This document shows, piece by piece, positions 1 through 64,000 of a stretch of 64,000 nt of DNA (positions within the stretch are counted from its first letter, which is position 1; every line of letters begins with the position of its first letter). Below the pieces are notes generated by a model. The model was not told where the DNA came from and did no database searches. It worked only from the letters and a program-made list of their open reading frames with translations. This DNA comes from Mitsuokella multacida DSM 20544. Lineage in GTDB: Bacteria; Bacillota; Negativicutes; Selenomonadales; Selenomonadaceae. Location: positions 33,646-97,645 of the forward strand of contig NZ_GG697142.2 in NCBI RefSeq assembly GCF_000155955.1. Reading direction: 5' to 3'. The position numbers and the translations under genes were made by a program.

Positions 1-38
1 ACGTTTGTGTCAGCTTTTTTGGTGAAGAGGGGAATGCC

Positions 39-488
39 TCAGTGCATGGTCTTGGCGTTCGTTGCATTCTTAGCCTGGCATTCCGGGCAGACGCCGAAGA
101 AGTAGAGCTGGTGATCCGAGAGGGCGTAGCCCGTCTCATCCTTGACCTGCTCATAGACGCTTTCCGTGTTGAGTGCCGGGACATCATCGACGCGGCCGCA
201 GCAGGTGCAGCGGATGTGCGGATGATGGCTCGTGTCGGCATCGTAGCGAAAGGCTTCCTCACCGACATTGAGTTCCTGGGCGAGGCCGAGGTCGCAGAGG
301 ATGGCCAGCGCCTTGTAGACCGTGGCGAGGCTCATCGTCGGGTAGAGCGGCTGCAGCTCCTTGTAGATCGTATCGGCATTGGGATGCGCTTTCGTGTGGG
401 AAAGCATGTTGTAGACGGCAAGGCGCTGCGGTGTTACCTTGAAACCGGCTTCGCGCAGACGACTCGTCAATTCGGTAGAAGTCAGCAT
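39..488 (-). CDS. Fur-family regulator, PerR-like
   Basis: A 149-residue metal-dependent repressor of the Fur superfamily, expected to act as a cytoplasmic dimer on DNA. The N-terminal winged helix carries FKVTPQRLAVYNML and the LATVYKAL recognition region. The C-terminal half holds HHPHIRCTCCGRVDD and a late CPEC, so the two CxxC pairs of the structural zinc site are present. A histidine at residue 35 (AHPNAD) and the DADTSHHPH stretch match the regulatory metal ligands of PerR rather than a classical iron Fur, so peroxide sensing is likely but not proven. I chose the start at 488 because AGGTGAT lies just upstream on the minus strand; an extension to 542 has no ribosome site. The gene stands alone. 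Confidence 0.85.
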   Translation of the reverse strand: MLTSTELTSRLREAGFKVTPQRLAVYNMLSHTKAHPNADTIYKELQPLYPTMSLATVYKALAILCDLGLAQELNVGEEAFRYDADTSHHPHIRCTCCGRVDDVPALNTESVYEQVKDETGYALSDHQLYFFGVCPECQAKNATNAKTMH

Positions 489-661
489 ATCATCACCTAT
501 CTCTTTCTCTTGATATCCACCTGACAGCTTAATCGGGTACAATAATGGATAATAAGTATTTGTAAGATTATTTTACCTGTTGTTTGCTATATTGTCAACT
601 AGTAATCGTTCTTTTCTATGGATAGGTCTTAGAGGAGAAGATGCGCAGGCGAAAAAAATGC

Positions 662-690
662 TTTACATTTAGGAGAATGTATGATATCAT
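662..690 (+). promoter_or_regulatory. Promoter of tRNA-Ser
   Basis: TTTACA at 662-667 and TATCAT at 685-690 are separated by 17 bp. The predicted start, near 697, lies about 27 nt before the tRNA. Confidence 0.5.
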
Positions 691-723
691 ACTTTATGTT
701 CTTCAGCGAACGCGGAGGAACAC

Positions 724-812
724 GGAGAGGTGTCCGAGTGGTCGAAGGTGCTTGACTCGAAATCAAGTGTGGTTAATAGCCACCGTGGGTTCGAATCCCA
801 CCCTCTCTGCCA
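724..812 (+). tRNA. tRNA-Ser (anticodon CGA)
   Basis: The acceptor arm GGAGAGG pairs with CCTCTCT at the 3' end. The anticodon loop CTCGAAA gives CGA. There is a long variable arm typical of serine tRNAs, a T loop GGGTTCGAATCCC, discriminator G and an encoded CCA (810-812). Confidence 0.95.
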
Positions 813-822
813 TTTGCAAATC

Positions 823-852
823 AGTCCCTGCAGGCTTGCGGGGACTTTTTTA
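823..852 (+). terminator. Terminator of tRNA-Ser
   Basis: AGTCCC pairs with GGGACT across a TGCAGGCTTGCG loop region and is followed by a run of T. Confidence 0.7.
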
Positions 853-875
853 ATGCCCGCATCGCCGCAGCGCAT

Positions 876-913
876 GCAAAAAGAGCCAGGCATCCGATGG
901 GGATGTCTGGCTC
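876..913 (-). terminator. Terminator of rpmF
   Basis: A 13-bp near-perfect stem, GAGCCAGGCATCC with GGATGTCTGGCTC. Read on the minus strand it ends in a short T run just after rpmF. Confidence 0.75.
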
Positions 914-920
914 TCTTGCC

Positions 921-1100
921 TCATTCTGCTGCCTTGACGACCTCTTTGCCGTCGTAGTAACCGCACTCCGGGCAAACGTGATGCGGCATCTTCGGCTCGT
1001 GGCACTGCGGGCAGGCAACGAAACCGGGAGCATTGAGCTTCCAGTTGGCGCGGCGCTGATCGCGGCGTGCCTTGGAAGTCTTGCGCTTTGGTACTGCCAT
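921..1100 (-). CDS. rpmF: 50S ribosomal protein L32
   Basis: A 59-residue ribosomal protein of the large subunit. The N terminus [17 protein letters not shown] is the characteristic basic L32 start, and the zinc ribbon CPQC...CPEC is intact, so this is the zinc-binding form. Start at 1100 is fixed by the GGAGGTG ribosome site 8 bases upstream; the longer frame to 1145 is not needed. In many bacteria rpmF follows yceD (DUF177), but here no yceD-like gene precedes it and the gene appears to be monocistronic, with its own promoter and terminator. Confidence 0.97.
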
Positions 1101-1207
1101 TTGATTTTCACCTCCGAGGTTATGCGTTCCTTCAGTGAAATCCATGCAATGGGTTGATGCTGGATGGATTCATTTCACGTGAATTATGTGATTTGACACA
1201 TATATCT

Positions 1208-1236
1208 ATGATAGCTGTTTTTGGCGCAGCTGGCAA
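1208..1236 (-). promoter_or_regulatory. Promoter of rpmF
   Basis: On the minus strand TTGCCA (1236-1231) and TATCAT (1213-1208) are separated by 17 bp. The leader to rpmF is about 100 nt. The rest of the 1101-1399 gap is AT-rich and also holds a TATAAT at 1340-1345 that may serve the gene at 1400. Confidence 0.45.
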
Positions 1237-1399
1237 GTGAAATTTTCTTTTTTCACGATTTTTTCTCGTGCGGGAGGATTTTTGGAAATATATTTGAAAT
1301 TTTTGTGGAAATAGAGGTGTTTTCTCTTGCGCCGCGAATTATAATAGAAGTAACAGTCCTGTTTTGGCAAAGCCAGGGCAGCAAAAAGAAACGGGTGTG

Positions 1400-2665
1400 A
1401 TGAACATGACAGGAAATAGAGAGGTAATCACGGGCAGTGACTTCAAGCGCATGGTATCGGGCGCTTACAGTGAATTCCTGCTGGAATATGAGGAGATCAA
1501 TGCGCTGAAGGGCGCGGGCCACATGCCGGGCACGCACATCCTGCGCACGATGGGCGCGGCGGTCATGCCGCTTTCGGATACGAAGGACGACAGCATCGGC
1601 GGCTTGGCCCGCCGCATCGCGACGGCGGCAGTCTTCGGTGCGCGCGGCAGCGCGGGCGTCGTGCTCGCGCAGATGTTCCGCGGGCTCGGCAAGGGGCTCT
1701 CGGGCAAGTACAACGCGACGTCGTCAGAGTTCGGCAAGGCGTTCCAGTACGGCATCCTCTATGCACAGCGCGCGGTGCCGGAGGAGCCGGAGCAGCCGCT
1801 GATCATGGTGGCCAAGGCCGTGGCCAAGGGCGCGTACCATGCCGTGCGCGCGAACCTGCCGATCTCGGAGATCCTGCAGGCGGCCATCGAGGCGGGTAAG
1901 CAGGCCCTGGCGCAGATCGGGCAGGAGGATGCTGGTGCGCGCATTATGTTCACCTTCCTGACGGGCTGCCTCAAGGGACTCGACGGTAATTTCGTCTCGC
2001 CGACGGTCAGCCTCTCGCTCGGACTCGAGGCCGGCCAGCTCGGCCTACCGGATCCGCGCCAGGACCTCGTGCGCCCGTATTGCGTGCGCTTCACGGTCTG
2101 CAACACGCGCGTGGATGTGCCGGAGTTTGAGCGTCATCTGCGCGAGTACTCGAGCTTTGCGCTCGTCGAGCGCCACGAGAAGGGCATCGAGGTCCACCTG
2201 CACACGGACCACGTCGGCAAGGTCGTGGAGCAGGCGGTCGGCTGGGGGCCCATCAAGAACCTCCACATCACGAACATGAGTGAGGGACATGTGCTCAGTG
2301 CGCACGGCGCGCTGATGCGCGTCGCCCTGCTGGCTGTTGCCGAGAACAAGGTGCAGGCGCGCGAGATGCAGGAAGCCGGCGTCCACATCATCGTGAGCGG
2401 CGGCGAGAGCAGCTGCCCGTCGGTCGGGGAGCTCGTCAATGCGGCGCACAGCGACCTCGCCTCGTCGTACGTCATGCTGTCGTGGAGCCGCGACTTCCGC
2501 CTGGCCTTCCGTCAGGCCAAGCGCCTCCTCGGCGATCGCGTCGAGCTCGTCCTCTGCCAGGACAAGATGCAGCAGGCCAAGGCCATCAAGGCATTCGATC
2601 CGGAGAAGGACGCTGCTGAGAACAGCCGCATCATGCAGCAGGCGGCCGGCGTTGCCGAAAGCTGA
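1400..2665 (+). CDS. FakA/YloV-like DAK2 protein with degenerate active site
   Basis: A 421-residue protein with the full FakA (YloV) layout: N-terminal DhaL/DAK2 domain (about 1-190), middle domain (about 200-285, with VHLHTDHVGKVVEQA matching the family VHIHTEHPG) and a C-terminal DegV-like domain (about 300-410, with HIIVSGGESSCPS and AFDPE). FakA phosphorylates fatty acids held by FakB. Here the family motif PDGDTGTNM, which binds Mg-ATP in DhaL domains, is replaced by HMPGTHILRTM, so the acidic ligands are gone, although the following ARGSAGVVLAQMFRG block is conserved. It may therefore be a non-catalytic paralogue. Start: ATG 1400 or 1406; a TTG at 1364 opens the frame but has no ribosome site. 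No fakB neighbour is seen. Confidence 0.75.
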   Translation: MNMTGNREVITGSDFKRMVSGAYSEFLLEYEEINALKGAGHMPGTHILRTMGAAVMPLSDTKDDSIGGLARRIATAAVFGARGSAGVVLAQMFRGLGKGLSGKYNATSSEFGKAFQYGILYAQRAVPEEPEQPLIMVAKAVAKGAYHAVRANLPISEILQAAIEAGKQALAQIGQEDAGARIMFTFLTGCLKGLDGNFVSPTVSLSLGLEAGQLGLPDPRQDLVRPYCVRFTVCNTRVDVPEFERHLREYSSFALVERHEKGIEVHLHTDHVGKVVEQAVGWGPIKNLHITNMSEGHVLSAHGALMRVALLAVAENKVQAREMQEAGVHIIVSGGESSCPSVGELVNAAHSDLASSYVMLSWSRDFRLAFRQAKRLLGDRVELVLCQDKMQQAKAIKAFDPEKDAAENSRIMQQAAGVAES

Positions 2666-2706
2666 TGGCGTGCAAGTACTGGCATACTGACATACACAGA
2701 GAAAGC

Positions 2707-2740
2707 AAAGACCTGAGACATGAAGTCTCAGGTCTTTTTT
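2707..2740. terminator. Bidirectional terminator between convergent genes
   Basis: AAAGACCTGAGAC and GTCTCAGGTCTTT form a perfect 13-bp stem with T runs in both directions, between the FakA-like gene and the EAL gene. Confidence 0.85.
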
Positions 2741-2753
2741 CATCTGTATGCTG

Positions 2754-4268
2754 TTAGATGTGCTGCAACAGGAAGAGCTCGAATTCCTCTTCAGGCATTG
2801 GCTTGCCATAGAGGTAGCCCTGCCCCTGATCGCAGCCGCAGCTGCGCAGCATGTCCTCCTGCTCGCGCGTCTCGATGCCCTCGCAGATGACGGTCATGCT
2901 GAGTGCGTGGCCGAGGTCGATCATGCGCGCGAGGACGGCCTGCATGCGCTTAGTGCCCTGTGAGGCGAGTAGCAGCGAGCGGTCAATCTTCATGACGTCG
3001 AGCGGGATGGCGTTGAGCAGCGTGAGGTCGGAGTAGCCGCTGCCGAAATCGTCGAGGGACAGGCGGAAGCCCATCTCGTGCAGTGCACGCATGACGTGGA
3101 GCGCGTGCTGGCGGAGTTCCGGCGTGTTGAGGTCGAAGGCCGTCTCCGTGAGCTCGAGCTCGATGTCCCTGGCCTCGTAGTAAGTCTTGAGCCGCTGCAT
3201 GTAGGTGAGGTAGTTCTTCTCCTGCATGTGCAGGCGCGACTGGTTGACCGAGATCGTCACGACGGGGACGCCCGTCGCGTGGCGCCGCTTCTGAAACTCC
3301 ATGACGCGGCTCAGCATGTAGAAGTCGAGCTGTGTGATGAAGCCGTTGCTCTCGAAGCGCGGGATGAATTGGCCCGGCGCAAGGAAGCCGAGCTCGCGGC
3401 TGCGCCAGCGCACGAGTACCTCGGCACCGATACATTTCCGCGTCACAAGGTCGTACTTTGGCTGGTACCAAACCTCAAATTCTTTGCGGGCAAGTGCCCT
3501 CTGCTGCAGGCTGTCGATGCGGCTCTGGAATTCGGCTTTCTGTTGCAGCTCGGCATTGTAGAAGCAGATGGGATGCGCCTCGTGCAGGGCGAGGTCGGCG
3601 TGGTTCATCGCGTCGGCGATGGGAAGGCCTGGCCTCAGCGGGCAGATGCCGACGTGGAAGGTGATGTGCACGACGAGGTGGCCGATGCTGATGTATTCAT
3701 TCAGGTGCATCAGTTGCGTGAGAGCCTCCTGGACCTGCTCCTGGCTCGCAAAGGCATCCGTGCGCATGAGGAACAGGACCTTGCCCGTGCTGGTGTGTAC
3801 GGCGGGCAGCTTGGCCCATTCGGTCTGCTGGAGCGTCGCCTCCATGCGGCGCAGCAGTTCGGTGATGACATCCTGACCGTACGTCTCGACGAGGATGTCG
3901 CGGCGGCTGATGGCAATCTTGACGATGGCGAGCCGGCTGTCCGTGCTGTGTTCCTTGAGATAGTGGCCAGCCTCATCCCGGAACCAGCTGCGGTTGTGGA
4001 GCCCTGTCTGGAGGTCTGTGTCGATGATGCGCTGCATCTCCCTGAGGTGGCTGTTGCGCATCTGGGACTGTCGCCCTACAAGGAGAAGCAGCGTAAAGAA
4101 CAGGAGCAGCAGGCCCGTGATGAAGTACTGCGGATAGGCGTAGAACAGCGACTGGATGCTCCGGCGCTGGTCGAGCTTCTGCTCGTAGAACGTCGTGTAG
4201 TCGAAGATGCCATTGGGACCGATGAAGCGGATCTCCTTGTCGAGGATGGTCAAGAGCTCTGGCTCCAT
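2754..4268 (-). CDS. C-terminal fragment: degenerate GGDEF plus EAL phosphodiesterase
   Basis: This is the downstream part of a membrane signalling protein whose upstream part is the next gene; the frame is continuous across a single TAG at 4359-4361. It starts with the end of a solute-binding domain, then one membrane helix (ITGLLLLFFTLLLLVG), a GGDEF-like domain (about residues 75-205) that has STGKVLF where GGDEF should be, and an EAL domain (about 250-500). The EAL domain keeps the catalytic set: AEVLVRW, SVNQS, ELTE, DDFGSGYS, MKID, CEGIE and QGYLYGKPM. The likely activity is cyclic-di-GMP hydrolysis controlled by a periplasmic ligand. ATG 4268 has no visible ribosome site, so independent translation is doubtful. 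The fragment may be dead, read through, or a sequencing artefact. Confidence 0.75.
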   Translation of the reverse strand: MEPELLTILDKEIRFIGPNGIFDYTTFYEQKLDQRRSIQSLFYAYPQYFITGLLLLFFTLLLLVGRQSQMRNSHLREMQRIIDTDLQTGLHNRSWFRDEAGHYLKEHSTDSRLAIVKIAISRRDILVETYGQDVITELLRRMEATLQQTEWAKLPAVHTSTGKVLFLMRTDAFASQEQVQEALTQLMHLNEYISIGHLVVHITFHVGICPLRPGLPIADAMNHADLALHEAHPICFYNAELQQKAEFQSRIDSLQQRALARKEFEVWYQPKYDLVTRKCIGAEVLVRWRSRELGFLAPGQFIPRFESNGFITQLDFYMLSRVMEFQKRRHATGVPVVTISVNQSRLHMQEKNYLTYMQRLKTYYEARDIELELTETAFDLNTPELRQHALHVMRALHEMGFRLSLDDFGSGYSDLTLLNAIPLDVMKIDRSLLLASQGTKRMQAVLARMIDLGHALSMTVICEGIETREQEDMLRSCGCDQGQGYLYGKPMPEEEFELFLLQHI

Positions 4269-4358
4269 GCGACTCGCGACGCCGATGGCGACATCTTGCG
4301 AGAATGTGAGGACACCGCTGGTGACGAGCTCTGGGAAATCACCCTGCCAGATGTTCTG

Positions 4359-5447
4359 CTATGCCGTCTCCTGCCGCAGGAAGGCGATGTCGGCATCGCC
4401 GCTGCTGACGGCGCGCAGGCATTCCTCAGCCGTCGCATAGTGGCGAATCTGGTCTTTGCCGTAGCGCTGCAGCAGGACGTAGTCGGTCGTCTGCTTGGGC
4501 AGGCAGGCGATGCGCGGCTTTCTATCGAGCTTGCCGCGCCGCGTGACCGTCGTGTAGTAAGAAGTCAGGTAGACGGCCGAGAGGTCCATATCGTGGGCGG
4601 CCGCCCAGCCGACATCCCAGTCGGCATTGAGCAGGATCTGTGCCTCGCCGGTGCCGAGGTCCTTGTAGGCTGACGCGTAATCCTGCTCGATGACGAGGTG
4701 CAGCTCGATGCCGAGGTCATGCTCGAGCCGGTCGACGAGCTTCCGCATCGTGCCCTGCAGCTCGCCGTGTTCATCGACGTAGGCAAAGGGCGCCTCGCGC
4801 GCGACGACGACTGCCGAGATGACGGGGTGGCGCTTGAGGAAGCGCTGTTCTTTTTCCGTCAGGCGCAGTTCGGAAGCGCCCCTCTGTCCGTAATAGATCT
4901 GGTAGAGATGACTGACGAAGTACGGCCGGTTGGCGATGAGCTGATCGGCCGCGAGGTCGAGCTCGCGCATGAGCTCGGGATTGTCCCGTCGCACGGCGAA
5001 GTGGAGCTGGTTGACGCGATAGGGCATCAGCTCACCATGGAAGTTGGCCTCATCGCTGGCCCTGCCCATCATCAGGCGCGAGAAGAGCATGGTCTCTGCT
5101 CGCTTTTGCGTCTTGATGACGCCGGCCAGGACATCGATATCACCTGCTTCCAGGCGCTGCTGGCATTCCTCCCAAGTGCCCGGCACGAAGATGACCTCGC
5201 GGCCCGCATAACTGCCGAGTGCCTGCATGAAATCCGTCTCCATGCCGTGGAAATTGCCGGATGAATCCTCTGTGATATCCGAGCCGAATTGATGGATTCC
5301 CACGCGCAGCAGCGGCCTCGCTTCTGCGCGCGCTGCCGCGAGCAAAAGGCTGAGGTTGCAGGCTATGGAAATGAAAACGATGATGATGGAACGAGCGTAT
5401 CTTCTCTTCAAGAGATCTCTCCACATTGTCCGGTTATCCTCTCTCAA
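4359..5447 (-). CDS. N-terminal fragment: tandem periplasmic solute-binding sensor
   Basis: A 362-residue first part of a cyclic-di-GMP sensor protein. A membrane-spanning signal (IIIVFISIACNLSLLLAA, about residues 18-37) leads into two family-3 solute-binding-like (SBP_bac_3) lobes, about 45-190 (LLRVGIHQF, LEAGDIDVLAGV) and 205-360 (ISAVVVAREAPFAYVD, SSGDADIAFLRQ). It stops at TAG 4359-4361 in the middle of the second lobe; the same frame continues for 31 codons before the next ATG and then into the GGDEF/EAL part. The start ATG overlaps the stop of the preceding gene by 4 bases (ATGA), so translation is coupled. With the downstream half it would form one protein of roughly 897 residues if the stop were sense. 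Confidence 0.75.
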   Translation of the reverse strand: MREDNRTMWRDLLKRRYARSIIIVFISIACNLSLLLAAARAEARPLLRVGIHQFGSDITEDSSGNFHGMETDFMQALGSYAGREVIFVPGTWEECQQRLEAGDIDVLAGVIKTQKRAETMLFSRLMMGRASDEANFHGELMPYRVNQLHFAVRRDNPELMRELDLAADQLIANRPYFVSHLYQIYYGQRGASELRLTEKEQRFLKRHPVISAVVVAREAPFAYVDEHGELQGTMRKLVDRLEHDLGIELHLVIEQDYASAYKDLGTGEAQILLNADWDVGWAAAHDMDLSAVYLTSYYTTVTRRGKLDRKPRIACLPKQTTDYVLLQRYGKDQIRHYATAEECLRAVSSGDADIAFLRQETA

Positions 5448-6037
5448 ATGGCACCTGGCTTCACGGTGACCGTTTCATCGCGCTTGACCGTGACCATCTG
5501 CACGAGGCAGCTGCGCGGTCCGACATTGAAGAGCTCGAAGGACTCCCAGTTGGGCAGCTTCTGGCGAAGCTGCTGCTTGTCGTCGAGCTCGGTGAGATTC
5601 TGCGCCGCATCGCGGCCGTAGCTGTCGAGGATAACGAGGAAATACGTCCCCTCGGGGATACCGTGGAATTCGTATTTGCCGGTCTTCTTGTCGGTCATCG
5701 TATGGTAGACCGGCGCATTGGCAGGGATCTTCCCGAAGCGGTACCAATCGTCGATTTCCTTGCTGCTGAGTTCATCGTAGGTGAAGTCCTTGCCGATCAG
5801 CCAGACATCGGCCTCTTTGTCGTGGAACTTGTTCTTGGGCGCAGCGAGGTCCCAGCTGATGCCACCAGCCGAGGCGTCGGGCGCCGAGGCAATCTTCATG
5901 CCTCGCTCGGACCCGTGCGTGTAGACAGAGCCGGTCACCGTGCCGACTGCCGGTGCGGCAGAGGCTACCGGCAAGGATGCAGCTGCGCTCAGCGCGAGGG
6001 CGAGGCCGATGACAAGGCACTGATAGAATTGTCTCAT
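5444..6037 (-). CDS. Secreted protein with carboxypeptidase-regulatory-like fold
   Basis: A 197-residue exported protein. Residues 1-27 are a signal peptide with a hydrophobic core (CLVIGLALALSAAASLPV) and an ASA-A cleavage region. The mature part contains GKYEFHGIPEGTYFLVILD, the usual signature of transthyretin-like or carboxypeptidase-regulatory (beta-sandwich) domains, followed by a polar tail. No catalytic residues are recognised. Start 6037 has an AAGGGG site; TTG at 6058 in the same frame is unlikely. The stop overlaps the start of the solute-binding/EAL gene, so the two are cotranscribed and translationally coupled. A periplasmic partner or ligand-presenting protein for that sensor is a reasonable inference, not a demonstrated role. 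Confidence 0.7.
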   Translation of the reverse strand: MRQFYQCLVIGLALALSAAASLPVASAAPAVGTVTGSVYTHGSERGMKIASAPDASAGGISWDLAAPKNKFHDKEADVWLIGKDFTYDELSSKEIDDWYRFGKIPANAPVYHTMTDKKTGKYEFHGIPEGTYFLVILDSYGRDAAQNLTELDDKQQLRQKLPNWESFELFNVGPRSCLVQMVTVKRDETVTVKPGAI

Positions 6038-6249
6038 GATGAATCCCCTTCTGTTCAAATCAATATGATGTAATGAATCCTATCCTATTCTACAGCAGGG
6101 AACCGTTCCTTGGCAATCCTATCCATCACATCTTTAGCAACCCATCGCGAAGGATTTTGTGCATAGACAGGTGCAGAAATGAAAGAAATCCGCTATAATA
6201 TGAAATAGGATTTTTACTGAGATTCCTGCGGTAATGGGGAGGGGCTCTC

Positions 6250-6495
6250 ATGCAAAACATAACGAAGTGGTTCAATGTCTTGATCCAATCATGGAATACG
6301 ATATTCTTTGGCTTTCTGGCCTTTGGCGGATTCTATCTCTTGATGCAGGGAAGCTTCCTGGCTGGCGCACTGCTCCTGCTCATCGGCTTTGCCGGTGCGT
6401 GGTTCTGTCTGCAGCAGGCGCAGAAGTGGAATGATGTCAAAAAAGAGGATATCCCCGATATCAAGCAGAATCTCTGGAAACGAAAAAAGAAATAA
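6250..6495 (+). CDS. Small two-helix membrane protein
   Basis: An 81-residue protein of unknown function. Two hydrophobic segments (about 17-32, IFFGFLAFGGFYLLMQ, and 35-53, AGALLLLIGFAGAWFCL) form a hairpin, followed by a charged tail ending WKRKKK. A strong GGGGAGGGG ribosome site precedes ATG 6250, and TATAAT lies at 6194-6199. I do not recognise a family. It is followed at 80 bases by another small gene, and no terminator is evident between them, so they may be cotranscribed. Confidence 0.65.
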   Translation: MQNITKWFNVLIQSWNTIFFGFLAFGGFYLLMQGSFLAGALLLLIGFAGAWFCLQQAQKWNDVKKEDIPDIKQNLWKRKKK

Positions 6496-6574
6496 TTTTT
6501 TCTTGAGCAAAAGTGTGTTTTTGGCGTATAATAAAAAAAGAAATTTTCATTTTTTGAGAAAGGGAGATTCGATT

Positions 6575-6778
6575 ATGGCAAGAAAAGCAAATTATGAGGA
6601 AAAGATTGCAACCCTGCAGGCAAAGATCACGAAGAAGCAGGAAGAGCTCAAAACGCTGAAGGCTCAGCTGGATGAAGTCAAGACGAAGAAGGCCCAGCAG
6701 GATTACAAAGTGCTCGTCGAGTACATGGAGCAGAACAACCTGACGGCTGAGGACGTCCTCGGCGCAATCAAGGAGTAA
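6575..6778 (+). CDS. Small coiled-coil protein
   Basis: A 67-residue, highly charged protein. Residues 6-45 form an uninterrupted coiled coil of K/E/Q/L heptads; the C-terminal part (LVEYMEQNNLTAEDVLGAIKE) looks like a short helical pair. It resembles DUF4315-type small proteins in layout, but this is only an impression. AAAGGGAGA lies 9 bases before the ATG, and a strong terminator follows. Function unknown. Confidence 0.7.
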   Translation: MARKANYEEKIATLQAKITKKQEELKTLKAQLDEVKTKKAQQDYKVLVEYMEQNNLTAEDVLGAIKE

Positions 6779-6794
6779 GTCTCGGACTCCACTC

Positions 6795-6821
6795 GGCCCA
6801 CAGGGAACTGTGGGCCTTTTT
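6795..6821 (+). terminator. Terminator of the coiled-coil gene
   Basis: GGCCCACAG and CTGTGGGCC around a GGAA loop, followed by TTTTT. Confidence 0.9.
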
Positions 6822-6893
6822 GGTTGACGGGGAGAATCTTTTTTACAATCTTTCCCATGTGGACGCGGCGCATAGCATGTTCACTTAGGTCTA

Positions 6894-6902
6894 TGCTATA
6901 AT
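6894..6902 (+). promoter_or_regulatory. Extended -10 promoter of the acetolactate decarboxylase operon
   Basis: TGCTATAAT forms an extended -10 element. No good -35 lies 17 bp upstream. The leader to the gene is about 60 nt. Confidence 0.5.
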
Positions 6903-6969
6903 GAAAAATAATTGAACACAATTGTACTGAATAAAGAAAAATTTCATTCTACTATAGTGAGGAACTCTT

Positions 6970-7743
6970 ATGACACAACATTCTCTGCGCCCACGCGATG
7001 TCAGCGGCATCAAGGAAAAGCGCGATCCCGTCTACCAGATCTCGACGCTCCAGTCGCTGATCCTCGGCAACTACTACGGCTGCCTCTACATCGAAGACCT
7101 GCTGAAGCACGGCGATACGGGCATCGGCACATTCCACGCTGTCGCGGGTGAGCTCATCGTCATCGACGGCCACTGCTACCGTATCCTCGCGGACGGCTCG
7201 GTCATCGAGGCGCAGCCGCTCGATACGACGCCTTTTGCGAGCATCGCGTACCTCGAGGAAGGCCATACCATAAAGTTCGGTGCGATGGCGACGGCAGAGG
7301 CCCTGCGCAATGCGCTCGACGACAGCATCGAACTGCTCGGACCGAACAGCATGTACGTCGTGCGCATCGACGGATACTTCAACCGCGTGGCCGCGCGCAC
7401 GGAGCTCTACCAGCATGAACCCTACAAGCCGTTTGCCGAGGTGCTCGAGACGGATGAGCGCCGCTTCGCCTTCGAGAATGTCGAGGGCTCGCTCGTCTGC
7501 TTCTACTTCCCGCCGTTCATGGACGGCGTCAACACGCCGGGCTGGCACTTCCACTTCATCAATACGGCGCGCACGTTCGGCGGCCACGTCTTTGACGTCG
7601 ACATGGTGCACGGCACGGCGACACTCAATAAGACGGACCGCTTCATCCTCGACCTACCGAGCAATCAGGCCTTCCAGTATGCGGACCTCGCGAACGCCTC
7701 AAAGGATGACATCCACAAGGTCGAGCAGGGCGGTGGTGACTGA
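6970..7743 (+). CDS. budA: Alpha-acetolactate decarboxylase
   Basis: A 257-residue cytosolic enzyme converting 2-acetolactate to acetoin, either diverting pyruvate to a neutral product or removing excess acetolactate from branched-chain amino acid synthesis. The family blocks are present: ISTLQSLILGNYYG near the start, GTFHAVAGELIVIDG (conserved acidic residue), and GWHFHFINTARTFGGHVFD with the three histidines that bind zinc. Length is typical (about 240-260). AGGAAC precedes ATG 6970. The stop overlaps the ATG of the sensor kinase by one base (TGATG), so this metabolic enzyme is the first gene of an operon with a two-component system. Confidence 0.95.
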   Translation: MTQHSLRPRDVSGIKEKRDPVYQISTLQSLILGNYYGCLYIEDLLKHGDTGIGTFHAVAGELIVIDGHCYRILADGSVIEAQPLDTTPFASIAYLEEGHTIKFGAMATAEALRNALDDSIELLGPNSMYVVRIDGYFNRVAARTELYQHEPYKPFAEVLETDERRFAFENVEGSLVCFYFPPFMDGVNTPGWHFHFINTARTFGGHVFDVDMVHGTATLNKTDRFILDLPSNQAFQYADLANASKDDIHKVEQGGGD

Positions 7744-9257
7744 TGCGCTGGCGCGACTTCTCGCTGCGCAAGCGCCTCTGGCTGGCGAATCTCCTGATGA
7801 TCGTCGTCCCGCTCTGCGCGCTCCTGGGGCTTGGCTCGCTGCTCATCGGCATCCTGCACCTGGCGGATGCCGACCACCTCGGGCCACTCTCGCTGCTCTG
7901 GCCGGAGCGGGGTCCCTCGCTCTCGATCGAGTACCTCGTCAGCGACATGCGCGCGCGGGCCGATGACCACAAGCGCCCCACATCCGGCAAGCAAGAGGCG
8001 CTCAAGCAGAAATTCCTGGAAGACTGCCGCCTCCTGGAACAGCAGGGCGTCAGCCTCGCCATGCTGCGCGACGGCCAGCTGCTCTACGTCACGCAGGGCA
8101 GTGATGCGGCGCGCCTGCAGGCGGAGACGCAGCGGCTGTTTGGCCAGAGCCGCAGAGCGGAGCTCTGGACGGAGGACGTCTTTGCCATGCGCTACGTCTC
8201 GCCGAAGAGTGGCCTGACAATCGTCGCGCTGGGCAAGATTCCGCCGCGCCTGCCAGAGGCCTCGCGGGGCATCCCGTGGAAGACCGTGCTCGAAATCGTA
8301 CTGGGAATCGTCCTGCTGACTTTGGTCGCCATCATCCTGTGCCTCGGCCGCTATCTGTCGCAGCTGCTCGACAAGCAGGTGCTGGCGCCGCTCGCTGAAT
8401 TGCGCGCGGCATCGGCGGCCATCCGTCAGGGCAATCTCGAACAGCCCCTGCAGGTGAAGGCCAAAGACGAGATCGGCATGGCCTGTGCGGATTTTGAGCG
8501 CATGCGGCAGGAGCTCTCTCATGCGCGCGATGAGCGCATCCGCTACGAGAACAATCGCAAGGAGCTCATTGCGGGCATCTCCCACGACTTGCGCACGCCG
8601 CTGACGGCCGTGCGCGGTTACGTCAGTGCGCTGCGCGATGGCATCGCGCGGACGCCGGAAAAGAAGCAGCACTACCTCGACATGCTCTACGACAGCGTCC
8701 TGCTGCTCGAGCGTCTCGTCAACAACCTGTTCCTGTTCTCCAAGCTGGACCTCGGCAAAGTGGACTTCCAGATGGAACCCGTCGGCATAAAGGCGTATCT
8801 GTCGGAGTACCTGGCTTCGGTTGCCGCGGAGCGCGAGGTAGACTGCCATCTCACTGTGCCAGAAGGGCTGGCAGGCGATGCGGTCTGCATCGACCGGCTG
8901 CAGTTCCAGCGCGTCCTCGACAACCTGCTGAGCAACAGCAGGAAGTACAGCCAGCCTCAGCGCGCCGTCATCGACATCGCACTCCGGGAGCAGGGCGGCG
9001 GACTGGAGATCGCTTGGCAGGACCACGGCTGCGGCGTCGCGCCGCCGCAGCTGCCGCGCCTCTTTGACAGCTTTTACCGCACGGATGCGGCGCGCTCGCA
9101 TGTCGCTGACGGCAGCGGCCTCGGGCTCGCAATCGTCAAGGAAATCGTCACAGGCATGAAGGGGCGCTGCTCGGCAGAGACGACGCCGGGCGGCGGCCTG
9201 ACAATCGTCCTCTGGCTGCCATTGTTTCGTGAAGAAGAGGAGAAATGGAAAGGGTAA
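7743..9257 (+). CDS. Membrane sensor histidine kinase
   Basis: A 504-residue kinase. The first helix is at about residues 15-40 and the second at about 182-204 (LEIVLGIVLLTLVAIILCLG), enclosing a roughly 140-residue extracytoplasmic sensor region. A HAMP linker (about 205-260) follows. The HisKA box ELIAGISHDLRTP has the phosphorylated histidine at about residue 281. The ATPase domain has the N box NLLSNSRKYS, a G1-like DHGCGV and the G2 box GSGLGLAIVKEI. It is translated from an ATG overlapping the budA stop and followed 6 bases later by its response regulator. The signal is unknown; linkage to acetoin metabolism suggests acid or overflow metabolites, which is inference. Confidence 0.9.
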   Translation: MRWRDFSLRKRLWLANLLMIVVPLCALLGLGSLLIGILHLADADHLGPLSLLWPERGPSLSIEYLVSDMRARADDHKRPTSGKQEALKQKFLEDCRLLEQQGVSLAMLRDGQLLYVTQGSDAARLQAETQRLFGQSRRAELWTEDVFAMRYVSPKSGLTIVALGKIPPRLPEASRGIPWKTVLEIVLGIVLLTLVAIILCLGRYLSQLLDKQVLAPLAELRAASAAIRQGNLEQPLQVKAKDEIGMACADFERMRQELSHARDERIRYENNRKELIAGISHDLRTPLTAVRGYVSALRDGIARTPEKKQHYLDMLYDSVLLLERLVNNLFLFSKLDLGKVDFQMEPVGIKAYLSEYLASVAAEREVDCHLTVPEGLAGDAVCIDRLQFQRVLDNLLSNSRKYSQPQRAVIDIALREQGGGLEIAWQDHGCGVAPPQLPRLFDSFYRTDAARSHVADGSGLGLAIVKEIVTGMKGRCSAETTPGGGLTIVLWLPLFREEEEKWKG

Positions 9258-9263
9258 GGCCCG

Positions 9264-9965
9264 ATGAAGAAGATATTGATTGTAGAAGATGACGATAAGA
9301 TCGCGGAGATCGAACAGGACTACCTGCTGGCCAACGGCTTCGAGGTGGAGCGCGCGGCCGACGGGCGCTCCGGCCTCGCCATGGCCCGCCAGGACCAGTA
9401 CGACCTCATCCTTCTAGACATCATGCTGCCCGGTCTCGACGGCTTTGCCGTCTGCCGGGAACTGCGCCGCTACAAGGAGGTCCCCGTGCTCATGGTGACG
9501 GCGCGGCAGGAAGAGGTCGATGTCCTGCGCGGGCTCGGCGTGGGCGCCGACGACTACATCATGAAGCCGTTCAATCCCAATGAACTCGTGGCGCGCGTGC
9601 GCTCGCACATCGCGCGCTACGAGCGCATCCTGGCCAGCGTCAAACCGGAGCAGCACGTCGTGAAGAGCGGTGCTCTCGAGATCCAGCTCGACGCGTACCG
9701 CGTGTTCCTGGACAAGAAGGAAGTCCCGTTCACGCGGCGCGAGTTTGAGCTGCTCGCCTTCCTTGCGGAGCATCCGAACATCGTCTTCAGCCGGGAGGCG
9801 CTCTTCGAGCGGGTCTGGGGCGCAGAGGCACTCGGCGACTCAGCGACGGTCATGGTGCATATCAACCGCATCCGAGAGAAGATCGAAGAGGACCCTGCGC
9901 ATCCGCGCTACCTCGAGACCATCCGCGGCGCGGGGTACCGCTTCCGCCTCGCGACGCCGGCATGA
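9264..9965 (+). CDS. OmpR/PhoB-family response regulator
   Basis: A 233-residue DNA-binding regulator. The receiver domain (1-120) has the acidic pocket EDDD, the phosphoacceptor aspartate at residue 52 (LILLDIMLPGLDG), the switch residue in MVTARQEE and the lysine in DDYIMKPF. The winged-helix domain (about 130-230) has FTRREFELLAFLAEHPN, VMVHINRIREKIEEDP and TIRGAGYRF. It is cotranscribed with the kinase upstream and ends at a bidirectional terminator. The PepSY-like gene facing it is a possible target, as PepSY genes often sit beside such systems. Confidence 0.93.
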   Translation: MKKILIVEDDDKIAEIEQDYLLANGFEVERAADGRSGLAMARQDQYDLILLDIMLPGLDGFAVCRELRRYKEVPVLMVTARQEEVDVLRGLGVGADDYIMKPFNPNELVARVRSHIARYERILASVKPEQHVVKSGALEIQLDAYRVFLDKKEVPFTRREFELLAFLAEHPNIVFSREALFERVWGAEALGDSATVMVHINRIREKIEEDPAHPRYLETIRGAGYRFRLATPA

Positions 9966-9974
9966 AAGAAAAGC

Positions 9975-10025
9975 AAAAAGCCGTGGGATCCATCTCGGGG
10001 GATGGAGTCCACGGCTTTTCCTTTT
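9975..10025. terminator. Bidirectional terminator
   Basis: AAAAGCCGTGG...TCCATC with GATGGA...CCACGGCTTTT form a long stem between convergent genes. Confidence 0.88.
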
Positions 10026-10037
10026 GAGAGGTTCTCG

Positions 10038-10643
10038 TTAAACCGAAGCGCGGAGAACCTTGCCGGATACGGCATCGATCTCGACGCGATAGCGCACGTC
10101 GCCGACATTGCAGTTGACGCGATAGACCGGGCGGAAGTCAGGCGCATGCGTCGCCTGCTGCGGCGCCTGGGCATCCGGTCCCTGCGGTGCACGCGCATCA
10201 GCGGGGGCGCTGCCATCTGGCTGCTGGCGCGCTTCAGGTCCTTGTGGCCCCTGCGGCTCCTGCCCACGCTGCTCATCCCTGGGCTGGCCCTTCTCATGCT
10301 TGTCGCGGCGCTCGCCGTCCTTCTTGTCTCTCTCCTTGTCCTTCTTGCCGCCATCACGCGCATCTGCAGCGTTCATCAGGGCAATCTGCTTGAAGGTGAT
10401 GGCCGTCTCATCCTGGCCGATGGCCTCGGCCGTGATGGAGCGGATGGCGCTTTCGTCGAGCAAGGTCAGGGAACGCGACGATGCCTGTGCCGTGACGAGT
10501 GCTGTGCGCGCCTGCTGCTGCAGATGTATGGCCTTTTCCTGCGAGTGATGGTACCAGGCTCCGGCCCCGCCGAGCACGGCGATGATGACGGCGGCGATGC
10601 CGGCTTTCTTGGCAGCGGCTTTATAGTTGATGTGAAATTCCAT
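10038..10643 (-). CDS. Membrane-anchored PepSY-like protein with proline/glutamine-rich linker
   Basis: A 201-residue protein. An uncleaved N-terminal helix (AGIAAVIIAVLGGAGAWYHH, about 13-32) anchors it. About residues 40-90 form one small domain (SAIRSITAEAIGQDETAITFKQIALMN), followed by a charged K/D/E/R stretch and a low-complexity linker rich in PQG/PDG triplets reminiscent of collagen repeats. The C-terminal 35 residues (VYRVNCNVGDVRYRVEIDA, SGKVLRA) match the last strands of a PepSY domain. PepSY domains are thought to modulate proteases or sense envelope state. It converges on the two-component operon and shares its terminator. Confidence 0.7.
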   Translation of the reverse strand: MEFHINYKAAAKKAGIAAVIIAVLGGAGAWYHHSQEKAIHLQQQARTALVTAQASSRSLTLLDESAIRSITAEAIGQDETAITFKQIALMNAADARDGGKKDKERDKKDGERRDKHEKGQPRDEQRGQEPQGPQGPEARQQPDGSAPADARAPQGPDAQAPQQATHAPDFRPVYRVNCNVGDVRYRVEIDAVSGKVLRASV

Positions 10644-10807
10644 GATGATGACCTCCTTGTATGTGTCGGTTATGATTCCTCTTGTGTTTTGATCTGCTTA
10701 TAGTCTAAGGGATGGAGCTAAACGCCAGCTAAAGCCAGATGGAACCCTCCCTAAAATCGATCCTGCCATGACAATCGCGTGCGAGCCCTTGAGATGGAGC
10801 AGAGCAC

Positions 10808-10837
10808 TTGCACGATGGGCTGCCTGTATGATAAAAT
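10808..10837 (+). promoter_or_regulatory. Promoter of tRNA-Arg
   Basis: TTGCAC (10808-10813) and TAAAAT (10832-10837) with an 18-bp spacer, just before the tRNA at 10847. Confidence 0.45.
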
Positions 10838-10846
10838 AATATTGTT

Positions 10847-10923
10847 GCGGTTGTAGCTCAGTTGGATAGAGCGTCCGCCTCCTAAGCGGCAGGTCGTGAG
10901 TTCGACTCTCACCAATCGCACCA
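10847..10923 (+). tRNA. tRNA-Arg (anticodon CCT)
   Basis: Acceptor GCGGTTG pairs with CAATCGC. The anticodon loop CTCCTAA gives CCT. The T arm GTGAGTTCGACTCTCAC is present, with discriminator A and encoded CCA at 10921-10923. Confidence 0.95.
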
Positions 10924-10935
10924 GAATGAAAAGAC

Positions 10936-10972
10936 ATCCCGTCCCGTTCATCCGAATGGGACGGGATTTTCT
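10936..10972 (+). terminator. Terminator of tRNA-Arg
   Basis: ATCCCGTCCC pairs with GGGACGGGAT and is followed by TTTCT. Confidence 0.8.
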
Positions 10973-10974
10973 AT

Positions 10975-10990
10975 TGTAACAATCGTTACA
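10975..10990 (+). promoter_or_regulatory. Crp/Fnr-type operator upstream of hcp
   Basis: TGTAACAATCGTTACA is a perfect 16-bp palindrome of the TGTRA-N6-TYACA form. A TATGAT -10 lies at 11013-11018, so the centre (10982.5) is about 42 bp before the predicted transcription start. This fits class II activation by an Fnr-like protein. Confidence 0.65.
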
Positions 10991-11072
10991 GAAATCCACC
11001 CCGCCTTTCTGCTATGATAAGGTCAATGAAACAAGAGAGTCCAATGTGTGTTTGATATAAGGAGAGTTGATC

Positions 11073-12707
11073 ATGGAAAACAAGATGTTTTGCTTTCAGT
11101 GTCAGGAAACGGCCGGCTGCAAGGGCTGCACGCAGGTCGGTGTCTGCGGCAAGAAGCCGGAAGTCGCTGCGATGCAGGACCTGCTCATCTATGTGACGAA
11201 GGGCCTGTCCGCTGTCACGACGCGCCTGCGCGCTGAGGGCAAGCCGGTCTCGCGCGAGGTCAACCACCTCGTGACGGAGAACCTCTTCATCACGATCACG
11301 AATGCGAACTTCGACCGCGAGGCCATCATCAAGGCCATCGAGACGACGCTCACGGTCAAGGCTGAGTGCCTGGCAAAGCTTGCGAGCCGCGAGAACCTGC
11401 CGGAAGCAGCGCTCTACAATGACGGCCGCGATGGCTTCGATGAGAAGGCCAAGAAGGTCGGTGTCCTCGCCACGGAGAATGAGGATGTACGCAGCCTGCG
11501 CGAGCTCACGACGTACGGCCTCAAGGGTCTCGCCGCTTATGTCAAGCACGCTAACGCCCTCAATCAGGAGAACGAAGCAGTCGATGCATTCATCCAGTCG
11601 GCTCTCGCGCGCCTGCTCGACGACAGCCAGACGGCAGAGCAGCTGACGGCGCTCGCGCTCGAGACGGGCAAGTACGGCGTTGACGGCATGGCCCTGCTCG
11701 ATACGGCCAACACGCAGGCTTACGGCAATCCGGAAGTCACGACGGTTGACCTCGGCGTTCGCCAGAACCCGGGCATCCTGATCTCGGGCCACGATCTGCG
11801 CGACCTCGAGATGCTGCTTGAGCAGACGGAAGGTACGGGCGTCGATGTCTACACGCACGGCGAGATGTTGCCGGCTCACTACTATCCGAAGTTCAAGCAC
11901 TACAAGCATTTCGCTGGCAACTACGGCAACGCTTGGTGGAAGCAGAAGGAAGAGTTCGAGGCATTCAACGGCCCGGTCCTCCTGACGACGAACTGCCTCG
12001 TCCCGCCGAAGGATTCCTATAAAGACCGCATCTTCACGACGGGTGCTGTCGGCTTCCCGGGCTGCACGCACATCGAGGCAAAGGCAGACGGCACGAAGGA
12101 CTTCAGCGCTGTCATCGAGATGGCCAAGAAGTGCCAGGCTCCGAAGGAGCTCGAGAAGGGCCAGATTGTCGGCGGTTTCGCACACGAGCAGGTCTTCGCT
12201 GTGGCCGACAAGGTCGTCGAGGCAGTCAAGAGTGGTGCCATCAAGAAGTTCGTCGTCATGGCTGGCTGCGATGGCCGCATGAAGAGCCGCGAGTACTACG
12301 CAGAATTCGCCAAGGCTCTGCCGAAGGACACGGTCATCCTGACGGCTGGCTGCGCGAAGTACAAGTACATCAAGATGAACCTCGGCGATATCGGTGGCAT
12401 CCCGCGCGTCCTCGATGCCGGCCAGTGCAATGACTCCTACAGCCTCGCCCTCATCGCGCTCAAGCTCAAGGAAGTCTTCGGCCTCGATGATATCAACAAG
12501 CTGCCGCTCGTCTTCAACATCGCTTGGTACGAGCAGAAGGCTGTCATCGTCCTCCTCGCCCTGCTGCACCTCGGCGTCAAGAACATCCACCTCGGACCGA
12601 CGCTGCCGGCATTCCTCTCTCCGAATGTCGCCAAGGTCCTCGTCGAGAACTTCGGCATCGGCGGCATCACGACCGTCGAAGACGACATCAAGACGATGAT
12701 CGGCTGA
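11073..12707 (+). CDS. hcp: Hydroxylamine reductase / hybrid cluster protein
   Basis: A 544-residue iron-sulfur protein that reduces hydroxylamine in vitro and is linked to removal of nitric oxide and other nitrosative by-products of nitrate respiration. The N-terminal cysteines are spaced C-x2-C-x8-C-x5-C (CFQCQ...CKGC...CG), the short class I spacing of strict anaerobes. Hybrid-cluster ligands are seen in the later blocks [30 protein letters not shown] and [18 protein letters not shown] precedes ATG 11073; a TTG at 11067 in frame is unlikely. The Fnr-type palindrome upstream and a Crp-family gene downstream place it in the nitrate-ammonification regulon. Confidence 0.96.
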
Positions 12708-12745
12708 TCCCATCCACGTATTCTCTCAAATCCATATACACCTGC

Positions 12746-12773
12746 AAAGAGCTGCCGCATGGCAGCTCTTTTT
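12746..12773 (+). terminator. Terminator of hcp
   Basis: AAAGAGCTGCC, loop GCAT, GGCAGCTCTTT, then T residues. Confidence 0.88.
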
Positions 12774-12809
12774 ACATGTTGCTCTTTCTTAGAAAGCTTG
12801 TCTATTTTT

Positions 12810-12847
12810 AATCATCTTGATGTTGCTCCTGCAACATCAAGATGATT
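12810..12847. promoter_or_regulatory. 17-bp perfect inverted repeat, putative regulator operator
   Basis: A 17-bp arm (12810-12826), a 4-base loop TCCT and the exact complementary arm (12831-12847). The core TGTTGC-N4-GCAACA is shared with the palindrome before nrfH. Its centre (12828.5) is about 41.5 bp before the predicted start of the crp-ccm transcript. It could instead be a second hairpin terminator, but hcp already has one 40 bp earlier. Confidence 0.6.
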
Positions 12848-12854
12848 TCTTTGT

Positions 12855-12863
12855 TGCTATAAT
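12855..12863 (+). promoter_or_regulatory. Extended -10 of the crp-ccm operon
   Basis: TGCTATAAT, with no good -35: the palindrome occupies that position, as expected of an activator-dependent promoter. Confidence 0.55.
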
Positions 12864-12915
12864 ACAGATAAATGAAATGATTTATACAATTCAAGAGAAT
12901 GGGGGAGGGGACACG

Positions 12916-13595
12916 ATGGGAATCTATGATCTGGACCTGCAGGAATTGCCTCTCTTTGAAGGGCTCAAGGCCGATGAGGTGGAGCAGTTCATCCAGGCCA
13001 CGGGAGCCAAGGTCAAGCGCTACGGCAAGGAGGTACGCATCCTCAAGGCGTACGAGACGAACAGCCGGATCGGCATCATCGTCGAGGGAGAGGCACTCGT
13101 CCTTGCGGAGGACCGCTTCGGCAATGAGACCATCGGCCACCGCCTGGAGCGCGGCGCACTATTCGGCTCGACGACGGCCATCCTGCCGGGGTATGCGAGT
13201 CCGACGGCCATCGAGGCCGTCTCAGATGTCCTCGTGCTCTGGGTGCCCTATACGGCACTTCTCGTGGCCGGCCCGAGACTCGGCCGCATCCACGCATCGT
13301 CATGCGCAACCTGCTCGTGGCCTTCTGCCGCAAGAATGTCCTGATGATGCAGAAGCTCGAGGTGCTCTCGCAGAAGACGCTGCGCGAGCGGCTGATCCTC
13401 TACCTGCTGCAGCAGGCGGGCCGCCAGAAGACGGATTGCGTCAAAGTGCCGGGGCGCGTGCAGCTCGCCAAGGAACTCGAGTGCAACAGGAGCGCCCTGA
13501 CCCGCGAGATCGGCCTGATGAAGGAGAAGGGGCTCTTAGAATGCGGCCCGGACTGGATGCGTCTCGACGAGGCGCGCCTTCGCGAGGAGAGGTGA
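12916..13595 (+). pseudogene. Crp/Fnr-family regulator, frameshifted
   Basis: The 5' frame (12916-13344) encodes a cyclic-nucleotide-fold sensor domain (LPLFEGLKADEVEQF near the start, ERGALFGSTTAIL). The 3' frame (13302-13595) encodes the dimer helix and helix-turn-helix (KTLRERLILYLLQQ, RVQLAKELECNRSALTREIG). The junction reads GRIHASSC in one frame where GRIH followed by IVMRNLL is expected in the other; a single missing base near 13290-13300 explains it. It may be a real inactivation or a sequencing error. The recognition helix has NRSALTR where Crp has SRETVGR, so the half-site should differ from TGTGA. GGGGGAGGGG precedes ATG 12916. It leads the ccm operon 4 bases ahead of ccmA and is a candidate HcpR/Nrf-type regulator. 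Confidence 0.8.
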
Positions 13596-13599
13596 TCGT

Positions 13600-14232
13600 A
13601 TGGTCAGCCTGACTTTTTCGGATGTGACGAAGCGCTTTGCCGGCCGCACCGTCATCGAACATCTCTCGGCTGAGCTCGCGGGCGGCACGGTCACAGCTGT
13701 CACGGGCGAGAATGGCAGCGGCAAATCGACGCTCCTGAAGATGGCAGCGAAGCTGCTGCTGCCGGATGAGGGAAAGATCGTGGCCAGAGATGGCGGGCAG
13801 GAGCTCAGCAAGGCGGCCTACCGCGCGCGCATCGGGCTCGTCACGCCGGAGTTCCACGCCTATCCGAAGCTCACGGCGCGGGAGAATCTCGACTTCTTCC
13901 TGGGATTCCGCCGCGCGGCGCCGCTCTCGCCTGTGCAGTACGAGCAGCTGCTCGCGCGCGTGGGCCTCGCCTCCGATCAGGTGGCCGGCAAGTTTGTCGA
14001 GCACTTTTCGACGGGCATGCGGAAGCGGCTCCATCTCGCAATCCTGCTGGCCTCGGAGGCCGACATCTGGCTGCTCGATGAGCCCGGGGCCAACCTCGAT
14101 GATGCCGGGCGCAGCATGGTGCGCCGGGAGGCGCGCAGGGCCGCGGATGCGGGGAAGCTCGTGCTGCTCGCGACGAATGACAGAGAAGAGGAGGCGGTGG
14201 CAGATGCATGCATCTCTCTATCGGGCCATTGA
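13600..14232 (+). CDS. ccmA: Heme exporter ATP-binding protein CcmA
   Basis: A 210-residue ABC ATPase that, with CcmB and CcmC, releases holo-CcmE for cytochrome c maturation. Walker A is GENGSGKST (residues about 37-45), the Q loop is in GLVTPEFHAYPKLTARENL, the signature is FSTGMRKRL (the FSxGxxRR-like CcmA form) and Walker B is IWLLDEP. Length is typical of CcmA (about 200-220). It starts 4 bases after the regulator gene and overlaps ccmB by 29 bases, so it belongs to one transcript with ccmBCEF. Confidence 0.85.
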   Translation: MVSLTFSDVTKRFAGRTVIEHLSAELAGGTVTAVTGENGSGKSTLLKMAAKLLLPDEGKIVARDGGQELSKAAYRARIGLVTPEFHAYPKLTARENLDFFLGFRRAAPLSPVQYEQLLARVGLASDQVAGKFVEHFSTGMRKRLHLAILLASEADIWLLDEPGANLDDAGRSMVRREARRAADAGKLVLLATNDREEEAVADACISLSGH

Positions 14233-14875
14233 GTCAGTCTTCCGCAAGGAAGCCCGCATCTCTCTGCGCTCGCGGTCGTCGTGGCTCGTCGTGCTGATGT
14301 TCGCGCTGACGACGCTCTCGTGCGTGAGCCTGCTGATGCAGGGCGACATCCTCGCACCGCGGCTCGCGGCCTCGATGCTCTGGATCATCCTGTTCTTCTC
14401 GCTGCTCGCGGGCGCCGGACGCGGCTTTGCCGATGAGGAGCAGGCGGGGACCTTGATGGCCCTGCAAGTCTACGGCAGTTCGCAAGCCGTGCTCTTCGGC
14501 AAGGGGCTCTTCATGGCAGTCCTGCTGTTTGTGCTCTCGCTGCTCATCGTGCCGATGTACCTCGTGCTCATGGACATTGCGGTCGCTTCGTGGCCGGCAT
14601 TCCTCCTGACCCTGCTCGGCGGGACGTACGGCATGGCGATGGCAGGCACACTGCTCTCGGCCTTGATGTTCGGCGCGAAAGTGCAGAGCGGACTGCTCTC
14701 CATCCTGATGCTGCCCGTGCTGCTGCCCATCCTGCTGCCGGCCATCGTGCTGACCGCCTCGTGCTTTGCGGGCGAGGCGGTACATGGCTCGTATCTCGTC
14801 GGCATCGCGCTCTACGATGCCATCATGACACTGGCCGCTTCTCTGCTCTTTGATTTCCTCTGGTATGAGGATTGA
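14204..14875 (+). CDS. ccmB: Heme exporter membrane subunit CcmB
   Basis: A 223-residue membrane protein with six predicted helices (for example SWLVVLMFALTTLSCVSLLM, AVLLFVLSLLIVPMYLVLM and LLSILMLPVLLPILLPAIVL). The layout matches CcmB, including the FADEEQAGTLMAL cytoplasmic loop. It partners with the upstream ATPase. The start at 14204 lies inside ccmA with GAGGAGGCGG upstream; the longer open frame before it is a shadow of ccmA. Confidence 0.85.
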   Translation: MHASLYRAIESVFRKEARISLRSRSSWLVVLMFALTTLSCVSLLMQGDILAPRLAASMLWIILFFSLLAGAGRGFADEEQAGTLMALQVYGSSQAVLFGKGLFMAVLLFVLSLLIVPMYLVLMDIAVASWPAFLLTLLGGTYGMAMAGTLLSALMFGAKVQSGLLSILMLPVLLPILLPAIVLTASCFAGEAVHGSYLVGIALYDAIMTLAASLLFDFLWYED

Positions 14876-14908
14876 TGCGATAAGCTGAAACGATAAGGAG
14901 ATGATTTG

Positions 14909-15565
14909 ATGAGGTCCTATGAGAAGGGACTGTGGCTGCTCATCCTGCTGCTCACAGCCGCTGTCGTCTATGCCGTATTCTTCCTTGTGCCGCCGGCCAT
15001 GGGGCTTGGCAGCCTCGTGCGCATCGCGTTCTTCCACATCCCGGTGGCCTGGGTCGCGGTGCTCGCGTTCCTCGTTAGCGCCTGGTACGCCGTGCGCTAC
15101 CTGCGTCGGCCGAGCGCCCGCTTCGATGCCTTCAGCGCAGAATCCGCCCGCCTCGGACTCATCTTCGTCGTGCTCGCGACCCTGAGCGGCGCCGTCTTCT
15201 CGAAGCTGACCTGGGGCTCCTATTGGAATTGGGACCCGAGGCAGACGACGATCTTCGTGCTGCTGCTCATTTACGCGGCGTACCTGACCCTGCGCTCGGT
15301 CATCCCCGATGCGCACAGGCGGGCGCGCGTCGCGGCCATCTACGCGCTGTTCTCGTTCCTGACCGTGCCGTTCCTCGTCTTCATCATCCCGCGGTTCTAC
15401 TTCTCGCTGCATCCGGCACCTGTCATCAACGGCAGCGGCTCCATCGACATGGACCCCGTCATGCTCAAGACGCTCCTGGCGTCGTTGCTGGACATGACGC
15501 TGATCTACATCGCCGTGCTCTACCATCGCGTGAACTCTGAAAGAGGTGTGCATCATGAAACGTAA
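14909..15565 (+). CDS. ccmC: Cytochrome c maturation protein CcmC
   Basis: A 218-residue, six-helix membrane protein of the heme-handling family. The tryptophan-rich periplasmic loop WGSYWNWDPRQTT is the WWD motif that presents heme, and histidines in FFHIPVAW and in the SLHPAPVINGSGSIDMDP loop are the likely external ligands. CcmC loads heme on CcmE. AAGGAG precedes ATG 14909. The following ccmE starts inside its last codons. Confidence 0.92.
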   Translation: MRSYEKGLWLLILLLTAAVVYAVFFLVPPAMGLGSLVRIAFFHIPVAWVAVLAFLVSAWYAVRYLRRPSARFDAFSAESARLGLIFVVLATLSGAVFSKLTWGSYWNWDPRQTTIFVLLLIYAAYLTLRSVIPDAHRRARVAAIYALFSFLTVPFLVFIIPRFYFSLHPAPVINGSGSIDMDPVMLKTLLASLLDMTLIYIAVLYHRVNSERGVHHET

Positions 15566-15923
15566 GATCCTGCTCATCGTGCTCCTGCTAGCCTTCGTCG
15601 GTTATGCCGGCTGGAGCTTTGCCGATTCGGTCACGCCGTACGTCGGCATCAAGGAGGCGAAGGCGGCGACTTCGTCGAATGTCCAGGTCAAGGGACTGCT
15701 CGCACAGGATGCGCCGGCGCCGCACATGGAGGGCGACGACTTCGTCTTCACCCTGCAGGACGAGGAGACGGGGGAGCAGCTTCTCGTGCACTATCACGGC
15801 ACAAAGCCGGACCAGTTCGATGAAGCGCATCACATCGTGGCCATCGGCAGGATGCAGGATGGCGTCTTCTCTTCGGACAAGCTGCTGATCAAGTGCCCGT
15901 CGAAGTACGAGCAGCAGAAGTGA
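15555..15923 (+). CDS. ccmE: Heme chaperone CcmE, CxxxY variant
   Basis: A 122-residue periplasmic heme chaperone: one N-terminal helix (ILLIVLLLAFVGYAGW) and a beta-barrel domain (about 35-118). In classical CcmE the heme is attached to histidine in an HxxxY motif; here the position reads CPSKY with Cys114 and Tyr118, that is CxxxY. This is the variant described for archaea and some sulfate reducers (System I variant), which lack CcmH, and no ccmG or ccmH is found in this operon. AAGAGG precedes ATG 15555, inside the end of ccmC. Confidence 0.85.
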   Translation: MKRKILLIVLLLAFVGYAGWSFADSVTPYVGIKEAKAATSSNVQVKGLLAQDAPAPHMEGDDFVFTLQDEETGEQLLVHYHGTKPDQFDEAHHIVAIGRMQDGVFSSDKLLIKCPSKYEQQK

Positions 15924-15946
15924 GTACAATTCATGGGGGACTCATT

Positions 15947-18064
15947 ATGATTGGAACAATTTCTCTGGCAACATCGCTATTTTTCTCACTGCTGGCTGTG
16001 ATGGCATACGGCTATGCGATGCAGGTGAAGGCGGAGCAGGAGCGGGCTGAGCGCTGGGGCCGCGTCTCGCTCTTCGGCTCGTGCCTGGCCGCTGTCATCG
16101 CCTCGATCTACCTCTGGGTGATGATCCTCGGCGACCACTTCGAGATTGCCTATGTGGCGAGCTATTCCTCGAAGGAACTGCCGCTCATGTACAAGATTTC
16201 GGCCTTCTGGGCCGGTCAGCAGGGCTCGCTGCTCTTATGGCTGCTCATTCACGCGCTGGCCTCGCTCTACCTCTGCTGCCGGCAGCACATGAAGGCGGCG
16301 GGGCTCCTGGTCTACGCGCTCATTGAGTCGCTGCTCGTCATCCTCGTGCTGGCCAAGAGCCCGTTCGTCGCATCGGTGACGGCCGTGCAGGACGGCGTCG
16401 GTCTCAATCCGCTGCTGCAGGATCCATGGATGGCGGTGCATCCGCCCGTCATCTTCATCGGCTACGCCCTGCTCGCCGTGCCGTTCGCCTACGCGATGGG
16501 GGCGCTGCTCAAGGATGAGGATCAGAAGAGCTGGCTGGAGCCGACGCGCAGGTGGGCGCTATTTGCCTGGGGCTTCCTCGGCGCGGGCGTCTTCATCGGC
16601 GGCTACTGGGCCTATAAGGTGCTCGGCTGGGGCGGCTACTGGGGCTGGGACCCTGTCGAGAACTCCTCGCTCGTGCCGTGGCTGCTCGCTGGCGCTTTCG
16701 TCCACATCCTGCACGTCGCCAAGCGGCGGCCGGCGGCGCTCTCCGTGCTGCACCTCTCGGTCATCTTCACGTTCGCGCTCGTCATCTACGGCACGTTCCT
16801 GACGCGCAGCGGCATCCTCGGCGACTTCTCAGTGCACTCCTTCAGCGGCACGAGCATCGGCATGACATTGGCCGTCGTCAATGCGATTGTGCTCATCGGC
16901 GGCCTGGCGCTGCTTGCCATCAAGGCGGGCAATCTGCCTCAGGGAAAACTCTATGAGGCGCATGCGAGCCGCGAGTTCTGTCTGCTCTTGGGCGCGCTCG
17001 TGCTCGTGTTTATCTCTGCCATCATCTTCATCGGCATGTCGATGCCGCTCTTTACGCAGCTCATCGGCAAGCCGGCCGCCGTCGACACGGACTTCTATGT
17101 GCGCACGACGCTGCCATTGGCCATCGCTATGTGCCTCATCATGGCGGCGGCGGGCTGCCTGCGCTACGGCCGTCAGGCAGAGAAGCTCGGCAAGATCCTG
17201 CCCGCTGCCCTGCTCGCAATCGGCATCGCGCTCGCGTTCGTGGCGGGTGTGCACGCCCCAGGGCTGCTCGTGCTTGCGGCCGTCGCCATCCTGCTGCTCG
17301 GCGCGACCTTCGTCGGCTGGCACCGCGGGATGCTGCGCCTCGGCGCCGTGATTGCGCACGGCGGCGTCGCCCTGGCACTCTTTGCGATGGTGCTCTCGGG
17401 CGGTGCCAGCCAGTCGCTCTCGCAGGAGTTCAAGCCCGGCGAGAGTGTGACGATCGGCGGCTATGCGGTCACATATGAGGGCCAGCTCTTCGCCGAAGAC
17501 GGCACGATGAAGTTCTACCGCTACCTCGTCGACGGCAGTGAGGTGCGGGCGATGACGAAGCTCCACAAGAACGGTGAGGATGCTGCGCGCGAGCCGGCCA
17601 TCGCCCACACGCTCTTCGGCGACATCTACATCGCGCCGACGCCACCGAGGGGCGCGGACCGCATGGAACTCATCCTCAAGCGCGGCCGCATGGAGATGGG
17701 CGACCTGTTCGCCTACCGCTACGACGATGTCACGATGGAGGGACAACCAGACGGCACGACGCTCGTGACGGCCTCGATTGCTGTGACGGACGGCGAGAAG
17801 GTCGAGCACGTGCAGCCGACCATCATCGCGACGCGCGACGGCGGCACATCTTCGCCAATCCCTGTCTTCGGCGGTCAGAAGCGCATCCGCCTGACGGGCA
17901 TCTCCGGCAACGACTCGCAGGCGCGCATCGAGCTCCTGCCATCCGCTGAGGAAGAAGCGCAGGCTGCCGTGACTGCCTCCGTCAGCACGAAGCCCTTCAT
18001 CTACCTGCTCTGGATTGGGGCAGTCGCCGCATCGGTCGGCTGCTTCGTGGCCATGCGCCGCTGA
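15947..18064 (+). CDS. ccmF: Heme lyase CcmF
   Basis: A 705-residue membrane protein with about 14 helices that attaches heme to CxxCH motifs of apocytochromes. The WWD motif is GWGGYWGWDPVENSS (about residues 226-240). Flanking histidines (AVHPPVIFIGYALL; FVHILHVAKRR) fit the internal heme site, and a large periplasmic domain follows the last helices (about 480-670). GGGGGA precedes ATG 15947; the frame is open further upstream inside ccmE. It is the last gene of the operon. Its substrates in the window are NrfH and NrfA. Confidence 0.93.
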   Translation: MIGTISLATSLFFSLLAVMAYGYAMQVKAEQERAERWGRVSLFGSCLAAVIASIYLWVMILGDHFEIAYVASYSSKELPLMYKISAFWAGQQGSLLLWLLIHALASLYLCCRQHMKAAGLLVYALIESLLVILVLAKSPFVASVTAVQDGVGLNPLLQDPWMAVHPPVIFIGYALLAVPFAYAMGALLKDEDQKSWLEPTRRWALFAWGFLGAGVFIGGYWAYKVLGWGGYWGWDPVENSSLVPWLLAGAFVHILHVAKRRPAALSVLHLSVIFTFALVIYGTFLTRSGILGDFSVHSFSGTSIGMTLAVVNAIVLIGGLALLAIKAGNLPQGKLYEAHASREFCLLLGALVLVFISAIIFIGMSMPLFTQLIGKPAAVDTDFYVRTTLPLAIAMCLIMAAAGCLRYGRQAEKLGKILPAALLAIGIALAFVAGVHAPGLLVLAAVAILLLGATFVGWHRGMLRLGAVIAHGGVALALFAMVLSGGASQSLSQEFKPGESVTIGGYAVTYEGQLFAEDGTMKFYRYLVDGSEVRAMTKLHKNGEDAAREPAIAHTLFGDIYIAPTPPRGADRMELILKRGRMEMGDLFAYRYDDVTMEGQPDGTTLVTASIAVTDGEKVEHVQPTIIATRDGGTSSPIPVFGGQKRIRLTGISGNDSQARIELLPSAEEEAQAAVTASVSTKPFIYLLWIGAVAASVGCFVAMRR

Positions 18065-18090
18065 GCCTCGAGAATATCTCTCCATACGAA

Positions 18091-18156
18091 CAGGAGCTGC
18101 TGCTCCCATGGAATACCCTTTGGGACATCCGTGAGAGCAGCAGCTCCTGTTTTTTT
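18091..18156. terminator. Terminator of the ccm operon
   Basis: CAGGAGCTGCTGCTC and GAGCAGCAGCTCCTG form a perfect 15-bp stem, followed by TTTTTTT. Confidence 0.85.
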
Positions 18157-18165
18157 GATGCGTGT

Positions 18166-19044
18166 TCAGTGCTCTGGCGGCAGGCTCAGGCGGTGCAGCC
18201 GGTCCGTCAGGTAAGTGAGCGTCGCGAAGCGGTCCTCGATGAGCGCGCAGAGATTGCCATCGTCCGTCCCTTCTAGCGGGCAGTCGGAGACCGCGTCTGC
18301 ATCTGATGCTGTCGTATTGCCAATCTGCTGTTTGATGGCCTCGAGCGAAGCGCGCTGGAGTAGGCACGTGATGCCCTCAATCTTGCGGGCGAGGGCGAGC
18401 AGGCGCTTCGGCGTTTGCTCAGCCGTGGTGTGCAGCGCCTGATACTCGTTCTTCAGATGTAGCTGATGATACTCGGCCAGGCCCGTCAGTAACTGGCAGG
18501 CAGAGGTGACAGAGGCTGTGCGACGCCCCGGGATGATGGTGAGGTCAGGGCGCAGATGCTCGCGATAGGGCGGTGCTAGCAGAAGGTCTTTGCCGACGAA
18601 AGGCTCGACACCGATGAGCCAGCGGGCCTGCTCGAGCTCGTCTAGCAAGGCAGGCAGGGGCATCTCCTCAAATGCCAGTGGGCGGAAGTGCAGCTCATTT
18701 ATGCCGAGTTCATGGCACTCTTTAATCAACAGCTCTGTATATGGATAGAGGTTGTTGAAGACATAGACCGTTTCGCCTGCGGGAATCTTGGCGATGTCGA
18801 GGAAGAACCGCGTCGTCGGGTGCAGGTCGAAGACATAGAGCTGCGCGGCAGGCAATACCCTGCGCAGACGGTCTTCCTGTGTGACGGCGCAAATATAGAA
18901 CGTATCCGGCGCTGGCGCCTCAATCTCGGTGGTCAGCATGGTCTCAATCGACAGAGATCGTCCCAGCAAGGCCGATGTGATGCCGGCGATTTCGTGGGCC
19001 ACGAGTGCACTGCTGCCCACAGCAATCAGACGGGGCTTATTCAT
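18166..19044 (-). CDS. Protein of unknown function coupled to a LysR gene
   Basis: A 292-residue protein I cannot assign. Residues 1-140 look like an alternating beta/alpha fold (RLIAVGSSALVAHEIAGI, TFYICAVTQEDRL, LYVFDLHPTTRF, TVYVFNNLYPYTELL), similar in feel to the ligand-sensing front parts of some regulators; the rest (about 165-292) is mostly helical. No helix-turn-helix or catalytic motif is evident. AAAGGAGG precedes ATG 19044, inside the last codons of the LysR gene (8-base overlap), so the two are made together. A role in sensing the substrate of the neighbouring lyase/transporter unit is inferred from position only. Confidence 0.65.
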   Translation of the reverse strand: MNKPRLIAVGSSALVAHEIAGITSALLGRSLSIETMLTTEIEAPAPDTFYICAVTQEDRLRRVLPAAQLYVFDLHPTTRFFLDIAKIPAGETVYVFNNLYPYTELLIKECHELGINELHFRPLAFEEMPLPALLDELEQARWLIGVEPFVGKDLLLAPPYREHLRPDLTIIPGRRTASVTSACQLLTGLAEYHQLHLKNEYQALHTTAEQTPKRLLALARKIEGITCLLQRASLEAIKQQIGNTTASDADAVSDCPLEGTDDGNLCALIEDRFATLTYLTDRLHRLSLPPEH

Positions 19045-19918
19045 GGGATGAGCCTCCTTTTTTGAACAGGTTGAGAAATGCCTCAGCGGCATGTGAGAGA
19101 TGGTGATTTGTCTTCCAGAAGATGCGGTTCGTAAGGCGAAGTGGCGGTTCCAGCGGGATGGAGGCAAGCGCAGTGTCGTCTTCCACGAGGCTTTCCGGCA
19201 GGATTGAGACGCCGCAGCCGGCCGCGACGAGGCCCTTGATGGTCTGCACGCTCTGGGATTCAAAGGCAATGCGGGGCAGGCTGCCGGTCTCCTCGAATGC
19301 ATCGATGAGCTCTTGGCGGTAGAGACAGTCTTTCTTGAGCAGGATCAGCTGTTCGGCGGAGAGCTCCTTGAGCTCCAGCGTATTGCGGCGGTGCAGGGGA
19401 TGGCTGCGGCTGCAGCAGATGACGAGTTCCTCTGGTGTGAAGCTCAGGCTGGAGAGCGCGGGATTATCTTTGGGGGCTGGCAGGATGGCGAGGTCGAGCT
19501 TGTCCTCCAGCAGAGCTTGCTGCAGGCGGCTCGTGTCCTCTTCGCGCAGGGCTATCTGGATGTCGGGGAAAGCCAGGTGGTATTCTCTGAGTTGATGGAC
19601 AATGGCGCGCATGGCGCCAAGCGGGGTGAGACCGAGCGTCAGTACACCGCTCGTCAGATTCTTGAGCGCGTGGATTTCCTCGACGGTCGTCGTGATGCCG
19701 TGCATGATTTTCTCGACGTGGCTGGCAAAGATGCGGCCCTCGGCCGTCAGCGTGACCAGCTTCTGACTGCGGTCAAAGAGTTGGATGCCGAGTTCCTCCT
19801 CGAGGCTGCGGACGGCGTTGGTCACAGCAGGCTGAGAGACATAGAGGCGCTCCGCCGCGCGAGTGAAGCTGCCGGCTTCGCGTACCATGAGAAAGTATTC
19901 GAGTTGTCGGATTTCCAA
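19037..19918 (-). CDS. LysR-family transcriptional regulator
   Basis: A 293-residue regulator. The N-terminal winged helix is classical: MEIRQLEYFLMVREAGSFTRAAERLYVSQPAVTNAVRSLE is in two blocks here, with SQPAVTNAVRSLEEELG as the recognition region. The effector domain (about 90-290) has the usual LTLGLTPLGA and CGVSILPESLV strands. It is divergent from the lyase gene across a 366-bp region rich in GATAA motifs, which suggests it controls that unit. The GAGGTATA-type ribosome site lies just upstream of ATG 19918. Confidence 0.92.
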   Translation of the reverse strand: MEIRQLEYFLMVREAGSFTRAAERLYVSQPAVTNAVRSLEEELGIQLFDRSQKLVTLTAEGRIFASHVEKIMHGITTTVEEIHALKNLTSGVLTLGLTPLGAMRAIVHQLREYHLAFPDIQIALREEDTSRLQQALLEDKLDLAILPAPKDNPALSSLSFTPEELVICCSRSHPLHRRNTLELKELSAEQLILLKKDCLYRQELIDAFEETGSLPRIAFESQSVQTIKGLVAAGCGVSILPESLVEDDTALASIPLEPPLRLTNRIFWKTNHHLSHAAEAFLNLFKKGGSSHE

Positions 19919-20036
19919 AATATACCTCCTTTACGGTCTTTACGGTTCAAATCCACTTGTTGGGAGCTGTTAACACAGGATTCGTCATATCCGCGCGAGA
20001 CACCTTCTGGCGGGGTATAAGAAATCTGCTGGAAAA

Positions 20037-20269
20037 GATAAGAAAAACTTATAGGATAATCTGAGATGATGATAGACGAAGAACCTGATAATCTGTACTT
20101 ATCCAAAATAGCAGAGAAAACGCGGGATGCCATCAATTCAGCTCTGAAGCAGGCCATCTGCCTTATCCTTGGATAAGGGGCCGGTATTTCCCTTGGCAGG
20201 GCATCTGATGGTACGATAGAGCCAGATAAGGAAAGGGCAGGTGCGCGAGAGCCTGCCGTCAGAGATAAG
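20037..20269. promoter_or_regulatory. Cluster of GATAAG-type motifs between LysR and lyase genes
   Basis: GATAAG or its complement occurs at 20037, 20055, 20087, 20098, 20161, 20173, 20225 and 20264. The copies at 20161-20178 form the perfect palindrome CCTTATCCTTGGATAAGG. The rest of the 19919-20284 gap holds a small hairpin (GGCAGG...CCTGCC, near 20235-20257) and no gene. Confidence 0.5.
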
Positions 20270-20284
20270 AAAGGGGTTTTTCAC

Positions 20285-21643
20285 ATGTCAGCAACGGTCA
20301 TCGACAGCCAGATTCACGGTTTCCTGTTCGGTACGGAGGAAATGAATGAAGTCTTCTCGGAGAAGTCCTGGGTGCAGAAATGGCTGGATACGGAAGCAGC
20401 TCTGGCACAGGCTCAGGGTGAGCTCGGCGTCATCCCGAAGGAGAAGGCCGATATCATCGTGAAGTATGCGAAGGCCGACCTCATCGACATTCCGTCCATC
20501 GGTGAGGGCTACAAGAGCTCCATCACGATTGTGCCGCTCCTCAATGCCTTCAAGAAAATCCTGCCGGAGCATGCCGGCGAGTACGTGCACTGGGGTGCTA
20601 CGAGCCAGGACATTGTCGACACGGGCATGGTTCTCCTGGAGCGCGATGCCTATGATATCATCCTGCGCGATGCTAAGGCATGCCTCAAGGCCATCCTCAA
20701 GCTCGTCAAGAAATACCGTGATACGCCGGAAGCCGGCCGCACGCATGTCGTCCATGCCATCCCCATCACATTCGGCTACAAGGCAGCCGTCTGGGCCGAT
20801 GAACTGGGCCGCCAGATCGAGCGCTTCGAGGGCATGAAGAAACGCGTCTTCGTCGGCGAGATGGCCGGCGCCGTCGGCACGCTCGCCTCGCAGCCGGAGA
20901 AAGGGCTTGAGACGCAGCAGCGCATGTTCGAGATCCTGGGCCTCGAGGTCCCGACGATTGCCTGGCATGTCGCGCGCGACAATCAGGCGGAATTTGCCAG
21001 CATGCTCGCGCTGCTCGCCGGCACGCTCGGCCGCATCGCGCATGAGATCTTCACGCTGCAGCGCACGGAAATCCTGGAGCTCGAGGAACCGTTCTTCATG
21101 GGCAAGGTCGGTTCCTCGACGATGCCGCACAAGCGCAATCCAGCCGTGCTCGAGAATGTCCTGGCACTTCTGCGCAATGTCCGCGGCATCGCGCCGACGG
21201 TCGTCGAGAGCATGGTCTCGGAGAATGAGCGCGACTGGGGCTGCTTCATCTCTGAGTGGGAAGCCATCCCGCGCGCCTGCGAGCTCATGGCCACGGCTCT
21301 GCACAAGACGAAGTACATCCTCGAGAACCTCATCGTCTACGAGAAGCACATGGAGCGCAATCTCTTCGTGCAGAAGGGCCTCATGATGAGTGAGTGCGTC
21401 ATGATGCACCTGGCACGCAAGCTCGGTCGCCTGACCTCGCATCACATCGTCTACAATGCCTGCATGGAAGCCTATGAGAAGGAAATCCCTCTGAAGGACG
21501 TGCTCATGAAGACGAAGGAAGTCGAGGATGCCTTCACGGAAGAAGAGATCGACTACATGCTCAATCCGCACAACTACCTCGGCCTCGCGCCAGTCTTCTG
21601 CGACCGCGTGCTCGCCAAGTACGCTGCCTACGCAGAAGCCTGA
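20285..21643 (+). CDS. Fumarase/aspartase-superfamily lyase
   Basis: A 452-residue enzyme of the superfamily that eliminates fumarate-type products from succinyl or carboxymuconate-like substrates. The signature GSSTMPHKRNP (about residues 278-288) is intact, as are VHWGATSQDIVDTG and the catalytic-histidine region GRTHVVHAIPITFG. The order of motifs and length fit the PurB/PcaB branch (adenylosuccinate lyase or carboxymuconate cycloisomerase). It is not in a purine context: it is followed at once by an anion transporter and controlled by a divergent LysR gene, so it probably degrades an imported N-substituted aspartate or related acid. The exact substrate cannot be read from sequence. Confidence 0.85.
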   Translation: MSATVIDSQIHGFLFGTEEMNEVFSEKSWVQKWLDTEAALAQAQGELGVIPKEKADIIVKYAKADLIDIPSIGEGYKSSITIVPLLNAFKKILPEHAGEYVHWGATSQDIVDTGMVLLERDAYDIILRDAKACLKAILKLVKKYRDTPEAGRTHVVHAIPITFGYKAAVWADELGRQIERFEGMKKRVFVGEMAGAVGTLASQPEKGLETQQRMFEILGLEVPTIAWHVARDNQAEFASMLALLAGTLGRIAHEIFTLQRTEILELEEPFFMGKVGSSTMPHKRNPAVLENVLALLRNVRGIAPTVVESMVSENERDWGCFISEWEAIPRACELMATALHKTKYILENLIVYEKHMERNLFVQKGLMMSECVMMHLARKLGRLTSHHIVYNACMEAYEKEIPLKDVLMKTKEVEDAFTEEEIDYMLNPHNYLGLAPVFCDRVLAKYAAYAEA

Positions 21644-21666
21644 GCACTCGTAAGAGGTGAATGAAA

Positions 21667-23082
21667 ATGGATGCAAGTCAAAAGAAAAAGCTGGTTGGCG
21701 TCATCCTGCTCGGCGCGGTGATCTGGTTCCTGCCGCATCCTGATGCGATCACGCCGATTGCCTGGCACCTGTTTGCTGTCTTTGCGGCGACTATCGCAGG
21801 ATTTATCCTGCAGCCATTGCCAATCGGCGCTGTCGCCTTCATCGGCGTCTCAGTGGCCGCGCTGCTGGGTGTCGTCAGCGTCAAAGTCGCGATCTCTGGC
21901 TACGGCAACAGCACGATCTGGCTCATCGTCTGCGCATTCTTGCTGGCCCGAGCCTTCATCAAGAGTGGCCTCGGCAGCCGCATCGCGTATCTCATTATCA
22001 AGGCTATCGGCAAGTCGAGCCTGACACTCGGCTATGCCATCACGCTCTCGGATTTTGTCATCTCGCCGGCCACGCCTTCGAGCACAGCCCGTGCGGGCGG
22101 CATCATCTACCCAATCATCCGCAGTCTGTCGTCCGCGCTCCACTCGGAGCCGGATGATGGTACGGCGCGGAAGTTTGGCGCCTACATCATGCAGATTGAA
22201 TATCAGGCCAATGCCATCACCTGCGCGATGTTCATGACGGCGATGGCCGGCAACCCGATGGCTGTTGAGCTTGCTGCCAAGACCATCGGCGTCGAGATTA
22301 CCTGGAGCGCCTGGGCCACGGCCGCCATTGTGCCGGGGCTGCTCTCGCTCCTGCTGATGCCGTATCTACTCTACAAGCTCTACCCGCCCGAGATCCACGA
22401 GATGCCGCACGCCAAGCAGATGGCGGTGGAGGCACTCGAGAAGATGGGGCCGATGAGCTGGATGGAGAAAGTCGTGCTCGCTGTCTTCGTCGGCTCGCTG
22501 GCACTCTGGGCCACGTCGTCGCTGACGCACATGAATGCGACGGGCGTCGGTATGCTGGCCGTCACGGTCCTGCTGCTGACGAATGTGCTGACCTGGCAGG
22601 ATGTCCTGCAGGAGAAGGGCGCCTGGAACACGATGTTCTGGATGGGCTCCCTGATTGCCTTGGCCGGTGCGCTCTCGAGCTCGGGCTTCATCAAGGTGGT
22701 AGCCGATATGGCCGGTGCGGCAATCCAGAGCGCAGGCCTGAGCTGGCTTGCAGCCTTCATCATCCTCGTGCTCATCTACGTCTATTCGCACTATGCGTTT
22801 GCGAGTGTCTCGGCTCATATCGGTGCGATGTATGCGGCCTTCCTCGCCGTGGCCGTGGCTGTCGGCACGCCGCCGCTCCTCGCCGCGATCTCCTTCGCTG
22901 CGCTATCGAACATCATGATTCCGCTGACGCATTACGGCGGAGGTGCGGCCCCAATCCTCTACGGTGCCGGTTACGTGCCGCAGGGGACCTGGTGGAAACT
23001 CGGCTTCATCATCGTCACGGTCAATCTCGTCATCTGGCTCGGCATCGGCTCGCTCTGGTGGCATGTCATTGGCCTCTGGTAA
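21667..23082 (+). CDS. DASS-family anion (dicarboxylate/citrate) transporter
   Basis: A 471-residue inner-membrane protein with about 12-14 helices, including the family blocks SDFVISPATPSSTARAGGI and LSNIMIPLTHYGGGAAPILYG, the two substrate/sodium loops of the DASS/CitT family. It likely imports a di- or tricarboxylate by sodium symport or exchange. ATG 21667 is preferred over ATG 21661 because the AGAGGTGA site ends at 21660. It starts 23 bases after the lyase, so uptake and cleavage are one operon. Confidence 0.88.
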   Translation: MDASQKKKLVGVILLGAVIWFLPHPDAITPIAWHLFAVFAATIAGFILQPLPIGAVAFIGVSVAALLGVVSVKVAISGYGNSTIWLIVCAFLLARAFIKSGLGSRIAYLIIKAIGKSSLTLGYAITLSDFVISPATPSSTARAGGIIYPIIRSLSSALHSEPDDGTARKFGAYIMQIEYQANAITCAMFMTAMAGNPMAVELAAKTIGVEITWSAWATAAIVPGLLSLLLMPYLLYKLYPPEIHEMPHAKQMAVEALEKMGPMSWMEKVVLAVFVGSLALWATSSLTHMNATGVGMLAVTVLLLTNVLTWQDVLQEKGAWNTMFWMGSLIALAGALSSSGFIKVVADMAGAAIQSAGLSWLAAFIILVLIYVYSHYAFASVSAHIGAMYAAFLAVAVAVGTPPLLAAISFAALSNIMIPLTHYGGGAAPILYGAGYVPQGTWWKLGFIIVTVNLVIWLGIGSLWWHVIGLW

Positions 23083-23129
23083 ATCGTAAGACTGTTGTTC
23101 CATAAATATTAAATATGAAAAGATTCTGA

Positions 23130-23156
23130 AAGGTGTTGCGTCAGCAACACCTTTTT
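23130..23156 (+). terminator. Hairpin: DASS-gene terminator and possible nrfH operator
   Basis: AAGGTGTTGC, loop GTCA, GCAACACCTT, then TTT: a good terminator. The same sequence is the palindrome TGTTGC-N4-GCAACA, centred at 23141.5, about 30 bp upstream of a TATAAT (23172-23177) that would serve nrfH. Confidence 0.75.
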
Positions 23157-23216
23157 CTCTTGTTGAATGATATAATGAGAACAAACAAGGCGGAATAAGA
23201 GAGGAGGGAGTCCAGA

Positions 23217-23705
23217 GTGGAGTTCAAGGAATTATTTCAGAAGCATACGCTGGCTTGCCTGGCGGGCGGCTTCGTCATCGGCGTAGCGGTCTGTGGCATC
23301 GGCTCAGCGGCAATGGCCTTCTCGGGATCGCCGGCGTTCTGCGGATCGTGCCATGCGATGAAGAGTGAGGCGGCGACCTTCGCGATGTCCTCGCATCGCG
23401 CGCTGGAATGCACGGACTGCCACCTGCCGCACGACAATGCCGTGCACTACATGTTTGAGAAGGGCCGCACGGGCATGATTGATACGTATCATGAAGTGCT
23501 CCGCGACTATCCGGCGAACATCAAGATATCGGCAGATGGGCGGCAGACGGTCAACGACAACTGCCTGCGCTGCCATCAGACGACGATGGGCAATGTCCAC
23601 GCCGATGTCGGTGTCAGCATGGATACGGGCGGTGACTGCCTCAAGTGCCACAGCAGTATCGCACATGGTTCGAATCATCTCGAAGGGGGGATAAAAGTTG
23701 AGTAA
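23217..23705 (+). CDS. nrfH: Cytochrome c nitrite reductase small subunit NrfH
   Basis: A 162-residue membrane-anchored tetraheme cytochrome that oxidises menaquinol and passes electrons to NrfA. The N-terminal helix (LACLAGGFVIGVAVCGIGSA) is followed by four CxxCH sites: CGSCH, CTDCH, CLRCH and CLKCH. Start is GTG 23217, with GAGGAGGGAG upstream. The stop lies inside the first codons of nrfA (8-base overlap). A TATAAT at 23172-23177 without a -35 suggests activator-dependent transcription. Confidence 0.95.
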   Translation: MEFKELFQKHTLACLAGGFVIGVAVCGIGSAAMAFSGSPAFCGSCHAMKSEAATFAMSSHRALECTDCHLPHDNAVHYMFEKGRTGMIDTYHEVLRDYPANIKISADGRQTVNDNCLRCHQTTMGNVHADVGVSMDTGGDCLKCHSSIAHGSNHLEGGIKVE

Positions 23706-24990
23706 GCTGCAGAAGATATTGACGGGAATCATAGCAGTCTGCGTTGTATTCTTTGGCTTTGTCGTCGTCCGCATCGTCGCGGCACCGAACGACACGAGTG
23801 TCAAGCTCGCTAAGATTCCCCAGGAAAAACAGCTCGGCAAGGAAGCGTATAAAGATGCTTACCCGCTGGAGTACAATTCATTCATGAAGAACAACGACAC
23901 ATCACCGTCACCGACGGGGTACGGCGGTGCGCAGGAGGGCAACTCCCACCTGACGGAACAGCCGGAGATGGTTGAGAACTTCAAGGGCTACAAGTTCGCC
24001 ATCCAGTACGATGACGATCGCGGCCACACCTATGCGGGCGTGGACTTCAAGAACACGAAACGCCTGCCGGGCCAGAAGGGCAACTGCATTACCTGCAAGA
24101 GCTCCTACATGTACGATGTCTACTACAAGCAGAGCGGTTGGGATTATGCGTCCAAGCCAATCGAAGAGGCCATGGGCCCGATCGAGGACGACCAGTGGTT
24201 TGGCTGCTCGACCTGCCATGATCCGGAGACCATGGAGCTCCGCGTCTACCAGCAGGGCTTCATCGACTCGATGGCCCGCCGCGGCATCGATGTCAACAAT
24301 GCCTCGCATAACGATAAGCGCGCTTACGTCTGCGCACAGTGCCACAACGAGTACTACTTCATGAAGGAAGACGGCCGCGTCAATCATCCGTTCGACAACG
24401 GACTCGATGCGGAATCCGAGTACCAGTTCTATCAGTCCGGTCAGGCCGGCGGCTTCACGCAGGACTGGATCCATGCAGACTCCAAGGCTCCGATGCTCAA
24501 GGCGCAGCATCCGGACTTCGAGACCTGGGCAACGAGCGTCCACGCTGACGCTGGCGTCACCTGCGTTGACTGCCATATGCCGTACATGAGAGAGAATGGC
24601 CAGAAGTACACGTCGCACTGGATGACGAACCCGCTGAAGACGACGGAAGAGTCCTGCCTTAAGTGCCACGATGAGAGTGCAGAGACGCTCAAGGCACGTG
24701 TCCAGACGATTGGCGACAACACCTTCAAGCTCCAGCGCATCGCTGGCCAGACCGTCGCACAGGCTCACAAGACCATCAAGGCCGCCATGGATGCCGGTGC
24801 AACGGATGAGCAGCTCGCAGAGTCGCGCCAGCTCGTTCGCGAAGCGCAGTGGTACTGGGATTGGGTCGCTGCTGAGAATGGCATGGGCTTCCACAACCCG
24901 GACAAGATCATGCGCACGCTTGGTCTCTCCATCGATAAAGCACATCAGTGCATTGAGAAGACGAACGCTGTCGTGAAAGGCAGCCTCTGA
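23698..24990 (+). CDS. nrfA: Ammonia-forming cytochrome c nitrite reductase NrfA
   Basis: A 430-residue pentaheme enzyme at the outer face of the membrane that reduces nitrite to ammonium with six electrons. An N-terminal signal/anchor (ILTGIIAVCVVFFGFVVV) precedes the hemes: the catalytic CITCK (about residue 130), then CSTCH (about 170), CAQCH (about 212), CVDCH (about 288) and CLKCH (about 320). The KAQH motif (K-x-Q-H) near residue 270 is the calcium-binding type, rather than the calcium-free K-x-R-H. Start is TTG 23698, with GGGGGG upstream, overlapping nrfH. It depends on the ccm genes of this window for heme attachment. Confidence 0.96.
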   Translation: MSKLQKILTGIIAVCVVFFGFVVVRIVAAPNDTSVKLAKIPQEKQLGKEAYKDAYPLEYNSFMKNNDTSPSPTGYGGAQEGNSHLTEQPEMVENFKGYKFAIQYDDDRGHTYAGVDFKNTKRLPGQKGNCITCKSSYMYDVYYKQSGWDYASKPIEEAMGPIEDDQWFGCSTCHDPETMELRVYQQGFIDSMARRGIDVNNASHNDKRAYVCAQCHNEYYFMKEDGRVNHPFDNGLDAESEYQFYQSGQAGGFTQDWIHADSKAPMLKAQHPDFETWATSVHADAGVTCVDCHMPYMRENGQKYTSHWMTNPLKTTEESCLKCHDESAETLKARVQTIGDNTFKLQRIAGQTVAQAHKTIKAAMDAGATDEQLAESRQLVREAQWYWDWVAAENGMGFHNPDKIMRTLGLSIDKAHQCIEKTNAVVKGSL

Positions 24991-25019
24991 TCCTTGATAG
25001 CACTTCTACCACATCATGA

Positions 25020-25059
25020 GAAAGCCAGCTTGATGAAAAACATCGAGCTGGCTTTCTTG
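25020..25059. terminator. Terminator of nrfHA
   Basis: GAAAGCCAGCT and AGCTGGCTTTC with an inner TGATG/CATCG pairing; a T-rich tail follows. Confidence 0.8.
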
Positions 25060-25147
25060 TTGCGCCATCTTATGATACAATAAGGTTCAAATATAGAATG
25101 TAAGTACGAATATGAGTGTGTTAGAGATGATAGCAAGATGATAGTGA

Positions 25148-26005
25148 ATGGATAAGATCAAATTTGCGGCAATGCCAACAGAACATGAGAACCGGCTTTA
25201 TCTGACAACGATCGGAGAGGCGGAAATGATGCCGGGCCAGGTCTGCGGCCCCCGGGTGCGCTCGTACTGCCTGCTGCATTACATCACGAAAGGCAAATGT
25301 AAGTTCCAGGTCAATGGCATGACGTACCATCTGCAGGCAGGGCAGGGCTTCTTCATCGCGCCCGATTTCGAGACGCGGTATGAGACCGACGGCGACGAGC
25401 CCTGGAATTATATCTGGGTCGGTGCGGCCGGTGAGGAGATGAAGCACCTCATGCACGTGCTGGGCCTGAGTCAGGCGAATCCAATCTTCTCCTGCCATCA
25501 GGGAGACCGCCTCGTTCACTGCGTCCGCGACATGCTGCAGCATCGCCAGATGACGATGACGGACCACTACTTCCGCATGAGCACCCTCTACCGCTTCATC
25601 GCCATCCTCAGCGAGGAGCGGCAGGTCAACCAGCCACTGGCGAGTGTCAACTCCTACATCGCGAATGTCATGACCTACGTGCGCCACCACCTTCACGAGC
25701 ACATGAGCACGGCAGAGATCGCCGCGACGATGAACCTCAACCGCAGCTACCTCAGCAGCTTGTTCCGCAGCCAGACGGGCATGACGCTGCGCAGCTACAT
25801 CCAGCTCTGCCGCATGACGCGCGCCAAGTACCTGCTCGAGAGCACGCACCTCTCGATTGCGAGCATCGCCGAGTCCTGCGGCTACGAGAAGAGCGATTCA
25901 CTCAACCGGACTTTCCGCAAGACGTATGGCATCAGCCCGGCAGACTATCGCAAATCATTCCTCGCGGACCAGACGCAGTCGAGCCGTAAGCCACACGAGT
26001 CGTGA
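25148..26005 (+). CDS. AraC-family transcriptional regulator
   Basis: A 285-residue regulator: an N-terminal cupin sensor (about 20-110; HYITKGKCKFQVNG, AGQGFFIAPD) and a C-terminal double helix-turn-helix (about 175-275) with STAEIAATMNLNRSYLSSLF and SIASIAESCGYEKSDSLNRTF, ending ISPADYRKSF. The ligand is unknown and the family usually senses sugars. It follows nrfA but has its own unit between terminators; the target is not obvious. The ribosome site is weak (GATGATAGTGA). Confidence 0.88.
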   Translation: MDKIKFAAMPTEHENRLYLTTIGEAEMMPGQVCGPRVRSYCLLHYITKGKCKFQVNGMTYHLQAGQGFFIAPDFETRYETDGDEPWNYIWVGAAGEEMKHLMHVLGLSQANPIFSCHQGDRLVHCVRDMLQHRQMTMTDHYFRMSTLYRFIAILSEERQVNQPLASVNSYIANVMTYVRHHLHEHMSTAEIAATMNLNRSYLSSLFRSQTGMTLRSYIQLCRMTRAKYLLESTHLSIASIAESCGYEKSDSLNRTFRKTYGISPADYRKSFLADQTQSSRKPHES

Positions 26006-26017
26006 GGCTTACGGCTC
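25981..26017 (+). terminator. Hairpin overlapping the end of the AraC gene
   Basis: GAGCCGTAAGCC and GGCTTACGGCTC form a perfect 12-bp stem. It lacks an immediate T run, so it may be an RNA-stabilising hairpin. Confidence 0.5.
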
Positions 26018-26075
26018 AAAACGCGCAAAAAAAGAGAGCCTGCACATCGCATGCGGACTCGAATGAGGGAAAAAT

Positions 26076-26138
26076 ATAAGGGGAGATGGATGAGGGGGGA
26101 GCTGCTTTTGCAACTCATTCAATCCATCTACGCCTTAT
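26076..26138. repeat. Long imperfect inverted repeat in a gene-free stretch
   Basis: ATAAGGGGAGATGGAT pairs with ATCCATCTACGCCTTAT, and a second stem GAGCTGC/GCAACTC lies inside it. It sits between the convergent AraC and moaC genes and is followed by another hairpin with a T6 tail (about 26157-26216) that probably ends transcription rightward. I see no gene here. Confidence 0.5.
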
Positions 26139-26184
26139 GATATAGTGTTTCGAATGAAAGGGCAATCCAATCTTGTTGGGAGAA

Positions 26185-26718
26185 TCACTCCGTTTGTTGG
26201 GTTGCTCTTTCTTTTTTGTCTGTTTTGCTTGATTCGGGGCGCAGGTAGATGCCGCTCTTGCCGCCGGTCTTCTTGTCGAGATGGATGCACTCAATCTCCA
26301 TGCCCTTGTCGAGCGCCTTGCACATGTCGTAGATGGTCAAGAGCGCGACGCTGACGGAGTGGAGCGCCTCCATCTCGACGCCCGTCTGCCCTGTGACCTT
26401 GACGGTCGCGCGCGCTTCAACGGCGGATTCCTCAGGCAGCATCGTGAAGTCGACGCTGCACTTGGCGATCGGCAGGGGGTGGCAGAGCGGGATGACCGCG
26501 CTCGTGTTCTTGGCCGCCATGATGCCGGCGATGCGGGCCGTGCCGAGCACATCGCCCTTCTTGGCCGTGCCCTGCTCGATGGCCTCATAGACCGCGCGGT
26601 TCACGCGGATGCGCCCCGAGGCGATGGCCGTGCGGCTCGTCTCTTTCTTCTCACTGACGTCGACCATGATGGCTTGGCCGCTCTTGTCGAAATGTGTGAG
26701 TCCGTTCTCGTATGCCAT
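26185..26718 (-). CDS. moaC: Cyclic pyranopterin monophosphate synthase MoaC
   Basis: A 177-residue enzyme of molybdenum cofactor synthesis, acting after MoaA to form cyclic pyranopterin monophosphate. The conserved blocks [29 protein letters not shown] and [11 protein letters not shown] contain the active-site histidine, glutamate and lysine. The C terminus has a polar 15-residue extension. AAAGGTGA precedes ATG 26718. It sits beside narK and narGHJI, whose NarG needs the cofactor, but a terminator separates it from narK, so it is its own unit. No other moa gene is in the window. Confidence 0.95.
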
Positions 26719-26794
26719 AGGATCAAATCACCTTTCTTTTCGTTTTGCTTCTTTCTTGCATTTTACCACAAAAACAGGGATGAAAATGTGAAAA

Positions 26795-26822
26795 ATAGGC
26801 TGTCCATGGATGGACAGCCTGC
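26795..26822 (-). terminator. Terminator of narK
   Basis: AGGCTGTCCATGGATGGACAGCCT; read on the minus strand it ends in TATTTTT. Confidence 0.82.
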
Positions 26823-26845
26823 TTTCTATCTGGGGGTAAAGTGCA

Positions 26846-28186
26846 TCAGCACTTGATGCCGGAGCCTTTTCTCGCGTAGAAGAACCACGTGATGATGATC
26901 GTCAGCACCGTGAAGGCGATGAGGATGTAGAAGGCCGGGGCGACATTCTGGAAGTTGGCGTAAGACCAGCCGAAGATCTTCGGGATCAGGAACGCGCCGT
27001 AGGCGGCAATCGCTGCCGTGAAGCCCGTGACGAGCGAAGCGTGGAACGGGTTGTCGAAGATGTAGGGAATCATGCGGAACGAAGCGCCGTTGATGAAGCC
27101 CGTCGTCAGGAAGAGCAGCAGGAACGAGCCGAAGAACAGGGCGAAGGCATGCGTCTGGATGCCGAAGAGCACGACGATGCTTGCGGCGAGCATGATGAAG
27201 AGCGAGACGAGCGTGACCTTCGAGCCGCTGTCGAGGCGGTCAGCGAGCCAGCCGCCGACCGGGCGGATGCCGGCGCCGATGAACGGTCCGAGGAACGCGG
27301 CCATCGAGAAGGAGACCTCTGGGAATTCCTTCGAGACGAGCAGGCCGAGTGCAGCGGAGAAGCCGATGAAAGAGCCGAAGCCGCAGGTGTAGATCCAGCA
27401 CATGAGCCAGGTGTGCTTGTTGCCGAAAATAGAGAGCATGCTCTTTGGGCTCTGCTTCGGCAGCGGCAGGTTGTCCATGAACATCCAGATGAGCACGAGC
27501 GTCAGGGCCGTCGGCACAGTCCAGAAGTAGCAGACGTTCTGGACGTACATCATGCCATTCGGCGTCTCGACGCCCGGGCCGAAGAACGAGGAGAGGTTCC
27601 AGCCGAGGAGCAGCGGTGCCGTCAGGTAGATCAGCGAGACGCCGAGGTTGCCGACGCCGGCGTTGATGCCGAGCGCGAGGCCTTTGTGCGCCTTCGGGAA
27701 GAAGAAGCCGATGTTGGCCATCGAAGCGGAGAAGTTGGCGCCGGCGATGCCGATGAAGGAGACGAGCAGCACAAACGTGTCATACGACGTCGTCGGGTCC
27801 TGCAGCGCGCGGCCGAGGCCGAAGAGCGGCAGGAGCAGCAGGGCCGTCGTGATGAAGGCCGAGTTGCGGCCGCCAATCAGGCCCGGCAGGTACGTGTAGA
27901 AGAGGCGGCCCGTCGCGCCGACGAGGCCCGGCAGCGCTGCAAGCGTGAAGAGCTGTTCATCGGTGAAGTGGAAGCCCACCATGTTGAGCTTCGCCGCAAT
28001 CGTTGCCCAGAGCGTCCAGACGACGAAGGACAGCACGAGTGCCCATGTCGAGGTGTAGAGGTTCTGCTTTGCGATCTTCTCGCCGAACTTTTTCCAGAAG
28101 ACGGGGTCCTCCGGCGTCCAGTTCGCCAGGATCTCTTTGCGCGTGGGGTTCGGCCCCAGCTTTTTTGTCACAGTTGATTCTGCCAT
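26846..28186 (-). CDS. narK: Nitrate/nitrite transporter NarK
   Basis: A 446-residue major-facilitator protein with 12 helices. The NarK family signatures are seen in the glycine-rich helices GIAGANFSASMANIGFFFP and GLALGINAGVGNLGVS (nitrate signature) and GAGIRPVGGWLADRLDSG. It likely takes up nitrate and exports nitrite for the periplasmic-side NrfA. AAAGGAG precedes ATG 28186. A minus-strand TATAAT (28261-28256) lies with an Fnr box centred about 61.5 bp before its predicted start. Confidence 0.93.
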   Translation of the reverse strand: MAESTVTKKLGPNPTRKEILANWTPEDPVFWKKFGEKIAKQNLYTSTWALVLSFVVWTLWATIAAKLNMVGFHFTDEQLFTLAALPGLVGATGRLFYTYLPGLIGGRNSAFITTALLLLPLFGLGRALQDPTTSYDTFVLLVSFIGIAGANFSASMANIGFFFPKAHKGLALGINAGVGNLGVSLIYLTAPLLLGWNLSSFFGPGVETPNGMMYVQNVCYFWTVPTALTLVLIWMFMDNLPLPKQSPKSMLSIFGNKHTWLMCWIYTCGFGSFIGFSAALGLLVSKEFPEVSFSMAAFLGPFIGAGIRPVGGWLADRLDSGSKVTLVSLFIMLAASIVVLFGIQTHAFALFFGSFLLLFLTTGFINGASFRMIPYIFDNPFHASLVTGFTAAIAAYGAFLIPKIFGWSYANFQNVAPAFYILIAFTVLTIIITWFFYARKGSGIKC

Positions 28187-28302
28187 ACGTTAGACTCTCC
28201 TTTGAATTGATATGAATCCTTGTTAAGCAATAAGGAACGATAAACTCTTTGTCACATTATAGAGGAGATACATCAAATAATCTGTAAAAAAATCACGCTT
28301 CA

Positions 28303-28318
28303 TGTAACAAATATCACG
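28303..28318. promoter_or_regulatory. Fnr box shared by narK and fnr
   Basis: TGTAACAAATATCACG matches TGTGA-N6-TCACA at 8 of 10 positions. It lies about -41.5 from a rightward -10 (TATGCT, 28340-28345) and about -61.5 from the leftward narK promoter, the two canonical activator positions. Confidence 0.6.
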
Positions 28319-28422
28319 GCGAATCGAAAAACTTTCCCGTATGCTGAACAGGAATACATAAGTGTGACCGCGAATCTAATTAAAATAAAGAATATCCGGG
28401 AATAGAAAAGGGGATTGGGATC

Positions 28423-29130
28423 ATGGAAGAACGGAAGCTGAAGCAGCAGGATCAGATGGAGTCGCTCGTGCGCCACTTTTATGAGATACCGGGCAAGGTC
28501 GTCATGCTCCACGACGGTGAGTATCTCTTCCACGAGGGAGATACGGCGCGCTACTTCTACATCGTGCGCTCGGGACAGATCTTCATCACGAAGTACGCGA
28601 TGTCGGGGCGCGTGCTCTCGCTGCGCCTCGCTTCGCGCGGCAGCCTCATCGGTGAGCTGCCGCTCTACGAGAAGGATCCAGTCTACATCTTCAATGCCGT
28701 GGCGCAGAGCGCCGCAGAGGTCTACGCGATCGAGTTCCCCGTCCTGCAGAGTTACCTCGAGAAGAAGCCGTCACTTGCCATCAACCTGCTCAAGATCATG
28801 GGCGCGCACATGCGCAAGCAGCATTCGAAATTCCGCGACCTCCTGCTCTACGGCAAGAAGGGCGCGCTCTACTCGACGCTTATCCGCCTGGCCAACAGCT
28901 ACGGCAAGGAGACAGACGGCGGCATCCTGATTTCCGTGCCGCTGACGAACCAGGAATTAGCTAACTACTCGGCGACGGCGCGCGAGAGCCTCAACCGCAT
29001 GCTCAGCGAGCTGCGCAAGAACGGCATCATCGAATACCGCGGGCACCTGATCTTCATCAAGGACATCGACTACCTCAAGGAGGCCATCCAGTGTGAGAAC
29101 TGCGGTCGTGAGATCTGCAACATCGAATGA
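28423..29130 (+). CDS. fnr: Anaerobic regulator Fnr, Bacillus type
   Basis: A 235-residue Crp/Fnr protein: cyclic-nucleotide-like fold (about 20-140), dimer helix, and a helix-turn-helix with NQELANYSATARESLNRML. The extreme C terminus is CENCGREICNIE, with cysteines spaced C-x2-C-x4-C. That is the arrangement of the Bacillus subtilis Fnr iron-sulfur cluster, unlike the N-terminal cluster of enteric FNR. It should sense oxygen and activate nitrate genes. The recognition helix keeps R-E and R at the Crp-like positions, consistent with TGTGA-type boxes upstream of narG, narK and its own gene. It is divergent from narK and 145 bases before narG. Confidence 0.9.
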   Translation: MEERKLKQQDQMESLVRHFYEIPGKVVMLHDGEYLFHEGDTARYFYIVRSGQIFITKYAMSGRVLSLRLASRGSLIGELPLYEKDPVYIFNAVAQSAAEVYAIEFPVLQSYLEKKPSLAINLLKIMGAHMRKQHSKFRDLLLYGKKGALYSTLIRLANSYGKETDGGILISVPLTNQELANYSATARESLNRMLSELRKNGIIEYRGHLIFIKDIDYLKEAIQCENCGREICNIE

Positions 29131-29152
29131 TATAAAATGATAAAGAATAAGA

Positions 29153-29191
29153 CTGCTGAGGCGCGAAAAATCGCTTCGGCAGAATTTTTTT
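29153..29191 (+). terminator. Terminator of fnr
   Basis: CTGCTGAGGCG pairs with CGCTTCGGCAG (two G-T pairs), then AATTTTTTT. Confidence 0.78.
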
Positions 29192-29208
29192 ATCTAGATT
29201 GAACCGGG

Positions 29209-29224
29209 CGTGATGTTTGTCACA
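29209..29224 (+). promoter_or_regulatory. Fnr box of narGHJI
   Basis: CGTGATGTTTGTCACA matches TGTGA-N6-TCACA at 9 of 10 positions. TAGAAT at 29246-29251 puts the centre at about -41.5 from the predicted start. Confidence 0.75.
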
Positions 29225-29275
29225 TGAGTGAGAGAATAAATCGGATAGAATGAGATACAACAGGAGGGTGATGAC

Positions 29276-32200
29276 GTGAGCAATATCTTTACAAAATGGA
29301 AGCATCTCATCCCGGTCGAGAAATCGGTATCGGGACATCAGCAGCTCTTTGAAGGCGGCCGCGAGTGGGAAGACACCTATCGTGACCGCTGGTCTTTTGA
29401 TAAGTGCGTGCATTCGACGCATGGCGTCAACTGCACGGGTTCGTGCTGCTGGAATATCTATGTCAAGAACGGGCTCGTGGCCTGGGAGAACCAGGAGCAC
29501 AATTATCCGGAGACGAGCCCGGACATGCCGGACTTCGAGCCGCGCGGCTGCCCGCGTGGAGCGACGTTCTCGTGGTATCTCTACAGCCCGCACCGCGTCA
29601 AGTATCCGTATCTGCGCGGTGAGCTCGCCGCGCTCTGGCGCGAGGCGCGCAAGGAGCACAAGACGGCCCTTGAGGCATGGCAGAGCATTGCCAATGACCC
29701 TGCTAAGACGAAGCGCTACAAAGAGGCGCGCGGCAAGGGCGGCTTCGTGCGCTCGAACTGGGACGAGGTATCGGAGCTCGTCGCCTCGTCTCTCTTGCAC
29801 ACGGCGATGAAGTACGGACCGGACCGCAACTTCGCCTTTGCCGTCATCCCGGCAAAGTCCATGCTGTCGTACGCTGCTGGCGCGCGCTTCATGCAGCTCA
29901 TGGGCGGCGCGTCGCTCTCGTTCTACGACTGGTATGCTGATCTGCCGCCGGCGAGCCCGCAGGTCTGGGGCGACCAGACGGACGTGCCGGAGTCCTCGGA
30001 CTGGTTCAACTCGGGCTACATCATGACCTGGGGATCGAACATCCCGCTGACGCGCACGCCGGATTCCCACTTTCTCATCGAGGCGCGTTACAAGGGCACG
30101 AAGGTCGTCTCGATTGCACCGGATTACGCAGAGTCGACGGCTGTGGCCGACACGTGGATCTCGCTCAAGGTCGGCAGCGATGCCGCCTTTGCCATGGCGA
30201 TGGGCCACGTCATCCTCAACGAGTATTACTGGGGCGAGCCGGCGGAGTTCTTCACGGATTACACGCGCCATTACACGGATTTCCCGTTCCTCGTCCAGCT
30301 CGACAAGCGCGCCGACGGCAGCTACGAGTCGGGCCGCTTCCTCAACGGCAAGGACATGGGCCGCGAGGACAAGCACGCGGAGTTCAAGTACTACGTCATC
30401 GATGAGCTCACGGGCAAGCTCGTCGTGCCGAATGGCACGATGGGCGACCGCTGGGACAACGAGAAGAAGTGGAACCTGCACGAAGAGGACCGCGACACGG
30501 GCGCGAAGATCCTGCCGCAGCTCTCGGTGCTCGGCCAGTTCGACGAGGTCGTCGAGGTCGAGTTCCCGTACTTCGGCAACGAGCGCAGTGAGCGCGTCAT
30601 GCGCCGCATGGTCCCGGCCAAACGCGTCAAGACGAAGGATGGCGAAGTCCTCGTCGCGACGGTCTACGACCTGACGCTTGCCAACTACGCGGTCGACCGT
30701 GGCCTCGGCGGCGAGTGCGCTTCCTCGTACGACGAGGATGTGCCGTACACGCCGAAATGGCAGGAGAAGTACACGGGTGTACCGGCTGAGACCTGCATCC
30801 ACACGGCCCGCGAATTCGCTGACAATGCCATCAAGACGAAGGGCCGGACGATGGTCATCATGGGCGGCGGCATCAACCACTGGTACCACGCCGACATCGT
30901 CTACCGCACAATCCTCAACCTCCTGCTCTTCACGGGCTCGGAGGGCCGCAACGGCGGCGGCTGGGCGCACTACGTCGGCCAGGAGAAGCTGCGTCCGGCA
31001 GAGGGCTGGGCGCGCATCATGACGGCCACGGACTGGCAGGCACCGCCGCGCCTGCAGAACTCGACGTCCTTCTACTACTTCGCGACGGATCAGTGGCGCA
31101 GCGACGAGATCGACATGCAGGATCTCGTCTCGCCGATGGCGAACCCGCGCTACCGCCATGCGGCCGACTACAATGTCATGGCCGCGCGCCTCGGCTGGCT
31201 GCCGTCCTACCCGACGTTCAACAAGGGTGGCCAGCAGCTCACGGATGAGGCCAAGGCGAAGGGCGAAGACCTCAAGAAGTACGTCGTGAATTCCCTCAAG
31301 GACAAGAGCCTGCAGTTTGCTGTAGAAGATCCGGATGCACCGGAGAACTTCCCGCGCAACCTCTTCGTCTGGACGGCAAACCTGCTCGGCTCCTCGGCGA
31401 AGGGCAACGATTTCTTCAACAAATACTTGCTCGGCACGGAACACACAGTCTTTGCCGAGGAAGAGGGCCCGACGCGCCCGACGGAGATCAAGTGGCGTGA
31501 CCAGGAAGAGCTTCATAAGCCGGGCGGCGCCGCTGAGGGCAAGCTCGACCTGCTCATCGACATCGACTTCCGCATGGCGGGCACGGCGCTCTACTCCGAC
31601 GTCGTGCTGCCGACCGCTACGTGGTACGAGAAGGATGACATCTCCTCGACGGACATGCATCCGTTCGTCCACCCGTTCCAGGCCGCAGTCGACCCGCTCT
31701 GGGAGGCCAAGAGCGACTGGGATGTCTTCCGCACGCTCGCGGCAGCCGTCTCGAAGGTCGCGAAAGAAGCCGACCTCAAGCCGTATGAAGACCTTGTCGC
31801 CGTACCAATCGGCCACGACAGCGAGAGCGAGACGGCACAGCCAGAGGGCCGCATCTGCGACTGGAGCAAGGGCGAGTGCGAGCCCATCCCGGGCAAGACG
31901 ATGCCGGGCCTCGTGCCGGTCAAGCGCGACTACACGAAGACGTACGAGAAGTGGATTGCGCTCGGACCGAATGTCTCGAAGAAGATGGGCTCGCTTGCGA
32001 TGACCTGGGATTCCTCGGACGAGTACGAGGAAATCCGCCAGCGCAACGGCGTCATCGAGAACAAGGACTTTGTCTCGTACGGCATGCCGTCCATCTACGA
32101 TGCGCGCCAGGCTGTTGAGGCCGTCATGGGCCTCTCGACGACGACGAACGGCAAAGTGGCCGTCAAGGCCTTCAAGAGCCTCAACGAGAAGACGGGCCTC

Positions 32201-32959
32201 AAGAACCTCGAGCACCTGGCCAAGGACCGCGAAAGCGAGCGCTTCACGTTCGACGAGATTGCGGCACAGCCGAAGGAGACCATCACGTCGCCGACGTTCA
32301 CGGGCAGCAACCAGGGCCGCCGCTACACGCCGTTCACGACGAACATCGAGGAACTCGTGCCGTTCCGCACGGTGACGGGACGTCAGTCCTTCTACCTCGA
32401 CCATGAGATGATCCGCGAGTACGGCGAGGCAATGGCGACCTTCAAGCCGATCCTCGACTACCGCCCGATCAAGAACCTCTTGGGCGGCGCGAAGGAGATC
32501 ACGCTCAAGTACCTGACGCCGCACAACAAGTGGTCCATCCATTCGATGTACTTCGACAGCCAGCAGATGCTGACGCTGTTCCGCGGCGGCCAGACGGTCT
32601 GGATGAGCGAGAAGGACGCCCGCGAGATTGGCGTGCGCGACAACGACTGGATCGAGCTCTACAACCACAACGGCGTCGTGACGTCCCGCGTGGCCGTCTC
32701 GCCGCGCATCCCGCAGGGTACGGTCTTCATGCACCATGCCCAGGACCGCCACATCAACGTGCCGGCCTCGAAGATCACGGGCACGCGTAGCGGCACGCAC
32801 AACACGCCGACGCGCATCCACATGAAGCCGACGCATATGATCGGCGGCTATGGCCAGCTCAGCTATGGCTTCAATTACTATGGACCGACGGGCAACCAGC
32901 GCGATATGTATGTCGTCGCGCGCAAGATGCAGGGGGAGGTTGACTGGCTTGAAGATTAA
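29276..32959 (+). CDS. narG: Respiratory nitrate reductase alpha subunit NarG
   Basis: A 1227-residue molybdenum catalytic subunit on the cytoplasmic face, reducing nitrate to nitrite. The N-terminal iron-sulfur site is HGVNCTGSCCW with a later C in PRGCPRG (His plus three Cys). The molybdenum-ligating aspartate lies in SFYDWYADLPPASPQVWG. The C-terminal dinucleotide-binding part has HHAQDRHINVPASKITG. Length fits NarG (about 1230). Start is GTG 29276 with GGAGGGTG upstream; the TTG start of narH lies within its last codons. Transcription is probably Fnr dependent. Confidence 0.97.
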   Translation: MSNIFTKWKHLIPVEKSVSGHQQLFEGGREWEDTYRDRWSFDKCVHSTHGVNCTGSCCWNIYVKNGLVAWENQEHNYPETSPDMPDFEPRGCPRGATFSWYLYSPHRVKYPYLRGELAALWREARKEHKTALEAWQSIANDPAKTKRYKEARGKGGFVRSNWDEVSELVASSLLHTAMKYGPDRNFAFAVIPAKSMLSYAAGARFMQLMGGASLSFYDWYADLPPASPQVWGDQTDVPESSDWFNSGYIMTWGSNIPLTRTPDSHFLIEARYKGTKVVSIAPDYAESTAVADTWISLKVGSDAAFAMAMGHVILNEYYWGEPAEFFTDYTRHYTDFPFLVQLDKRADGSYESGRFLNGKDMGREDKHAEFKYYVIDELTGKLVVPNGTMGDRWDNEKKWNLHEEDRDTGAKILPQLSVLGQFDEVVEVEFPYFGNERSERVMRRMVPAKRVKTKDGEVLVATVYDLTLANYAVDRGLGGECASSYDEDVPYTPKWQEKYTGVPAETCIHTAREFADNAIKTKGRTMVIMGGGINHWYHADIVYRTILNLLLFTGSEGRNGGGWAHYVGQEKLRPAEGWARIMTATDWQAPPRLQNSTSFYYFATDQWRSDEIDMQDLVSPMANPRYRHAADYNVMAARLGWLPSYPTFNKGGQQLTDEAKAKGEDLKKYVVNSLKDKSLQFAVEDPDAPENFPRNLFVWTANLLGSSAKGNDFFNKYLLGTEHTVFAEEEGPTRPTEIKWRDQEELHKPGGAAEGKLDLLIDIDFRMAGTALYSDVVLPTATWYEKDDISSTDMHPFVHPFQAAVDPLWEAKSDWDVFRTLAAAVSKVAKEADLKPYEDLVAVPIGHDSESETAQPEGRICDWSKGECEPIPGKTMPGLVPVKRDYTKTYEKWIALGPNVSKKMGSLAMTWDSSDEYEEIRQRNGVIENKDFVSYGMPSIYDARQAVEAVMGLSTTTNGKVAVKAFKSLNEKTGLKNLEHLAKDRESERFTFDEIAAQPKETITSPTFTGSNQGRRYTPFTTNIEELVPFRTVTGRQSFYLDHEMIREYGEAMATFKPILDYRPIKNLLGGAKEITLKYLTPHNKWSIHSMYFDSQQMLTLFRGGQTVWMSEKDAREIGVRDNDWIELYNHNGVVTSRVAVSPRIPQGTVFMHHAQDRHINVPASKITGTRSGTHNTPTRIHMKPTHMIGGYGQLSYGFNYYGPTGNQRDMYVVARKMQGEVDWLED

Positions 32960-34373
32960 AGCACAGATTTCCATGGTCATGAATCTTGACAAGTGCATTG
33001 GCTGCCACACGTGCTCCATCACTTGCAAGAATGTCTGGACCAACCGCGAAGGCGCGGAATACATGTATTTCAACAATGTCGAGACGAAGCCGGGCATCGG
33101 CTATCCGAAGAACTGGGAAGACCAGGAGAAGTGGAAGGGCGGCTGGAAGCTCGGCAAGGATGGCAAGCTCTCACTGCGCACGGGCTCGAAGCCGGAGCGC
33201 CTGCTGAAGCTCTTCTACCATCCGGACCAGCCGGAGATGGACGACTACTACGAGCCGTGGACGTACGACTACGAGACGCTCATCCACTCCAAGCGCCGCA
33301 ACCACCAGCCGATCGCCCGCCCACGCTCGCTCGTCACGGGTGAACGCATGGAGATCAAGTGGGGCCCGAACTGGGAGGACGACCTCGCCAACGGCGAGTC
33401 GGCCCGCCAGGACATCAACCTCAAGAAGATGGCCGCGGATATCACGCTCGAATTCCATGACCTGTTCATGAAGTACCTGCCGCGCATCTGCAACCACTGC
33501 CTGAATCCGGCCTGCGTCGCAGCCTGCCCGTCGGGTGCCATCTACAAGCGTGAGGAGGACGGCGTCGTGCTCGTCTCGCAGGATGGCTGCCGTAGCTGGC
33601 GCCACTGCGTGCCGGCCTGCCCCTACAAGAAAGTCTTCTTCAACTGGAAGACGAACAAGGCCGAGAAGTGCATCTTCTGCTTCCCGCGCCTCGAGAACGG
33701 CCTGCCGACGATCTGCGCCGACACGTGCGTCGGCCGCCTGCGCTACATGGGCGTGCTGCTCTACGACATGGACAAGGTCGTACCGGCTGCCTCGACGCGC
33801 GACAAGGGGGAGATCTACCATCAGGTGCTCGACGTCATCGCCGACCCCAATGACCCCGAGGTCATCGAGGCCGCGCGCAAGGAGGGCATCTCCGAGAACT
33901 GGATCAAGGCGGCTCAGGACTCCCCGGTCTACAAGATCGTCAAGGACTGGCAGCTCGCGCTGCCGCTCCATCCGGAGTTCCGCACGCTGCCGATGGTCTG
34001 GTACGTGCCGCCTCTCTCGCCGATCACGCGCCGCGCAGAGGCCAACTGCTATCTGCCGGATGTCGACGAGATGCGCATCCCCATCGCGTACCTCGCGGAG
34101 ATCCTCGCAGCCGGCAACACGGCCGTCATGACGCGCACGCTGCAGCGCCTCCTGGACATGCGCGCCGTCATGCGCGCCAAGACGACGGGCGACGATGTGC
34201 CTTCGCACCTCGAATTTGCGCCGGAGGTCTACGAGAAGATGTTCCGTCTGCTCGGCATCGCCAAGTACAAGGACCGCTTCAACATCCCGGCCGGCATCCA
34301 GGGCAAGACCAATGCCGAGATGCACACGGCACAGGGCGGCGGCCTCTTCACCTGCCCGGGCGGGGGGTGCTGA
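32949..34373 (+). CDS. narH: Nitrate reductase beta subunit NarH
   Basis: A 474-residue electron-transfer subunit with four cysteine groups: CIGCHTCSITCKNVW, CNHCLNPACVAACPSG, CRSWRHCVPACPYKK (one position is tryptophan, marking the 3Fe-4S cluster) and CIFCFPRLE...CADTC. Start is TTG 32949 (reading MKIKAQISMVMNLDKC), supported by GGGGGAGG and by the Bacillus NarH N terminus; it overlaps narG by 11 bases. The open frame upstream is a shadow of narG. The C terminus ends in GGGLFTCPGGGC. Confidence 0.96.
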   Translation: MKIKAQISMVMNLDKCIGCHTCSITCKNVWTNREGAEYMYFNNVETKPGIGYPKNWEDQEKWKGGWKLGKDGKLSLRTGSKPERLLKLFYHPDQPEMDDYYEPWTYDYETLIHSKRRNHQPIARPRSLVTGERMEIKWGPNWEDDLANGESARQDINLKKMAADITLEFHDLFMKYLPRICNHCLNPACVAACPSGAIYKREEDGVVLVSQDGCRSWRHCVPACPYKKVFFNWKTNKAEKCIFCFPRLENGLPTICADTCVGRLRYMGVLLYDMDKVVPAASTRDKGEIYHQVLDVIADPNDPEVIEAARKEGISENWIKAAQDSPVYKIVKDWQLALPLHPEFRTLPMVWYVPPLSPITRRAEANCYLPDVDEMRIPIAYLAEILAAGNTAVMTRTLQRLLDMRAVMRAKTTGDDVPSHLEFAPEVYEKMFRLLGIAKYKDRFNIPAGIQGKTNAEMHTAQGGGLFTCPGGGC

Positions 34374-34374
34374 T

Positions 34375-34914
34375 ATGGCTGATGTAGCTGAAATGAAGGA
34401 CTATCAGAAGGTCCTGCTGCTGACGTCACATCTCTTCGAGTATCCCGACGCTGCCTGGTGGAGGGACCTGCCGGATTGCCGTCAGGCTGTGCGGGAGATC
34501 GAGGCCAAGCAGCCCGACGCCGTCTTCGGCGATTTCCTCGACTTCGTTGAAGAGACGGGGGCGAAGGAGTACGAGGATCTCTACGTGCGGTCCTTCGACT
34601 TCTCGCAGAACACGAATCTCTATCTGACGACGCAGGAGCGCACGGACTTCGGCAAGCAGTCGGAGGAGATGCACCACTACAAGGAGCTCTTCCTCGCGAA
34701 TGGCCTCGATGTGCCGAACCAGCTGCCGGATTACCTGCCGGCCCTCTTGGAGCTCGCAGCATCGCTGCCGCCCGAGCGGGCGGGCAAGGTGCTCGGCGCC
34801 ATCCGGCCGCGCATCGAGCTCTTGCGCAAGCGCTTCATCGATGCAAAGCTGCCGCATGCGTTCTTGCTCGACATCGTCTTGACAGAAACGGCAGGATTGG
34901 AGGTTAAGCCATGA
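34375..34914 (+). CDS. narJ: Nitrate reductase assembly chaperone NarJ
   Basis: A 179-residue helical chaperone of the TorD/DmsD/NarJ group that aids cofactor insertion into NarGH before membrane docking. Family features are YQKVLLLTSHLFEYPD at the start, the YEDLYVRSFDFSQNTNLYLT block that matches the NarJ core, and the later LPDYLPALLELAA. ATG 34375 follows the narH stop by one base, with GGGGGGTG upstream. Its last codons overlap the narI start (ATGA). Confidence 0.92.
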   Translation: MADVAEMKDYQKVLLLTSHLFEYPDAAWWRDLPDCRQAVREIEAKQPDAVFGDFLDFVEETGAKEYEDLYVRSFDFSQNTNLYLTTQERTDFGKQSEEMHHYKELFLANGLDVPNQLPDYLPALLELAASLPPERAGKVLGAIRPRIELLRKRFIDAKLPHAFLLDIVLTETAGLEVKP

Positions 34915-35576
34915 ATACATTTTTCTACGGCGTCCTGCCGTACATTGCCCTGACCATCTTCATCGGCGGCACGATCATCCGCTACACCTTCTTCGAGAGG
35001 GGCTGGACGACGAAGTCCAGCGAGTTCCTCGCGAAGAAGAGTCTCAAGTGGGCCAACCCGATTTTCCACCTCGGCCTCTTGATGGCTTTCGGCGGCCACG
35101 TCATCGGCATCCTCGTGCCGAAGTTCGTCACGGAGGCGGCGGGAACGGACGAAGCGACGTATCACATGATCTCGCTCGCGGGCGGCCTGCCGGCTGCTGT
35201 CCTGTTCCTCGGCGGCTTCCTCTGGCTCATGAAGCGCCGCTTCTTTGGCAGCGCGCGCATGAAGGCCAATACGAGCTCGATGGACAAGCTGCTCTACCTT
35301 GTGCTGCTCCTGACCATCCTCTCGGGCACGGCTGGCACGCTCTCGAACATCACGGCCGGCTTTGACTACCGCGAGAGCATCTCGCCGTGGTTCCGCTCCG
35401 TGCTCATGCTCTCACCGGACGTCAGCCTCATGAAGGATGTCCCGGCCATCTTCCAGTTCCACATGTTCATGTGGATGATGACGGCCATCCTCTTCCCGTT
35501 CACGCGACTCGTGCACTGCCTGAGCCTGCCGTTCGAGTACCTCATGCGCAGTGATATCGTCTACCGCCGCAAGTAA
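34911..35576 (+). CDS. narI: Nitrate reductase gamma subunit NarI (cytochrome b)
   Basis: A 221-residue membrane cytochrome b with five helices that oxidises menaquinol and feeds NarH. Heme-ligand histidines are seen in NPIFHLGLLMAFGGHVIGI (helix 2) and in FQFHMFMWMMTAILFPFTRLVHCLSLP (helix 5, here quoted in parts: FQFHMF and RLVHCL). It starts at an ATGA overlap with narJ and ends the operon; a terminator follows. Confidence 0.95.
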   Translation: MNTFFYGVLPYIALTIFIGGTIIRYTFFERGWTTKSSEFLAKKSLKWANPIFHLGLLMAFGGHVIGILVPKFVTEAAGTDEATYHMISLAGGLPAAVLFLGGFLWLMKRRFFGSARMKANTSSMDKLLYLVLLLTILSGTAGTLSNITAGFDYRESISPWFRSVLMLSPDVSLMKDVPAIFQFHMFMWMMTAILFPFTRLVHCLSLPFEYLMRSDIVYRRK

Positions 35577-35595
35577 TCCATTGACAAGACACTGT

Positions 35596-35626
35596 AAAAG
35601 CGAAGTCCGTTCGGGCTTCGCTTTTT
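35596..35626 (+). terminator. Terminator of narGHJI
   Basis: AAAAGCGAAG and CTTCGCTTTT with CCG/CGG inside; T tail. Confidence 0.88.
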
Positions 35627-35703
35627 GCTTTTCTTTGTAAACCTGTGCAGCGGCCTTGGATAATGGTATAATGGAACCATCTTTTTGTTGGGAGATGAAA
35701 CAT

Positions 35704-37047
35704 ATGGAAAATACAGAGATGAAGCGGGGCCTCAAGAACCGCCACCTGCAGATGATCGCGCTTGGCGGCGCGATCGGCACGGGGCTGTTCTACGGCTCGG
35801 CTTCGACAATCGCGCTCGCAGGACCGGCGGTGATGCTCTCGTACCTGATCGGCGGCATCGTGATCTTCCTGATCATGCGCATGCTCGGCGAGATGGCCGT
35901 CGATGAGCCGGTGTCGGGTTCGTTCAGCCACTACGCGACGAAGTACTGGGGGCGCTTCCCGGGATTCCTCTCGGGCTGGAATTATTGGTTCAATTACGTG
36001 CTTGTCTCGATGGCGGAGCTTACGGCTGTCGGCATCTACATGAACTTCTGGTTCCCTGACCTGCCGCAGTGGATCTCGTCGCTCGTCTGCCTCGTGGCCA
36101 TCACGGCGCTCAACCTCGTCAACGTCAAGGCGTACGGCGAGGCGGAGTTCTGGATGGCGCTCATTAAGATCGCGGCCATCGTCAGCATGATTCTCTTGGG
36201 CCTCGGCCTGATTTTCACGAACGGCCAGCCGTTCCCCGAGAACTTCAGCAACATCTGGGAGAACGGCGGCTTCCTGCCGAACGGCCTCTGGGGACTTGCG
36301 CTCTCGATTGCCGTTGTCATGTTCTCGTTCGGCGGCATCGAGCTCATCGGCATCACGGCCGGCGAGGCAGAGGACCCGGACCGCACGATTCCGCGGGCCA
36401 TCAACCAGGTCATCTGGCGCATCCTGATCTTCTACGTCGGCACGATGGTCGTGCTCATGGCACTTTGGCCGTGGAACAAGGTCGGTATGGAGGCGAGCCC
36501 GTTCGTCCAGATCTTCAACAACGTCGGCATTCCGGCCGCCGCGCACATCCTGAATTTCGTCGTGCTGACCGCGGCCATCTCGGTCTACAACTCGGCCATC
36601 TACAGCAACAGCCGCATGCTCTACGGTCTGGCCGGCACGGGTGAGGCACCGGCGTTCTTCCGCAAGCTCTCGCCGCACGGCGTGCCCGTGCGCGGCATCC
36701 TCGTCTCGTCGGGCATCACGCTGATCGTTGTCGCACTCAACTACTTCCTGCAGGGCCATGTCTTCATGTACCTCATGATGATCGCGACGTGCGCCGCCGT
36801 CATCAGCTGGGTCGTCATCTGCGTCACCCATCTGAAGTTCCGCGCTTACTGCCGCATGCACAACAAAGAGACGAAGTTCAAGTCCATCCTCTATCCATGG
36901 ACCAACTATCTCTCGCTGCTATTCCTCGCGGGCGTCATCTTCTTCATGGCGCAGATCCCCGACATGCAGCTTGCCGTGCTGTTCCTGCCCATTTGGCTGC
37001 TCGTGCTCTGGCTCGGCTACTGCCAGTACCGCAAGCATCGGAGATGA
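35704..37047 (+). CDS. Amino-acid permease (APC superfamily, AAT family)
   Basis: A 447-residue, 12-helix transporter. The N-terminal substrate motif IALGGAIGTGLFYGS and the EMAVDEPVSGSFSHYA loop are typical of the AAT family of amino-acid/proton symporters (as in LysP, ProY, RocE); the specific amino acid is not readable. ATG 35704 has GGGAG at a good distance; further upstream ATGs lie on the ribosome site. An extended -10 TGGTATAAT lies at 35665-35673. It is a single-gene unit. Confidence 0.9.
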   Translation: MENTEMKRGLKNRHLQMIALGGAIGTGLFYGSASTIALAGPAVMLSYLIGGIVIFLIMRMLGEMAVDEPVSGSFSHYATKYWGRFPGFLSGWNYWFNYVLVSMAELTAVGIYMNFWFPDLPQWISSLVCLVAITALNLVNVKAYGEAEFWMALIKIAAIVSMILLGLGLIFTNGQPFPENFSNIWENGGFLPNGLWGLALSIAVVMFSFGGIELIGITAGEAEDPDRTIPRAINQVIWRILIFYVGTMVVLMALWPWNKVGMEASPFVQIFNNVGIPAAAHILNFVVLTAAISVYNSAIYSNSRMLYGLAGTGEAPAFFRKLSPHGVPVRGILVSSGITLIVVALNYFLQGHVFMYLMMIATCAAVISWVVICVTHLKFRAYCRMHNKETKFKSILYPWTNYLSLLFLAGVIFFMAQIPDMQLAVLFLPIWLLVLWLGYCQYRKHRR

Positions 37048-37070
37048 TTTCAGGATTTTAGATAAGAAAT

Positions 37071-37112
37071 GCCGCCTGTCAGGCTTCATCTGCCTGACGG
37101 GCGGCTTTTTTG
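37071..37112 (+). terminator. Terminator of the amino-acid permease
   Basis: GCCGCCTGTCAGGC and GCCTGACGGGCGGC, then TTTTTT. Confidence 0.9.
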
Positions 37113-37148
37113 CCCATTTTACCCGTGATGAGAACGAGAACATGACCG

Positions 37149-38009
37149 TCATGAATGGGCACGTTGTTGTTTCCTCTGCGCGGCCCGCCAGGTGCGGCGG
37201 AAGGTGCCGGGCGGCATGCCGATGACTTGGCGGAAGACGCGGCTGAAGTAGTTGGGGTCGTCGAAGCCGACGCGCGAGGCGACTTCGGTCAGGGAAAGGT
37301 CGGTGTCGATGAGCAGGGTCTGTGCCTTGCCGATGCGCCAGCGGCGCAGGTACTGGAGCGGCGCGTAGTTGGTCGTGTGCTTGAAGGCGTGGGCGATGTA
37401 GTCGCGGCTCGCATGGAACTCCTGGGCGATGTCGCGGATGGAGAGCGCTTCGGCGTAATGCTGTTCGATGTACGAGCGGACGCGCTCCATGAGCATGTTC
37501 TCCTGTCCAGCGGCGCGGACGGCCCGTTCGGAGATCTGCTGCCAGACCAGATGAACGATGGTCTGTGCGGCGGCGTTGGCCGCGGGGTAGCCGTGCGGTT
37601 TGGCGAGGCTCCGCTCAATGATGTGGTAGAGAGTGCAGAGCTCCTGGGCAATGGATTGGCAAGGAATGCACGGATGGAGGCCGGGCGGCAGCAGTGCATT
37701 GGGGCGCGCGCCAGGCCGCTTGAGCCCGGTGACGGCGATGCAGCAGGCATCCGTCAGGGAGTCGAGCATGAGGCTCTCGTCGTGCATGACCTTGCTGTCG
37801 TAGATGATGATGTCGCCGGGCTGTGTATGGCAGATCTCGTTGCCGACGATGTGCGTGCCGTTGCCGGAAATCATGAAGTTGAGCTCGATGCAGTTTTCAT
37901 GCTGGTGCATCGTGCGGATGCTGCGGTTCCAGTGATAGAAGCCGGTGAGCCGGGGCTCCAGCTCGAAGGGGGAGGCTTCCTGCTGGTCGATGTCGATGGA
38001 GACAGGCAT
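37149..38009 (-). CDS. AraC-family regulator, HDES group member 1
   Basis: A 286-residue regulator with a cupin-like sensor (about 25-100; MHQHENCIELNFM, GDIIIYDSKVMHDES) and an AraC DNA-binding domain (about 185-275; IRDIAQEFHASRDYIAHAF, SLTEVASRVGFDDPNYFSRVF, MPPGTFRRT). The HxH...GD...HDES pattern recurs in the AraC genes at 43165 and 45917, so they are paralogues. AAAGGA precedes ATG 38009. A terminator separates it from the membrane gene upstream. The target is unknown; the nearby sugar cluster is a candidate. Confidence 0.88.
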   Translation of the reverse strand: MPVSIDIDQQEASPFELEPRLTGFYHWNRSIRTMHQHENCIELNFMISGNGTHIVGNEICHTQPGDIIIYDSKVMHDESLMLDSLTDACCIAVTGLKRPGARPNALLPPGLHPCIPCQSIAQELCTLYHIIERSLAKPHGYPAANAAAQTIVHLVWQQISERAVRAAGQENMLMERVRSYIEQHYAEALSIRDIAQEFHASRDYIAHAFKHTTNYAPLQYLRRWRIGKAQTLLIDTDLSLTEVASRVGFDDPNYFSRVFRQVIGMPPGTFRRTWRAAQRKQQRAHS

Positions 38010-38028
38010 GGTGGTAGTTCCTTTCTGA

Positions 38029-38069
38029 TAAAAAAAGCTCCCTTGCGTATGGGAAAGTGGCAAGGGAGC
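38029..38069 (-). terminator. Terminator of the YczE-like gene
   Basis: GCTCCCTTGC and GCAAGGGAGC; on the minus strand it is followed by TTTTTT. Confidence 0.85.
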
Positions 38070-38082
38070 GGAGGGGGCGAGT

Positions 38083-38778
38083 TCACTGCAGGCCGTTGCG
38101 CCGCAGGAGCGGCGTGTTGACGTGCTGGTTGAAGAAATTGATCAAGGGGCCCATGCCCAGCGCCATAACGACGGTGCCGATACCAACGAGACTGCCGAGC
38201 AGGAAGCCGATGATGACAGCGGTGCTGTCGAGCAGGATGCGCGCGTAGCGGAAGGGCAGGCGCCCATGTGTCATGTCGTTGATGATGCAGCTGGCGGCAT
38301 CGTACGGGCCCATGCCGAAGTCCAGGCACATGTAGAGCGAAACGCCGAAGCAGGAGACGGCCATACCGCCCAGCAACAGCAGGACGCGGGGGATGAGGTC
38401 ATCGGCCGGCACTGCGAGGAACGGCGCAAAGAGGCTGTAACTCAGGTCGGAGACTGGCCCCAAGAGTACGAGGTAGATGAAGGTGCCGATGCGCAGGTAG
38501 CGGCGGCCACAGGTCATCATCGGGATGAACAACAGGATGTTGAAGATGGAGACGCAGCTGCCGAAGCTCAGCCCTGTCAGCAGGCTGTAGCCGAGGTTCA
38601 TGCACGAGTACGGGTCATTGCCGAACAGGCTCAGGCGCAGCAGGCTCGTCGAGCAGGCCATGCAGCTGATGGCCGCTGCGAAGAAGAGCGAGCGCTTCCA
38701 GAGCGTGCGCGTATACTCTGGATGGATATCTGCCGGCCCAATGATGAGCTTCTGGTAGAGCGCGAATGGGGATGTCAT
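38083..38778 (-). CDS. YczE/YitT-like integral membrane protein
   Basis: A 231-residue membrane protein with five or six helices. The motifs NDPYSCMNLGYSLLTGLSFG and FGMGPYDAASCIIND are repeats of the D-P-[YF] helix seen in the YczE/YyaS/YitT group (COG2364 type). The biochemical function of the family is unsettled. The start at 38778 has GGAGGTTTC upstream on the minus strand. The 249-bp gap to its right contains only the terminator of the PTS gene and no recognisable gene. Confidence 0.78.
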   Translation of the reverse strand: MTSPFALYQKLIIGPADIHPEYTRTLWKRSLFFAAAISCMACSTSLLRLSLFGNDPYSCMNLGYSLLTGLSFGSCVSIFNILLFIPMMTCGRRYLRIGTFIYLVLLGPVSDLSYSLFAPFLAVPADDLIPRVLLLLGGMAVSCFGVSLYMCLDFGMGPYDAASCIINDMTHGRLPFRYARILLDSTAVIIGFLLGSLVGIGTVVMALGMGPLINFFNQHVNTPLLRRNGLQ

Positions 38779-38975
38779 ATGGAAACCTCCTTACTTAAGG
38801 GAAGAGCTGTTCTCGATACTGACTCCATGATACCCGTTTTTCTGGAGAAATTCCTTCACAATCCCGCCAAATGTAAAATCCGCAAAGCCTTGTCTTATCT
38901 GGTTTTATGAATGGATTCGCGCTTGAAACTGGACATTCCTGCTATTGGTCGTTTGCAACAAACAAAAAACGGACC

Positions 38976-39003
38976 AAAAAACGGACAGGAAAAATCCTGT
39001 CCG
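38976..39003 (-). terminator. Terminator of the PTS EIIA gene
   Basis: On the minus strand CGGACAGGA, a TTTT loop and TCCTGTCCG, then TTTTTT. Confidence 0.85.
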
Positions 39004-39027
39004 CTATATCTAAGGGGGCCAGCTGGC

Positions 39028-39348
39028 TTATTTTGCGCGCAGCTGCGTGTAGAGATTGACGATCTCTACGGCCATGTCCTTCATGGCCATGCCCGTCATG
39101 ACGTAGTCCTGCGCGTGCGAGATCAGCACGTTGAAGGGACCCTGCAGCTCGCCGCTGGCCTCTTTCTGCAGGAGCTCCTCGGTCTGGAGCTTGTGCGCCT
39201 TCAAGAGGTGCTCGTCGGCATCCTTAAGGCATTCCTCTGCCTCGCCGAAATTCCCGCGGCGGGCCTGCTTGAGCGCCTCCGCTACTTTCGCGCGCCCGTC
39301 ACCGGCCGCCGAGATAATCGCAAATGCGACGTCTTCTGTCTTTGCCAT
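39028..39348 (-). CDS. PTS EIIA component, lactose/cellobiose family
   Basis: A 106-residue helical protein of the PTS IIA Lac/Chb family, which carries phosphate from HPr to a sugar-specific EIIB. His78 in VLISHAQDYVMTG is at the same position and context as the phosphorylated histidine of lactose EIIA, with the following aspartate that binds metal at the trimer axis. No EIIB or EIIC gene is in the window, so it is an orphan. GGAGGAAAT precedes ATG 39348. It lies 98 bases after the IolH-like gene without a clear terminator and is probably cotranscribed; a regulatory role is possible. Confidence 0.9.
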   Translation of the reverse strand: MAKTEDVAFAIISAAGDGRAKVAEALKQARRGNFGEAEECLKDADEHLLKAHKLQTEELLQKEASGELQGPFNVLISHAQDYVMTGMAMKDMAVEIVNLYTQLRAK

Positions 39349-39446
39349 ATTATTTCCTCCTTATAGCCTTCCCCCTCTGGGAAAGGTGTCTGCGAAGCAT
39401 GAGCAGACGGAAGAGGTATGTGACATCATTCCGTCCGGCTTCTAGA

Positions 39447-40367
39447 TTATTTCTTCAAGAGCTCATTCTCGATGCGCTCACGTGCCTCTGGTGCCCACTC
39501 GTTCATCTTCTCGGGGAAGCCGAAGATGGAGACGCAGGCGATGTTGTCGCCGCCGACCTTCGGGGCATCCGGCTTGAGCTGCTTGTTGGCGAAGTCCATC
39601 TCGCGCAGCGTCTCGAAGATGCCGTCGAAGTCGACGTCGCCCATGCCGAGGTTGAGGTGCTGGTGAACGCTGACGTCCTCGCGGCCGCGCTGATTGAGGG
39701 AAGGCGGGTTGAGGATGTAGCGGCAGTCGAGCGTCTGATTGAATGTGTCGGCGAACAGGACGTGCGTGAGCTCATCGCCGGCATACTTGAGCATGTGGCG
39801 GACATCGCCCTTGCCCTGGTCATAGAAGAAGCCGTGCGGGGAGGAGTAGACGTAGCCGAGGTTCTTGGAGCGGAAGGACTTGACCATATCGCAAGCCTCA
39901 TCGTTGAGCTCGCAGAAGTCGTACGGATGCGACTGGATCTCGACGCGCAGGCCCTCGCGCTCGATGATCGGCAGCAGTTCTTCCATCGAGCGGAACCACA
40001 TGCCGTTGCAGATCTCCTGCTGGTTCGGGTCGCCGGAGAGCTCTGTGTTGATGACGGGGACGCCCATGTTGACGGCAATCTCGATCATCTTCTTCCAGTT
40101 GGCGACAGCCATCTTGCGCTGCTCTTCGGTCGGACCGGACCAACGGTAGACGCAGATGAAGGACGAGATCTCGACGCCCGTCTCCTTGAGGGCCTTGCGG
40201 TACTCTTCCTCGCACTCCTTGGAGAACAGCGGATGTTTATAGAAGGGGTTGATGCGCGGATGCGGGGACTGCTCGATGTACTTGTAGCCCCAGTCAGCGA
40301 CCTGATGGACGAGGTCGTTGATGCTCATCTGTTTGGAAAGAACGTCAACATCAAATGCGATTTTCAT
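39447..40367 (-). CDS. Xylose-isomerase-like TIM-barrel protein, IolH-like
   Basis: A 306-residue sugar phosphate isomerase/epimerase-family protein. Blocks such as ADWGYKYIEQSPHPRINPF, ISSFICVYRWSGPTEEQR and VPVINTELSGDP match the IolH branch of inositol clusters. Metal-site residues appear in INTELSG, VEIQSHPYDF and VHQHLNLGMGDVDF. The reaction of IolH is not established. GGAGGG precedes ATG 40367. A strong promoter lies upstream and the orphan EIIA gene follows. Confidence 0.82.
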   Translation of the reverse strand: MKIAFDVDVLSKQMSINDLVHQVADWGYKYIEQSPHPRINPFYKHPLFSKECEEEYRKALKETGVEISSFICVYRWSGPTEEQRKMAVANWKKMIEIAVNMGVPVINTELSGDPNQQEICNGMWFRSMEELLPIIEREGLRVEIQSHPYDFCELNDEACDMVKSFRSKNLGYVYSSPHGFFYDQGKGDVRHMLKYAGDELTHVLFADTFNQTLDCRYILNPPSLNQRGREDVSVHQHLNLGMGDVDFDGIFETLREMDFANKQLKPDAPKVGGDNIACVSIFGFPEKMNEWAPEARERIENELLKK

Positions 40368-40457
40368 GGTAAGCCCTCCAGTCACAAAACGAGATAAAAC
40401 AATATCCATACATAGCGCAACTTATTTCGAGCTGTGCTGTTTTTTTGCTGTGCTTAC

Positions 40458-40486
40458 AAAATACCATGCTCGAAAACGGTTGTCAA
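40458..40486 (-). promoter_or_regulatory. Strong promoter of the IolH-like/EIIA operon
   Basis: On the minus strand TTGACA (40486-40481), a 17-bp spacer and TATTTT (40463-40458). The leader is about 85 nt. Confidence 0.65.
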
Positions 40487-40529
40487 GAATGTTCCGAATA
40501 CGCTGCGAGCCCAGTAACGGCGCGATTTT

Positions 40530-40598
40530 AGCAGGATTGTACAAGTATCGGAGATGGATGGTTGACGGAAGGGAGTTCTACAGCAGGATTGTGCAAGT
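40530..40598. repeat. Two 17-bp direct repeats 52 bp apart, putative AraC sites
   Basis: AGCAGGATTGTACAAGT at 40530-40546 and AGCAGGATTGTGCAAGT at 40582-40598 differ at one base. The 52-bp phasing equals about five helical turns. A partial third copy (GGACAAGATTGTGCC) ends near 40680. They lie between the two divergent promoters in the 40368-40828 gap, which holds no gene. Confidence 0.6.
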
Positions 40599-40739
40599 TT
40601 GTCCGAGAAAAATTTTTTAAAATAATTTTCAAGACGAAACAATAAAAATAAATAATAAGGAAGCAGGACAAGATTGTGCCATTTTGGCGGGCTGCCTGTG
40701 CATTTTTGCCCGCAACAAAGGCAACATGGTGGAATTAAT

Positions 40740-40761
40740 CGGCGTCATTTCGCCGTATAAT
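40740..40761 (+). promoter_or_regulatory. -10 with adjoining inverted repeat, IolE-like operon
   Basis: CGGCG-TCATTT-CGCCG abuts TATAAT (40756-40761), so a protein bound there would cover the promoter spacer. The leader to ATG 40829 is about 60 nt. Confidence 0.5.
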
Positions 40762-40828
40762 GACAGCACAAGGTCAAACAAGACGACCGCCAGAAGGCAA
40801 AGGGAAATGAGAAAAGGAGGATTCATCC

Positions 40829-41755
40829 ATGGCTATCCATATTACAGGCGCACCGTGCTGCTGGGGCGTCGATGATGTCAAGAACCCTTATCTGCCACCT
40901 TGGCAGAAGGTGCTCTATGAAGCGGGGCAGGCCGGCTACAAGGCCATTGAGCTCGGACCTTACGGGTATCTGCCGCTCGATATCGATGTCGTGAGCAAGG
41001 AGCTCGAGAAGAACCACATCGGCATCGTGGCAGGGACTATCTTCGATGATCTGCTGGCCGAGGACAATTATCCGAACGTCCTCAAGCAGGTCGATGACAT
41101 CTGCGGCATCATCACGAAGCTGCCGAAGCTGCCGACAGAGCCAGGCCAGCGCTATCCGGCGCCGTACCTGACGGTCATGGACTGGGGCCACGATGAGCGC
41201 GACTACAACGCTGGCCATAGCGACAGGGCTCCGCGCCTCAGCGATGAGGACTGGGCCCGCATGATGGGGCACATCAAGGGCATTGCCGAGAAGGCCGCTT
41301 CATGGGGTGTCCGGGCTGTCGTCCACCCGCATGCCGGCGGCTACATCGAATTTGCCGATGAGATCGACAAGCTCGCGCGGGATATCCCGAAGGATGTCGC
41401 AGGCCTCTGCCTCGATACGGGCCATCTGCGGTATTCGGGCATGGATCCGGTCACCTGGCTGCGCAAGTATGCGGACCGGCTCGACTACATCCACTTCAAG
41501 GATATCAACGAGAAGGTCTACAAGGAAGTGCTCTCTGAGCACATCCGCTTCTTCGAGGGCTGCGGCAAGGGATCGATGTGCCCAATCGGCACGGGCATGC
41601 TCGACTATCCGGCCATCTACAAGGTGCTGACCGAGGAGATCCACTACAACGGCTACATCACGGTCGAGCAGGAACGCGACCCGCGCAATGTCGCGACGAG
41701 CCTGCGCGATGTCAAGGCCAGCTGCGATTACCTGCACAGCCTCGGCTTTGCATGA
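40829..41755 (+). CDS. Sugar phosphate isomerase/epimerase family, IolE-like
   Basis: A 308-residue TIM-barrel protein. The N terminus (ITGAPCCWGVDD), AGYKAIELGPYGYLP, VVHPHAGGYIEFADEIDKL, LCLDTGHLRYSGMDP and DRLDYIHFKDI match the IolE (2-keto-myo-inositol dehydratase) branch and include the metal-binding Glu, Asp and His positions. It would remove water from a keto-sugar or keto-cyclitol. AAAAGGAGG precedes ATG 40829. It is followed 152 bases later by a Gfo/Idh dehydrogenase on the same strand. Confidence 0.82.
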   Translation: MAIHITGAPCCWGVDDVKNPYLPPWQKVLYEAGQAGYKAIELGPYGYLPLDIDVVSKELEKNHIGIVAGTIFDDLLAEDNYPNVLKQVDDICGIITKLPKLPTEPGQRYPAPYLTVMDWGHDERDYNAGHSDRAPRLSDEDWARMMGHIKGIAEKAASWGVRAVVHPHAGGYIEFADEIDKLARDIPKDVAGLCLDTGHLRYSGMDPVTWLRKYADRLDYIHFKDINEKVYKEVLSEHIRFFEGCGKGSMCPIGTGMLDYPAIYKVLTEEIHYNGYITVEQERDPRNVATSLRDVKASCDYLHSLGFA

Positions 41756-41907
41756 GCGCATCTTGGATCGCGCATACCGGTCTGCGCAGTCATGGCGTTG
41801 CGAAGACACCAGACATATAGATAGAGATTGACCGGAACCATGAATTCATGAGATGGGTTTATCAAGAGTTTGCTTGGACAAAGAGAAAGAGAAAAGGAGA
41901 GTTTATC

Positions 41908-43068
41908 ATGATTAACGGTGAAAAAGTACTCGATCATCCGATTCGCTGGGCTATGGTCGGCGGTGGCCGCGGCAGTCAGATTGGCTACATCCATCGCAGT
42001 GCAGCGCTGCGCGACCGCTCCTTTGAACTCGTCGCCGGTGCCTTCGACATCAACCCGGAGCGCGGCAAGGACTTCGGCATCCAGCTCGGCGTCAATCCGG
42101 ACCGCTGCTATCCGGACTACAAGACGATGCTCGCCGAGGAGGCAAAGCGCGGTGATGATAAGATCGAGGCCGTGACGATTGCCGTCCCGAACGGCCTTCA
42201 CTACGAAGTCTGCAAGGCTGTTCTCGAAGCTGGATTCCACGCTGTCTGCGAGAAGCCGCTTTGCTTCACGACGGAGCAGGCAGAGGAGCTCGTCCACTTG
42301 GCTGACAGCAAGGGCCTCGTCGTCGGTGTGACGTACGGCTATTCTGGCCATCAGCTCATCGAGCAGGCGCGCCAGATGGTCCTGCACGGCGATCTCGGCG
42401 AGATCCGCCTCGTCAAGATGCAGTTCCCGTTCGGCGCCTACAACACGCCGGTCGAGGAAACGAATTCTGCTGCACGCTGGCGCATGGACCCGACGAAAGC
42501 CGGCCCATCGTTTGTGCTCGGCGATGTCGGCACGCATCCGCTCTTCCTCGCTGAGACGATGGTCCCGGATTTTGAGATCGAGAGCCTCATGTGCACGACG
42601 AAATCCTTCATCCCGACGCGCAAGCTCGAGGACAATGCCTTCGTCATCATGAACCTCAAGGGTGGCGCACAGGCGACGTGCTGGGCTTCGGCCATCAACT
42701 GCGGTGCCCTGCACGGCCAGAAAGTCCGCATTGTCGGCTCGAAGGCTTCGGTCGAGTGGTACGATGAGCGCCCGAATCAGCTGACGTATGAGATCGAGGG
42801 CGAGCCGGTCCGCATCCTCGAGCGCGGCGGTGCTTATCTCTATCCGTCGGCACGTGCCGAAGACCGCATCAGCGGCGGCCATACGGAAGGTCTCTTCGAT
42901 GCGTGGTCGAACCTCTACCGCCGCTTCGCCATCGCCATGGAGAAGGCGAACAAGGGCGAGAAGGTCGACTTCTGGTATCCGGATGTCCATGCCGGTGCGG
43001 AAGGCGTCAAGTGGGTCGAGAAATGCGTGGAGTCGGCCAAGAAGGGCGCCGTCTGGGTCAAGTACTGA
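41908..43068 (+). CDS. Gfo/Idh/MocA-family dehydrogenase
   Basis: A 386-residue NAD(P)-dependent sugar or cyclitol dehydrogenase. The Rossmann glycine motif is WAMVGGGRGSQIG, the CEKPL lysine motif is at about residue 115, and the catalytic-region GDVGTHPLFLAE follows. It is distinct from the IolG-like gene at 47650 (about 386 against 336 residues). With the preceding IolE-like gene it would oxidise then dehydrate a substrate. AAAAGGAG precedes ATG 41908. Confidence 0.88.
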   Translation: MINGEKVLDHPIRWAMVGGGRGSQIGYIHRSAALRDRSFELVAGAFDINPERGKDFGIQLGVNPDRCYPDYKTMLAEEAKRGDDKIEAVTIAVPNGLHYEVCKAVLEAGFHAVCEKPLCFTTEQAEELVHLADSKGLVVGVTYGYSGHQLIEQARQMVLHGDLGEIRLVKMQFPFGAYNTPVEETNSAARWRMDPTKAGPSFVLGDVGTHPLFLAETMVPDFEIESLMCTTKSFIPTRKLEDNAFVIMNLKGGAQATCWASAINCGALHGQKVRIVGSKASVEWYDERPNQLTYEIEGEPVRILERGGAYLYPSARAEDRISGGHTEGLFDAWSNLYRRFAIAMEKANKGEKVDFWYPDVHAGAEGVKWVEKCVESAKKGAVWVKY

Positions 43069-43130
43069 GCTCTCCTGAGTTCCAGCTTTGACCGCCAATC
43101 ATCCCCAAAAATCAATTTGCTATGCATTGA

Positions 43131-43162
43131 AAATGCCGCTCATACGAGCGGCATCTTTTTTG
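43131..43162. terminator. Terminator between convergent dehydrogenase and AraC genes
   Basis: ATGCCGCTC, loop ATAC, GAGCGGCAT, then CTTTTTT. Confidence 0.85.
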
Positions 43163-43164
43163 CG

Positions 43165-44010
43165 TCATATCTTGCGGTATGTCTTGCGGTAATCGCGCGG
43201 GGACATGCCGGTAATCTTGTGGAAGGCCTTGTTGAAGTAGCTGGAACTGTTGTAGCCCGTGCGGATGGCAATCTCAGTGATGGGCAGGGCCGTATCGATC
43301 AGCAGGGTCTGCGCCTCGCCGATGCGGCGCCGCGTGATGTATTGGAGCGGTGCGTAGCCGTAAGCGGCCTTGAACGCATGCGCGAGGTGGAAGGTGCTGA
43401 CGTGGAACTCCTGTGCGAGCCCCGCCAGGGTGATGGTCTCGTCGTAGGCCGCATCGAGGCGGCTGCGCACGCCTGCCAGGAGATGATGCTCCTCGGGCGG
43501 CAGCACGACGCTGCGGCTCGTCACTTCCATGACCAGGAGCAGCAGAGCACAGAGCAGGTGGTTGATGCTCTCTTCGGGATGGCAGCCCTTACCCTGCGCG
43601 CCACGGTACATGAACTCGAGCAGATGGCAGAAATCCGGGAAGAGTCCTTCTGTCTTCAGGACGGGCAGCACGTCTGGTGGCAGGAATTTCCCCGCGGGCA
43701 GGTTCGGCAGCTGCAGGCCGCGGATGGCACCGGAGTAGATAGATAGATTGCGGTTTGCCGGAGAGGACTCATCGTGCACGACGTCCTGCCCAATCAGCAG
43801 CAGGTCGCCCTTCTGCGTGTAGTAGCGCTGGCCGTCGATAATGTGGATGCCGCTGCCCTCCGTGATCAGGATGAACTCCGCGACATCGCCGTGGCGATGC
43901 ATCGTGCGCGGCATGGAGGTGTAGGGCGTCTCCGCGCGGTAGAGCGTCACGAGCCGGGGCATGGCCTCGCTCGTGAAGACGGGCTTGTAATTTGATGAGA
44001 TGAATGCCAT
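43165..44010 (-). CDS. AraC-family regulator, HDES group member 2
   Basis: A 281-residue regulator. The sensor part has MHRHGDVAEFILITEG and GDLLLIGQDVVHDES; the DNA-binding part has TLAGLAQEFHVSTFHLAHAF, PITEIAIRTGYNSSSYFNKAF and MSPRDYRKTYRK. Its C-terminal domain closely resembles that of the AraC gene at 37149 (APLQY...RRIGEAQTLLIDT). AGAAGGAGGG precedes ATG 44010. It is divergent from the IolT-like transporter and is the best candidate to control it. Confidence 0.9.
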   Translation of the reverse strand: MAFISSNYKPVFTSEAMPRLVTLYRAETPYTSMPRTMHRHGDVAEFILITEGSGIHIIDGQRYYTQKGDLLLIGQDVVHDESSPANRNLSIYSGAIRGLQLPNLPAGKFLPPDVLPVLKTEGLFPDFCHLLEFMYRGAQGKGCHPEESINHLLCALLLLVMEVTSRSVVLPPEEHHLLAGVRSRLDAAYDETITLAGLAQEFHVSTFHLAHAFKAAYGYAPLQYITRRRIGEAQTLLIDTALPITEIAIRTGYNSSSYFNKAFHKITGMSPRDYRKTYRKI

Positions 44011-44055
44011 AGACAACCCTCCTTCTCGAATCTTCTTTCTTTAGTTTAACAGCAA

Positions 44056-44071
44056 TTCCAAGATTCTGGAA
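44056..44071. promoter_or_regulatory. Inverted repeat upstream of the AraC gene
   Basis: TTCCA-AGATTC-TGGAA, about 45 bp before ATG 44010; possible self-regulation site. Confidence 0.35.
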
Positions 44072-44171
44072 GAACAACTGCAGGGGCATTTGAGATTCTC
44101 TTTATTCTGTATCTTGTTGCATTGTCTTGGGGGATATGATGCAGAATAATATAAAAGAAGCTCAAAGATAA

Positions 44172-44190
44172 CGTTTTCAGATAGAAAACG
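44172..44190. promoter_or_regulatory. Inverted repeat upstream of the transporter
   Basis: CGTTTTC-AGATA-GAAAACG, a perfect 7-bp dyad, about 40 bp upstream of the -10. Likely an operator. The rest of the 44011-44329 gap has no gene. Confidence 0.45.
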
Positions 44191-44203
44191 AGACAGAAAT
44201 CAT

Positions 44204-44240
44204 AAAGTATAATTCTGAAAATTCATCTATAATAAAGCAT
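44204..44240 (+). promoter_or_regulatory. Promoter element A (shared with 46701)
   Basis: AAAGTATAATTCTGAAAA, 5 bases, then CTATAATAAAGCAT. The -10 is TATAAT (44228-44233). The same arrangement precedes the iolI-iolG operon. Confidence 0.6.
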
Positions 44241-44329
44241 GTCAAGCAAAAGAGCGATGTTCCTGCGATGCGGGAACGACAAATATGACGAATATAGTGG
44301 AATGGTTTGAATTGAGAGGGGAATGTAAC

Positions 44330-45739
44330 ATGGCGGAATCATCTCATCAGAAGTATCTCAAGCGTGTCACGGTAGTCTCGACATTCGGCGGACTGCTCTT
44401 TGGTTATGACACGGGTGTCATCAATGGCGCGCTCGCCTTCATGGCCCGTCCGGACCAGCTGAATCTGACGCCGGCAGTCGAGGGCTTTGTCGCCAGTGGC
44501 CTGCTCTTCGGCGCGGCCATCGGTTCGTTCTTCGGCGGCCGTCTCTCAGATGCCGAGGGGCGCCGCAAGATGCTGCTCTGCCTCGCGGTGATCTTCTTCT
44601 TTGCGGCCATCGGCTGCTCCCTGTCGCCGACAGCAGGCATTCTCATCGCCTGCCGCTTCGTGCTCGGCCTGGCCGTCGGTGGTGCTTCGGTCACCGTGCC
44701 GGCGTATCTCGCGGAGATGGCGCCAGCTGACCGCCGCGGCCGCATGGTCACGCAGAACGAGCTCATGATCGTCTCGGGCCAGCTGCTCGCCTTCATCCTC
44801 AACGCCATCCTCGGCGTCACGTTCGGCGAGGTCGGCCACATCTGGCGCTACATGCTCGCCCTCGCATCGATCCCGGCTGTCGTGCTCTGGTTCGGCATGC
44901 TCGTGATGCCGGAGAGCCCGCGCTGGCTCCTGCTGCAGGGCCGCGTCAGCGATGCGATGCAGGTTCTCAAGAAGATCCGCGATGAGCGCATGGCCATTGC
45001 GGAGCTCAATGAGATCCAGGACAGCATCGACTCCGAGAGACACCTCGACAAGGCTGGTTACAAGGATCTGGCGACGCCCTGGATCCGCCGCATCGTCTTC
45101 ATCGGCATGGGCGTCTCCATCTGCCAGCAGATTTCTGGCGTCAACTCCATCATGTATTATGGCACGCAGATCCTGACGCAGGCAGGCTTCTCGACGGAAG
45201 CCGCCCTGATCGGCAACATCGCCAACGGCACCATCTCTGTCGCGGCCACGATTTTCGGCATGTGGCTCATGACGCGCCATGGCCGCCGTCCGCTCATCAT
45301 GACGGGCCAGATCGGCACGATGGCCTGCCTCTGCGCGATCGGCCTGCTCTCGAACCTGCTCGCCGGCACGGAGATCCTGCCGTTTGTTGTCCTCTCGCTG
45401 ACGGTCACCTTCCTGTTCTTCCAGCAGGGCTTCCTGTCGCCCGTCACCTGGCTGCTGCTCTCGGAGCTCTTCCCACTGCGCATCCGCGGCATGGGCATGG
45501 GCTGCGCCGTCCTCTGCCTCTGGCTGACGAACTTCTGCATCGGCTCCGCATTCCCGAGCCTGCTTTACTCGTTCGGTCTCTCGGCCACATTCTTCATCTT
45601 CGCGGCCATCGGCCTGCTCGGTCTCGGCTTCGTTTACAAGTTCGTGCCGGAAACGCGTGGCCGCACGCTCGAGCAGATAGAGCGTGACTTCCGCCATCAC
45701 GGTGAGACGGATGTAGCGCACTGCGAGGAAAAGGCCTGA
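44330..45739 (+). CDS. MFS sugar/inositol:proton symporter, IolT-like
   Basis: A 469-residue, 12-helix transporter of the sugar-porter family. Signatures seen: GGLLFGYDTGVINGAL (helix 1), GRRKMLL, PESPRWLL, QQISGVNSIMYYGTQI (substrate helix) and PETRGRTLEQIE at the end. Inositol and xylose transporters share these; the iol-type neighbours favour a cyclitol or related sugar. GAGAGGGGA precedes ATG 44330; the open frame upstream has no ribosome site. Confidence 0.9.
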   Translation: MAESSHQKYLKRVTVVSTFGGLLFGYDTGVINGALAFMARPDQLNLTPAVEGFVASGLLFGAAIGSFFGGRLSDAEGRRKMLLCLAVIFFFAAIGCSLSPTAGILIACRFVLGLAVGGASVTVPAYLAEMAPADRRGRMVTQNELMIVSGQLLAFILNAILGVTFGEVGHIWRYMLALASIPAVVLWFGMLVMPESPRWLLLQGRVSDAMQVLKKIRDERMAIAELNEIQDSIDSERHLDKAGYKDLATPWIRRIVFIGMGVSICQQISGVNSIMYYGTQILTQAGFSTEAALIGNIANGTISVAATIFGMWLMTRHGRRPLIMTGQIGTMACLCAIGLLSNLLAGTEILPFVVLSLTVTFLFFQQGFLSPVTWLLLSELFPLRIRGMGMGCAVLCLWLTNFCIGSAFPSLLYSFGLSATFFIFAAIGLLGLGFVYKFVPETRGRTLEQIERDFRHHGETDVAHCEEKA

Positions 45740-45797
45740 GCAAGACGAATCCAGAATCCAAAAGCATCTCAAAGAATCTCATAATCTCATAATGCGG

Positions 45798-45843
45798 AGA
45801 GCCGGTCTGTTCCACGATGCTGGAGCAGGCCGGCTCTGTTTTG
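45798..45843 (+). terminator. Terminator of the sugar transporter
   Basis: AGAGCCGG...CCGGCTCT with further CTG/CAG pairing, then TTTT. Confidence 0.72.
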
Positions 45844-45916
45844 CAGGATAATTCTTGTAAAGCAAGAGAAAATCCTGTTAAAATAGAGGAAATAAGTGTA
45901 ATGGGGGCAATGTGCT

Positions 45917-46609
45917 ATGGGCGTCGTTTACTACAAGCAGAACAAGAACATCCTTGAGCCACATCTTTCCTGGGACGAGATGCGGCTCGTCTACGTGAGC
46001 TTCAATGACCGCCAGGAGACCTTGACGCCGACGGCCGTCCATTGCCACGAGAAGAATCTCGAGCTGCAGTACATCTGCGGTGGCCGCGGCAACCTGCGGA
46101 TCGGTAGCCGCCTCTATGAGGTGCAGGAAGGTGACCTGCTCGTCTACAATCAGGGCGAGCTCCACGACGAGAGCGCCGACCCGGAGCAGGGGCTCTGGTT
46201 CTACAACTGTGGCGTGACGGGACTGAATCTACCGGGAAGGCCGGAGGGCGAGCTCATTGCCCCTGAGACATCGCCGCGCATCCATGCCGGTGAGACGGCC
46301 GGCGTCGTAGAATCGCTCTTCAAGCTGCTCTATGCAGAGGTGGAACGCGACCTGCCAAAGAATGAGCAGATCACGCATGACATCCTGCGCGTGCTCATCA
46401 GCATGATCCTCTACCAGCTGCCGAAGGAACGCCAGCTGCCGTCGCGGGAGAAGGACCGCCTGCTCATTGCGTGCAAGGACTACATCGACGGTCATTTCAT
46501 GGAGGAGCTCACGGTGGAAAAACTGGCGGAGCGCTCGCACATGAGCATCTCGGGTTTTGCGCATCAGTTCAAGAAGCTCAACAAGCTGCTGTTGCATCAT
46601 CCAATTTGA
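45917..46609 (+). CDS. AraC-family regulator, HDES group member 3, C-terminally truncated
   Basis: A 230-residue protein. The sensor domain is complete (VHCHEKNLELQYICGG, GDLLVYNQGELHDES), as is the first helix-turn-helix (VEKLAERSHMSISGFAHQF), but it ends at NKLLLHHPI. The second helix-turn-helix and the closing AraC helix (about 50-60 residues) are missing, and no continuation is seen in other frames before the terminator at 46643. It may be non-functional, or a ligand-binding partner of its paralogues. GGGGGC precedes ATG 45917. Confidence 0.8.
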   Translation: MGVVYYKQNKNILEPHLSWDEMRLVYVSFNDRQETLTPTAVHCHEKNLELQYICGGRGNLRIGSRLYEVQEGDLLVYNQGELHDESADPEQGLWFYNCGVTGLNLPGRPEGELIAPETSPRIHAGETAGVVESLFKLLYAEVERDLPKNEQITHDILRVLISMILYQLPKERQLPSREKDRLLIACKDYIDGHFMEELTVEKLAERSHMSISGFAHQFKKLNKLLLHHPI

Positions 46610-46642
46610 GCCAGTGGCCAGCGAGCTTCCTGCTTTTGCAGA

Positions 46643-46677
46643 AACGTGCAAGTCATCGGACTTGCACGTTTTTTTTG
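46643..46677 (+). terminator. Terminator of the truncated AraC gene
   Basis: AACGTGCAAGTC, loop ATCG, GACTTGCACGTT, then TTTTTT. Confidence 0.9.
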
Positions 46678-46700
46678 TGGGCAAAGCGAGCAGGAACGAG

Positions 46701-46738
46701 AAAGTAATATTCTGAAAACAGAGCTATACTAAAACCAT
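46701..46738 (+). promoter_or_regulatory. Promoter element A of iolI-iolG
   Basis: AAAGTAATATTCTGAAAA, 5 bases, then CTATACTAAAACCAT; -10 is TATACT (46725-46730). Near copy of the element at 44204. Confidence 0.6.
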
Positions 46739-46788
46739 CAAGTGAGAGCAAATCATCCTGAAGAATAAAGAAAGGGAGCATGAACGCG

Positions 46789-47622
46789 ATGAAACTCAGC
46801 ATGAATCAGGCAACCTGCCTGGAAAAATCCAGCCTGGAAAAAGATCTCGAACTCTGCGAGAAATACGGCTACGATATGATCGAGCCGCGCACGATGGACG
46901 GCATCCCCAACTATCTCAAGAACCACACGATTGATGAGCTGGCAGCCTGGTTCAAGAACCACAAGGTGAAGCCACTGGCCTTCAACACGCTTTGCTTCTT
47001 CAATAACCGCACGCCGGAGGATTACCAGAAGGTCCTGCAGGAACTTCGTCAGATGTGCGAATGGGGCAAGAAGATCGGCTGCAAGACGGTCATCACGGTG
47101 CCGACGGTCGACCTCAAGAAGGTCACGCGCCAGGAAATCCACAAATCGGCGGTCAAATGCCTCAAGGAGATGGGTGCGATTGCAGCAGAATACGGCATGC
47201 GCATCTCGGTAGAGTTCATCGGCCATCCGGCAGCTTCCATCAATACGTTCGGTGAGGCTTGGTCGATCATCGAGGAAGTCGACATGGACAATGTCGGCAT
47301 CACGCTCGACTGCTTCCACTTCCACGGCATGGGCTCGAAGCTCGAGGACCTCGCCAAGGCCGACGGCAAGAAAATCTTCATCGTGCATCTCAACGACACG
47401 GAGGACTTCCCGATTGGCTCGCTGCTCGATGAAGACCGCGTCTGGCCGGGCGATGGCTGCATCGACCTCGATGCGATCTTCCAAACGCTCAAGAAGATCG
47501 GCTGGCAGGAAGATGTCGTCTCGCTCGAGCTCTTCCGTCCCGAGTACTACAAGATGGACCCGGACGATGTTTACCGCATCGGCAAGGAGAAGTCGGAAGC
47601 CGTCATCAAGCGCAATTTTTAA
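46789..47622 (+). CDS. iolI: 2-keto-myo-inositol isomerase IolI
   Basis: A 277-residue TIM-barrel isomerase that interconverts 2-keto-myo-inositol and 1-keto-D-chiro-inositol. It follows Bacillus IolI closely along its whole length: LELCEKYGYDMIEPRTMD, LAFNTLCFFNNR, SVEFIGHPAASINTFGEA, GITLDCFHFHGMGS, HLNDTEDFPIG, LDEDRVWPGDGCIDLDA and SLELFRPEYYK. Metal ligands Glu, Asp, His and Glu are present in these blocks. Start 46789 (MKLSMNQ) matches the family and leaves a proper distance to AAAGGGAG; ATG 46780 lies too close. It is followed 27 bases later by iolG. Confidence 0.9.
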   Translation: MKLSMNQATCLEKSSLEKDLELCEKYGYDMIEPRTMDGIPNYLKNHTIDELAAWFKNHKVKPLAFNTLCFFNNRTPEDYQKVLQELRQMCEWGKKIGCKTVITVPTVDLKKVTRQEIHKSAVKCLKEMGAIAAEYGMRISVEFIGHPAASINTFGEAWSIIEEVDMDNVGITLDCFHFHGMGSKLEDLAKADGKKIFIVHLNDTEDFPIGSLLDEDRVWPGDGCIDLDAIFQTLKKIGWQEDVVSLELFRPEYYKMDPDDVYRIGKEKSEAVIKRNF

Positions 47623-47649
47623 TAGACATATAGATAGGGAGGAATCATC

Positions 47650-48660
47650 ATGTTACATGTAGGTGTCATCGGTTGCGGTGGTATGGGCAGAAGCCATATT
47701 GATCGTCTGACGAATCGTACGCAGGGCGCAGAGGTTGTCGCTGTTGCGGATATGGTCGACGCACTCGTCGAGAAGGGGGCCGCTATCGCTGGCCCGAACT
47801 GCAAGAAGTACAAGAGCGAAGCCGACCTCATCAACGATCCGGCTGTCGACGCTGTCTTCATCGTCACGCCGGGCTTTGCCCACAAAGAAGCACTGCTCTT
47901 GGCCATCAAGGCTGGCAAGCGCATCTTCTGCGAGAAGCCGCTCTGCACGACGGCGGAGGACTGCCTCGAGGTCATCGATGCCGAAGTCAAGTCGGGCAAG
48001 CATCTGATCCAGCTCGGTTTCATGCGCCGCTATGATAAGGGGTATAATGAGGTCAAAGCAGCACTGGATTCTGGCGAATACGGCTCACCGCTGCTGCTGC
48101 ACTGCACGCACCGCAATCCGGAAGTGCCGGACAGCTACACGACGGCGATGGCGGTCCACGATACGGCCATCCATGAGATTGACGTCACGCATTGGCTTGT
48201 CAACGATGACTTCGTCTCGGCACAGGTCATCATGCCGAAGGTCACGAAGTACGCGCATGCAGAGCTCGCTGACCCACAGCTCATGATCCTGCAGACGAAG
48301 AGCGGCATCGTCGTCGAGGATGAGGTCTTCGTCAACTGCAAGTTCGGTTACGATATCAACTGCCATGTGGTCTGCGAGGACGGCGTCATCGAGATGCCGC
48401 AGCCGCTCTACCCGACCTACCGCAAGAACGCTCAGATCACGCAGACGATCGATACGGACTGCTTCGTTCGCTTCCACGATGCGTACGACGATGAGGTCCA
48501 GAACTGGGTCAACGATGCGGCAGAAGGCATCATCGGCGGCCCGAATGCCTGGGATGGCTATCTCGCGGCCATCACGGCCGACGCACTGGTCCGCGCTCAG
48601 ACGAGCGGCAAAGTCGAGACCATCAAGCCGGCTCAGGAGAAACCAGCTTTCTACGACTGA
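47650..48660 (+). CDS. iolG: Inositol 2-dehydrogenase-like IolG (Gfo/Idh/MocA)
   Basis: A 336-residue NAD-dependent dehydrogenase expected to oxidise myo-inositol or a similar cyclitol to the 2-keto form. Rossmann motif HVGVIGCGGMGRSH; CEKPLCTT with the catalytic lysine; GFMRRYDKGY; and HDTAIHEIDVTHWL with the catalytic Asp/His pair typical of IolG. GGGAGGAATC precedes ATG 47650. Operon with iolI; promoter element A upstream. Substrate could be a stereoisomer such as scyllo- or D-chiro-inositol. Confidence 0.88.
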   Translation: MLHVGVIGCGGMGRSHIDRLTNRTQGAEVVAVADMVDALVEKGAAIAGPNCKKYKSEADLINDPAVDAVFIVTPGFAHKEALLLAIKAGKRIFCEKPLCTTAEDCLEVIDAEVKSGKHLIQLGFMRRYDKGYNEVKAALDSGEYGSPLLLHCTHRNPEVPDSYTTAMAVHDTAIHEIDVTHWLVNDDFVSAQVIMPKVTKYAHAELADPQLMILQTKSGIVVEDEVFVNCKFGYDINCHVVCEDGVIEMPQPLYPTYRKNAQITQTIDTDCFVRFHDAYDDEVQNWVNDAAEGIIGGPNAWDGYLAAITADALVRAQTSGKVETIKPAQEKPAFYD

Positions 48661-48731
48661 ACTGGGATATCACTCATAAAACCCCTTGTTCCTCTTTGAC
48701 TCGTTGTTCTTGTTTCCTAACTTCCCTTCCA

Positions 48732-48767
48732 AGGTCCGCTGCCCGCCGTGGCTGCGGATCTTTTTTT
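48732..48767 (+). terminator. Terminator of iolI-iolG
   Basis: AGGTCCGC and GCGGATCT (one G-T pair), then TTTTTT. The remaining sequence up to 48941 holds no recognisable gene. Confidence 0.7.
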
Positions 48768-48941
48768 GCTCCGCGTCTCGTTCGTCTCAACCTTTCTCGA
48801 TTTTGCAGGCAGAAGCCAGTAGAATTTTTTAGGCGGTTGTAGTATAGTGTAATTGAATCAAGAAACCGAAAGAACCCCTTTTACGCATGTGCCTTAGGCA
48901 CGATTCAGGCTTATCTCAAGCTTATCATGGAGGAAATGAAG

Positions 48942-49538
48942 ATGGAAAAACATACGTTGATCACGATTTCGCGTCAGTTCGGCAGCGGCGGCCGTGAGGT
49001 CGCGGAGATCCTGGCCAAGAAGCTCGGCGTGCGCCGCTACGACAAGAAGATCGTCGAGATGGCAGCCGACAACATCGAGGAAGGCATGGACCCGAGGGAA
49101 GCTGTCGAGCTTTCCTACAACACGCCATCCAACTGCCTCGGCAACCTCGGCGATTATGGCTATGAGCGCGTCGCGCGCCACAACCGCATGTACATCGAGC
49201 AGGCCAAGGTCATCCTCGGCGTGGCGGAGAAGGAGAGCGCCGTCTTCCTCGGACGCTGCGCTGACTATATCCTGAAGGACAAGCCGAATTGCTATTCATT
49301 CTTTATCTACGCGGATGACGACTTCCGCGCACAGCGCGCTAAGACGGATTACGATGGCGCGACGCTTGAGCAGCTCAACAAGGAAGAGAAGCGCCGTAAG
49401 CAGTACTATGAGTTCTACACGGGCCAGACCTGGGGAGCTCCGGAGCACTATGACCTCATGATCAACACGTCGAACATGCCGCTCGAAGATGTGGCGGATT
49501 TCATCCTCGACTACATCAAGAAAAATCCGAGAGGCTGA
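48942..49538 (+). CDS. Cytidylate kinase-like protein
   Basis: A 198-residue P-loop protein of the cytidylate kinase-like family (not Cmk itself). The nucleotide loop is ISRQFGSGGREVAEILAKKLG, followed by YDKKIVEMAA and FLGRCADYILKD, which are family signatures. Its substrate is not established. ATG 48942 is chosen because GGAGG lies 8 bases upstream; ATG 48927 overlaps that site. Single-gene unit with its own terminator. Confidence 0.85.
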   Translation: MEKHTLITISRQFGSGGREVAEILAKKLGVRRYDKKIVEMAADNIEEGMDPREAVELSYNTPSNCLGNLGDYGYERVARHNRMYIEQAKVILGVAEKESAVFLGRCADYILKDKPNCYSFFIYADDDFRAQRAKTDYDGATLEQLNKEEKRRKQYYEFYTGQTWGAPEHYDLMINTSNMPLEDVADFILDYIKKNPRG

Positions 49539-49554
49539 TAGATCCTCTTTTGAG

Positions 49555-49582
49555 ACTGCCGCAAGTTGCGGCAGTTTTTTTG
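49555..49582 (+). terminator. Terminator of the kinase-like gene
   Basis: ACTGCCGCAAGTTGCGGCAGT, then TTTTTT. Confidence 0.88.
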
Positions 49583-49727
49583 TGTAGCAAGGCACGGGGG
49601 GCGTTCGCTTTTCTTTCGGATTGATACGGAAACCGGCACGCAGAGGGGCAAACCTAATTAATAAATTTTGATTATGACAATGACTTTTCAGAATAAATTT
49701 ATTTTAGGAGAATTTGTTGGAAATGGT

Positions 49728-49784
49728 TTTACTTCTACGTTTAAACAGTGTAGAATAGGGGTAGATGAGGGCTCAGGAGCCCTC
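49728..49784 (+). promoter_or_regulatory. pyk promoter and 5' hairpin
   Basis: TTTACT (49728-49733), 17 bp, TAGAAT (49751-49756). The predicted transcript begins near 49763 and opens with GAGGGCTC-AG-GAGCCCTC (49767-49784), a hairpin at the very 5' end of a 120-nt leader. No further known riboswitch is recognised in 49583-49883. Confidence 0.5.
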
Positions 49785-49883
49785 TTGAAACAGGCCGAGA
49801 CATGATGTAGCAGCGAATCGGTGCGCGGCGGCATCTGTCTGAATAGATAGTAGGGTACTAAAAGAATAGGTGGGGATTATCAC

Positions 49884-51311
49884 ATGTTAAAGAAGACGAA
49901 AATTATCTGCACGCAGGGTCCCGCTACGGAGAGACCGGGCGTAGTTGATGCACTGATCGCAAATGGCATGAACTGTGCACGCTTCAACTTCTCCCATGGT
50001 GATCATGCAGAGCACCTGAACCGCATCAACATGGTGCGCGAGGCTGCTAAGAAGGCTGGCAAGGTCATTTCCCTGATCCTCGATACGAAGGGCCCGGAGA
50101 TGCGTCTTGGCGAGTTCAAGGACGGCAAGGTCATGCTCGAGAAGGGCAACAAGTTCACGCTGACGTATGAGGATATCCCGGGCGATGAGACGCATGTCTC
50201 CGTCAACCACAAGGGCCTCTACACGGAAGTGAAGCCGGGCGACACGCTGCTCCTCTCCGATGGCCTCGTCGCTCTGAAGGTTGATGAGATCCGCGGTAAG
50301 GACATCATCACGACGATTCAGAACAGCGGCAAGATGAGCACGAAGAAGCGCGTCGCTGCTCCGGGCGTATCCCTTGGCCTGCCGCCAATCTCGGAGCAGG
50401 ATGCGAAGGATATCGTCTTCGGCTGCGAGCAGGACATGGATTTCGTCGCTGCTTCATTCATCCAGCGTCCGGAGGATGTCCTGGCCATCCGCAAGCTCAT
50501 CGAGGAGCACAATGGCCACATGGAGATCCTGCCGAAGATCGAGAACCTCGAAGGCGTCAAGAACTTCGATGCAATCCTCGAAGTCTCCGACGGCATCATG
50601 GTCGCTCGTGGTGACCTCGGCGTTGAGGTCCCGGCAGAGGATGTCCCGCTGATTCAGAAAGAGATCATCCGTAAGTGCAATAAGGCCGGCAAGCCGGTCA
50701 TCGTCGCAACGCAGATGCTCGATTCCATGGAGCGCAACCCGCGTCCGACGCGTGCTGAGGTCTCCGATGTCGGCAACGCCATCCTCGATGGTACGGATGC
50801 CATCATGCTCTCCGGCGAGACGGCTTCCGGTGACTATCCGATTGAGGCTGTTTCCACGATGAACCGCATCGCAATGCGCATCGAGGAATCCCTCGAGTAC
50901 AAGAACCTCTTCGTTGAGCGCGGCTTCGAGCACAGCCAGAGCCGTACGCGCGCCGTCGCACATGCTACGGTCCAGATGGCTTACGAGCTCGATGTCCCGG
51001 CTATCATCACGCCGACCGACAGCGGCTACACGACGAAGATCGTATCCCGTTACCGTCCGAAAGCAGCTATCATTGCTTACACGCCGCATGAGAAGGTTGT
51101 CCGTCAGCTCAACCTCCGTTGGGGCGTATACCCGATCCTCGGCACGCAGTGGAAGGACGTCGATGAGATGATCGCGAACGCGGTTTCCGCAGCTGTCAAG
51201 GATGGCTTCGTGAAGCGCGGCGACACGACGATCATCACGTCCGGCATCAAGCTCCAGAGCAAGACGAGCGTCGGCAACAACACGAACATGATCCGCGTCT
51301 ACAAGATCTGA
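49884..51311 (+). CDS. pyk: Pyruvate kinase
   Basis: A 475-residue glycolytic enzyme transferring phosphate from phosphoenolpyruvate to ADP. Seen: KTKIICTQGPATERPG at the start, the K/Mg motif IMVARGDLGVEVP, the ATQMLDSM block, and the LSGETASGDYPIEAVSTM region. The length is that of the plain form; the extra C-terminal PEP-utiliser domain of Bacillus-type pyruvate kinases is absent. GGTGGGG precedes ATG 49884. Confidence 0.97.
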   Translation: MLKKTKIICTQGPATERPGVVDALIANGMNCARFNFSHGDHAEHLNRINMVREAAKKAGKVISLILDTKGPEMRLGEFKDGKVMLEKGNKFTLTYEDIPGDETHVSVNHKGLYTEVKPGDTLLLSDGLVALKVDEIRGKDIITTIQNSGKMSTKKRVAAPGVSLGLPPISEQDAKDIVFGCEQDMDFVAASFIQRPEDVLAIRKLIEEHNGHMEILPKIENLEGVKNFDAILEVSDGIMVARGDLGVEVPAEDVPLIQKEIIRKCNKAGKPVIVATQMLDSMERNPRPTRAEVSDVGNAILDGTDAIMLSGETASGDYPIEAVSTMNRIAMRIEESLEYKNLFVERGFEHSQSRTRAVAHATVQMAYELDVPAIITPTDSGYTTKIVSRYRPKAAIIAYTPHEKVVRQLNLRWGVYPILGTQWKDVDEMIANAVSAAVKDGFVKRGDTTIITSGIKLQSKTSVGNNTNMIRVYKI

Positions 51312-51353
51312 TTGCAGGATACAGCGTATCCTGGTCCATCTTGCTGACCGGCA

Positions 51354-51389
51354 AGAGACCACTGGGCATGGCCCGGTGGTCTCTTTTTC
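51354..51389 (+). terminator. Terminator of pyk
   Basis: AGAGACCACTGGGC and GCCCGGTGGTCTCT, then TTTT. Confidence 0.88.
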
Positions 51390-51457
51390 TTTTTGAATGC
51401 AGATGTTCTGTTTTCAGGAGACAAGCTGTACAAAATAAAAAAATTTTCATAACCCGA

Positions 51458-51486
51458 TTGAGAATTCTGTTACAATGTGATATGAT
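51458..51486 (+). promoter_or_regulatory. Promoter of the small gene at 51524
   Basis: TTGAGA (51458-51463), 17 bp, TATGAT (51481-51486). Confidence 0.65.
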
Positions 51487-51523
51487 AAAGATAGAATTGG
51501 AATAAATAAAAGGAGGAGTATCT

Positions 51524-51733
51524 ATGGGTTGGCTGGATACGATGATGCCGAAGCGCGAGAGTAATCCTCGCGGCAGCGATGACTACATGTACATGGTACA
51601 TGGCTCGTATACCGTAGCTGAAGCAGATGACAAGACCGTTTATTTTTCCGCAAAATATTCTAGCAAGTGCTATAATGGCATCCCACTCTCCCGCCAGAAG
51701 AGCGAGACTTCGACCGATTTTCGGGAGAACTGA
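51524..51733 (+). CDS. Small protein of unknown function
   Basis: A 69-residue, hydrophilic protein (MGWLDTMMPKRESNPRGSDD..., with a tyrosine-rich middle DDYMYMVHGSYTVAEADD). No family, signal or membrane segment is recognised. Its reality is supported by a good promoter, a near-ideal AAAGGAGGAG site 7 bases before the ATG, and a terminator downstream. It stands between pyk and secG. Confidence 0.6.
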   Translation: MGWLDTMMPKRESNPRGSDDYMYMVHGSYTVAEADDKTVYFSAKYSSKCYNGIPLSRQKSETSTDFREN

Positions 51734-51798
51734 GCTCTGTTGGTACAGGGGATGAGGCAGACGACGCAGCAGCGAACGCACAACAATAAAAACGGAAG

Positions 51799-51840
51799 AT
51801 GGCTGAGACCTTTATATAGAGGGTTTCAGCCATTTTTATT
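51799..51840 (+). terminator. Terminator of the small gene
   Basis: ATGGCTGAGACC and GGTTTCAGCCAT, then TTTTTATT. Confidence 0.78.
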
Positions 51841-51909
51841 GCGGAAGGAACGCATTGTATGGTATGATAAAGAAGTAATTTATTCCGCATTTTTAAGGGG
51901 GCCAATCTT

Positions 51910-52137
51910 TTGCTTACCATTTTAATGATACTCGATGCGATTGTCTGCATCATCCTGATCGCGTCGATCCTCGGACAGGAAGCCAAGTCTGCCGGCATGG
52001 GCGGCATGGGTGGCGGTGCCGATACCGTCTTCTCGAGCAAGGCGCGCGGCATGGACGCGCTGCTCGCGCGCGTGACGGTTGTCTTTGCCATCCTGTTTGC
52101 GGTCATCACCATCGTGATTGCACGTATGACGAACTGA
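51910..52137 (+). CDS. secG: Protein translocase subunit SecG
   Basis: A 75-residue inner-membrane subunit of the SecYEG channel. Two helices (about 2-22 and 53-72) flank a glycine-rich loop GMGGMGGGADTVFSSKARGMD, of which GGGADTVF is the SecG hallmark. Start is TTG 51910 with AAGGGGG 8 bases upstream. First gene of the conserved Firmicutes order secG, esterase, rnr, smpB. A candidate promoter is TTGCGG (51839-51844), 18 bp, TATGAT (51863-51868). Confidence 0.95.
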   Translation: MLTILMILDAIVCIILIASILGQEAKSAGMGGMGGGADTVFSSKARGMDALLARVTVVFAILFAVITIVIARMTN

Positions 52138-52200
52138 TATGATGATGATCCTCCCCTGCTCTGCGGCAGGGGAAATTTTCTTGCACAGGGGGTGTCAGGG

Positions 52201-52992
52201 ATGATCATGGAAGGGGCTGAGCCCTTTTTCCTTCCGGGAGGCAGCACGGGAGTCCTGCTCATTCATGGCTTCACTGGACTGCCGGCCGAACTCGTGATGA
52301 TGGGCCGGTACCTGCAGCAGCGGGGGTGCACGGTCCTCGGCGTGCGGCTGGCCGGTCATGGCACGACGGTCGAGGACATGAGCCACATGACGGCGGAGGA
52401 CTGGCTCGACTCGGTCCGCGATGGCTATGCCGTGCTGCGCGGCTCATGCGAACACATCTTTGTCGCAGGCCATTCGATGGGCGGCCTGCTCGCCCTGCTG
52501 CTGGCGGCGGAGAAGGGACAGGAACAGGCATTGGAGGGCGTCATCTCGATGTCGGCGCCCATCTATATCGCCGAGGAGCGCGGCATCGCGGCGCTGCCGC
52601 CGCGCGAGGTATGCCGCGGCAAATTTGTCCCCAAGGCGAGGCGCCGTCTCCGCGATGTGCCGCCGGCCGTCAACCACACGTACCGCTTCATGCCGCTCGA
52701 GGGCGTACATGAGATGCTCACGCTGATTGAGCGCGTGAAGGAAGTTCTGCCGGCCATCCAGATCCCGGCGCTCATCCTGCACAGCCTCAACGACAGGACG
52801 GCGGACGCAGAGAGTGCCATCTACATCCGCAAGGCACTGGGCAGTGAGAAGAAACGACTGTTTTGGCTCAAGTCATCGGGCCATCTGATTCCCGTCGGTG
52901 AGGAGCGGGAAACCGTCTTTGTGCAGACGGCTGCGTTCATTGCGGAAATCATGGGGGATGCTTGGCCCGAGGGCAGAGCCAATGCCATCTGA
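52201..52992 (+). CDS. Alpha/beta-hydrolase carboxylesterase
   Basis: A 263-residue serine hydrolase similar to the Est30 esterases that sit between secG and rnr in Bacillus-type genomes. The oxyanion loop is LLIHGFTGLP, the nucleophile elbow GHSMGG, the acid HSLNDRTAD and the histidine SSGHLIP. ATG 52201 has AGGGGG at a proper distance; the GTG at 52192 overlaps it. Natural substrate unknown. Confidence 0.9.
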   Translation: MIMEGAEPFFLPGGSTGVLLIHGFTGLPAELVMMGRYLQQRGCTVLGVRLAGHGTTVEDMSHMTAEDWLDSVRDGYAVLRGSCEHIFVAGHSMGGLLALLLAAEKGQEQALEGVISMSAPIYIAEERGIAALPPREVCRGKFVPKARRRLRDVPPAVNHTYRFMPLEGVHEMLTLIERVKEVLPAIQIPALILHSLNDRTADAESAIYIRKALGSEKKRLFWLKSSGHLIPVGEERETVFVQTAAFIAEIMGDAWPEGRANAI

Positions 52993-53066
52993 TGCCGTGC
53001 GGCCGGCGAGGCGACGGCATAGTGGATTGAGAAGAAACGGATAGACAGATAGTTGGAGAAAAGAGT

Positions 53067-55760
53067 ATGGATTTAAAAGAACGAATTTTAGCGTATATGC
53101 ACGAGGAGGCATACCGTCCGCTGCTGGCTGAGGACCTGGCGGAAGGGATGCAGCTGACGCAGGAAGAGCTCGTGCAGTTCGATGCGGTGCTCGAGGAATT
53201 GGAGAAAGAGGGCGCAATCATCAAGAACCGCAGCGACCTCTACGGCATCCCGAGCCGCATGCACCTCGTCGTTGGCCGCCTCTCGATGACGGCCAAGGGC
53301 TTCGGCTTCATCATCCCGGATGTGCGCGAGTCGGAAGAGGAGACGGATGTCTTCGTGCCGGGTGCGGACCTCAATACGGCCATGCATGGCGACCGCGTCG
53401 TCGCACGCGTGACGCCGGCACAGGAAGAAGGCCGTTCGCGCGAGGGCGAGATCATCCGCATCCTCGAGCGCGCGAACGAGAAGATTGTCGGCACGTTCGA
53501 GAGCAGCAAGACGTTCGGCTTCGTGACGCCGGACAATACGAAGCTCAGCCAGGACATCTTCGTGCCGAAGAAGGCGTTCCACGGCGCGAAGACGGGCAGC
53601 AAGGTCGTCGTCGAGATCACGAAGTGGCCGGACCGCCGCCGCAATGCAGAGGGCAAGGTCATCGAGGTACTCGGCAAGGTCGGCGACCCGGGCGTCGACG
53701 TCCTCTCCGTCATGCGCCAGTATGACCTCGCGGAGACGTTCCCTGAGGACGTGCAGGAAGCAGCCGATAACGTAGAGCAGGAGCCTGCACCGGAGGAGTA
53801 CAGAGGGCGCCGCGACCGCCGCGACCTGCCAATCGTCACGGTCGACGGTGAGGACTCGAAGGATCTCGATGACGGCGTCTTTGCGCGCCGCAATCCGGAC
53901 GGCTCCTTCTTCCTCGGCGTCTACATCGCCGATGTCAGCTGGTACGTGCGCGAAGGCCAGCCGCTCGACCGCGAGGCGCGCGAGCGCGGCACGAGCGTTT
54001 ACCTCGTGGACCGCGTCATCCCGATGCTGCCGAAGGAGCTCAGCAACGGCATCTGCAGCCTCAACGCCGGCGTTGACCGCCTCTCGATGGCCTGCGAGAT
54101 GCAGATCTCGCCGGAGGGCGAGGTCACGAGCTACGAGATCATCCCGACGGTCATCCACGTTTACCGCCGCCTGACCTACAACATCGTCAACAAGGTGCTC
54201 GTCGACAAGGCGGAGCCGTTCGTCTCGGACAACCAGGACATCCGCGAGATGCTCGAGACGCTCGAAGCGCTGCGCCATGTCCTCAAGGCCAAGCGCCATC
54301 GCCGTGGCTCGATTGACTTCGACGTGCCGGAGGTCAAGGTCAAACTCGATGACAAAGGACATCCTGTCGCCCTCATTAAGCGCGAGGGTTCTCTGGCGGA
54401 GTCCATCATCGAAGAGTGCATGCTGATTGCGAACGAGACGGTGGCGCGTCACATGGACACGAAGCATCAGCCGTTCATGTACCGCGTGCATGAGCAGCCG
54501 TCGGACGAGAAGATCGAGCGCCTCAACAACCTGCTCGGCGCCTTCGGCCTCTTCGTCCACCAGTCGGAGACGGGCGACATCAAGCCGATGGACGTCCAGC
54601 AGGTGCTCGAGAAGGTCAAGGGCAAGCCGGAGGAGCGCATCATCAGCACGGTGGCGCTGCGCTCGATGCAGCAGGCGCGCTACAGCGACATGAGCCTTGG
54701 CCACTTCGGCCTGGCCGCACGCTACTACACGCACTTCACCTCGCCGATTCGCCGCTATCCGGACCTCATCGTGCACCGCCTGTTGCGCGAGACGTTTGCG
54801 ACGGGCAGCATCCCGGCAGAGCGCCAGGCGAAGCTGCGCACGATGCTGCCGGAAATCGCGGATCACGCTTCGGAGCGCGAACGCATCGCCATCGAGGCAG
54901 AGCGCGAGACGACGGACATGAAGAAGATCGAGTACATGGCGCAGTTCGTCGGCGAGGAATTCTCCGGCATCATCAGCGGCGTCACGGCCTTCGGTATCTT
55001 CGTCGAGCTCGACAATGGCGTCGAGGGCCTCGTCCACGTCTCGACAATGGTCGACGATTTCTACGAGTACCGCGAGGAGCAGTTCGCGATGGTCGGCGAG
55101 CGCACGAATAAGGCGTACCGCCTCGGCGATGAGGTCGAGATCCTGCTCGTGCGCGCGAACGTCGAGGAGCGCAACCTCGATTTCGTGCTCAAGGACAACG
55201 GCGCCTACGACCCGCTGGCCATGAAGAACGCCGTGCGCGGCGGCCGCAATAAGGGACCGAAGCCGGCAAAGAGCGATAAGAACGACAAGAGCGATAAGGC
55301 CAAGGGCGGCAAACAGGATGCCAAGAAGCGCCCGGCACGCCGTCCCATCGATGACATCATTGCCGACCTGCCGACGTCTGAGGGCGAGGAGAAGCCAGCG
55401 AAGAAGAAACGCAGCCACGGCAAGAAGAACCGCGGTGCCTCGGGTGAGAAGCTTTCCCGTCCAGAGCATAATTCGCGTGCGCCGCATGAGAAGCGCGAGA
55501 GGAGAGAGCGTCGCGAGAGTCGGGGCGGCGAGCGCTCCGGCAACCGCCAGGAGCGCCGTGACCGCGAGAATGGCCGCGGCGAGCGCGATTACCACCGCGT
55601 CACGGTCACGGGCCTCAACAGCGCCGTCTGGCCGGACCCGCCGGGATACCATGAGCGCAAGCTGCGCGAGGAATCGCGTGCCGAGAAGGCAAAGGCTGCG
55701 CCAAAGCATCGCCCGCGCCCGCACCGCAAGACGGAGGGCGGCACGTCTTCGAATAAATAA
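53067..55760 (+). CDS. rnr: Ribonuclease R
   Basis: An 897-residue 3'-5' exoribonuclease. Order: N-terminal helical domain, two cold-shock domains (about 70-215), the RNB catalytic domain (about 255-580) with VDGEDSKDLDDGVF supplying the metal-binding aspartates and HFTSPIRRYPDLIVHR, and an S1 domain (about 625-715; GIISGVTAFGIFVELDNGVEG). The C-terminal 175 residues are a K/R/E/G-rich disordered tail, longer than usual. It lies 74 bases after the esterase and 28 before smpB, matching the cooperation of RNase R with trans-translation. Confidence 0.97.
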   Translation: MDLKERILAYMHEEAYRPLLAEDLAEGMQLTQEELVQFDAVLEELEKEGAIIKNRSDLYGIPSRMHLVVGRLSMTAKGFGFIIPDVRESEEETDVFVPGADLNTAMHGDRVVARVTPAQEEGRSREGEIIRILERANEKIVGTFESSKTFGFVTPDNTKLSQDIFVPKKAFHGAKTGSKVVVEITKWPDRRRNAEGKVIEVLGKVGDPGVDVLSVMRQYDLAETFPEDVQEAADNVEQEPAPEEYRGRRDRRDLPIVTVDGEDSKDLDDGVFARRNPDGSFFLGVYIADVSWYVREGQPLDREARERGTSVYLVDRVIPMLPKELSNGICSLNAGVDRLSMACEMQISPEGEVTSYEIIPTVIHVYRRLTYNIVNKVLVDKAEPFVSDNQDIREMLETLEALRHVLKAKRHRRGSIDFDVPEVKVKLDDKGHPVALIKREGSLAESIIEECMLIANETVARHMDTKHQPFMYRVHEQPSDEKIERLNNLLGAFGLFVHQSETGDIKPMDVQQVLEKVKGKPEERIISTVALRSMQQARYSDMSLGHFGLAARYYTHFTSPIRRYPDLIVHRLLRETFATGSIPAERQAKLRTMLPEIADHASERERIAIEAERETTDMKKIEYMAQFVGEEFSGIISGVTAFGIFVELDNGVEGLVHVSTMVDDFYEYREEQFAMVGERTNKAYRLGDEVEILLVRANVEERNLDFVLKDNGAYDPLAMKNAVRGGRNKGPKPAKSDKNDKSDKAKGGKQDAKKRPARRPIDDIIADLPTSEGEEKPAKKKRSHGKKNRGASGEKLSRPEHNSRAPHEKRERRERRESRGGERSGNRQERRDRENGRGERDYHRVTVTGLNSAVWPDPPGYHERKLREESRAEKAKAAPKHRPRPHRKTEGGTSSNK

Positions 55761-55788
55761 GACCAATAAGACCACTCAGGTGAGATAA

Positions 55789-56262
55789 ATGGGAAGAAAG
55801 AATGCAGGGATCAAGACGGTCTGCGAGAACCGCAAGGCGCGTCACGATTACTTCATACATGAGACATACGAGGCGGGCATCGCGCTGCAGGGTACGGAGG
55901 TCAAGTCCCTGCGCGCAGGCCGCGCCAATCTCAAGGACAGCTATGCGAGCATCCAGAACGGCGAGATCTTCGTCGAGAACCTCCATATCAGCCCTTACGA
56001 CCAGGGCAATATCTTCAACCACGATCCCCTGCGCCGCAGGAAGCTCCTGATGCACAAGGCCGAGATCGTCAAGCTCTTCGCTAAGACGCGCGAGAAGGGC
56101 TTCACGCTCGTGCCGCTCAAGATCTACTTCAAGCAGGGTCGTGCCAAGATGGAGATCGCACTGGCCTCTGGCAAGCACAACTACGACAAGCGCCAGGACC
56201 TCCACGAGAAGGCCGCCAAGCGCGAGATCGAGCGCGCACTCAAGGATCGCCAGCGCTACTGA
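55789..56262 (+). CDS. smpB: SsrA-binding protein SmpB
   Basis: A 157-residue tmRNA-binding protein needed for ribosome rescue. Typical blocks are [51 protein letters not shown] and the basic C terminus [20 protein letters not shown], which enters the decoding centre. ATG 55789 follows GGTGAGATAA. No tmRNA gene is seen downstream before the next gene. Confidence 0.97.
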
Positions 56263-56309
56263 AAAAACTCCTGTCACCCCGCATGAGCGGGGCTGGCAGG
56301 AGTTTTTTG
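56262..56309 (+). terminator. Terminator of the secG-smpB cluster
   Basis: AACTCCTG...CAGGAGTT with inner CCCC/GGGG pairing, then TTTTT. Confidence 0.85.
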
Positions 56310-56374
56310 CATGGAACGCGAATTACCTCAGTGAGAAGATAGGGAAAATATGATCTTGAAAAGAGGTGACTTTG

Positions 56375-57214
56375 ATGAAACATCTTGGGAAAAATCTCGG
56401 CCGCACACTGGCCGTCGCCCTGCTCGTCGGCGCGGGCAGCGTGATCTCGGCGGTCAGCGCGCTGCCGGACTATCTGCAGGCCGCAGAAACTGCCTCGGCA
56501 GCGGACAAGAGACAGGAGCACATCCAGGAAGTTACCGGGAGTGATCCTGTGACAGTGCGCCAGCATGAGGTGGTGCTCAAGGATCATCAGGGCAGGGAGC
56601 TCTACACGGGTAAATACCTTGAACTCGCTGCAAAAAACGGAGCAGGCCATGATGTGCGCCGGGCGCTCGCGCGGTGGAACGATGCGGAGCGCACGCGCTG
56701 GGCAGGCGACGAGAAGATGCTCAGCGATGCCGTGCACTTTACCGAGGAGAACGGCCTCCCGATGTATGCGCCTTATTACATGGGCCATGTCATCGCAGAT
56801 TGGGGGCGTGTCGACGCGGAGGTGCTTAGCTTCTGCACGCGCACGGAGTCCTATACGGGCGGCGCGCATCCGAATCACGCCTACCAGAGCTGGACTCTGG
56901 ACCTCCGGACAGGCGAGCCCATCGCGCTGCGCGACATCGTCGCGAGCCGCCGGGACTTCCTGACGGCTGTAGCGGCGGCGTTCCGCGCGCAGTACCCGGG
57001 GCGCGAGGATGAGACGTTCCGGCGCACGATCGACGCGCAGCTCGAGTCCATCTACCCGTACCTCGACTGGGATAAGTCCACGGTCTGGACCATGCTGCCC
57101 GAGGGCGGCATCCGCGTCTACTTCAGCGCCTACGAGCTTGCACCGTACGCTGCCGGCGACTTTATCCTGACGTTGACGCCCGAGGCAAATCCGGGCCTCT
57201 TCAAAGTGCGCTGA
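56375..57214 (+). CDS. Exported DUF3298/RsiV-like protein
   Basis: A 279-residue exported protein. Signal peptide about 1-35 (TLAVALLVGAGSVISAVSAL). Two-part body: a DUF4163-like region (about 70-150) and a DUF3298 region (about 150-278) with SYTGGAHPNHAYQSWTLDL and the closing YELAPYAAGDF, as in RsiV-type anti-sigma ectodomains and PdaC. No catalytic domain is attached. ATG 56375 is set by GAGGTG; GTG 56366 overlaps it. Confidence 0.85.
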   Translation: MKHLGKNLGRTLAVALLVGAGSVISAVSALPDYLQAAETASAADKRQEHIQEVTGSDPVTVRQHEVVLKDHQGRELYTGKYLELAAKNGAGHDVRRALARWNDAERTRWAGDEKMLSDAVHFTEENGLPMYAPYYMGHVIADWGRVDAEVLSFCTRTESYTGGAHPNHAYQSWTLDLRTGEPIALRDIVASRRDFLTAVAAAFRAQYPGREDETFRRTIDAQLESIYPYLDWDKSTVWTMLPEGGIRVYFSAYELAPYAAGDFILTLTPEANPGLFKVR

Positions 57215-57225
57215 TACTGCGGCAT

Positions 57226-57266
57226 AAAAAAACCATCCATCAGATTACCTGATGGATGGTTTTTTA
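57226..57266. terminator. Bidirectional terminator
   Basis: AACCATCCATCAG and CTGATGGATGGTT with A and T runs on the two sides. Confidence 0.9.
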
Positions 57267-57272
57267 GCGGGC

Positions 57273-58580
57273 TCAGGCTTCGACGGTCTCGCCGCGGGAA
57301 TCTTCGATCTTGCCCTGCAGGTCATGGTCGGTCATCGCGCAGACGGCGGAGTCGGACCAGACGTTCTCAGCTGTCTCGATCATGTCGATGATCGTGTAGA
57401 TCGGCAGGATGACACCCATGAGGCCGAGCGGTGCGCCGAGGGAGCTCATGAGCGAGAGGGTCAGGAAGTAGCAGCCCATCGGGACACCGGCATTGCCGAT
57501 GGCGGCGAGGACGGCGACGAAGAGCCAGGTGATCATGGTGCCGAGCGAGAGGTCAAAGCCGGCGTTCTGCATGACGAACAGCGAGGTCACGAGGATGAAG
57601 GCCGCGCAGCCGTTCATGTTGATCGTCGTGCAGATCGGCAGGACGAAGCGCGAGACGCGCGGGTTGACCTTGAGGCGTGCCTCAGCAGAGGCGAGCGTGA
57701 CGGGCAGCGTGCCGGCCGAGCTCTTCGTGAAGAGCGCGACGGCGATGGCCGGTGCCATCTTGCGGAAGACATAGAGCGGGTTGAGGCCGCGCGCGAGCAG
57801 GAAGAGCGGGATGACGAGGAAGAACTGGATGAAGTTGCCGCCGAGCACGACGAGCGTGTACTTGCCGAGTGCGCCGACGATGACGCCTGCCTCAATCTGC
57901 GAGGAGAGCTGTGCGGCAAAGGCGAGGATGCCGGCCGGCAGAGCCCAGAGCAGGGCGCGGATCAGCGTGAAGAGCAGCTCCTGCAGGCCGTAGATGCCCT
58001 TGAGGAGCACGGCGCGGTTTTCCGTCTTCGGCATGAAGGCGAGCGCGAGGCCGACGGCTGCGGCAATCAGCATGACCGACAGGACGTTACCAGCGAGGAA
58101 CGGCTGCAGCATGTTGTTCGGGATGACGGAGAGGAAGTGATCGTAGTAGGAGAGGGATCCGAGCTTCTGCATCGGGACATCCGAGGCACCGGCCCCGATG
58201 AGGTCAGCCGGCAGATTGCCCGGCGCAATCCAGAGGTAGAGGACGAGGCCGATGGCAGCTGCGGAAATCGTCGTCAGCAGCGTGTAGGTGACGGCGTGCG
58301 CGAAGATGCGGCCCGTGTCCTTCTTGGCACCGAGCGCCGAGAGCGTCGTGATGACAGCGAGGGCGATGGTTGGCACGGCGATGAACTGGAACAGGCGCGT
58401 GAAGACCGTGGCGACGAAGTTGAAGAGCTCGTTGAGGGCGGGGACTTGCATCCAGCCGAGGATGGCGCCGACGATCAGCGCGGCGAACCACAGGATCATT
58501 TGCTTCGCCTGGCCGCCCTTGCGCTGGCGCAGGGCCTCGTCCTTGGCGAGGTCGACGGAGTCTTTATTGGGATTGGACAT
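57273..58580 (-). CDS. Dicarboxylate/amino acid:cation symporter (DAACS family)
   Basis: A 435-residue sodium- or proton-coupled carrier of the GltP/DctA/SstT fold. The hairpin serine motif reads KSSAGTLPVTLASAE and the helix-7 motif TTINMNGCAAF, a variant of the usual NMDGT. That change (D to N) alters a residue at the cation site, so the substrate or coupling may differ from classical glutamate carriers. HP2 region GNAGVPMG. ATG 58580 has AGAAGG upstream; the frame to 58637 has no site. Confidence 0.88.
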   Translation of the reverse strand: MSNPNKDSVDLAKDEALRQRKGGQAKQMILWFAALIVGAILGWMQVPALNELFNFVATVFTRLFQFIAVPTIALAVITTLSALGAKKDTGRIFAHAVTYTLLTTISAAAIGLVLYLWIAPGNLPADLIGAGASDVPMQKLGSLSYYDHFLSVIPNNMLQPFLAGNVLSVMLIAAAVGLALAFMPKTENRAVLLKGIYGLQELLFTLIRALLWALPAGILAFAAQLSSQIEAGVIVGALGKYTLVVLGGNFIQFFLVIPLFLLARGLNPLYVFRKMAPAIAVALFTKSSAGTLPVTLASAEARLKVNPRVSRFVLPICTTINMNGCAAFILVTSLFVMQNAGFDLSLGTMITWLFVAVLAAIGNAGVPMGCYFLTLSLMSSLGAPLGLMGVILPIYTIIDMIETAENVWSDSAVCAMTDHDLQGKIEDSRGETVEA

Positions 58581-58718
58581 AGTATACCTTCTTTCTTGGA
58601 AATGAACCGGATGATGAATGATGGCTTTTGAAAGCATATATGATTAATATGAAATACATTATAGAGGGATTATGGAGGACTGTCAAGAGATAAAATGCAC
58701 ACCTTGGCAGACATTTTT

Positions 58719-58748
58719 TTGACAGCGGGGAAACGGCGTTGCTATACT
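58719..58748 (+). promoter_or_regulatory. Promoter of the rsmH-like gene
   Basis: TTGACA (58719-58724), 18 bp, TATACT (58743-58748). Confidence 0.7.
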
Positions 58749-58790
58749 ACTATAGTAAAACTAGGACAGATGAAAGAGAGAGGCATGATT

Positions 58791-59879
58791 ATGGAACGTC
58801 ATGATGAACAGCAGCAGGAGAAGCCGCATAAGCGGCGCATCCATTACAGCGGCCGTTACCCGCGCCATTTCGCGGAGAAGTACAAGGAGCTCAATCCGGA
58901 GAAGTACGGGGAGGAGATTGCCCATGTGCGCGCCAAGGGCAACACGCCGGCCGGCACGCACATCCCCATCATGGTCAAGGAGATCCTCGAGGTTCTCGCG
59001 ATAAAGCCGGGCGAGCGCGGCTTCGATGCGACGCTCGGCTACGGCGGCCACACGCTCGCGATGCTCGAGAAGCTCGAGGGCAAAGGTCATCTCTACGGCG
59101 GCGACGTCGACCCCATTGAGTCTGAAAAGACGGAGGCGCGCATCCGCGCGAAGGGCTTTGGCCCGGATATCTGGGAGCGCCGCCAGATGAACTTCTGCGA
59201 GATCGACAAGCTGGCAGAAGAAGTCGGCCCGTTCGATTTCGTGCTCGCGGACCTCGGCGTCTCGTCCATGCAGATCGACAATCCAGAGCGCGGCTTCACC
59301 TACAAGTCGGATGGCCCGCTCGACCTGCGGCTCAATCCGCAGGCGGGCATCTCGGCGGCGGACCGCCTGCGCCAGCTCGACTATGAAGAGCTCGTCGGCA
59401 TGATGCAGGAGAACGCCGACGAGCCGTACGCCGAGGCCATCGCGCGCCAGATCGTCCGCGCAGAGAAGCACCGGCCCATCCGCACGACGCGCGAGCTCTA
59501 CGCGGTCATCGAGGCTGCCCTCGAGAAGGTGCACCTGCCGCGCGATGCAGCGGGCAAGATACCGGACCGCCGCGATGTCATCCGCAAGAGCAGTGCACGC
59601 GTCTTCCAGGCGCTGCGCATCGACGTCAACCACGAGTACGAGGTCCTCTACGAATTCATGGAGAAGCTGCCGTATGCGCTGGCGCCGGGCGGCCGCGTCG
59701 CCATCCTGACGTTCCACTCGGGTGAGGACCGCATCGTCAAGAAGGCGTTCAAGGCGTTCCATCAGCAGGGCATCTACCGCGACATCGCGCGTGAGGTCAT
59801 CCGCCCGAGCCGCGAGGAGTGCTACGAGAACAGCCGCGCGCACTCGACGAAGCTGCGCTGGGCTATCCGCGCAGACTGA
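58791..59879 (+). CDS. rsmH: 16S rRNA m4C1402 methyltransferase RsmH-like
   Basis: A 362-residue SAM-dependent methyltransferase of the RsmH/MraW family. After a basic N-terminal extension of about 55 residues (RRIHYSGRYPRHFAEKY and so on) come HIPIMVKEILEVL, FDATLGYGGHTLAML (SAM loop), ADLGVSSMQIDNPERGF, YKSDGPLDLRLN, and at the end LTFHSGEDRIVKKAFK. It lies outside any cell-division cluster, so it may be a second copy or the sole RsmH displaced. ATG 58791 has GAGAGAGG at 7 bases; ATG 58785 is too near. Confidence 0.85.
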   Translation: MERHDEQQQEKPHKRRIHYSGRYPRHFAEKYKELNPEKYGEEIAHVRAKGNTPAGTHIPIMVKEILEVLAIKPGERGFDATLGYGGHTLAMLEKLEGKGHLYGGDVDPIESEKTEARIRAKGFGPDIWERRQMNFCEIDKLAEEVGPFDFVLADLGVSSMQIDNPERGFTYKSDGPLDLRLNPQAGISAADRLRQLDYEELVGMMQENADEPYAEAIARQIVRAEKHRPIRTTRELYAVIEAALEKVHLPRDAAGKIPDRRDVIRKSSARVFQALRIDVNHEYEVLYEFMEKLPYALAPGGRVAILTFHSGEDRIVKKAFKAFHQQGIYRDIAREVIRPSREECYENSRAHSTKLRWAIRAD

Positions 59880-59990
59880 GATGCTTGTGACTGGCTCACG
59901 GAAGCTGGGGCTTCTGCCTGCTATACTGAAAAAATACGCAGATTGGCAGTTTGCATCTTGAATGATGATTTTTAGAAAGGAAGTCTCAAT

Positions 59991-60887
59991 ATGAAGACGG
60001 AGAAGACAGATCTCTTGGTAATCGGCGCGGGCCCGGCTGGCATCTCGGCGGCGCTCTACGCGAGGCGCGGCGGCCTCGCGGTGACGGTCGTGACGAAGGG
60101 CATCGAGACGGGCGGCCTCGCTAAGACCGAGAAGATCGAGAATTACTACGGCTTTGCTGAGCCGATTTCCGGCAAGGAGCTGCTGCGCCGCGGCGCAGCG
60201 GGGGCCGAGCGGCTCGGCGTGCAGATTGTCGAGGATGAGCTCTTAGCGCTCTCCTTCAATGACACATTCGATGGTTTCAAAGCACAGGCTCAGCAACACG
60301 AATGGGAAGCGCCGGCCGTCGTGCTCGCCGCCGGTGCTTCGCGCCGTACGCTGCCGATTCCCGGCGTGGCTGAGTTTGAGGGCAGGGGCGTCAGCTACTG
60401 CGCCATCTGTGATGCCTTCTTCTACCGCGGCAAGCAGGTCGCGGTCATCGGCTCGGGCGAGTATGCCCTGCACGAAGCGCAGGTCCTGCAACCGCATGCC
60501 GGCAAGGTCATGCTGCTGACAAACGGCGAGCCGCTCCAAGTACCTGTCCCCGATGCCATCGAGGTCCGTACGCAGAAGCTGGCCGCTGTCGAGGGCGGCG
60601 ACCGCGTCACGGGCGTCCGCTTCGAGGACGGCACAGAGCTGCCGCTCGACGGCATCTTTCTCGCCATCGGCACGGCCGGCAGCTCGGAGCTCGCGCGCAA
60701 GATCGGTGCCATGCTCGACGGCACGGACGTCAAGGTGGATGCGCAGCAGGCGACGAATGTGCCGGGACTCTTCGCCGCGGGCGACTGCACAGGCGGCCTG
60801 TTGCAGGTCGCAAAGGCCGTCCACGAGGGCGCAGTGGCCGGGCTCTCGGCCCTGCGCTATGTGCGCGCTAAGCGCAGCAGCAAATGA
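59991..60887 (+). CDS. Thioredoxin-reductase-like flavoprotein
   Basis: A 298-residue FAD/NAD(P)H disulfide reductase. FAD loop VIGAGPAGISAALYA; redox centre YCAICDAFFYRGK with a CxxC pair; second dinucleotide loop VAVIGSGEYALHEAQ; C-terminal FAVGD-like FAAGDCTGGLLQ. In the second loop the usual GGGDSA is GSGEYA. No thioredoxin gene is adjacent, and the substrate protein is not certain. AGAAAGGAAG precedes ATG 59991. Confidence 0.85.
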   Translation: MKTEKTDLLVIGAGPAGISAALYARRGGLAVTVVTKGIETGGLAKTEKIENYYGFAEPISGKELLRRGAAGAERLGVQIVEDELLALSFNDTFDGFKAQAQQHEWEAPAVVLAAGASRRTLPIPGVAEFEGRGVSYCAICDAFFYRGKQVAVIGSGEYALHEAQVLQPHAGKVMLLTNGEPLQVPVPDAIEVRTQKLAAVEGGDRVTGVRFEDGTELPLDGIFLAIGTAGSSELARKIGAMLDGTDVKVDAQQATNVPGLFAAGDCTGGLLQVAKAVHEGAVAGLSALRYVRAKRSSK

Positions 60888-60945
60888 CGTGCTCGCCATG
60901 GCAGGATTGCGAGAATGCTAGAACGTTAGAAAGAAGGATATTCTC

Positions 60946-61662
60946 TTGACAACAAAACGATGGCTCGGGGTGCTGGGCTTCACAATCTTTGGCATACTGC
61001 TCTTTGCGAGCTGGCTGCTGCCTGGACAGGCAGGCTTTTGGTATGAGATTGACAAATCGGTCTTTTTCTTCTTCAATCACCTGATTGGGCAGAGCCAGGC
61101 CCTGCTCTACTTGGTGGCCTTCACGAACTTGCGGCCGTTCGACGCCGTGGCGTTTCTCTTCATGCTTGGCATCTTCTACCACTACTACCGGCTGCAGGAC
61201 GCTAAGGGGCGGCGCTGGATGCTCTGCATCGGCCTGACCATGCTCGTGACGGCCGTGATCGCCAAGCAGTTCGACATGATGCTCGGCTTTGAGCGGCCGA
61301 GCGCGACGAAGTTCTTCACGCTGCAGGGCGTGCCCGTGCTGCGCGTCTCGGAGCTCACGGGCTGGCCGGCCAAGGACTGGTCGAGCACGAGCTTTCCGGG
61401 CGACCACGGCATGATGCTGCTGATCTTCACGTTCTACATGTTGCGCTACTTCGGCAAGAGGGCCTTTGCCGCTAGCCTACTCGTCGTCATCGTCTTCTCG
61501 ATGCCGCGCATCATGTCGGGCGCACACTGGCTGACGGATGTCGTCGTAGGTTCGGGCTCCATCTGCAGCATCGTCCTGAGCTGGATGCTCCTGACGCCGG
61601 CCTCGGACCGCGTCATCGCGCTGTTCGACCGCTATCTGCCGCACAGGGACAAGAAAAATTGA
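60946..61662 (+). CDS. PAP2-family membrane phosphatase
   Basis: A 238-residue, six-helix membrane enzyme of the type 2 phosphatidic acid phosphatase superfamily. Motif 1 region is KQFDMMLGFERPS, motif 2 SFPGDHGMML (PGDH instead of PSGH) and motif 3 RIMSGAHWLTDVVVG, with the catalytic His and Asp. The PGDH form recalls enzymes acting on undecaprenyl pyrophosphate and lipid A, which is inference. Start is TTG 60946 with AGAAGG upstream. Confidence 0.85.
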   Translation: MTTKRWLGVLGFTIFGILLFASWLLPGQAGFWYEIDKSVFFFFNHLIGQSQALLYLVAFTNLRPFDAVAFLFMLGIFYHYYRLQDAKGRRWMLCIGLTMLVTAVIAKQFDMMLGFERPSATKFFTLQGVPVLRVSELTGWPAKDWSSTSFPGDHGMMLLIFTFYMLRYFGKRAFAASLLVVIVFSMPRIMSGAHWLTDVVVGSGSICSIVLSWMLLTPASDRVIALFDRYLPHRDKKN

Positions 61663-61675
61663 ATCGTTTTATCCG

Positions 61676-61707
61676 GGAGTGCAGCCGCAGGGTCTGCACT
61701 CCTTTTT
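61676..61707 (+). terminator. Terminator of the PAP2 gene
   Basis: GGAGTGCAG and CTGCACTCC, then TTTTT. Confidence 0.85.
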
Positions 61708-61782
61708 GTCGCGGGCTATTCAGTTCGAGGGAATTCCTGTGCTATAATGTAGAGAAAGGTTTTCGAAAAGGGTGAACATACT

Positions 61783-63039
61783 TTGGATCAAAAGTCATAT
61801 GAGCTGTTGCAGACGAGTATCGTTCAGGGTGCTGACGGACTCGGCCGCTATTTAAAGAAGATTCTGAGCAAACCAATCCTCCTCGTCGCAGGGAATGGCA
61901 GGGAATTCTATCCGGAACGGATTCCCGTGGCAGAGTCCATCCGCAAAATCCTCTGCCATATGCCATCGTTTCAAGACGAACAGTACTACTACATGCATGA
62001 CCGGCGCCTGCTCGTGCTGCAGACGAGCCTGCCACAGGAAGAATTGCGTCTCTTCCTGTTCATCAGCCGGACGACAGAGGACGAGATCGATGGACTCGTC
62101 CAGAAGGTGAAGCCAGTGCGGCTGGCACTCTCGTATTTCCTGCGCAGCCAGATCGACCTCGGTCAGGAGGTCCGGCGCGTGACCGACCAGATCCTCACGA
62201 AGGCGTTTGCCAGTACCCAGTACCGCCTCGAGGACCTGCTGCACCAGAACGGCATCGACCTCGATGCAGCCCAGACGTATCGCGTGATGCTGGTGGACTT
62301 CGAAGACCAGTCCATCTCGGATATGGAGGTGGACTTCACGGGCAGCCTACTGCAGCTCGCGCATCGCTACGCTGATGCCATCCTATGTCCACTGACGTGG
62401 CAGGGCAGGGGCCTCGTGATCATGCCGGACGTGGACAGCAATCTCGAGCCGGCCCTGCGCGATCACACGGCGGGCATGCAGCAGATGCTGCAGGACTGGC
62501 AGCAGGACTTCTCCAAGCGCCATCAGGTACAGGTCGACTGCGGCCTCGGCAGCGTGCACAAGCTGCCTGAACTCCAGCGGAGCTATCAGGAGGCGCGCAT
62601 GACGCTGTCCTACGGCAGGACGAAGCACGAGCGCGGCTTTTTCCGCTATTACGAGGACTGCGGCATCCTCAGCAATATCTTTGCTGGCGGCGTGGAGTCG
62701 GCCTTCGCGTTCTGCCGCTCAGCGCTCGGGCGCCTGCTCGAATACGACGGTGAGAACGAAGGCGACCTCCTGGCGACGCTCAAGCTGCTGCTGGAGACGA
62801 ATTTCAACTACTCGGCGACGGCGGCAGAGCTCTTCGTCCACGCCAATACGGTGCGCTACCGCAGCGATAAGATCGAGCAGCTGCTCATGCGCGACCTCAG
62901 TGACCCCGATGTGCGCTTCAACCTCTATGCGGCCGTGCGCGTGCAGGAGATCCTCGTCGACATGCACATCCTGCCGGACGGCTATGTCGGCAAGGTGCAC
63001 GAGAAGGTGCACGGCAGCGAGGCCGCTGTGAACCATTGA
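61783..63039 (+). CDS. PucR/CdaR-type transcriptional regulator
   Basis: A 418-residue regulator. The front (about 1-150) is an unassigned sensor region (QTSIVQGADGLGRYLKKIL); the middle (about 170-300) is a GGDEF-fold-like domain of the CdaR type (YRVMLVDFEDQS, CGLGSVHKLPELQRSYQEA); the end is the PucR helix-turn-helix (TLKLLLETNFNYSATAAELF, HANTVRYRSDKIEQL). Such proteins usually control purine, sugar-acid or amino-acid use. Start is TTG 61783 with AAGGGTG; an extended -10 (TGCTATAAT) lies at 61740-61748. The target is unknown. Confidence 0.82.
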   Translation: MDQKSYELLQTSIVQGADGLGRYLKKILSKPILLVAGNGREFYPERIPVAESIRKILCHMPSFQDEQYYYMHDRRLLVLQTSLPQEELRLFLFISRTTEDEIDGLVQKVKPVRLALSYFLRSQIDLGQEVRRVTDQILTKAFASTQYRLEDLLHQNGIDLDAAQTYRVMLVDFEDQSISDMEVDFTGSLLQLAHRYADAILCPLTWQGRGLVIMPDVDSNLEPALRDHTAGMQQMLQDWQQDFSKRHQVQVDCGLGSVHKLPELQRSYQEARMTLSYGRTKHERGFFRYYEDCGILSNIFAGGVESAFAFCRSALGRLLEYDGENEGDLLATLKLLLETNFNYSATAAELFVHANTVRYRSDKIEQLLMRDLSDPDVRFNLYAAVRVQEILVDMHILPDGYVGKVHEKVHGSEAAVNH

Positions 63040-63088
63040 GCCATGTCGGTTGAGACACGCCGGCATGCGGTCTTTTTGCGGGGTGCCA

Positions 63089-63117
63089 TTGCGAAAAAAC
63101 CGGTACGACGATATAAT
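63089..63117 (+). promoter_or_regulatory. Promoter of holB
   Basis: TTGCGA (63089-63094), 17 bp, TATAAT (63112-63117). Confidence 0.6.
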
Positions 63118-63172
63118 GAAATGAATACCCTGACGGACTTCATCGGGGGCATGGAAGGGGCAGGCAATCGGG

Positions 63173-64000
63173 ATGGAACTGCGATGGGATACGATTTCAG
63201 GTCATGAGAAGCAGAAGGAGGCGCTGCGTACGATGCTGCGCGAGGGCCGTCTGCCGCATGCTCTGCTCTTCACAGGGCCGGATGGCATCGGCAAGCGCAT
63301 GGTCGGCCGCGTGCTCGCCGCGGCCATCCTCTGCGATGCGGAGGACGGCCCCTGCGGGCACTGCGAGTCGTGCCGCGCGATGCAGCTCGGCTCGCATCCG
63401 GACTACCTCGAGGTCGTGCCTGAGCAGAACGGCAAGTCGGCTGCGCAGATCCGCATCGAGGCCATCCGCTCGATGCAGACGCAGGTCTCGCGCTATCCGG
63501 TGCTCGCGAAGCGGCGCACCGTGCTCATCGACGATGCCGACCGCATGAATGAGGCGGCGCAGAACAGCCTCTTGAAGACGCTCGAGGAGCCGGAAGGTCC
63601 TGTGACCTTCATCCTCGTCACGAGCGCACGCAGCGCCCTGCTCGACACGATCTTGTCGCGCTGCATGCCCGTGGCCTTCGGCATGCTCTCGCCGCAGGAG
63701 ATGCGCTCTGTGCTGCTCCAGCACGATGTGCCGGAGGCGGAGGCCGCGGAGCTTGCCGCTCTGTCGGACGGCAGCCTCGGCCGGGCGCTCCTGCTCCACG
63801 AACACGAGGGCCTGCACCTGCGCGATGAGGCGCTCGACTTTTTGGCGCAGCTGCCGTCGTTTGACATGGAGCGCGTCTGGTCACTCGCCGCGGATATGGG
63901 TGCGCGCGACCGCGAATCACTGCGCGAGTATTTCCTGTACCTCAACATGCTGCTGCGCGACCTGCTCGTGCTGGCGGAGGATGGCGGCAGCCCCTTGCTC
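63173..64000 (+). CDS. holB: DNA polymerase III delta' subunit, cut by window end
   Basis: The first 276 residues of the clamp-loader delta-prime subunit; no stop is reached. Start MELRWDTISGHEKQKEALR. Walker A-like GPDGIGKRM; the zinc module CDAEDGPCGHCESC; sensor region TVLIDDADRMNEAAQNSLLKTLEEP and TILSRCMPVAF. In Firmicutes-type genomes holB usually follows tmk, but here it follows a PucR gene with its own promoter. ATG 63173 is preceded by a modest GAAGGGG. Confidence 0.92.
   Translation, partial: MELRWDTISGHEKQKEALRTMLREGRLPHALLFTGPDGIGKRMVGRVLAAAILCDAEDGPCGHCESCRAMQLGSHPDYLEVVPEQNGKSAAQIRIEAIRSMQTQVSRYPVLAKRRTVLIDDADRMNEAAQNSLLKTLEEPEGPVTFILVTSARSALLDTILSRCMPVAFGMLSPQEMRSVLLQHDVPEAEAAELAALSDGSLGRALLLHEHEGLHLRDEALDFLAQLPSFDMERVWSLAADMGARDRESLREYFLYLNMLLRDLLVLAEDGGSPLL

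Follow-up and report, generated by a model that had tools for sequence, protein, structure and literature searches.

A predicted inositol uptake and oxidation gene cluster of Mitsuokella multacida as part of a split iol pathway, with an IolE2-GfoA pair as candidate side branch

The gene cluster described here lies in a window of 64,000 nucleotides of Mitsuokella multacida DSM 20544 (G000:C5:33646-97645), that is, the whole stretch of DNA that was analyzed. The genome has a size of 2.58 Mb and is available in 6 contigs. Eight genes were observed as open frames between positions 39447 and 48660, in the order IolH-like, IolE2, GfoA, AraC, porter, AraC, IolI, and IolG. All components that the original prediction had named, i.e. 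the IolH-, IolE-, IolI-, and IolG-like proteins, a second Gfo/Idh dehydrogenase, and a sugar porter, were thus confirmed as open frames. The gene for the IolH-like TIM barrel protein (39447..40367, minus strand; 306 aa, PF01261 131 bits) is divergent from the gene for IolE2 (40829..41755, plus strand), an IolE-like paralogue of inosose dehydratase that reached 147 bits with TIGR04379, for which the cut-off is 290. It is followed by the second Gfo/Idh dehydrogenase, GfoA (41908..43068, plus strand), which matched the PDB entries 7d5m and 3dty with 573 and 538 bits, respectively. The first AraC-family regulator is intact (43165..44016, minus strand) and has both the DNA-binding region (HTH_18, 93 bits) and an AraC-type sensor domain. 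The IolT-type MFS sugar porter (44285..45739, plus strand) scored above the cut-off of TIGR00879 (354 bits), and a start of its gene at 44330 is more likely than one at 44285. The second AraC-family gene (45917..46609, plus strand) yielded only the sensor domain with Pfam. Compared to the longer copy of Mitsuokella jalaludinii, in which the HTH region is present, it carries an internal deletion and has lost most of the DNA-binding domain, a truncation that had been missed before.

The last two genes of the cluster encode an inosose isomerase and an inositol dehydrogenase. IolI (46780..47622, plus strand) matched the structure of the Bacillus subtilis IolI (PDB 1i60) over residues 4-278 with 334 bits, and IolG (47650..48660, plus strand), a predicted B. 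subtilis-type myo-/D-chiro-inositol dehydrogenase, matched PDB 3mz0 with 372 bits. The lysine of the EKP motif and the D-x3-H motif are present in IolG. However, its score with NF052679 (434 bits) is below the cut-off of 540, which counts against the explanation that is preferred below. In B. subtilis, the joint activity of IolI and IolG brings myo- and D-chiro-inositol to scyllo-inosose. The porter, IolI, and IolG of the cluster are the predicted standard entry for these two inositols.

None of the eight genes is iolB, iolC, iolD, or iolJ, and a genome-wide profile search with the iolB and iolD models gave no match within the window. The absence of iolBCDJ that had been predicted therefore holds for the window; it does not hold for the organism, because iolJ, iolC, an iolB-like gene, iolD, and iolE were observed in a row on another contig (about G000:C6:1415.6-1422.5 kb). 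This operon region begins with an aldehyde dehydrogenase and a DeoR regulator, both on the minus strand, followed by an Fe-alcohol dehydrogenase and a class II aldolase of the IolJ type (NF005288, 399.6 bits, cut-off 396; the model has a generic aldolase name, and the label IolJ rests on the place in the operon). The next genes are iolC (418 bits with the IolC domain model, cut-off 300), an iolB-like gene with 75 bits, which is below the cut-off of 205, the gene for the ring-opening hydrolase IolD (956 bits, cut-off 715), canonical iolE (419 bits, cut-off 290), and a permease gene. No iolG was found inside this operon; a second IolI and a further inositol dehydrogenase are encoded about 10-12 kb downstream of it, and this dehydrogenase, an IolG, scored 355.3 bits with TIGR04380, the cut-off of which is 355. 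Because the core iol genes are present on another contig, the pathway, as judged from its genes, is complete and split over two loci, and not missing.

The two loci differ in their regulators. Complete iol genes elsewhere under the same regulators had been named in the original prediction as a result that would refute it. This has largely come true: the genes were found, but the regulators are of the AraC type in the window and of the DeoR type at the core operon. No 11-base word common to the promoter regions of both loci was found, and an operator common to both was rejected on this basis. The sole common 11-base word internal to the window was a purine-rich ribosome-binding stretch. The different regulators, and the fact that no common operator was found in these promoter regions, also count against the preferred explanation.

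Inositol and phytate support growth of a close relative, M. jalaludinii, which converts them to 3-hydroxypropionate (PMC7618129). Gene content and order are the same in both species, with protein identities of 77-100%, and this includes the core operon and the transporter; for the window cluster by itself, the identities are 77-99%. The difference is the second AraC gene, which is intact in M. jalaludinii and truncated here. The IolE2 proteins of the window and of M. jalaludinii DSM 13811 are 96% identical. The order of the core operon matches that of MJ_0906-0911, the highly expressed inositol operon of M. jalaludinii, which is followed by a 3-hydroxypropionate permease (PMC7618129). In the same study, the inositol transporter MJ_0380 was up eight-fold on phytate, and the 'inosose dehydratase' MJ_0385 had 48 counts versus about 13000 for MJ_0910 on inositol or phytate (PMC7618129). 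The positions of MJ_0380 and MJ_0385 were obtained by interpolation between a phytase-family gene at C1:13.8 kb, taken as MJ_0021, and the gene for a succinate dehydrogenase iron-sulphur subunit at C1:331 kb, taken as one of MJ_0311-0313. Because this interpolation places the counterpart of the window cluster (about C1:398-407 kb) near MJ_0374-0382, MJ_0380 is most likely the orthologue of the window porter. By the same interpolated position, MJ_0385 is most likely IolE2, and possibly the IolH-like gene instead.

IolE2 is set apart from canonical IolE in the phylogenetic tree, with support values of 97/94. The structure predicted for it (pLDDT 94) has the IolE structures 3cny and 9zmu as best PDB matches (TM about 0.82), and the sequence identity in the structural alignments is 23-24%. 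IolE2 scores below the curated IolE cut-off, and it agrees with IolE in its fold and in the conserved active-site positions HxH, DTGH, HxKD, and the C-terminal E. In GfoA, the lysine of EKP and the D-x3-H motif align with those of IolG, and a weak match of 39 bits was obtained with the scyllo-inositol dehydrogenase of Paracoccus. The IolH-like protein is 38-40% identical to TIM-barrel genes in iol clusters of Bacillaceae (L069, L087, L088, and L100). Its AlphaFold2 model (pLDDT 80) shows an epimerase-like TIM barrel, with ketose 3-epimerases and IolI as the nearest folds (TM about 0.7). To our knowledge, IolH itself has no established role. The annotation of IolE2 and GfoA stops at 'TIM barrel protein' and 'Gfo/Idh/MocA family oxidoreductase', respectively. 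No characterized close relative of either protein was found in the papers searched; the rhizopine genes mocA and mocC may be relatives of GfoA and IolE2.

These protein families also bear on the keto-glycoside suggestion of the original prediction, namely that glycosides might undergo oxidation and elimination by the enzymes of the cluster; pathways for C-glycosides and for 3-keto-glycosides were both considered. The superfamilies are indeed the same in both cases (Gfo/Idh and AP_endonuc_2 TIM barrels), and the genome does carry a pathway of this kind. However, its C-glycoside-cleavage gene CGDB (PF19906, 116 bits), the TIM-barrel partner, and two dehydrogenases are clustered elsewhere in the genome, at about G000:C4:172-176 kb; PF19906 matched on this contig only and not in the window cluster. 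The 3-keto-disaccharide hydrolase PF06439 was not found in the genome. In addition, the IolG of the window matched inositol dehydrogenase with 372 bits versus 81 bits for DgpA, and the structures nearest to IolE2 are IolE by a clear margin (E values of 2.7e-21 to 2e-18, versus 1.8e-13 for the next family). A keto-glycoside pathway was rejected on the location of PF19906, the absence of PF06439, and the nearest fold of IolE2. Such a role of the window genes is strongly disfavoured, and we regard it as extremely unlikely.

IolE2 adjoins GfoA in most of 80 loci, which belong to Selenomonadaceae, Lachnospiraceae, Butyricicoccaceae, Bacillaceae, and Burkholderia. Several of these loci have the pair inside the iol cluster itself: the order is iolC-B-D-transporters-iolE-AraC-iolE2-GfoA in L034 and L041, and IolH-iolI-iolG-AraC-iolE2-GfoA in L039, while iolE2 occurs together with iolC, D, J, and E in L067 and L088, and the Burkholderia loci contain iolD, iolC, IolH, iolG, iolE2, and GfoA. 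Within the class, GfoA was present in 13 and iolD in 42 of 253 genomes. Twelve of the 13 genomes with GfoA also had iolD, an overlap with a Fisher p value of 1.2e-9 when kinship is ignored, and the sole exception (G158) is a fragmented genome.

This co-occurrence is of importance for the alternative that IolE2, GfoA, and IolH form a self-contained route for another cyclitol or cyclitol derivative, e.g. an O-methyl inositol, an amino-inositol, or a rare isomer, which bypasses the iol core. The distinct IolE2 clade would be in line with such a route, as would plasmids of Agrobacterium, Klebsiella, and Pantoea on which IolE2 and GfoA form a stand-alone cassette next to a LacI regulator, which also counts against the preferred explanation, and the fact that MJ_0385, by position a member of the cluster, was hardly transcribed on inositol or phytate (PMC7618129). 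However, a ring-opening enzyme is absent from the cassette, and both iolD and canonical iolE scored above the cut-off in 27 out of 27 tested genomes with an IolE2 locus. These genomes were drawn from the 80 loci, and for some of them the locus already showed iolD at the time of selection. A self-contained route is thus very unlikely. Because iolD and canonical iolE were observed in all 27 genomes, each of them has IolE2 as a dehydratase beyond canonical IolE. The original idea that the cluster acts on another cyclitol may apply to one half of it, IolE2 and GfoA: this half has its own IolE2 clade, and it was an extra copy throughout the genomes tested.

Additional copies might simply be redundant, i.e. 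IolE2, GfoA, and IolH could share the substrates of IolE and IolG and serve gene dosage or other growth conditions. The retained catalytic motifs are compatible with this explanation, and in Corynebacterium glutamicum the inositol dehydrogenases overlap in their substrates, with four of seven being active (PMC9603128). Nevertheless, we consider redundancy unlikely, as IolE2 is far from IolE in sequence and yet shows 66-96% conservation inside its clade, even between phyla, which suggests that it is under a constraint of its own. Furthermore, IolE2 has HPHAGG at the place of HHHMGT in IolE.

Taken together, the cluster very probably represents the peripheral part (uptake, oxidation, and isomerization) of an inositol pathway that is complete but divided between two loci, and GfoA and IolE2 may add a side branch to it. 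The reactions in this strain are deduced from the gene identities. Inositol, in Mitsuokella probably freed from phytate, would be imported via the MFS porter. Oxidation by IolG would yield scyllo-inosose from myo-inositol, or 1-keto-D-chiro-inositol from D-chiro-inositol, and these two inososes would be interconverted by IolI. The canonical IolE, IolD, IolB, IolC, and IolJ encoded on the other contig would then dehydrate, open, isomerize, phosphorylate, and cleave the compound, and 3-hydroxypropionate would arise from a final reductase step.

In the side branch, GfoA may oxidize a different inositol isomer or an inositol derivative, and the inosose thus formed may be dehydrated by IolE2 to a dione acceptable to IolD. 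Dehydration of an inosose removes two stereocentres, and therefore inososes that differ only at these two ring carbons converge on one dione; with a second dehydratase, an inosose of another configuration could reach this dione as well. For the side branch alone, with IolH nearby, we infer this role and the kind of substrate from sequence, and the proposal is somewhat more probable than its opposite. A broader proposal is that IolE2 and GfoA, usually with AraC or LacI and often with an IolH-like protein, constitute an unnamed widespread cassette that would give bacteria with a complete iol core access to one more inositol isomer or derivative, through oxidation and dehydration steps of its own that converge at IolD; here we see the chances as about even.

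One window alone would have suggested a new pathway, but the inositol genes of this genome simply lie at two sites. The IolE2-GfoA pair is the part that still deserves interest. Its conservation extends from gut Bacillota to Burkholderia and to plant-associated plasmids, and a complete pathway accompanied it in all genomes tested. Knowledge of the substrate of the pair would show which dietary cyclitols can be used by phytate-degrading gut bacteria.

A split iol pathway is already known in kind, and most of the cluster is ordinary. IolG, IolI, the IolH-like protein, and the IolT-type porter of the window, together with IolJ, C, B, D, and E elsewhere in the genome, resemble the iolABCDEFGHIJ-type pathway of B. 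subtilis; the differences are the distribution over two loci, the extra pair of an IolE-like protein and a Gfo/Idh dehydrogenase, and the local AraC regulators versus DeoR at the core. The Gfo/Idh structures 7d5m and 3dty are close relatives of GfoA. The papers searched gave no activity for 7d5m, and 3dty, termed biochemically uncharacterized, has been grouped with the Paracoccus scyllo-inositol dehydrogenase in a swapped-loop subfamily of scyllo-inositol and L-glucose dehydrogenases (PMC5969746). Split iol clusters and several copies of IolG and IolE have been described for Anaerostipes rhamnosivorans, in which iolCDB are likewise apart from iolG, iolE, and the isomerase gene (PMC8355322). 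A locus of A. hominis (L044) encodes proteins related to IolE2, GfoA, and the IolH-like protein of the window, with identities of 73, 64, and 87%, respectively. In contrast to Mitsuokella, with 3-hydroxypropionate as product, Anaerostipes forms propionate via a CoA-transferase branch (PMC8355322).

The core iol operon is followed downstream by genes for another IolI and an additional inositol dehydrogenase (L007:4164-5003 and 6135-7154), accompanied by a GPH transporter. Similar cytidylate-kinase-like genes were found directly downstream of both inositol loci, one at 48927-49538 behind the window locus and the other at L006:18716-19345. Contig C3 carries three consecutive PTP-like phytase domains (PF14566; 29.9-32.3 kb) and contig C5 a single one (467.3 kb), which fits phytate as the inositol source.

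Separate from the window cluster, a C4 region (L113, G000:C4:168000-187000, about 4573-8500) encodes a C-glycoside deglycosidase subunit (PF19906) together with its TIM-barrel partner; Gfo/Idh dehydrogenases and a transporter of the GPH type belong to it as well. This cluster is probably a locus for C-glycoside degradation in Mitsuokella.

The AraC-type gene at 45917-46609 has retained its sensor domain, whereas the DNA-binding domain is mostly missing. Comparison with M. jalaludinii, in which the counterpart is intact, showed that this loss is due to an internal deletion.
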